Source: a virus. Taken from it: DNA of 24,710 nucleotides. Below, in pieces: positions 1 to 24,710 of the stretch; position 1 is the stretch's first letter, and each line of letters starts with the position of its first letter. A program made the position numbers and the translations under genes. Where the stretch lies: positions 1 to 24,710 of the IMG/VR virus record IMGVR_UViG_3300037104_000121; one strand, written 5' to 3'. The notes under the pieces were generated by a model. The model was not told where the DNA came from, did no database searches, and saw nothing but the letters and a program-made list of their open reading frames with translations.

Positions 1-1795
1 ATGGACATGTAAGACCGTTTTCTTCGGGAGGCATTTGATTATCATACTGACGTTGTGCTCGATCAAAATCTGCTCCAAGTCCTGACGCTTCTTGAATTGT
101 ATTTCGCTTCTTGTTTCGAATAGAACCCTTAAGCATATACTTCAAGCTTTTGGTAATGCTCTCGTACAGCTTATCAGCCTTTCGCTTCATGTCTTGTTTT
201 CCAACGGGGGTTAAAGTATATCCAAGTGCTGCTGAGCCAGCGACACCTGCTTTACTTCCACCTTCACCAGCGAAGGCACCGGGAATTAAATATCCCGGGG
301 TTCCCTCAGAACTTCCACCGCCACCAACGCTCGTGGTCATTTCTTCGAGTGGCGTTTCCTTCTTTCGAAATGCATTTGGCCCCGTTACCGGACCTGCGGC
401 GGCGGCGACACTTTGCTCTTGCTCAATGGATGGTTCTTCGCCGGGTGGAGTTTCCTCTACTGGCTTCCATTTTCTATCCTGAACATCTGCCTCGGGATTA
501 AAATAGAACCACCGTCCTTTCATATTGGCAAAGACACGAGAACTCTGAACGTGCTTGGATTTTTGAACCAAATACACAGTAGAATCCGGTCGGCGTTTCA
601 CGTCACGAATTCTCCACGCATATTGGCCTTTGCCAATCTCTTGTGGATCTTTCCATAACTTATTCGCCATAGCTTCAATCCACTTATCAATGTGTTGGCT
701 ATTATCCCTATTATTAGATGGTTGTTCGGCACTTGGCTCCCAATCCATCTGGGAATGCCCCGGAGCCTCCGGTTTAGAACGAGCATTCCCATTCTTGAAA
801 TCTTGGTCCTTTGGCTTTGATTCCGTTTTTTTCGCCTTTGATTTCGATTTGGCCTTTTCCACTTCATGAACAATGCCCGAAACAATATGCTCCATTAAAG
901 CTTGCAGATTGGCCTTACTAATCTTTCCTTCTTCCAACGGCTGAACTGCCCCGCTTTTAAGAAAAGCAATAAGCTTCTCTTTCTGTTCTGGAGGGAGAGT
1001 CTTGGCTCGTTGATAAATGTCGAGAATTTCATCCGCATCCAAACGAATGGGGTTTTGCTTACTTAACTTAAGATTGGGGTTAACCTTGGCTTTTTTGTAA
1101 AGTGTCTTTATGATAAGGTCAGCCTCATCGCCATTTTGTTTCGGCTCACCCTTGGACAATCGTGCTAGTGGAGGGCTTCCCATTCCCACTGGTTCCTTGG
1201 GTTCGACATGACCAGTTCCTGGCTCTCCACCTGGAACGGCGGTATCCATTGATGCACTCTGACCACCAGCATCTTGTGGAAACTCACCCTTAAGCATTTT
1301 CTGAATGTCATCTTTGGAGAATGGGGGAGCATTCTCGTCATCGGCCATAGCCAATCCACCACCATCTTCAGGATCTTGCTCACCGGGTTGAATGTTATCG
1401 CCAGCCGTTTCGTTTTGGCCCAAATCTTGTCCCGTAAGCTTTCCGTAAACGATGAAAAACGCATTGGCCTTTCCCATTGGATATTCGGTGTCGGCAGAAA
1501 CCCACTTCTGAATACTATCTGGTGGAAGAGCACGGGCGAGGGTATCCTTAAATATCCAAATGGCGATACCATTTGGAAGCAGAAACATCTTTTGGCCTTC
1601 ACCAAGTTTGTATCCGTTTAGGGCATCGTCCCATTCGTATCCACCGCCTGTAATCAGGGGTTCAAACCCCGCAGGGGCTTTAATGAAGTGCTCGTTACTT
1701 TGGAGAACCTTCTGGACCTTCGGGTCCATTTTGGAAATTGGCAAGATTCCAAATCGCTTTATCAGCCGCTTAAGTAGATTAAGATCGATTATCAT
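1..1795 (-). CDS. Partial low-complexity phage protein, probably head-related (C-terminus beyond window)
   Basis: The minus-strand frame is open from an ATG at 1795 to the left edge, giving about 598 residues without a stop. The start is supported by AAAAGGA 8 nt upstream, which lies inside the 3' end of the preceding endonuclease gene; the two genes overlap by 17 bp. Residues 1-110 look globular (GYEWDDALNGYKLGEG, then a segment rich in aromatic residues). Residues 120-330 are acidic, polar and Lys/Pro/Gly-rich. Residues near 350-420 form a second compact Trp/Arg-rich block. A Gly-rich stretch near residue 490 leads into TPGYLIPGAFAGEGG and then a Lys-rich helix. I do not recognise the family. 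Its place after terminase, portal and the 292-aa protein fits a head assembly, scaffold or prohead component, which is inference from gene order only. Confidence 0.7.
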   Translation of the reverse strand, partial: MIIDLNLLKRLIKRFGILPISKMDPKVQKVLQSNEHFIKAPAGFEPLITGGGYEWDDALNGYKLGEGQKMFLLPNGIAIWIFKDTLARALPPDSIQKWVSADTEYPMGKANAFFIVYGKLTGQDLGQNETAGDNIQPGEQDPEDGGGLAMADDENAPPFSKDDIQKMLKGEFPQDAGGQSASMDTAVPGGEPGTGHVEPKEPVGMGSPPLARLSKGEPKQNGDEADLIIKTLYKKAKVNPNLKLSKQNPIRLDADEILDIYQRAKTLPPEQKEKLIAFLKSGAVQPLEEGKISKANLQALMEHIVSGIVHEVEKAKSKSKAKKTESKPKDQDFKNGNARSKPEAPGHSQMDWEPSAEQPSNNRDNSQHIDKWIEAMANKLWKDPQEIGKGQYAWRIRDVKRRPDSTVYLVQKSKHVQSSRVFANMKGRWFYFNPEADVQDRKWKPVEETPPGEEPSIEQEQSVAAAAGPVTGPNAFRKKETPLEEMTTSVGGGGSSEGTPGYLIPGAFAGEGGSKAGVAGSAALGYTLTPVGKQDMKRKADKLYESITKSLKYMLKGSIRNKKRNTIQEASGLGADFDRAQRQYDNQMPPEENGLTCP

Positions 1796-2510
1796 TGTGC
1801 TGTCCTTTTAATTGTTTCTTCAATGTGTTAAGAGTAAAATCAGTACTCGTAATGGCATCATACAAACGTTTCCTATGCTCGTCATATCTCAGAAATAATG
1901 ATGGATTTATTCTCTCAACAATTTTTTGTTGTCTAATGCAATCTCTCAGCTTTAGATTGTTGCCCAAATCGTAGTGATGTTTCTCATCATATTCTACCAC
2001 TATGTTTCTATCGGAGTCATAACCATCTACAGCATATCCCGCAATCCATTTTTCTTTTCCGTTTTGAGCGTGACGAAAATTGCTTCCGCATTCCCGATTA
2101 AGTTCATCAATAAAATCACAGGCAGATGTATTGAAGTTAGTCCCTCCAAATTTTGACTCAATTTGCTTCAATCTTATTACCCTTCGCTTTTCTCTAGTTT
2201 CCTCTGATACGGGGAGTGATTTAGGAATCCCTGTTAGGGTTTTGGAAATTCTCTTCCGTGTCTCAAGCGATGGGTGAATACCTTTATGGGAGAGAGACAT
2301 TTTGACTTTGATTTCGGGCGGGATAGTCCTTCCATACCAAAAGCAACCTTTCCCACTGAGAGTATTGTGCCGTTTCTCATTACTCTCGTCTGATTGATTC
2401 TTACCACACCAATATTTGGCGTGGTGTTCTCTAATCTTCAACTTGGTCGCTTCGGAATGTTTATATCCCGCCTTTCTCCCCGGTCGTTTTTTGATAGAAA
2501 AATCATTCAT
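1779..2510 (-). CDS. Free-standing homing endonuclease: NUMOD3 repeats plus Vsr-like nuclease domain
   Basis: The 243-aa protein has an N-terminal half with several NUMOD3-like DNA-binding motifs (KHSEATKLKIREHH near residue 17, HPSLETRKRISKTLTG near 98, VSEETREKRR near 119). The C-terminal half contains GYAVDGYDSDRNIVVEYDEK at about 164-183, followed by HHYD and a later RYDEHRKRL. An acidic strand, then D/E-x-x-H, then a conserved RYD-RK tail resembles the Vsr-like/PD-(D/E)XK fold of phage homing enzymes; the fold call is inference. It shares this domain with the nuclease gene at 10752. The ATG directly abuts the stop of the 292-aa gene (TAA then ATG). Its 3' end carries the ribosome-binding site and start of the next gene, so the insertion leaves both neighbours intact. 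It probably cleaves phage alleles lacking it. Confidence 0.8.
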   Translation of the reverse strand: MNDFSIKKRPGRKAGYKHSEATKLKIREHHAKYWCGKNQSDESNEKRHNTLSGKGCFWYGRTIPPEIKVKMSLSHKGIHPSLETRKRISKTLTGIPKSLPVSEETREKRRVIRLKQIESKFGGTNFNTSACDFIDELNRECGSNFRHAQNGKEKWIAGYAVDGYDSDRNIVVEYDEKHHYDLGNNLKLRDCIRQQKIVERINPSLFLRYDEHRKRLYDAITSTDFTLNTLKKQLKGQHNDNRS

Positions 2511-3389
2511 TTATTTCCCGTGGAGTTGTTTACGTACTTCCTTGAGCAGTTCATAGGATAGCATTAGGACCATAACGTGGTTGTCTTTGACAATCTTGCC
2601 GGGGTTTATTTTATCAAGCTGGTTTACAACCTCACGAATTTTGATTCGCATCACATCGGAGTCCTTGATAGTATCAATCGCTTCGGTCAAGGACTTCTTG
2701 ATTTCGGCAACTTTATTTTTCACAAATACGTCAAAATTATTTGTGTTGGCAACGTTGCAGATATACTCACGCAGAACCACTTTCTGGTCATCGTCCAACG
2801 TACTGGCATATTTCTCGTTGAATTTTTCACACAGAAGCTTATAAGTAAGAAGTCGGATGTCCTCGGTTTGCATTTGATAATAGTTGATGAGTTCGTCTTC
2901 GGAATGTGCAACTGGTCTTTTATCAACGATGTGTTCTACTATGCAGTTTTTAGCTTGATACACTTCTTTGAGATCAAACTTGCGTTCCGAGGTCGCCACA
3001 TCTTCAAAAACTTTGAATATAGAAGCCAAGACCCGATAATTCTTGACTGGTGCCTTAAGCATTTCCTCAATGGGATATGCTTCCTTGATTTCTTTGATTA
3101 AATCGTACTTGAGAAGAGATAGTTGCCTACCATTCAGCTTCTTGCGGGCGTCCAAGATAACTGTGAAGAAACGCTCGGCGTGGGTCTCATCCTTAATTCG
3201 CTCAGTCAGGAGAGTGTTGTAAAGCTGCCATTCTCGCCCCAATTCACTACTTTCACGGAAGTACTTGCGGAGTAGTTGTTGAGCTGGCGATGACTCCTTA
3301 CCTGAGATAATATCGGCTGTGACCTGTTTGGTCAATAATTCAAACAGGATTCCGGTATTACGGAATTTGGAATGACGCATTTTCGGCAT
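2511..3389 (-). CDS. Conserved phage protein of unknown function (portal neighbour)
   Basis: The 292-aa protein is mostly helical and charged. It opens with a short basic segment (MRHSKFRNTGILFELLTKQV) that I recall from proteins beside portal genes in uncultured T4-like phages; no function is known to me. No signal peptide, membrane segment or catalytic motif is visible. The start could be the ATG at 3389 or the in-frame ATG at 3380, since the family usually begins MRHSKFRN, and neither has a strong Shine-Dalgarno. The 82-bp leader contains one copy of the ATATTTATA element. Its position between portal and a low-complexity head protein suggests a role in capsid assembly, which is inference. 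Confidence 0.75.
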   Translation of the reverse strand: MPKMRHSKFRNTGILFELLTKQVTADIISGKESSPAQQLLRKYFRESSELGREWQLYNTLLTERIKDETHAERFFTVILDARKKLNGRQLSLLKYDLIKEIKEAYPIEEMLKAPVKNYRVLASIFKVFEDVATSERKFDLKEVYQAKNCIVEHIVDKRPVAHSEDELINYYQMQTEDIRLLTYKLLCEKFNEKYASTLDDDQKVVLREYICNVANTNNFDVFVKNKVAEIKKSLTEAIDTIKDSDVMRIKIREVVNQLDKINPGKIVKDNHVMVLMLSYELLKEVRKQLHGK

Positions 3390-3415
3390 AGTATTTGACG
3401 GTTCTCTTCAACGAT

Positions 3416-3424
3416 TATAAATAT
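3416..3424 (-). promoter_or_regulatory. ATATTTATA element, copy 1 (candidate phage promoter)
   Basis: The minus strand reads ATATTTATA 26 nt before the start of the 292-aa gene. The identical nine bases occur three more times, all in leaders of minus-strand virion genes. An AT-rich -10-like role is inferred from position and recurrence. Confidence 0.45.
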
Positions 3425-3471
3425 AGACAAGGAAGGCTAAACTTCAAGGTTTGTATGGAGATACGTGCGAG

Positions 3472-5598
3472 TTATTCTAAAATGTTGGATGTATCCAACA
3501 TTGACTTTCCTCCCGAGATTCTAGCCTCGGCAAGGAGTTCCTTTTTGGTCTCTCCATGGGTTTTCGTTAAGAATTCGGCCAGTCCACCAATCATGCCTTT
3601 ATCCATGACAGGTTTCTCCTTGTGAACTTCTTTAATTCGCAATGGGGAGCCGCCTTCATAGTTGTGAGAAAGAGCACTGACTTTCTTTCCTTCACTCTTT
3701 TTCTTTGGTGTTTCGTGCCTTGCCAAAGCACCCAGAGGATCTTCGGCAATGTTAGGCATTTTCTTCTCGCCTTCTTGGTCTCGGTCAGACTGATCCCTAT
3801 CGGAACGATCCCGGTCATCCACTCGAACATCAGCAGACTCTTTAAGCTTCTTGAGGTCGTCTGGAAGATCGTCCTCGATGTCGGCATCGTCTTCACCCTC
3901 TTCGCCCTTCTTATCCTTATCTCCCTTTTCACCCTCTTCGTCCCCAAGGTCGTCGAGGTCTGGTAAAGAGCCTCCCCCGCCGCCACCACCCCCGCCGCCA
4001 CCGCCACCGATGTCGAGGTCTCCCAGACCACCTTCATCGTCATCGTCTTCCTTGCCCTTTCCGCCCATCTTCTTGAACGGTTTAGCTGGGTCATCTCCAT
4101 CCTCTTCAATCTTGGTAAGGCGGTACTTATGTTTGGCATCATCCACGACCTGTTCCTTGACTTCGTGAATGTCATCTTCGGACATATTAAAGATGTTCTT
4201 GTACACCCATTCATAGGAGAAAAACTTGTTCTCAACCATGTCAATTGCCACACTGATTTTGTCTTGCCAGATTTCAACTTTCTCCTTTTCGAAAACGGTT
4301 GAAGGGTTAGTCAATTCAATTTCAAAATCAACAAGCGATTCGTCACGGTAGCCTTGAGCGTACAAGTGAACGATAGCAATCTTGCTGAGTTCAGATGCAA
4401 TAATGCGCTGTAAACGTTGAATGGTGCGAGCAAAACGTACATCCTCCGAAGCGAGAGTTGCTTTTCCTGAGATACCTTCCTCATAGCCTAAGAATGCTTT
4501 TGGAATCTTAAGTGCAGCCATCATCTTTGTCTTGATGTATTCAAGGTCATCAATGCCTGTCCATTCCATGCCCGCTAGGGTATCAATTTTCGTTCCGCTA
4601 TCTCCACCACGAACGGGGATGTAATAATCCTCAATCATGTTTTGCAGGTTAAAGCGAAGGTTGTATTCTCCAGTCTGCTCATCAATGTATGGAACTTTCT
4701 TCATCTTATCCATCATCTTCTGCATATAAGCATCCACTTCGTTTGGTGGAATGTTTCCAATATCAGTATAGAAAATACGACGTTCGGGAGCACGCATGAT
4801 ACGACTAATCAACATTGCGTCTTCCATCAGGGAAAGTTGCTTCCAGACACGACGGGCACCTTCAATCATGGATTTACCATAGGGAAGGAAGTTGCTATCG
4901 GAAATGAGTCGGAAGTGAGCTACTTCGTAGTTCTCAAGAATTTCGGCCTGCGATGTATCAGTAGGTCGGAGTTGGAACTTGACGTAGCGTTTGTTGGATG
5001 GGTCGGAATTCTCAATACGTTCCACATTGTAAGCCGAGATTGGCTCAACCATGTAAATGCCGTATTCCGGAGTGATGTACAGTTTGAGATAAAAATCTCC
5101 ATACTTAGTCATGTTACGAACCCAAGACCATAAGTTAAAACGGCAGTTGAGAATCTCATCAAATAGGTTCTCAAGGATTCGCTTAACGTTATTGTTATTG
5201 GAGTGAACCGTAATCATCTTACCAACTTCGTTATAGGTAAGACATTCATCAGCATAGATGTCTAGTGCCGAAGAAAGAATGGGGTCCATGTCCATTGTAT
5301 CGTAATCACGGAATAAGTCCATTCTTGCTGCCTGATACGACAATGCAAAATCACGAGTGTAAGAGTTATACGCTGTAGAACGGATACGATTGAAACGGTC
5401 TCGAAGACTGTTTCGGTCGGTAGCATACATAATGCTATCCGTATCTTTTATCTTAAGCTGCTTCCCACCGACGTTACGTACAATAACATCTGTTGAGAAG
5501 AGTCTCTTCAAACGGGCGTATAACGACTGTTTCTTTACATCCAGAATTTCGTCGTCAAACGGCTTTAGACTGTTTGGTTGGCTTGGAGTTGTTGGCAT
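3472..5598 (-). CDS. Portal (head-tail connector) protein, T4 gp20-like
   Basis: The 708-aa protein would form the dodecameric ring through which DNA is packaged and to which terminase docks. Residues 1 to about 500 match the gp20-type portal pattern as I recall it: DYDTMDMDPILSSALDIYAD near residue 100, RRVWKQLSLMEDAMLISRIM, ERRIFYTDIGN, and GKATLASEDVRFARTIQRLQ, all typical of the wing and crown core. The start ATG at 5598 has AAAAGGA 6 nt upstream. It sits directly after the terminase gene, the usual packaging order. The C-terminal 200 residues are unusual: a strongly acidic segment interrupted by 13 consecutive glycines (residues about 530-542), a DRDRSDRDQSDRD stretch, and a final basic-amphipathic tail ending LLAEARISGGKSMLDTSNIL. 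T4 gp20 is about 524 aa, so this tail is extra. Confidence 0.95.
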   Translation of the reverse strand: MPTTPSQPNSLKPFDDEILDVKKQSLYARLKRLFSTDVIVRNVGGKQLKIKDTDSIMYATDRNSLRDRFNRIRSTAYNSYTRDFALSYQAARMDLFRDYDTMDMDPILSSALDIYADECLTYNEVGKMITVHSNNNNVKRILENLFDEILNCRFNLWSWVRNMTKYGDFYLKLYITPEYGIYMVEPISAYNVERIENSDPSNKRYVKFQLRPTDTSQAEILENYEVAHFRLISDSNFLPYGKSMIEGARRVWKQLSLMEDAMLISRIMRAPERRIFYTDIGNIPPNEVDAYMQKMMDKMKKVPYIDEQTGEYNLRFNLQNMIEDYYIPVRGGDSGTKIDTLAGMEWTGIDDLEYIKTKMMAALKIPKAFLGYEEGISGKATLASEDVRFARTIQRLQRIIASELSKIAIVHLYAQGYRDESLVDFEIELTNPSTVFEKEKVEIWQDKISVAIDMVENKFFSYEWVYKNIFNMSEDDIHEVKEQVVDDAKHKYRLTKIEEDGDDPAKPFKKMGGKGKEDDDDEGGLGDLDIGGGGGGGGGGGGGSLPDLDDLGDEEGEKGDKDKKGEEGEDDADIEDDLPDDLKKLKESADVRVDDRDRSDRDQSDRDQEGEKKMPNIAEDPLGALARHETPKKKSEGKKVSALSHNYEGGSPLRIKEVHKEKPVMDKGMIGGLAEFLTKTHGETKKELLAEARISGGKSMLDTSNILE

Positions 5599-5659
5599 AT
5601 GTTTCCTTTTCTATTGTGTGTATGTGTATGAACACCCCTCCTGCGGGCATTCGTCTTTC

Positions 5660-5668
5660 TATAAATAT
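5660..5668 (-). promoter_or_regulatory. ATATTTATA element, copy 2 (candidate phage promoter)
   Basis: The minus strand reads ATATTTATA in the 76-bp gap between terminase and portal, 61 nt before the portal start and just after the terminase stop. It is identical to copies 1, 3 and 4. Confidence 0.45.
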
Positions 5669-5674
5669 TCCCTC

Positions 5675-7321
5675 TTAACCCAATAACCATCTCAAATCTT
5701 CCGTATTCTTTTTACCATAGCCTGCTGGTCCAAGAGGCATGGTCCAAGAATTATGGCCAGATTGAGCCTGTTTTACTTTATAGAATGGGGTTTGATCCAT
5801 CCGGTTGGCACCGATACCAGCAACCGCTGCCCGTGTCAGGTCTATGCCTTCTTGACGCAGACGCAGAGCGGTATCACGAACCCACAGCCCGATGCACAAC
5901 GATATAACTAAGTCGTCGTTGTACCCTTCCATGGCGATGGATTTGCCATTTTTCCAGATAAAAGTCTCCAACTCAGCCAGCGTTCTTTTCGAGCGAATCT
6001 CGACTGCCATGAATCGCATATAATGCTCCATATTGTCCACGATAAGAGGGCGAGTTTTAATGTTTGTGCTGAATCCCGGGACCATCTTCTTCTCTTCCGA
6101 GGCCCATTTATTGCTGAGTTGACGTTGCACTTCAACATACTTCAAGTCAGCCGAACTATAAAAAGTGTTTGAATATCCACGGTCAAGGATTTCCTGAATT
6201 GTGCCCCATCCCACGCTTTCACGCTCGACAACAAGTAAAGCGTTGTTGTATTCCGTGGATAATGCTACGAGGAAATCGCCAAAATCTTTAGTGCTCAACT
6301 TACCTTTATATTCAGCAACTTGAACTGGTTTCTCTCGGGTAATGTCCAGAACGTGGCAAGCGGAATAGTCCATACCGTCACCACGGGCTACGTCGGCAGA
6401 AACGACGTAAGCGTGAGTTCTGTCGGGGTATTCCCAAACCCATAGATTTCTATCAAATCCACGACTTTCAACTGGGTCACACGCTTTGTTTTTCTTATAG
6501 AATTCTACGATGTTCAGGTCAACAACGTTATCGCCGGATGCGAGAAAATTACAGTCATATTCCTGTGAAGCCTTCTTGGGGTTACCTTGTTTTTCGCCTT
6601 CAACACGACGCCATTCATCGTCTCGCTCGGGATGAAGTTGCCACGGAAGAGTGATAGGATGAAATCCATTCTTGCCTGTTTTGTTATCGGGGTTATCTGT
6701 TTCGGCACCAATCCACATTTTGTGGAACCAGTTACCAACACCACGGGGAGTAGAAAGGACAATAGAATTACCACCAGTGGACAGCGTTGGTTGGGCCGAA
6801 GTCCAAAGGTCTTCTGCATCTTCAATGAGGGCAGCTTCGTCAATAATCAGAAGGGAAAGTGCTTGACCAACACCCGATTTCTTAGTTGTAGATGCGGCCT
6901 TAATGGATGAACCATTGGCGAATCGAATGGAAAGACGATTGTCTTCGGTCATCCTGATTTTGAGCCAATTTGGAAGTGTGGCATACGCATCACGCACCTT
7001 GGTAAGAACATCTTTAGCATCATCCTGCTTCAATGAAATGAGAAGTACATTCTTATCGGGAAAGAACAACATAGTCCATAACGAGTAAGCGGCAACAAGG
7101 GTTGAAATACCCATCTGCCGGGATTTAAGGATGATGTTGAACTTGTAATCGTGGAACGCTTGAAGGGTTTCTTCTTGAAACTTGAATAGGTCGAAAAGAA
7201 TAGTTCCACGCATTGGGTGCTTAATCTTTACATAGTGCCTCATGAAGTACACGGGGGACTCCAAGCACTTACGATATTCTTCCTTGATTAAGTCTTGATA
7301 GCTAACTTTTCCGTCTGACAT
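5675..7321 (-). CDS. Terminase large subunit, T4 gp17-like
   Basis: The 548-aa packaging motor and headful nuclease has an N-terminal ATPase with a terminase-type Walker A, LKSRQMGIS (residues 65-73), Walker B LLIIDE (157-162), and the coupling motif LSTPRG (189-194). The C-terminal RNase H-fold nuclease shows SADVARGDGMD (first Asp about 310), VVERES (Glu 366/368) and YNDDLV (Asp 469/470), giving a full acidic set. It should use ATP to push DNA through the portal encoded just downstream and cut concatemers. The start ATG at 7321 overlaps the upstream zinc-protein gene by 34 bp and has no clear Shine-Dalgarno, so translational coupling is likely. Length is close to T4 gp17 (610 aa). Confidence 0.97.
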   Translation of the reverse strand: MSDGKVSYQDLIKEEYRKCLESPVYFMRHYVKIKHPMRGTILFDLFKFQEETLQAFHDYKFNIILKSRQMGISTLVAAYSLWTMLFFPDKNVLLISLKQDDAKDVLTKVRDAYATLPNWLKIRMTEDNRLSIRFANGSSIKAASTTKKSGVGQALSLLIIDEAALIEDAEDLWTSAQPTLSTGGNSIVLSTPRGVGNWFHKMWIGAETDNPDNKTGKNGFHPITLPWQLHPERDDEWRRVEGEKQGNPKKASQEYDCNFLASGDNVVDLNIVEFYKKNKACDPVESRGFDRNLWVWEYPDRTHAYVVSADVARGDGMDYSACHVLDITREKPVQVAEYKGKLSTKDFGDFLVALSTEYNNALLVVERESVGWGTIQEILDRGYSNTFYSSADLKYVEVQRQLSNKWASEEKKMVPGFSTNIKTRPLIVDNMEHYMRFMAVEIRSKRTLAELETFIWKNGKSIAMEGYNDDLVISLCIGLWVRDTALRLRQEGIDLTRAAVAGIGANRMDQTPFYKVKQAQSGHNSWTMPLGPAGYGKKNTEDLRWLLG

Positions 7322-7950
7322 AAAATTTCGAGATTGAATTTGGTTGCGGACGCTTCATATTTCTGTTTGCACTCGTCACGTATTTTAGTCAACGCCTCAA
7401 TACGTCGGCTAACTTCCGTCAAATCCTTCTTGGCGTTTTCCAGAATCTCATCCTTATTGGTGGTCTTCCAACGCTCTATAAATCCTTCCGAGTTGCACAA
7501 CATCGTTACGTCTGTGTCTCTTCCCGTAAAGTACTTGATAGTTTCGTCAATTTTAGACTTAAAATCCTTCATGGACCCCAACTCATTGGATGCCATTTTA
7601 TAGGTCTCATAGTCAGGATAAATACCCAAAACCCTCAATTTGGTCTCATAATCAATCAAGCATCCTTCGCACAGACCCGTTCGGTTATAAAAAAGGCGGT
7701 CACGTTTAGACCCCCATTTTACTTCCTGACCGCATCTGCACTTCTGGACACCTATGGCTTCACGGATGATGTTTGCCACCCGGTTGACCTTCTGCGCCCC
7801 TCCGGACCTCTGTTCCCAGTCTTGACCCGAGTCATCAGTCCAAGTCTCCCCATTGGCCCGCTTTACGTATTTCTTGCCCGTATAGCCGACCTGTATGACT
7901 GGACGAACACCTGCTAGGTAATCTTTGACGATTTCAATATTGCTCTTCAT
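7288..7950 (-). CDS. Zinc-binding phage protein upstream of terminase; possible small terminase subunit
   Basis: The 220-aa protein has TWTDDSGQDWEQRSGG near residues 36-51, then a four-cysteine site (CRCG at about 72-75, CEGC at about 94-97) running into YETKLRVLGIYPDYETYKM. The C-terminal third is a predicted coiled coil (KDEILENAKKDLTEVSRRIE). I recall the same TDxxGxxWEQ plus cysteine arrangement next to terminase genes of marine T4-like phages. It overlaps the large terminase start by 34 bp. Gene order and the coiled coil make a DNA-recognition (TerS) role possible, but no direct similarity to T4 gp16 is visible, so function is unproven. Confidence 0.75.
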   Translation of the reverse strand: MKSNIEIVKDYLAGVRPVIQVGYTGKKYVKRANGETWTDDSGQDWEQRSGGAQKVNRVANIIREAIGVQKCRCGQEVKWGSKRDRLFYNRTGLCEGCLIDYETKLRVLGIYPDYETYKMASNELGSMKDFKSKIDETIKYFTGRDTDVTMLCNSEGFIERWKTTNKDEILENAKKDLTEVSRRIEALTKIRDECKQKYEASATKFNLEILCQTEKLAIKT

Positions 7951-7970
7951 AACTTGTGATCTTTCTTACA

Positions 7971-7979
7971 TGTACATAT
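7971..7979 (-). promoter_or_regulatory. Weak variant of the ATATTTATA element
   Basis: The minus strand reads ATATGTACA, two mismatches from the nine-base element, 20 nt before the zinc-protein gene. Position is right but the match is poor. Confidence 0.2.
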
Positions 7980-7998
7980 GTGAATATGGACGGAAACC

Positions 7999-10674
7999 TT
8001 AAGAATAGGTGTGCTTTGTGCCCGTGGGATCTACATAAACACGTCTTCCATAGACTTCTGGGGCACTTCCACTGTACCGGACGGCAATAGAACGCCCATT
8101 ATGCTCAATACCCGATTCAACCGTCGTGACGCTGATATAGTCCTTAGACGTGACCGTTCCGTTGGTTGGAATAAGGGAAATATCCTCGACTTCGGTATAT
8201 CCAAGTGAACCTTCTCCCGAAAGCGGAGGATGGTGAGTTGGAATGTTGTAGCCTAAAAAACGATGTGGTGTAATAGCTTCCGTGATATTAGGCAAGAAGA
8301 GGTTGTTGGTTAAAGTCAACGAGGTTAATGTACTGTTACCCCCCGTACTTGTACCAGTTCCAATGATACTATTACCGAACAAGCTTGCACCCGTGGGATC
8401 AAACGCCTGAACCACTGGAGCCAAAGTGTAAATCAAATTGTAATTCGCATCAAACAACTCAGCCTTGATAGTCCAACTCTCATTGGCAATATTAATAGGG
8501 AACGGAATTTGAACCACGGCTGACTGCGGGGAGAATCCGTAATCGCCATAATTCTTCAATGATATATTCCCAAGAATGACTTCACAATTGACAGGAACAA
8601 TGACTAGAGTCCCATAGTAGTCATTTAGTGGGGTGAAGAACAATTGCTGCGGGTCGGAGAAAATTCGGCTACTGACTGTATCGGTTACCACAATTTCACC
8701 AAGCTTCCATCCAAATGGAGGCATGTAGGAAGTCTCGTTTTGTATAGTATCACTGGAACTTGTCAGGAAGAACATCACCTTGGCGGTTTCCGTTTTGTTC
8801 TTATTGACAATCATGTCCGATTGGAGAATATACGTTGTGTTTTGGGCCAAAAAGATGAAATTGGACGTGTACCCTACTCCCGAAAATTGATTGTAAGCAG
8901 CGGCGTCATATGGATAGTAATTATAATCATTGGTAGTTCCTATGGCCTGTGCCTTTACAATTACATAAGAATTTCCATCTGAACCTGAGTACCCATTGAT
9001 AGGATGAATGACCATGGAACTCAATCTTGGCTTATCTGAATAAATCAAGTTAAGAGACGCTGAGGACGCAAACCAGTACTGGTTGATTTGGTCTTGGTTA
9101 GTAAACGTTCCAATGGTCGAGAAGTTCTTATTAACCGTAATCGGGTCTACAAGCAGTTCACTCGGGCCGAGGACCGTATCGTCAATTAGAGAGAAATTGC
9201 CGGGATAAATATTGCTTTTAGCATACAACTTATGTCGGGCTACAAATCCGGTAAATGTCCCGAGGTTTCGATACACTATTCCAGCGTAAGACTTCTTCAT
9301 GAATGACGCTGATCCTGCTGAATTGACGTATCCTTGGTATGGATTGGATGCACTCAGAACCGTAATACTTCCAGTAACCTTGGAAGCCGTGTAATTTGTG
9401 GCAACAATTCCATGCCCATGGTTCTCATATACCGTATAAAGGAACGATGGTGTATGAATGATTTGGCTTCCGGTAACATCGAGCACGGTAAACATGCTTC
9501 CCGTCACTGGAACCTGATTAAAAGTTGTATGGACGGCTGGATTGAATGCGGCATGTGAAGACCCCGAGAGAGAAAGGGATGAGTATTTCAACGTAACCGT
9601 CTGCCCAACGTTTGATGACGTAAAGGTATTTACCCCAACGTGAATTTCCATATATCCGGGGTCAGTCGGAGTATGTTTAATGAGGGGAGCGAACATCGGC
9701 TGAGTTACCGCTTGCATGATATACTCCGTAGAAGAGAAACTACACGTAAACATCCCCGAAGACGCCAACTGAGCATATGGACCTAACGGAATTGTATCTA
9801 CTATTATTTCCGAAGTGCTTCGGACTGAGGTAATAATCGCACTAACGTCAGCATGTTTGTATTGGTAAACCAGAGGATTGTTCGAAATAATCGCCGTTGC
9901 ATAATCATAATGAAGTTGAATGGGTGATCCGACCATTTGTGCATTGAATGAATCAACCCGGGAATTTGGATCGGATGGAAGGGCAGACCACATTACAATT
10001 TGTGCATTGGCAGGTAGGACGAAGCCAAAATTGGCACTGCCGGGAGTAAAGAATCCATTAGAGTTGTCTACCCGCAGGAAAAATGACCCCGATACAGTTA
10101 CATCTTGGGTCAAGGTAGAACCAGTCAGATTTTCAATAACGGGATAAAGAAGCGAGCGAGCCTCCATGTAAGGCTCACTTCTGGTTGACTTGGGGTTGAA
10201 AAATCGAACACGGGAGACGTTCGGAAATTTGGTATTAATGCTAATGTTCCCGGTCCATCGAACAACCTCTCCCTTGGCTGTGGTGCCGACTAGGAAAATC
10301 TTTCCGGGTCCATCCTTAGTCTCTTTGAAAATGTAGATGGAAACGGTGAAGTTTGCGATATCTACATAATTTGTTCCTTTTGGTGTGGAGACTAAATATA
10401 GAGAATTGCCATCATTGTCGAGAACCTCGATCTTAATTTCGGACCCATCTTTAAGCAAGTCGGAGCCATTGAAGGAGATACAGTTTTTTCCAGCCGTGAA
10501 TGCGGGGTCAAATTCGACGACTTGGAAATAACGGGATAGGTGAGACGTATCCTCAATATCCACCTGAATCTGGTCAAGCCCTTGAGCCACACCTGTTGTG
10601 GTGTAGCTGCTATCGCCTTTTTTGCCGAAACTTGAGAGTAATTGCTTTGCCATAGACGGGGAATGACGCCCCAT
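7999..10674 (-). CDS. Large beta-rich virion protein (tail or surface structural protein)
   Basis: The 891-aa protein is rich in Ser, Thr, Asn, Gly and Tyr, with little charge and no enzyme motif, as in phage tail, fibre or decoration proteins. The N-terminal part (HLSRYFQVVEFDPAFTAGKN, then NGSDLLKDGSEIKIEVLDN and a WTGNISIN strand) resembles, from memory, a beta-sandwich entry domain of large virion proteins in uncultured marine phages. The C-terminus ends with EVYGRRVYVDPTGTKHTYS. No FG-GAP or dockerin motifs occur here, unlike the 807-aa protein. Two ATGs compete: 10674, and 10653 giving MAKQLLSSFG (884 aa). An ATATTTATA-like element ends 1 nt before the first, which favours the second if that element is a promoter. 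The exact place in the particle is unknown. Confidence 0.85.
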   Translation of the reverse strand: MGRHSPSMAKQLLSSFGKKGDSSYTTTGVAQGLDQIQVDIEDTSHLSRYFQVVEFDPAFTAGKNCISFNGSDLLKDGSEIKIEVLDNDGNSLYLVSTPKGTNYVDIANFTVSIYIFKETKDGPGKIFLVGTTAKGEVVRWTGNISINTKFPNVSRVRFFNPKSTRSEPYMEARSLLYPVIENLTGSTLTQDVTVSGSFFLRVDNSNGFFTPGSANFGFVLPANAQIVMWSALPSDPNSRVDSFNAQMVGSPIQLHYDYATAIISNNPLVYQYKHADVSAIITSVRSTSEIIVDTIPLGPYAQLASSGMFTCSFSSTEYIMQAVTQPMFAPLIKHTPTDPGYMEIHVGVNTFTSSNVGQTVTLKYSSLSLSGSSHAAFNPAVHTTFNQVPVTGSMFTVLDVTGSQIIHTPSFLYTVYENHGHGIVATNYTASKVTGSITVLSASNPYQGYVNSAGSASFMKKSYAGIVYRNLGTFTGFVARHKLYAKSNIYPGNFSLIDDTVLGPSELLVDPITVNKNFSTIGTFTNQDQINQYWFASSASLNLIYSDKPRLSSMVIHPINGYSGSDGNSYVIVKAQAIGTTNDYNYYPYDAAAYNQFSGVGYTSNFIFLAQNTTYILQSDMIVNKNKTETAKVMFFLTSSSDTIQNETSYMPPFGWKLGEIVVTDTVSSRIFSDPQQLFFTPLNDYYGTLVIVPVNCEVILGNISLKNYGDYGFSPQSAVVQIPFPINIANESWTIKAELFDANYNLIYTLAPVVQAFDPTGASLFGNSIIGTGTSTGGNSTLTSLTLTNNLFLPNITEAITPHRFLGYNIPTHHPPLSGEGSLGYTEVEDISLIPTNGTVTSKDYISVTTVESGIEHNGRSIAVRYSGSAPEVYGRRVYVDPTGTKHTYS

Positions 10675-10675
10675 C

Positions 10676-10684
10676 TATACATAT
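10676..10684 (-). promoter_or_regulatory. ATATTTATA-like element (one mismatch)
   Basis: The minus strand reads ATATGTATA, one base from the repeated element, 22 nt before the ATG at 10653 and 1 nt before the ATG at 10674. Spacing to 10653 matches the other copies. Confidence 0.3.
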
Positions 10685-10751
10685 TAAGTTATTCGAGATT
10701 TACTATCGGGAACTTACCAGCCTGTATTTTTCCAAAGATGTCAAGTATCTT

Positions 10752-11654
10752 TTAGAAATATCGTATCAATGTTTTTCTGTATGCATCATATCTCCAGAAT
10801 TCACACCCCAAATACGCCTTGATTTGTTTCATCCTTACCCAATCTTTTGCCATGAGACGCCCGTGGCGATAATGGCGGGGTTCATCGTATTCCACGACGA
10901 TGTTGTAGTATGGCTCGTAGTAGTCCACAAAATACCCGAGATGCGATACGAAATGCTGTCTGTTTCCAAACCACCCATTTTCCCTTTCAAGTTGGTCAAA
11001 GTATTGCTTTTCGCCCGCACCAACATTTACTAATCTCCCGTTGCCACCCCGATTCATTTGTAATACTTTTTGGCACATTATTACACGCATCTTTCGGCGG
11101 GATTCTTCCGTATGTCGTTTTCCATAAAATGGAGCAAGTTCGTCATACCGATGTACGCCATACATGGGGTTTCCCTTCTCTGTTATTTTTTGCTTGTGGG
11201 CGTCTGTATGCTTGAATCCGATGTGAGAGACAGACATCCTATTGCGGATTTCCTCGGAAGGATGTCGCCCCTTGTTTTTACAACTATTGCAACACTTGTT
11301 TCTTTTGATTGACGCATTGAATATTTCTCGGGAAGTATATGCCATCTCTCGCCTACAAATCGGGCATAGTTTAGTATATTTATCTGCGATGGGATAGGAT
11401 ATGTGAGCACAAACAGCACATTTAGAATTGGACTTGACTGCGAGTTTCCAGTGGTCTTTCCGAGAATAAATCTGTAGTTGACCACAATCGGGGCATTGTC
11501 TTTTCCATCCTCCCTCGGGAACTGGAAGTTTTTTCTTTCTTGGAGCACATTGGTAGCAGACGCAATTTCTCCTGACGGAATTGTTTAGACCTACCTTTGA
11601 CGTATAGACCAATTCCCTATTACATTTGGGGCATCTTTTTGCCCACTTTGGCAT
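10752..11654 (-). CDS. Homing endonuclease: zinc-finger repeats, NUMOD3 motifs and Vsr-like nuclease domain
   Basis: The frame is open to an ATG at 11744 (330 aa), but the first 30 residues have Thr/Ser/Asn-rich composition and read across a different, better-supported ORF. The ATG at 11654 (MPKWAKRCPKCNRELVYTSK, 300 aa) is therefore preferred. Numbered from 11744, three tandem zinc-finger units follow, each CxxC, about 20 residues, then a second Cys pair (C38-C41/C63-C66, C84-C87/C109-C112, C127-C130/C152-C155). Two or three NUMOD3-like segments follow (RHPSEEIRNRMSVSHIG, RHTEESRRKMRVIM). The C-terminal nuclease has GYFVDYYEPYYNIVVEYDE, RHYRHG, and RYDAYRKTLIRYF. The last domain matches that of the gene at 1779-2510. 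It lies between a virion gene and the Mre11-Rad50 gene. Confidence 0.75.
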   Translation of the reverse strand: MPKWAKRCPKCNRELVYTSKVGLNNSVRRNCVCYQCAPRKKKLPVPEGGWKRQCPDCGQLQIYSRKDHWKLAVKSNSKCAVCAHISYPIADKYTKLCPICRREMAYTSREIFNASIKRNKCCNSCKNKGRHPSEEIRNRMSVSHIGFKHTDAHKQKITEKGNPMYGVHRYDELAPFYGKRHTEESRRKMRVIMCQKVLQMNRGGNGRLVNVGAGEKQYFDQLERENGWFGNRQHFVSHLGYFVDYYEPYYNIVVEYDEPRHYRHGRLMAKDWVRMKQIKAYLGCEFWRYDAYRKTLIRYF

Positions 11655-11775
11655 AGTAATTCCGCATTCTCTCTCGGTTGATGTGGTATTTGTTTCTGTA
11701 GTAATACTCCCGTCTCCATCTACGTTTTGCTTCAAGTTGCTCATTTTCAGTTTCGTATTTTTGATGTCGTCCCAT
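11620..11775 (-). CDS. 51-codon ORF, probable out-of-frame N-terminal part of the adjacent endonuclease
   Basis: The ATG at 11775 is preceded by AGAAAGGAGTTCTCA, the best ribosome-binding site of this region. The product begins MGRHQKYETENEQLEAKRRW and continues REYYYRNKYHINRERMRNYY before a stop at 11620. Basic, Tyr/Asn/Arg-rich helices of this type are often found at the N-terminus of phage homing endonucleases. It overlaps the zinc-finger ORF by 35 bp. A +1 shift in the overlap would join the two into one reading frame. It may be a truncated leader coupled to the internal ATG at 11654, or the result of an indel. Confidence 0.55.
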   Translation of the reverse strand: MGRHQKYETENEQLEAKRRWRREYYYRNKYHINRERMRNYYAKVGKKMPQM

Positions 11776-11789
11776 TGAGAACTCCTTTC

Positions 11790-11798
11790 TATAAGTAT
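11790..11798 (-). promoter_or_regulatory. ATATTTATA-like element (one mismatch) before the 51-codon ORF
   Basis: The minus strand reads ATACTTATA, one base from the repeated element, with 14 nt to the ATG at 11775 and the AAAGGAG site in between. Confidence 0.3.
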
Positions 11799-11831
11799 AT
11801 TACTCCGAGCAAAAAACTCCTACAAAATGAA

Positions 11832-11948
11832 TTATTCTTCATCTTTCCAATAGTCCGCATCCCGCTCCCACGGACTGCTTGCTCGTAATATTTTCTCCAA
11901 CAATTTTTGTATTTTCTCTTCCAGTTTTTCTATTTCATCGTTATTCAT
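11832..11948 (-). CDS. Small acidic protein, 38 aa, overlapping the end of the Mre11-Rad50 gene
   Basis: The ATG at 11948 lies in ATGAATAA, so the ORF overlaps the last 8 nt of the preceding gene, including its stop codon. The product opens with a short charged helix (MNNDEIEKLEEKIQKLLEKI) and ends WERDADYWKDEE. The stop-start overlap suggests coupled translation. There is no strong Shine-Dalgarno and no recognisable family. It fills an otherwise empty 165-bp gap. Confidence 0.4.
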   Translation of the reverse strand: MNNDEIEKLEEKIQKLLEKILRASSPWERDADYWKDEE

Positions 11949-14900
11949 ATACTACTTTTGCGAGTCCGTTTTCGTGAGTTATTTCTATGGTCCTGTCAAC
12001 GAAATCTTTGATTGTATCGTTGTGAGAGATAACAAAAACGTATTCATAATAGTTTTTGAGGGCGGAAAATAGAGTGGACATAGAGGAAAGATGGTCGGGG
12101 TCTAACGTGGAAAATCCCTCGTCAAGAGCAAGAAAACTGCACTTCGGGAGATTGGAAATCTCCGTAAGCCCGACCCGTATAGCTACACTTGCCACAAATC
12201 TCTCATATCCAGATGCCAATTCTATCGGATACTTCCCAACATCAGCATAAACAATATAGGGCACTATGTTTTTTCCGTCCGTCTCAAATTGTATAGTAAA
12301 ATCAACAACTTGATTCAGAATGGAGTTAACTTCTTTTTCAATCTCGGGGACTGTGTTACAGATGACTTGGTAAGGGATACCATCACGCCCAATGGCTGCG
12401 AGATATTGGGTATAGGAATCCAATTCATCTTCCATTGCCGTGACTTCATTAAGAGTCTGGGTCACTGTCTCCACGGTGCTGCGAAACAGTTCCTTCTTGC
12501 CGGAAATGTCCATGAGAACTTGATTCTGCTTCTGGAGAGAAACGTCCAATTTGCCGAGGGCAATCTTGAAGGCATTAATCTTCGACTGAACTTTGGCATT
12601 GTTTTCCACCACTACTCCATTGCGATGATAGATGTCAATCTTAGCCAATACGTCCTTGTAGGCGGTCTCCAAACGCTCAAGTTCATTGGTCACGATGATG
12701 ATTTGCTTGCTTCCCTTCTGGCATTCCTCACGGAGATTTCCACGGTCGGTCAGGAATTTGGTGTACTTTTCGTAGGCAGTTTCTACCCACAGATAGACCC
12801 CCAAATCCGTATTCAATAGCTCAAGGGTTTTCATCATCAAGTCGGTTTCTTTCTTATCTCCGACAAGTTCTTGTTTAGCCGTATAGGCGTCTTTAACAAA
12901 TTTGTTATCAACACAGAACTTACAGTTGGGATCAAACTTATGGGTTTTGAGACGCTCCACCTTTTCCAGTTTCCCCTTAACTTCCACCTTTTTCAATTCA
13001 ATCTTCTGTTTGATGAGTGAAATTTTCTCGGATATTTCCCTATACTTTTTGTGGGACTCGACAAGATTCTGACTTTCCAAATCGTGCATTTCTTTCTCGA
13101 TTTCCGTCAGTTTCTTCTCTCGTTTGGAATTAGTCTCACGGGTATCGGAAATTGCCTTGTGTTTGGCTTGGATGGTCTGTTCGGCAGTTTTCTTACGTGC
13201 TTCCAACGTCGCAAGGTCTGTTGGGACACTCGTGTCCAGCTTGATAAGGTTGCCGGTTTCGACGACAATTTGCTCATTCACTTCTGTTATCTGCTTCTTC
13301 AAACTATCCGCCTGTTCGGAGGCTGTGGCAAATAAAGCCTCGGCGTGAGACAGAGCATTCTTATGCTGTTCGATTTCCAACTGATAATTTTTATCCTTAT
13401 GGGTCTTGAGGATAGCGGTCAGTTCCTTGTTACGCTCCCGTGCCGATTCCTCCAATCGGTCAAAGACATTGAGTCCAATGAATTGCACAAGCAAGTCCTT
13501 GCGTTCACTATTTCCCATGTCAATGAAGCTACTGAGGTTCTTGGCATTCTGGAACGATGCAGCCGTAATGATGAAGTCTTCGTAGGAGCCAATGTAATCA
13601 CGAATGATGTCATTGGTGTCTCTACGAGCGGTTCCATGAAGGTCTTCTTCAACCCCATTAGTAAGCTTCCAGAACCTCACGTCCACCTTGACGTTGCCGG
13701 AACGAGTGGTATTTCCATTGCGTTCAATGAAATAACGAACGCCCGAAATCTCAAATTCGATTTTGCAATGGAATGTGGTTTTCTGGACATTGAGAACATG
13801 AAGTCCCTTGTAACCACGGTCGAACTTGTCAAACAAGCAAAAAATGATAGCTGAAAGGATGCTTGACTTTCCACAGCGATTCGGACCAAAGATGCCATAC
13901 ACACCATTCATATTGGTGAAATCAATGACATTGTTCTCGCCATAAGTGAACATATTATCCCATTCAAATCTTATGGGTTTCCATTTCAGGTTACGAGAGA
14001 ACTCATCCCGCTTTATGAGCTGGTTCGTATTCTTATTGATTTTAAGAATGGCGTCAATCTTAGTCGGATTCGTGATGTCCAATTTCTTGGTAAGGAATTC
14101 CATCAACAACTTCTCTTGGTAACTTACGTTCGTCAGGTCGGCAAGAACAATATCCTTGCAGAGAGGAATGATGTCTTTTTTGTCCCGCTCTTGGTCCATG
14201 CGGACATAAGCCGTTTCCACGACTTGGGTCTTCATCTTAATTTCGGCCAGAACCGACTTGACTTCCGAAGCAATGCTCTCATAGCACTTCATGCGGAGGC
14301 GTACCCGCTTAGGAAGCTTATCCAGAGACGTTGTAAGCTGACCTTTCTGAACTTCAATGGTAAAATACCCAAAATTGTTGGGCAATTCATAGAACTTATA
14401 GCTGCGCTTCTTCAAATCCCATAGGGAATAACCATGTCCATCCAAATTTTCTCCGTGGTTCTGCTGAACCATCGAACCTACGTAATGTACGCAAGGCTTA
14501 TGAGCCATTTCATCATACCCCTGCATATCTTGACGCTTATGAATGTCCCCGAGCATCGCCATATCATTATAGTCGAATAACGGGTTCATAATGGCTGGAT
14601 TACTGATGGAATACCCAGTATCCATAGCCGCACGGTCAACTGCCCCGTGGAACAGGGCGATTATGTGTTCATATTGGTTGCGGTAGATTTCAGGGATAGT
14701 GTCTCCCCGAATATAATGTTCCGGTGCATCAAACACACCCATGTTGTTGAACAGAATGTTAGACATTCCAAACAGACCCGTGGTTTTGAGATAAAAGATA
14801 TTGGGATGGTTAAGGGCATCCACGATAGGAGTCAGACTATCCAATCGGCTTTTGTTGGACAACGTAGCATCGTGGTTTCCCGCAACCAGAACGAGAGGAC

Positions 14901-15150
14901 GAATGTCAGCAATAGTCTTGAATAGAATGAAAGCCATTTCCACGCATTCAGGCGTCAAGTCGCTTTTAGAATGGAACACGTCACCAACCAGAGCAACAAC
15001 CGTGGTTTTCGGCGTCTTCTTGATTTCTTCGTACAAATTAGCAAAAACTTCCTTGTACTCGTCGTGCCTCTTGGTGAGACGAATGTGAATATCTGCGATT
15101 TGTAGAACATGAGTAAATTTCTCAATGTTAGTTTTTAGGATGTTAATCAT
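11941..15150 (-). CDS. Single-chain Mre11-Rad50 (SbcD-SbcC) recombination nuclease fusion
   Basis: The 1069-aa protein joins what T4 encodes as two genes (47 and 46). Residues 1 to about 340 are the Mre11/SbcD metallophosphoesterase: ADIHIR (Asp20, His22), VGDVFH (56-60), AGNHD (90-94), later ALFHGAVD and MLGDIH supply further metal ligands. The Rad50/SbcC part begins near 395: Walker A GPNRCGKSS at about 419-427, long coiled coils with a CKFC zinc-hook centre near 741-744, signature LASGYERF near 978, Walker B FLALDEGFSTLD near 1003-1012, and H-loop ISHND near 1040. All key residues of both halves are present. The complex resects double-strand ends for recombination-dependent replication. 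The start overlaps the primase stop by four bases (ATGA), implying coupled expression. Confidence 0.93.
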   Translation of the reverse strand: MINILKTNIEKFTHVLQIADIHIRLTKRHDEYKEVFANLYEEIKKTPKTTVVALVGDVFHSKSDLTPECVEMAFILFKTIADIRPLVLVAGNHDATLSNKSRLDSLTPIVDALNHPNIFYLKTTGLFGMSNILFNNMGVFDAPEHYIRGDTIPEIYRNQYEHIIALFHGAVDRAAMDTGYSISNPAIMNPLFDYNDMAMLGDIHKRQDMQGYDEMAHKPCVHYVGSMVQQNHGENLDGHGYSLWDLKKRSYKFYELPNNFGYFTIEVQKGQLTTSLDKLPKRVRLRMKCYESIASEVKSVLAEIKMKTQVVETAYVRMDQERDKKDIIPLCKDIVLADLTNVSYQEKLLMEFLTKKLDITNPTKIDAILKINKNTNQLIKRDEFSRNLKWKPIRFEWDNMFTYGENNVIDFTNMNGVYGIFGPNRCGKSSILSAIIFCLFDKFDRGYKGLHVLNVQKTTFHCKIEFEISGVRYFIERNGNTTRSGNVKVDVRFWKLTNGVEEDLHGTARRDTNDIIRDYIGSYEDFIITAASFQNAKNLSSFIDMGNSERKDLLVQFIGLNVFDRLEESARERNKELTAILKTHKDKNYQLEIEQHKNALSHAEALFATASEQADSLKKQITEVNEQIVVETGNLIKLDTSVPTDLATLEARKKTAEQTIQAKHKAISDTRETNSKREKKLTEIEKEMHDLESQNLVESHKKYREISEKISLIKQKIELKKVEVKGKLEKVERLKTHKFDPNCKFCVDNKFVKDAYTAKQELVGDKKETDLMMKTLELLNTDLGVYLWVETAYEKYTKFLTDRGNLREECQKGSKQIIIVTNELERLETAYKDVLAKIDIYHRNGVVVENNAKVQSKINAFKIALGKLDVSLQKQNQVLMDISGKKELFRSTVETVTQTLNEVTAMEDELDSYTQYLAAIGRDGIPYQVICNTVPEIEKEVNSILNQVVDFTIQFETDGKNIVPYIVYADVGKYPIELASGYERFVASVAIRVGLTEISNLPKCSFLALDEGFSTLDPDHLSSMSTLFSALKNYYEYVFVISHNDTIKDFVDRTIEITHENGLAKVVYE

Positions 15151-16097
15151 ATTTTACTTAAATTGTATTTGGTCATCTCCATATCGTCGAATTCACAAGC
15201 ATTATGAATGAGTTCATGTGTTCGTTCGAATCCCATTTCTGATGGGTCTTTCCCGTCAAGACAGACGAGATAAACTTCGATTCCGTCCCTATGCAATCTT
15301 ACATAGTTTCCCACGGCAGCATCTAAGGCATCATTATCCAGAATCATATTGACCCGTTTAGTATGATTAAGTTGCATTGCCTCTCGCAGTTTTTTTGACA
15401 AGTATTTTCCAAACAGAGGTATGGCATTATTACGAACGGCAAATGCATCAAAACATCCCTCTACAAGATTCAAAGGTTCCTTGTAGTTTACAAAGGACTC
15501 AAACCCAACAATATTATCTACCGAGACTTCTGGTTTTCTATAAGCGAATATGTCGGGGGAATCGTAATACTGTCTGGCGATGAAAAAGTTCAGGTTCCCA
15601 CATGCATCATATGATGGAACCACGATGCATTGCTCATATTTTCCAGACTCACAGTATCCTATATTATAACGAAGAATGTCCTCGTATAGGACTCGCCGTC
15701 GCCTTAAATATGCCATTGCGTTTTTATATTCTACTCTGGAGGATCGTTCCGATAGCGGAATGAACTCCGAAGGCAATGTTAATTCAACATCTTGTTGTTT
15801 GTCATCCCGTCTCCATTGCGGTCGTATTCCTTTAAGTAGGGGGGCTAGACGAGGTTTGTATCTCTCGGGAGTGGGAGACAGCCCAAGCAAATCATACAAA
15901 TTTCCGCTCAGATTGCATGTCCAACAATGAAATGCACCAAAAAATTTGTTATTTTCGTCAAGGCATACTTCGAGTTTCCGCTTGTAGTGATGACATTTTG
16001 GGCAAAAATATACCAACTCATTTCCAGATTTTCGTTTTCGGGAAATTTGATTTAATGCCATGTCAAGCAGGCATGTGAGTTCATATTTTTCCAACAT
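15147..16097 (-). CDS. DnaG-type DNA primase with zinc finger and TOPRIM domain (T4 gp61 role)
   Basis: The 316-aa protein has an N-terminal CHC2-like zinc finger with CPKC (32-35, followed by His36/37) and CWTC (58-61), then a linker. The TOPRIM catalytic core follows: LNLVEGCFDAFAV (Glu213), MILDNDALDAA (Asp254, Asp256) and LDGKDPSEMG (Asp281/284). It should make RNA primers for lagging-strand synthesis together with a replicative helicase encoded outside this window. No helicase domain is fused. Its stop overlaps the start of the Mre11-Rad50 gene by four bases. A sigma70-like promoter (TTGAGT, 17 nt, TAAACT) lies immediately upstream. The length is close to T4 gp61 (342 aa). Confidence 0.9.
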   Translation of the reverse strand: MLEKYELTCLLDMALNQISRKRKSGNELVYFCPKCHHYKRKLEVCLDENNKFFGAFHCWTCNLSGNLYDLLGLSPTPERYKPRLAPLLKGIRPQWRRDDKQQDVELTLPSEFIPLSERSSRVEYKNAMAYLRRRRVLYEDILRYNIGYCESGKYEQCIVVPSYDACGNLNFFIARQYYDSPDIFAYRKPEVSVDNIVGFESFVNYKEPLNLVEGCFDAFAVRNNAIPLFGKYLSKKLREAMQLNHTKRVNMILDNDALDAAVGNYVRLHRDGIEVYLVCLDGKDPSEMGFERTHELIHNACEFDDMEMTKYNLSKI

Positions 16098-16103
16098 GTC
16101 AGA

Positions 16104-16132
16104 AGTTTACCACTTTCTAAACAGAAACTCAA
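16104..16132 (-). promoter_or_regulatory. Possible sigma70-type promoter before primase
   Basis: On the minus strand TTGAGT is followed after 17 nt by TAAACT with a TG one base upstream (extended -10). Only 6 nt separate it from the primase ATG, so transcripts would be nearly leaderless. Confidence 0.3.
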
Positions 16133-16164
16133 CTTTTTATAAAACTTCATGAGTATGTATAGGA

Positions 16165-16362
16165 GTGAAGACATCTGGAATCTACAAAATCGTCAACAAA
16201 ATCAATGGGAAGTACTACGTCGGAAGTAGCAAAAACATTCCTGTTAGATGGTCTGATCATAAAGAGACACTCAACAAATCATCCCATTATAATGTCCATT
16301 TACAACGGTCATGGAAAAAATATGGCAACCACAATTTCGAATTTGTTATTGTGAATGCTCCC
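16165..16362 (+). pseudogene. GIY-YIG homing endonuclease, 5' fragment interrupted by the tnpB element
   Basis: The plus-strand ORF starts at a GTG (KTSGIYKIVNKINGKYYVGS). It holds the catalytic GIY-x10-YVG signature, the Arg in IPVRW, and RSWKKYGNHNFEFVIV, which form the first two thirds of a GIY-YIG domain. After codon 66 the reading frame enters the inserted element and stops at 16404. The missing catalytic Glu and DNA-binding half resume at 17618 in a compatible frame. Joining codon 66 to base 17618 restores a 243-aa enzyme. An in-frame TGA at 16150 excludes an upstream start, and the only ribosome-binding-like AGGAG touches the GTG, so initiation may also be weak. Confidence 0.8.
16356..16362 (+). 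repeat. Direct repeat TGCTCCC, left copy
   Basis: These seven bases flank the tnpB element on this side and recur at 17611-17617. One copy belongs to the ancestral endonuclease gene (codons Asn-Ala-Pro). IS200/IS605 elements make no target duplication, so the repeat likely reflects matching cleavage sites at target and element end. Confidence 0.7.
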
Positions 16363-16520
16363 ACGACCCTAAAGGGTCGGGGCTTCTATGTTAAGTTTCC
16401 TTAACAAAAGAGTCCATTCCGACTCTTAAAATGTTTCGTGCGGCGTTTAGGTCTCTCCCGATGTTAAGATTACAAATGGGGCATTTGTGCTGTCTCTCCG
16501 ACAACTCCTTCTTAACTATG
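16363..16520 (-). ncRNA. Predicted omega (right-end) guide RNA of TnpB
   Basis: In characterised TnpB systems the guide RNA overlaps the 3' end of tnpB, ends at the right end of the element, and takes its guide from flanking DNA. Here only 28 bp separate the tnpB stop from the border, and that stretch contains the right-end hairpin. The guide would begin TTCACAATAAC on the minus strand (from 16355 downwards), part of the host endonuclease gene. The 5' limit given is arbitrary. This is inferred from the family, not from transcript evidence. Confidence 0.4.
16364..16379. repeat. Right-end subterminal hairpin of the tnpB element
   Basis: CGACCC-TAAA-GGGTCG forms a perfect 6-bp stem ending one base inside the element border and 11 bp beyond the tnpB stop. 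A subterminal hairpin here is the IS200/IS605 pattern. Confidence 0.75.
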
Positions 16521-17509
16521 GTTCCGCATCCAGAGCACAACTGGCTCGTATATCGTGGGTCAACATCTACTACTTCACAGCCAGCTTCTACCGCTTTACT
16601 ATGGAGCATTTGTCTAAATGTCGTCCAACCCGAGTCCAATATGCTTCTGTTCAAACTTCGCCAGTTGTCATTCAACATCTGGCTTGGCTTAATGTTCTCT
16701 ACACAAATATGAGAGTATTCATTTACAAATCTATGACTCAACTTGTGTAGGAAATCTTTACGTTGGTTCTTCACTTTACAATGGAGTTTAACCAACGTTT
16801 TTTTGGTCTTAATCTTTCGTGGGTCATCCTTTGGTTTTGTTTTCAGTTTGGAATACTTTGCCTGTGTCTTGGAAAGTTCCTCTTGGGACTGCTTAAGGAA
16901 ATGAGGATTGGAAATGGTAGTTCCATCCGAGAGTGTAGCGAAGTCAATACATCCCATATCCATTCCGCAGGCACGCTTCCACTTACGCTTCTCAACCTTC
17001 ACTTCAACCTCACAGGAGAAAATAGCATACCAATGTGTGCCTTCACGCTTAATGGTGAGTGTCTTTACCTTGCCTTCCATTGGTCGGTGGAAGTTAATAC
17101 GAACGTCTCCAATGCGAGACATCCATAGTTTTTTCTTTCCAATCTTAAATCCTGTCTGTGGGAAGGTGAAGGAGTCATATCGGTCATACGACTTAAAGCG
17201 AGGAAATCCAGCCTTTCCACTCTTATCCTTCAATCTACGGAAGAACCCGAGATAAGCAAGGTCAAGTCGGGCAGAGACGTTTTGGAGAACTTGGGAATGG
17301 ACTGGTGTTTTCAGTTCCATATCCTTAATGAACTTACAACAATCAAAATGACTAAACGTCTTCTTGGTCTTTTTGTAATGGTCATTACGTTTCTCAAGGA
17401 GTTGGTTATAGACGTAGCGACAAGTTTCTCTCGTCTGCTCAAGACGAGTGGCAGTGCCTCCTTTGGGAGACAACCTGAACTTGTAGTTTCGTTTAACCAT
17501 CATACCCAT
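16391..17509 (-). CDS. tnpB: TnpB RNA-guided endonuclease
   Basis: The 372-aa protein belongs to the IS605 OrfB/TnpB family, the ancestor of Cas12. An N-terminal wedge/REC-like part begins NYKFRLSPKGG and includes GFPRFKSYDRYDSFTFPQ. The RuvC nuclease follows: CGMDMGCIDFATLSDG (Asp184), CVENIKPSQ (Glu271) and GRDLNAARNI (Asp353). A four-cysteine zinc ribbon lies between the last two (C325, C328, C343, C346). All catalytic and zinc residues are present, so it looks active. Three start codons are close together (17509, 17503, 17500); the family usually starts just before KRNYKFRL, favouring 17500. A sigma70-like box overlaps this site. It should cut DNA matching its guide, here the uninterrupted form of the endonuclease gene it sits in, favouring retention of the element. 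Confidence 0.93.
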   Translation of the reverse strand: MGMMVKRNYKFRLSPKGGTATRLEQTRETCRYVYNQLLEKRNDHYKKTKKTFSHFDCCKFIKDMELKTPVHSQVLQNVSARLDLAYLGFFRRLKDKSGKAGFPRFKSYDRYDSFTFPQTGFKIGKKKLWMSRIGDVRINFHRPMEGKVKTLTIKREGTHWYAIFSCEVEVKVEKRKWKRACGMDMGCIDFATLSDGTTISNPHFLKQSQEELSKTQAKYSKLKTKPKDDPRKIKTKKTLVKLHCKVKNQRKDFLHKLSHRFVNEYSHICVENIKPSQMLNDNWRSLNRSILDSGWTTFRQMLHSKAVEAGCEVVDVDPRYTSQLCSGCGTIVKKELSERQHKCPICNLNIGRDLNAARNILRVGMDSFVKET

Positions 17510-17510
17510 A

Positions 17511-17538
17511 AGTATAATGGATTTACGGAAAAAGTCAA
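17511..17538 (-). promoter_or_regulatory. Sigma70-like promoter of tnpB
   Basis: The minus strand has TTGACT, a 16-nt spacer and TATACT, close to consensus. TATACT ends one base before the first tnpB ATG, so the transcript would be almost leaderless and translation would start at 17503 or 17500. Confidence 0.45.
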
Positions 17539-17582
17539 GTTTTTCATTTTTCCTTAATACTTATTCTATGGGTCGCATTCAT

Positions 17583-17605
17583 CCCCTACCCTAAAGGGAT
17601 AGGGG
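17583..17605. repeat. Left-end subterminal hairpin of the tnpB element
   Basis: CCCCTA pairs with TAGGGG around an inner CC/GG stem, with one C-A mismatch and the same CCCTAAAGGG core as the right end. It lies 12 bp inside the border, on the tnpB 5' side. Confidence 0.7.
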
Positions 17606-17610
17606 CTTTC

Positions 17611-17617
17611 TGCTCCC
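17611..17617 (+). repeat. Direct repeat TGCTCCC, right copy
   Basis: Second copy of the seven bases at 16356-16362, at the tnpB 5' side junction. Read on the minus strand (GGGAGCA) it is the candidate target-adjacent motif for insertion and TnpB recognition. Confidence 0.7.
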
Positions 17618-18151
17618 AAAAATGTAAAGCAGTGTTCCGAAAAAAACTTATTGATTGAAGAACAAAACTTCTTAGACATCTGTAAAAATAATCCATCCGA
17701 ATCGTATAATCAAATTTATACTGCTGGGGGCGGCGGGGATTTTTCTCCCGAAACATTTGAAAAAATGAGACGCAATCATGCCGACTATTGTGGTAAGAAT
17801 AATCCAAGATATGGAATTCCAATGTCAGATGAAACAAAGCGGAAAATTGGAATTTCTAATAGTATAAACTATTCCAACCCAACTAAAACACCGATGTACG
17901 GTAAACATCATTCCCAAGAGACAAAACTAAAAATTGGGTTGGCACGAGTTGGAAAATATAGTGGTAAAAATAGCCCTTCATTTGACTCAACGCCTATCTC
18001 ACTCATAAATATAAGAACAAACGAGCGATTGACCGCAACCAAATATGACCTTATTACCACAATGAAATTTGATCGCTCGCATTTGTGGAAGCTTCTTTGT
18101 GGGAGACTGAAAACTTATCGGGGATGGGTTCCATATAACCCTTCCTCGTAA
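17618..18151 (+). pseudogene. GIY-YIG homing endonuclease, 3' fragment (catalytic Glu, NUMOD3, C-terminal HTH-like domain)
   Basis: The 177-codon open stretch continues the frame of the 5' fragment. It begins KNVKQCSEKNLLIEEQNFLD, the usual end of the GIY-YIG domain with the metal-binding Glu. NUMOD3 motifs follow (PMSDETKRKIGISNS, HHSQETKLKIGLARVG). A C-terminal segment (SLINIRTNERLTATKYDL, then LWKLLCGRLKTYRGWVP) resembles the IENR1/NUMOD1-type helical DNA-binding domain of many phage enzymes. No good start codon exists at its beginning, so alone it is not a gene. There are no frameshifts or stops inside, which points to a recent insertion. The end overlaps the convergent minus-strand gene by 37 bp. 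Confidence 0.8.
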
Positions 18152-18429
18152 TCATTTACCTGTTCTTCTAATCTCACACGGGCGATTATAATGTCACATT
18201 CGTACCACTCATTTCTCATACTTTTTGCGAACATTTTCATCGCCTCTCTGATTCTTTTCTCGGCGGAGAAGCAATCAGGGTGAGGAATATTGAAGACCAT
18301 CTTATACCCACGCTTAGGGTCCGATGTTTGGTAAGACCGAAGACGAGCGTCTAAATCTTCTGTACATCCCACCTTCACAAATCCGGGGAACGCTTCGTTT
18401 GTAACAATGTAAAGGTATCCACCTTTCAC
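18115..18429 (-). CDS. Small GIY-YIG protein of the T5orf172/MUG113 type
   Basis: The 104-aa protein begins GYLYIVTNEAFPGFVKVGCT, the GIY-to-YIG spacing with YLYIV and VKVG variants, followed by EDLDARLRSYQTSDP and SAEKRIREAM. Arg and Glu are in the places expected for T5orf172-type domains. The start is GTG (18429), directly after the TAA of the zinc-ribbon gene. No NUMOD motifs are attached. Members of this family occur as stand-alone phage proteins of unclear role, either mobile nucleases or DNA-repair helpers. The 3' end overlaps the plus-strand endonuclease fragment tail to tail. Confidence 0.75.
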   Translation of the reverse strand: MKGGYLYIVTNEAFPGFVKVGCTEDLDARLRSYQTSDPKRGYKMVFNIPHPDCFSAEKRIREAMKMFAKSMRNEWYECDIIIARVRLEEQVNDYEEGLYGTHPR

Positions 18430-18669
18430 TTATTTTGGAGGGTCAACTCGTTTGGCTAACAAATCACCATAGATGGCAATGTATTTGGGGTCGGAATGCA
18501 TACAGTTGTCACAGACATATTCTTCGTCATCCCGTTGATACTCTTGCCAGTTTCCTTCGGCAACAATGTAATAACCACCTGTGATAATAACTCCAGTGGA
18601 CTTGCATTTGTCAAGAACCCCTTCAACCTCTTGACCGCATCTATCACACGTTATCCGTATGGTTTTCAT
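18430..18669 (-). CDS. Small zinc-ribbon protein
   Basis: The 79-aa protein has CDRC near residues 8-11 and CDNC near 53-56, spaced as in a treble-clef or rubredoxin-like zinc knuckle, with GYYIVAEGNWQEYQRDDEEY between. It overlaps the resolvase gene by 26 bp and abuts the following GTG start, so it is part of one operon. No enzyme motif is present. It may be a DNA- or protein-binding accessory factor; I cannot assign a role. Confidence 0.7.
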   Translation of the reverse strand: MKTIRITCDRCGQEVEGVLDKCKSTGVIITGGYYIVAEGNWQEYQRDDEEYVCDNCMHSDPKYIAIYGDLLAKRVDPPK

Positions 18670-19153
18670 AGCACGATACTACTATTGCATCATAGGCATC
18701 TTCCATTCTTTTATCTGGAACTCCGTTCCTATTTAGCACGATCCACGGAGTCATATTATACATAGTTTCAATTTTCTGTTTTACGAAATCTTTTGGCTTT
18801 ATTCCTTTTATTCTGGACACCCCAAATAATTGTTTTCGCATTGTTACAGCATTAGCATGAACCATTGGAAGATGATAATGTTCATTGAGAATATAACAAA
18901 TAACCGCTTTATTCTTTGCCAGTTTCAATATCGTTTGTTGAGAGGTTTTTCCAAATGCAAATCCCGACAAATTTTCTTCGACGCTTATCCTTCCAAATTC
19001 TTTTCCGGCAAGACCATCTATTATGATTTGGGCTTTGTCTTTGTAATTTTCTACCTTTGATATGTCAAAATATCCAACGTCAATCAATTTTTTGTCTTCT
19101 GTTATTGCAAATCCGCATACGGTTGAAGACAGGTCTAATCCTAATGACTTCAT
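18644..19153 (-). CDS. RuvC-type Holliday junction resolvase
   Basis: From the ATG at 19153 the protein has 169 aa. The RNase H-fold acidic residues are visible: SLGLDLSSTVCGFAI (Asp7), ISVEENLSG (Glu59/60) and MEDAYDAIVVS (Asp152, Asp155). A middle segment, FGKTSQQTILKLAKNKAVI, fits the helix that contacts the junction. The frame extends 5 codons further to an ATG at 19168, but MKSLGLD is the natural family start and forms TAATG with the stop of the upstream endonuclease. A run of eight G lies 7 bases upstream and may act as ribosome-binding sequence. It probably clears branched DNA before packaging, the role T4 gives to endonuclease VII. Confidence 0.87.
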   Translation of the reverse strand: MKSLGLDLSSTVCGFAITEDKKLIDVGYFDISKVENYKDKAQIIIDGLAGKEFGRISVEENLSGFAFGKTSQQTILKLAKNKAVICYILNEHYHLPMVHANAVTMRKQLFGVSRIKGIKPKDFVKQKIETMYNMTPWIVLNRNGVPDKRMEDAYDAIVVSCYENHTDNV

Positions 19154-19815
19154 TAGATCCCCCCCCATCGTCGTAATGCTGCCGCACGCAGTTTCGCTTT
19201 GGATGCCTTGGAATGGTGCTTTCCTTTGAATGGCGATGGTTTCCCTATCTTCGCAATGCTTATTTTTCGTCTCGTTTCGTCGTCATACATTAATCCTTTA
19301 TTCCATGCAGTCTGAACTCCCACCATCCCTTTATTCCACGGCACTCGACCAATTTGCGACAAGCTTATATGTGATTTATGTTCGTCAGAAAATACCATTC
19401 CTATTCGAGCATTACTCATATTTCTCTTTGATTCTTCCGACATAATCTTACCCATATTTGATTCACTTATCTTTTTTCTACTCTCCGGTGACATCTTCCT
19501 CCCTCGCATCGGAGCGATGGAATCGAAAGACAAATTGTAACTCAATTTTGGGTTCCTACGACATTCATTTAAATATTTTTGTTCGACCGATTCGAGTTCT
19601 TTTTCTTCTGGTAGTATCTCCACAATTTCAAATCGAAATGCCAAACATCCATATTTATTCCACGCCGCTTGGAGATACGGATTGGCATGATGATTATTGT
19701 TCAATTTACATTTGTGAATATACCAACGATGAGAAATGTCGGATGAACTTCCAACATAATATTTTCCGGTCAGATTATTTGTTATTTTGTAAATACCCGC
19801 AATTTTGATGTTCAT
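19153..19815 (-). CDS. GIY-YIG homing endonuclease with NUMOD3 repeats (Seg-like)
   Basis: The 220-aa protein has an N-terminal GIY-YIG nuclease (GIY at 7-9, YVG at 21-23, Arg31 in SHRW, YLQAAWNKYG, and the Glu in ESVEQKYL). About five NUMOD3 DNA-binding motifs follow (KMSPESRKKISESNMG, MSEESKRNMSNARIG, FSDEHKSHISLSQIG, DDETRRKISIAKIG, HHSKASKAKLRAAA). It ends RRWGGI at an eight-G run, and its TAA shares a base with the resolvase ATG. It begins 1 nt after the stop of the RHH-like gene. It looks complete and active. It is related to, but clearly distinct from, the interrupted plus-strand enzyme. Confidence 0.9.
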   Translation of the reverse strand: MNIKIAGIYKITNNLTGKYYVGSSSDISHRWYIHKCKLNNNHHANPYLQAAWNKYGCLAFRFEIVEILPEEKELESVEQKYLNECRRNPKLSYNLSFDSIAPMRGRKMSPESRKKISESNMGKIMSEESKRNMSNARIGMVFSDEHKSHISLSQIGRVPWNKGMVGVQTAWNKGLMYDDETRRKISIAKIGKPSPFKGKHHSKASKAKLRAAALRRWGGI

Positions 19816-19816
19816 A

Positions 19817-20038
19817 TCATCTTTCCATTTTTTTAAATATGATTAGCTCTTTTTCTGCTGCTTGGAGTTTTACCCGCAAAGGACTTACCCATGTATGGTC
19901 GCCATTCCAATCTGTAATGGCATCTGTGAGAGCAATTTCACACCACCAATTAAGTTTTTGACCATTTTTTTTACATGCGGTTTTTATTTCCTTGTGAAGG
20001 GACTCGCTTATTTTTATAGTCTTATATTTCATACTCAT
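19817..20038 (-). CDS. Small ribbon-helix-helix-like protein
   Basis: The 73-aa protein begins with a beta strand (KYKTIKISESLHKEIKTACK), followed by helices (NWWCEIALTDAI, and VKLQAAEKELIIFKKME). The strand-helix-helix order resembles Arc/MetJ-type DNA-binding proteins, but the fit is loose. The start may be 20038 or the ATG two codons on (20032). It follows a hairpin terminator and would open the transcript that carries the endonuclease and resolvase, so an autoregulatory role is possible. That is inference. Confidence 0.6.
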   Translation of the reverse strand: MSMKYKTIKISESLHKEIKTACKKNGQKLNWWCEIALTDAITDWNGDHTWVSPLRVKLQAAEKELIIFKKMER

Positions 20039-20085
20039 GACAATATATATCTCGCAAAAGTAGAAAAAAGTAGAAAAAATGTTAT

Positions 20086-20122
20086 AATAAATAGCGTCCA
20101 GAAACTCCAGACGCTATTTATT
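20086..20122 (-). terminator. Hairpin terminator after the 200-aa gene
   Basis: A perfect 13-bp stem (AATAAATAGCGTC with its complement, arms 20086-20098 and 20110-20122) encloses an 11-nt loop. On the minus strand it is followed by ATAACATTTTTTC, a T-rich tract starting a few bases later. It lies 35 nt after the stop at 20157. Confidence 0.7.
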
Positions 20123-20156
20123 TGTAACATCTCATTGTTGTAACTGATTAAACTGT

Positions 20157-20759
20157 TTAGAAGTTTGCCAATGCCACTACCGATCCTGTGCCGAAGTAGC
20201 TGGCGTTAAGTGCAAGTGCTGACCCACTACTATACGACGCACTGATTCCGTAGGAGCATGGTGACATACTAAAAGACGACGTTGCCCACGAACTGATGTA
20301 AGAACTATTGGACGTAATGAAGGACTCTTTCCATGACCACTGGTTTCGAATATACGAATCAAACTCATTGGTGTCCAGTTCTACTTCATTATCTACGCAC
20401 AGTTCCAAACGGCGTATTGTTCCCATGTAATCATTCGAATGGTCCTCTGGGTATTTACCACGCCAGTAGTTGAATCCTTTTTGGAGGGTTCTATCTTTAA
20501 CACGGTCAAGGTCTTCCTTGACTTTCGTTTTTAGGGCTTTTAGGTACTCCTTGCGATTCTTTCGGAGTGTTTTGAGTTGCTGCTTGTGAGATTTGTTGTA
20601 TTTTTCGATCTCTTCCTTCTCGAATTTCTTCAAATAGGATTCTGCATCAATCCAGTAACCTTCGATGGCAGTTTTGAGTAAACCATCATGTTTTTCTTTG
20701 TTCTCTCGTACTATTTGCAGTACGTCTTCTCTTGAAACCTTTACTTCTTGTAGCGACAT
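20157..20759 (-). CDS. Conserved phage protein, coiled coil with Ser/Ala-rich tail, function unknown
   Basis: The 200-aa protein begins with about 100 residues of charged helix (KEKHDGLLKTAIEGYWIDAE, then Lys-rich heptads to LDRVKDRTL). A compact motif follows, YPEDHSNDYMGTIRRLELCV, then DNEVELDTNEFDSYIRNQW and WKESF, which I recall from hypothetical proteins of T4-like phages. The last 50 residues are Ser/Ala/Gly/Tyr-rich. The start has AAAGGA 8 nt upstream. Terminators lie on both sides, so it is a single-gene unit. The role is unknown. Confidence 0.8.
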   Translation of the reverse strand: MSLQEVKVSREDVLQIVRENKEKHDGLLKTAIEGYWIDAESYLKKFEKEEIEKYNKSHKQQLKTLRKNRKEYLKALKTKVKEDLDRVKDRTLQKGFNYWRGKYPEDHSNDYMGTIRRLELCVDNEVELDTNEFDSYIRNQWSWKESFITSNSSYISSWATSSFSMSPCSYGISASYSSGSALALNASYFGTGSVVALANF

Positions 20760-20786
20760 ATACTTTTTCCTTTCGTAACAGGCAAT

Positions 20787-20837
20787 AAAAAACCTCCATT
20801 GCCGTTCTGATATACATAGGGCAATGGAGGGTTTTTT
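20787..20837. terminator. Symmetric rho-independent terminator
   Basis: A perfect 11-bp stem (CCTCCATTGCC at 20793-20803 with GGCAATGGAGG at 20820-20830) and 16-nt loop is flanked by six A on the left and GTTTTTT on the right. It therefore works as a T-tract terminator on both strands. On the minus strand it ends the 99-aa gene, 21 nt after its stop. Confidence 0.9.
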
Positions 20838-20857
20838 GGAAAATATTTCGCTCTTTT

Positions 20858-21157
20858 TTACGGCTTGTACTTCCGTGTATCGAGACCTTTCACGTAAGTT
20901 GAATAAGCATTTCCGGCCCCGCCTGATTGAACGGCCTTCAATTGTGATACTTGTGGAATCGACTTAACCAAAAATCCATTCGGACTTTGATTGGTTTGAC
21001 CTTGGGAACTTTTGGCATCAATGGTCGTTCCTATGGCAGGCTCATTTCCCGGCTGACCGAGAACAGTCTTTACTTCAAACGCACCGCCAGCATGTTGTTT
21101 GGCATACCTCTGGTCAAGGGTGGTCGTTAATGATGGTCGTGAAGTTGGTGTTGGCAT
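20858..21157 (-). CDS. Small polar protein, probably virion-associated
   Basis: The 99-aa protein is rich in Thr, Gly, Gln, Ser and Pro with few hydrophobic segments (MPTPTSRPSLTTTLDQRYAK at the start, GLDTRKYKP at the end). AAGGA stands 11 nt before the ATG. It follows the large propeller protein and is closed by a strong terminator. I do not recognise the family. Its place at the end of a structural transcript suggests a minor virion or assembly protein, which is inference. Confidence 0.7.
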   Translation of the reverse strand: MPTPTSRPSLTTTLDQRYAKQHAGGAFEVKTVLGQPGNEPAIGTTIDAKSSQGQTNQSPNGFLVKSIPQVSQLKAVQSGGAGNAYSTYVKGLDTRKYKP

Positions 21158-21178
21158 AATCGTCTATTTCCTTACATA

Positions 21179-21187
21179 TATAAATAT
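21179..21187 (-). promoter_or_regulatory. ATATTTATA element, copy 3 (candidate phage promoter)
   Basis: The minus strand reads ATATTTATA 21 nt before the 99-aa gene, in the 32-bp gap after the propeller gene stop. It is identical to the other three copies. Confidence 0.45.
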
Positions 21188-21189
21188 CG

Positions 21190-23613
21190 TTAGAAGTCCA
21201 TTTTCACCACGAAATTTATTGGTAATTCGGGGGTTATCTTGATTGGAGTACCTAACTTGGCTACGGCTACGAGACTCAATCCATCGTACAAACCGATTGT
21301 AGTGGCCATTGGACTCAAATAAGAGCCTGTTTTATCAAAGGTCGAAAGACGCTCATAGTCCAAGAAACGTGCTTTAATCGTTGGCGGGTTGAATTTCCTA
21401 CTTAGGCCATTGAGGTAGTCCATAACATCGCTAAACAAACGACGATGACAAGCCGGGGTAATGAATGTTGCATAATTTGCTTGAGTCAGCCGATTGGTAA
21501 AATACTTCCACATGATGTTCATATCCCGAATATCAATTCGGAAATCTTGATTCAAGTCCAACGTGGTCTGCATTGAAGTATCAACATTTTCCCAAGTATT
21601 GAAACTCTGAGAAAGGTAATAATTTGTGGTGCTGTTATCCGTATTGGCCCAGTAGTAATTATAAAGACTTCGTTCGTCGTCCGTAATTACAATGGATGAA
21701 CTCCAATCGAAGGAGACGGGAAGTCCAAGAATTTGTGTGTTCTTGTACTGCATATAACGAAGAATCACATCAGCATCTTGAAAGTCAAATGCCCCATTGC
21801 CATTGATGTCCAAGCTCGACGATTCCTTCATAATTGAGGTTGGATTAGTACTCACATTGAATTCGCCGGGGTCCACTGTGCAGATAACTTGTTTCTCAAG
21901 AATAGTGTGCTGGCTTTTGAATTCCAGGTCGTATTCATAAGTGTAGGTGTTGATTGGAGCATAGAATAACCCATCAAATACAGACCCAGAAGTCATGATT
22001 ACAATTTTACCATTGCGATAGAACACATTTCCAACATGAAATTGATCTCTCAAATTATGCAAATTGTAAATGTATGCTTTACCCGTCAAATCATCAAGAT
22101 TGGTATTGGCGCTTTTGGTGACTTCGATGTTAACTGAACGATTGATGTCCCATAGATACATCGGAGATCCGACAACCATAGACCTGTCAGCAACAGCTAC
22201 ATCGAACCCAAAATCACGATATGGACTGAGATACTTCTTCTTTTTCTGATAGACGTTTGTGATGTTCCAAGTGCCCGACCCCGTATTCTTTTGAATAAGC
22301 ATGGTCTGTCCAGTCAAAAGAGTTTGAAGGTCAGCATTGCAATAATGCAATTGGTTTAAAGTTCCACCGATGTAGCATGATGTCATGCTTTCGACATCTA
22401 GCTTCGGAACACCAACAACGGCGTTCGATCCCCACATATCACATGACCATCCCATCTTGTTGTTATATAGGGTAGTCGGAGTTCCATAGGTTTTGAGAAC
22501 TAATTCAAATCCCTGCGGGAAATTTGCGCAACGTTCGAAAATGTATGCTGAACCTTGCTGGTAGAGACTTGACCCGCTATACTCATAGAACATTCTATCA
22601 AATGGTTCTCCTATGATAACAGAATCATCATAACATCCAACCGAATATCCAAACCCGTTGGTAGAATTCATCGTTAAAAATGGCGTAACCCCGTCAATCG
22701 TCCCCGGTGGAGCATAGTAGTCGGAATTGAACGTCAAAGGCTTAATACTGTAATCTGGATTGAATACGTAAGTTTGAGTCCACACATTTCCAATAAATTC
22801 GAAGAAGTAGGCGGCATCAGCATTGGGGTTCCCACATCCGACCACCAGACTGTTACTCCATTGAGTAGGAGCCTTGTTTAATTTTAAGCTGAATCCAAAT
22901 TGCGCCTGATCAATGGAAGAAGTAGGTTGTATTTTTTGAAATAGAGACCATGAGTAGTTGGTCCCGGTGCTCATGTTCTTGTACATATACACTGCTCCAT
23001 TTGAAGCACTGTAGAAAGGAGACCCAATGGCGAGCCAATCCTTGTTAATAGACACCGACCATCCAAAAGATCCATAAGTAGCATTTGGGTCTACATTTAG
23101 GTCTGGGTCATCAATCGTAAAGGCCGCCGCACTGTGACTATTGGCAGTCCACTTTAAAGAACTCAAATCATATATTTCGGCCATCGCATAGGATTGAGTT
23201 ATGAAACTAGCAGATGTCTGGACTACTTGCGTAAGATAAGGTGTTCCAGCAATTAGTAGACTCCCATACATGTCGAGCGACTTTCCGAATGCATTTTCCA
23301 AAGACGACGTGTACATGTCCTTGTCAATGTCAATCGGAAGTTCGGGATACCAGCTAGAACTTTCTGTAGTAATGGGGTCTGATGCTTCTGTCGTCATCAG
23401 AACATCCATAGTTCTCCAAACTTGATAGAGGGTTCCCAAATAATCATGTTCATCCGAGGAACGATTGTATAAAAATACATCAATAGTTCCCGAATGGTGG
23501 GCTGATGCCGTAGCATTGGTCCATCGGAGTAAGTCAGGATTGGCGACTGCGACGTAATCGCCGTAGGTCGCTACGGCGTACCCGTAATCTTCATTTTTAA
23601 CTTGAACGTACAT
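21190..23613 (-). CDS. Virion protein with FG-GAP (integrin-type) beta-propeller and dockerin-like calcium loops
   Basis: The 807-aa protein's residues 1-530 carry seven repeats of the form (F/M/Y)G-x-S-x(5-9)-hydrophobic-x-(I/V)GxP, near residues 10, 109, 183, 239, 321, 387 and 468. Examples are FGKSLDMYGSLLIAGTPY, FGWSVSINKDWLAIGSPF and FGFDVAVADRSMVVGSPM, often followed by GAVYMYK or GSAYIFE strands. This is the FG-GAP blade pattern, and seven blades close a propeller. Then come two dockerin/EF-hand loops, DINGNGAFDFQD (602-613) and DLNQDFRIDIRD (686-697), each with all five Ca2+ ligand positions and a following helix. The C-terminal 100 residues are beta-rich. It probably sits on the tail or capsid surface and binds a host or sugar ligand. 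That role is inferred. Confidence 0.85.
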   Translation of the reverse strand: MYVQVKNEDYGYAVATYGDYVAVANPDLLRWTNATASAHHSGTIDVFLYNRSSDEHDYLGTLYQVWRTMDVLMTTEASDPITTESSSWYPELPIDIDKDMYTSSLENAFGKSLDMYGSLLIAGTPYLTQVVQTSASFITQSYAMAEIYDLSSLKWTANSHSAAAFTIDDPDLNVDPNATYGSFGWSVSINKDWLAIGSPFYSASNGAVYMYKNMSTGTNYSWSLFQKIQPTSSIDQAQFGFSLKLNKAPTQWSNSLVVGCGNPNADAAYFFEFIGNVWTQTYVFNPDYSIKPLTFNSDYYAPPGTIDGVTPFLTMNSTNGFGYSVGCYDDSVIIGEPFDRMFYEYSGSSLYQQGSAYIFERCANFPQGFELVLKTYGTPTTLYNNKMGWSCDMWGSNAVVGVPKLDVESMTSCYIGGTLNQLHYCNADLQTLLTGQTMLIQKNTGSGTWNITNVYQKKKKYLSPYRDFGFDVAVADRSMVVGSPMYLWDINRSVNIEVTKSANTNLDDLTGKAYIYNLHNLRDQFHVGNVFYRNGKIVIMTSGSVFDGLFYAPINTYTYEYDLEFKSQHTILEKQVICTVDPGEFNVSTNPTSIMKESSSLDINGNGAFDFQDADVILRYMQYKNTQILGLPVSFDWSSSIVITDDERSLYNYYWANTDNSTTNYYLSQSFNTWENVDTSMQTTLDLNQDFRIDIRDMNIMWKYFTNRLTQANYATFITPACHRRLFSDVMDYLNGLSRKFNPPTIKARFLDYERLSTFDKTGSYLSPMATTIGLYDGLSLVAVAKLGTPIKITPELPINFVVKMDF

Positions 23614-23625
23614 AACTCTAGCTAG

Positions 23626-23634
23626 TATAAATAT
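23626..23634 (-). promoter_or_regulatory. ATATTTATA element, copy 4 (candidate phage promoter)
   Basis: The minus strand reads ATATTTATA 12 nt before the propeller gene, in the 33-bp gap after the 220-aa gene. It is identical to the other three copies. Confidence 0.45.
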
Positions 23635-23646
23635 TGATGGTTCAGC

Positions 23647-24309
23647 TTATAAACTAGGACAAGTGTAAGAAGCTGTGCCTTGATAAATTTGATTGCCAAG
23701 TATCCGAACCTCCTGAATTTTTGAAAAAAGGTAATCGCCAGCAATCAGGTTGCCATTGGAATCGTCTTGAATACGAACACTGTCATCAAATGCCGTATCT
23801 TGGAATTCTACTGTTCCCGGCTTAATCCGGTCCCCCATAATAAGACGAGGAATGGTAAACATTCGAAAATCATCAGCCAGATAGCGATTGGTTTTCGAGA
23901 GTGGAAAATCAATATTCTCCATCCCGAAAATCTCCGTCGGATTGTGGTATTCGTTATAGAATGCCCGTCGCATCTGGTTATAAAGAAGCAATTTAGACGT
24001 TCCGGTAGAATTGTAGGAATCTGAGCCAGAGTCATAGGGTTTCAGGCTTCCACTGATACCTTCTTCGTAAACAGCCACATCATCTTCCTGCTGTTCAAGA
24101 GCAATATTACAATCTCGGTTGAGCAGCGGGGTTCCCGTTACATAGTCAACATAATCGAGAGCAATGGTTTCATCGTCGTACTCATATATGCTAGACGAAT
24201 ACGGTTCCAAGATTGGGCAGGCTGTATTCTGTACATTAAACAACTGTCGTGCCTTATTGGCACGAAACGGCGATGTGGTCACATCAGTTTTTTTCAGTTG
24301 TTTAATCAT
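23647..24309 (-). CDS. Conserved phage structural-type protein, 220 aa
   Basis: The protein begins MIKQLKKTDVTTSPFRANKA and contains VDYVTGTPLLNRDCNIALEQ, RRAFYNEYHNPTEIFGMENI, a FTIPRLIMGDRIKPGTVEF strand pair and LFSKIQEVRILG. I recall this order of motifs from conserved structural proteins of uncultured T4-like marine phages. No enzyme motif is present. It starts 3 nt after the stop of the upstream virion gene and precedes the propeller protein. Its likely role is a tail, neck or fibre-attachment component; the exact position is unknown. Confidence 0.8.
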   Translation of the reverse strand: MIKQLKKTDVTTSPFRANKARQLFNVQNTACPILEPYSSSIYEYDDETIALDYVDYVTGTPLLNRDCNIALEQQEDDVAVYEEGISGSLKPYDSGSDSYNSTGTSKLLLYNQMRRAFYNEYHNPTEIFGMENIDFPLSKTNRYLADDFRMFTIPRLIMGDRIKPGTVEFQDTAFDDSVRIQDDSNGNLIAGDYLFSKIQEVRILGNQIYQGTASYTCPSL

Positions 24310-24312
24310 GCG

Positions 24313-24710
24313 TTACTGTAAAATTCTATTCCAATACCATCGCCATGTTAGTGTCAATGTCTGGGTACTAGTTTTGCTTTGTGGTTGGTCAAATAGCATA
24401 CACATGGCTTGATGGGTAGTTGCTTGTGGATTTGCACCATTGCCTGGAAAATATGCTCCGAATCCAATACTTCGTATTCCACTATCGTATTGATAAATGG
24501 GGAAAGAACAAGTTTTCGTTCTTGTAAAACTTCCCGAAGCATAAAAATCGAGAGCACCATTGTTTGCTATATTAACAGTATCGTTTCTATTCGATGCTGT
24601 TCCGAATGCTGATAAGGATGCTGAATCTCGTGAGAAAAATACTCCCCATCCATTGCTTCCAAAGTTTCCAGCATCAAAGCTACCAACCGATGGCTCCAAT
24701 GATGCGGCGA
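24313..24710 (-). CDS. Partial virion protein (C-terminal 132 residues only)
   Basis: The minus-strand frame stays open to the right edge, so the true start lies outside. The visible part is Gly/Ser/Asn-rich beta structure (GNFGSNGWGVFFSRDSASLS, later IYQYDSGIRSIGFGAYFPGN) and ends TQTLTLTWRWYWNRILQ. A TTG at 24699 is not needed as a start. Composition and neighbours point to a tail or fibre protein, but no family is recognised. Confidence 0.65.
   Translation of the reverse strand, partial: AASLEPSVGSFDAGNFGSNGWGVFFSRDSASLSAFGTASNRNDTVNIANNGALDFYASGSFTRTKTCSFPIYQYDSGIRSIGFGAYFPGNGANPQATTHQAMCMLFDQPQSKTSTQTLTLTWRWYWNRILQ

What the first reader, a model, noticed from the sequence alone, without database searches (positions are those of the whole stretch)
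16165..18151. tnpB element nested in a GIY-YIG homing endonuclease gene, with an exactly reconstructable empty site
The plus strand carries two halves of one homing endonuclease, 16165-16362 and 17618-18151, separated by 1255 bp that hold tnpB on the opposite strand. The junctions share TGCTCCC. Deleting one repeat copy plus the element joins codon 66 to AAA AAT GTA and gives an uninterrupted 243-aa protein with GIY, YVG, the catalytic Glu, NUMOD3 motifs and a C-terminal DNA-binding domain. There are no other disruptions. One selfish nuclease has landed inside another, inside a phage, and the host nuclease is otherwise pristine. That points to recent movement, or to a functional combination in which TnpB takes over homing.
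Basis: partly seen in the sequence, partly recalled or inferred. Interest (0 to 1): 0.88.

Follow-up and report, generated by a model that had tools for sequence, protein, structure and literature searches.

The report
TnpB insertion sequence inside homing endonuclease
In a T4-like phage, a small transposon carrying the RNA-guided nuclease TnpB has jumped into, and almost certainly broken, another selfish nuclease gene; the pieces and the mechanism are known kinds, but the nesting is clean, recent and readable to the base.

Summary
The nesting is real. Window 16165-16350 and 17624-18151 (+) are two halves of one GIY-YIG homing endonuclease. The 1273 bp between them is a tnpB-only IS200/IS605 element of IS608 type, with tnpB on the minus strand. 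TGCTCCC is a subterminal motif inside the element. All 22 distinct copies fetched end in GCATTCAC, and all 7 well-preserved left ends start directly after TTAC. The true empty site is ATT|GTA and gives 237 aa, not 243. Four phage contigs (L031-L034) carry the uninterrupted orthologue in the same place beside T5orf172, and align with the 237-aa protein without a gap across the junction. The element is 99.4% identical to a copy in an unrelated phage, so it moved recently. TnpB keeps its RuvC triad, and the right end keeps a covarying guide-RNA scaffold whose guide matches the empty allele. The likely mechanism is TnpA-mediated insertion in trans, loss of the homing endonuclease, and TnpB cutting only the identical empty allele. 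A designed partnership of the two nucleases is not supported: no fetched relative carries the guide target, homing genes fill 13% of the window, and most sister copies do not interrupt a homing gene.

The parts
16165..16350 (+). 5' part of the GIY-YIG homing endonuclease (codons 1-62; GTG start; GIY, YVG, Arg28)
   Evidence: Pfam PF01541 E 2.4e-08; aligned with intact L031 orthologue
16351..17623 (-). IS608-like tnpB-only insertion element, 1273 bp, no tnpA
   Evidence: ends fixed by comparison with 22 distinct right ends and 7 left ends; no Y1 transposase in the record
16351..16354 (-). right cleavage site TCAC (CR), last bases of the element
   Evidence: invariant in all copies; flank diverges right after it
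16360..16382 (-). right-end hairpin CCCCGACCC-TTTA-GGGTCGTGGG, preceded by putative right guide tetranucleotide GAAG (16383-16386)
   Evidence: compensatory changes in relatives, 0/500 shuffles reach the covariation score
16360..16427 (-). predicted omega/reRNA scaffold: three hairpins (16408-16427, 16389-16406, 16360-16382); the first overlaps the 3' end of tnpB
   Evidence: RNAalifold and pair counts with compensatory changes; fold z -2.3; no Rfam match
16331..16350 (-). predicted guide (20 nt AATAACAAATTCGAAATTGT), copied from the endonuclease gene
   Evidence: position directly 3' of the element's right end, as in characterised TnpB systems (PMC8612924); sequence
16391..17509 (-). tnpB, 372 aa, RNA-guided nuclease with RuvC D/E/D residues and zinc-ribbon cysteines kept
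   Evidence: Pfam PF01385, PF07282, PF12323; alignment to ISDra2 TnpB 8h1j, E 2.7e-49
17583..17605 (-). left-end hairpin CCCCTATCCCTTTAGGGTAGGGG, preceded by left guide tetranucleotide AAAG (17606-17609)
   Evidence: sequence, inverted repeat; AAAG equals GL of IS608 (PMC5934647)
17624..17627 (-). TTAC target / TAM directly 5' of the left end
   Evidence: present at 7 of 7 well-preserved left ends
17624..18151 (+). 3' part of the GIY-YIG homing endonuclease (codons 63-237 plus stop; Glu of the EEQ motif, NUMOD3 motifs)
   Evidence: Pfam PF07460 E 7.9e-09; alignment with L031
18115..18429 (-). T5orf172-domain gene, tail-to-tail neighbour that marks the shared locus
   Evidence: PF10544 E 1.6e-11; 73% identical in L031-L034 in the same arrangement

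Best explanation
A non-autonomous (tnpB-only) IS608-like element inserted, with a Y1 transposase supplied in trans, 3' of a TTAC on the minus strand of a free-standing GIY-YIG homing endonuclease gene, without target duplication. It split the catalytic domain between residues 62 and 63 and so inactivated the gene. TnpB with the guide RNA made from the right end is expected to recognise only the exact empty allele (TTAC followed by the guide) in sister or co-infecting phage genomes and to cut it, so that repair copies the element back. Shown here: the anatomy, the exact ends, the intact orthologue at the same locus, recent sharing between phages, and conserved catalytic residues and RNA structure. 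Inferred from characterised IS200/IS605 systems: TnpA in trans, guide use, and cutting. Inferred from GIY-YIG biochemistry: loss of the endonuclease.
For: Ends: 22 distinct right ends finish in GCATTCAC and 7 of 7 well-preserved left ends follow TTAC. TTAC and AAAG are the target and left guide of IS608 (PMC5934647). Here GAAG goes with TCAC where IS608 has GAAT with TCAA, which looks like a matched change. Full tnpA-plus-tnpB relatives with the same right end exist in other phage contigs. Intact orthologue at the syntenic locus, aligning without a gap across ATT|GTA. Element 99.4% identical over 1272 bp to a copy in an unrelated phage's tRNA array. TnpB aligns with ISDra2 TnpB through the RuvC motifs. 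Right-end hairpins covary. No Rfam match in the region, so no known self-splicing intron that would restore the endonuclease.
Against: The record is a 24.7-kb metagenomic fragment and no read-level check was possible. No contig with the exact empty allele, or with flanks identical to the window's, was found. No transposase lies in the fragment, though the rest of the genome is missing. TnpB activity and guide use were not measured.
Confidence: 0.9

Rival explanations
1. Functional partnership: TnpB has taken over homing for the endonuclease locus, so the nested pair is kept by selection as an RNA-guided homing unit.
For: TnpB and its guide-RNA scaffold look intact. The guide plus TTAC equals the empty endonuclease allele. 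A second TnpB relative (L014) also interrupts a phage endonuclease gene, both sides matching phrog_681.
Against: No fetched endonuclease relative has TTAC plus the guide within 5 mismatches. Homing-type genes cover 13% of the window, so a hit in one is not surprising. Only 2 of 8 resolved sites interrupt an endonuclease gene, and in L014 the host gene and tnpB are both decayed. None of 8 annotated phage TnpB neighbourhoods shows a split homing gene.
Confidence: 0.1
2. One reading: an element of 1255 bp bounded by a 7-bp TGCTCCC target repeat, leaving a 243-aa protein.
For: TGCTCCC does occur at both positions, and that join is also in frame.
Against: The motif is inside the element in every relative; the right-hand bases up to GCATTCAC and the left-hand bases back to TTAC are conserved at unrelated sites. 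The 243-aa join scores lower than the 237-aa join against L031-L034 and most other relatives.
Confidence: 0.02
3. Assembly chimera in which a repeated tnpB element was wrongly placed in the endonuclease gene.
For: Metagenomic contig; nearly identical element copies exist in another phage contig.
Against: Both junctions fall exactly at the biological ends, next to a correct TTAC target, with the two halves of one gene on either side in frame; the intact gene exists at the same locus in relatives.
Confidence: 0.04
4. IStron-like element: removed at RNA level so that the endonuclease is still made.
For: TnpB elements with group I introns exist (PMC4227781, listed).
Against: No Rfam match in the region even at E up to 1; tnpB is antisense to the endonuclease; all 1273 bp are accounted for by tnpB and the two ends.
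Confidence: 0.01

Closest known systems
IS608 (IS200/IS605 family, Helicobacter pylori)
   Same: TTAC target kept at the left flank, left guide AAAG 5' of the left hairpin, subterminal hairpins in the same orientation at both ends, no target duplication, TnpB (for the IS608 features)
   Different: no tnpA in this copy; right cleavage site TCAC with guide GAAG instead of TCAA with GAAT
ISDra2 TnpB and its reRNA (Deinococcus radiodurans)
   Same: homologous TnpB over residues 6-364, RuvC D/E/D positions kept; guide RNA at the right end, target motif equal to the insertion target (PMC8612924)
   Different: TTGAT target in ISDra2 versus TTAC here; activity here untested
Free-standing GIY-YIG homing endonucleases with NUMOD3 of T4-like phages
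   Same: GIY-YIG domain, Arg and Glu motifs, NUMOD3 motifs, sits in a gap between conserved phage genes that other relatives leave empty or fill with an HNH gene
   Different: interrupted by the element; cleavage site unknown
TnpB gene drive in plasmids (PMC11870625)
   Same: proposed outcome: guided cutting of element-free copies
   Different: phage co-infection instead of plasmid copies; not tested here

Membership tests
IS200/IS605 family, IS608-like | insertion directly 3' of a short target (TTAC) with no target duplication | tested here: met
   7 of 7 well-preserved left ends follow TTAC; intact orthologue aligns across the junction with no duplicated bases
IS200/IS605 family, IS608-like | subterminal imperfect hairpins at both ends with a guide tetranucleotide at their 5' foot | tested here: met
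   hairpins at 16360-16382 and 17583-17605, AAAG/GAAG at the foot; IS608 comparison from PMC5934647
IS200/IS605 family, IS608-like | Y1 HUH transposase TnpA (required for an autonomous member; tnpB-only derivatives are a recognised class) | tested here: not met
   none in the 24.7-kb record; found in relatives G003, G004, G009, G015 and G016. Filed only as a non-autonomous, tnpB-only derivative
TnpB RNA-guided nuclease | RuvC D/E/D residues, zinc ribbon and HTH domain | tested here: met
   Pfam hits and alignment to 8h1j
TnpB RNA-guided nuclease | structured guide RNA at the right end, running into the flank | tested here: met
   covarying hairpins up to the end of the element; transcription itself not testable
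TnpB RNA-guided nuclease | TAM-dependent guided DNA cleavage | not testable with these tools
   needs biochemistry
GIY-YIG homing endonuclease | GIY-YIG domain with Arg and Glu, NUMOD3, mobile position between conserved genes | tested here: met
GIY-YIG homing endonuclease | active endonuclease | not testable with these tools
   the gene is split in the middle of the catalytic domain, so inactivity is expected
IStron | self-splicing group I intron within the element | tested here: not met
   no Rfam match at E up to 1

The most novel reading that the evidence does not exclude
TnpB elements of this phage-borne clade favour homing endonuclease genes and turn the locus into an RNA-guided homing unit, cutting the intact endonuclease allele in co-infecting phages, so that one selfish nuclease spreads by destroying another.
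Probability: 0.12. Interest if true: 0.65.

Novelty: new member of a known kind. Interest (0 to 1): 0.37.

Why it matters
It is a clean natural case of two nuclease-based selfish elements competing for one phage site, resolved to the base: intact allele in relatives, broken allele here, and a predicted guide that matches only the broken phage's own empty allele. It gives a ready test of whether TnpB drives in phage co-infection. It also shows that the visible 7-bp repeat at such junctions can mislead, because only comparison of copies gives the true ends.

Tried and rejected
DNA similarity search of the region in the annotated phage collection: no match. Exact flank 22-mer in viral contigs, looking for a sibling with the empty or filled site: none. 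Rfam: no match. TGCTCCC as target repeat: rejected. Element-mediated RNA splicing: rejected. Enrichment in homing genes: not supported by sister sites or by 8 annotated phage neighbourhoods. dN/dS between the halves and L031 is low to moderate (N half dN 0.21; dS near saturation) but the comparison is far too old to date the insertion. Host genomes with the same right end exist (Methanothrix, Opitutaceae, Phycisphaerae and others) but their TnpB are 42% identical at most, so they do not identify the phage's host. Literature: no paper found describing a TnpB element inside a phage homing endonuclease gene, within an open-access library only. A hand-typed alignment for one hairpin carried an extra base in some rows and was discarded; replace it.

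Full report
What is there. The window is a 24,710-bp IMG/VR virus record from a T4-like phage: T4-type portal and terminase, and a fused SbcC/SbcD-like recombination protein. On the plus strand, between the primase gene and a T5orf172 gene, lie two parts of one GIY-YIG homing endonuclease. The first part has the GIY-YIG match (E 2.4e-08), the second the NUMOD3 match (E 7.9e-09). Between them, on the minus strand, is a full-length tnpB of 372 aa.

The true ends of the element. I fetched 15 tnpB-bearing viral loci and further loci by a right-end DNA pattern. Read on the tnpB strand, all 22 distinct right ends finish in GCATTCAC (21 of them as GGAGCATTCAC) and then run into unrelated sequence. 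The pattern used contains this ending, so the loci it brought in agree by construction; the independent evidence is the copies found through the protein search, which show the same ending. All seven well-preserved left ends, in seven unrelated places, start directly after TTAC. So both TGCTCCC copies lie within the element. The element is 16351-17623, 1273 bp. The insertion target is TTAC on the minus strand (17624-17627), with no duplication. TTAC as target and AAAG as left guide are the features of IS608 (PMC5934647); here the right end has TCAC with GAAG where IS608 has TCAA with GAAT.

The empty site. Removing 16351-17623 joins ATT to GTA and gives a 237-aa protein. Against 47 homologous loci the 237-aa version scores higher in 34, lower in 12 and equal in 1; the cases that prefer the longer join are mostly distant relatives that themselves carry extra residues or gaps there. 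The closest relatives (L031-L034, 59% identity over residues 1-174) align without a gap across the junction, and the DNA alignment to L031 agrees (405.8 against 390.8).

The same locus in relatives. L031-L034 carry this endonuclease uninterrupted, on the same strand, tail to tail with T5orf172 (73% identical), followed by the Zn-ribbon gene (76%), RuvC (92%) and the second GIY-YIG gene (79%). In L018, L020 and L021 the primase and T5orf172 genes are separated by only about 40 bp, and in L017, the relative closest by primase, an HNH-type endonuclease fills the gap. The gap is therefore a site that homing genes occupy in turn. The window phage has a GIY-YIG gene there, and that gene has in turn been entered by the tnpB element.

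Age. The element is 99.4% identical over 1272 bp to a copy in L114/L109, a phage contig in which no other window protein tested had a match, where it sits in a tRNA array (tRNA-like genes read by eye). Beyond the first 26 bases the two copies differ by three substitutions. The element has moved between phages recently. With no stop or frameshift in either endonuclease half, the insertion is probably young, but it cannot be dated.

How it likely works. TnpB aligns with ISDra2 TnpB over residues 6-364 (E 2.7e-49) and keeps the three RuvC positions (GMDMG, CVENI, GRDLN) and the zinc-ribbon cysteines. The last ~70 bases of the element form three hairpins. In relatives the second and third change by compensatory pairs: for the right-end hairpin 97.8% of cells are paired and no shuffle of 500 reaches the covariation score; for the middle hairpin 100% are paired, likewise 0/500 (rows cut by eye to the hairpin, L006-type copies with a five-base loop left out); RNAalifold finds the same three on the full alignment. 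This fits the known TnpB guide-RNA scaffold that ends at the element's right end and takes its guide from the flank (PMC8612924). Here the guide is copied from the endonuclease gene, and TTAC plus guide is the empty allele. The inference is that TnpB cuts the empty allele so that the element is copied back, as proposed for ISDra2 and reported for plasmids (PMC11870625). No transposase is present in the record; relatives with the same right end in other phages do carry tnpA, so movement in trans is the likely route.

What it does to the endonuclease. The split leaves GIY, YVG and Arg28 in the first part and the Glu of EEQ and the Asn of YNQ in the second. The first part runs into element sequence and stops after 79 aa. 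No Rfam match suggests that the element can be spliced out. The endonuclease is therefore expected to be inactive.

Is the nesting more than chance? Homing-type genes make up 13% of the window, and they are dispensable, so insertions there survive. Of eight resolved sites for this clade, one is this gene, one (L014) lies in another endonuclease gene with both the gene and tnpB decayed, and the other six do not clearly interrupt a homing gene. Eight annotated phages with more distant TnpB show no split homing gene. No fetched relative has TTAC plus the guide within five mismatches. A selected partnership is possible but unsupported.

Verdict. It is a new member of a known kind: an IS608-like tnpB-only insertion in a phage homing endonuclease gene. 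I found no paper describing such a nesting, within an open-access library.

Noticed in passing
L016:3950-4180 (303-kb phage contig, record G005); also L106, L099 and L018:4790-4990: Mini-elements of about 200-250 bp that keep a left hairpin, the guide-RNA scaffold and the right end with its own flank, but have lost most of tnpB; G005 also encodes full TnpB proteins (11 TNB-domain matches). They could be guide-only elements served by TnpB in trans.
   Followed up: partly
L114:7484-7520 and L114:9170-9200: The left ~26 bp of the 99.4% identical sister element differ from the window and resemble a second phage sequence 1.7 kb away in the same tRNA array; the left end looks recombined and lacks TTAC.
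   Followed up: partly
L014:1-2100: A related element sits inside a different phage endonuclease gene (both sides match phrog_681), with about 10 residues overlapping across the site and frameshifts in tnpB.
   Followed up: partly
window 16098-18114 and L017:919-1569: The primase/T5orf172 gap is a homing-gene hotspot: GIY-YIG in the window and L031-L034, HNH in L017, empty in L018, L020 and L021.
   Followed up: yes
window 1779-2510, 10752-11744, 19153-19815: Three further NUMOD3-bearing homing-type genes in the same 24.7 kb; the one at 19153-19815 is a second, intact GIY-YIG gene between RuvC and a small gene.
   Followed up: no
L005:1450-2220: In a 354-kb phage contig a GIY-YIG relative (32% identical to the joined protein) lies about 1.7 kb from a tnpB element of the same clade, not nested.
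   Followed up: no
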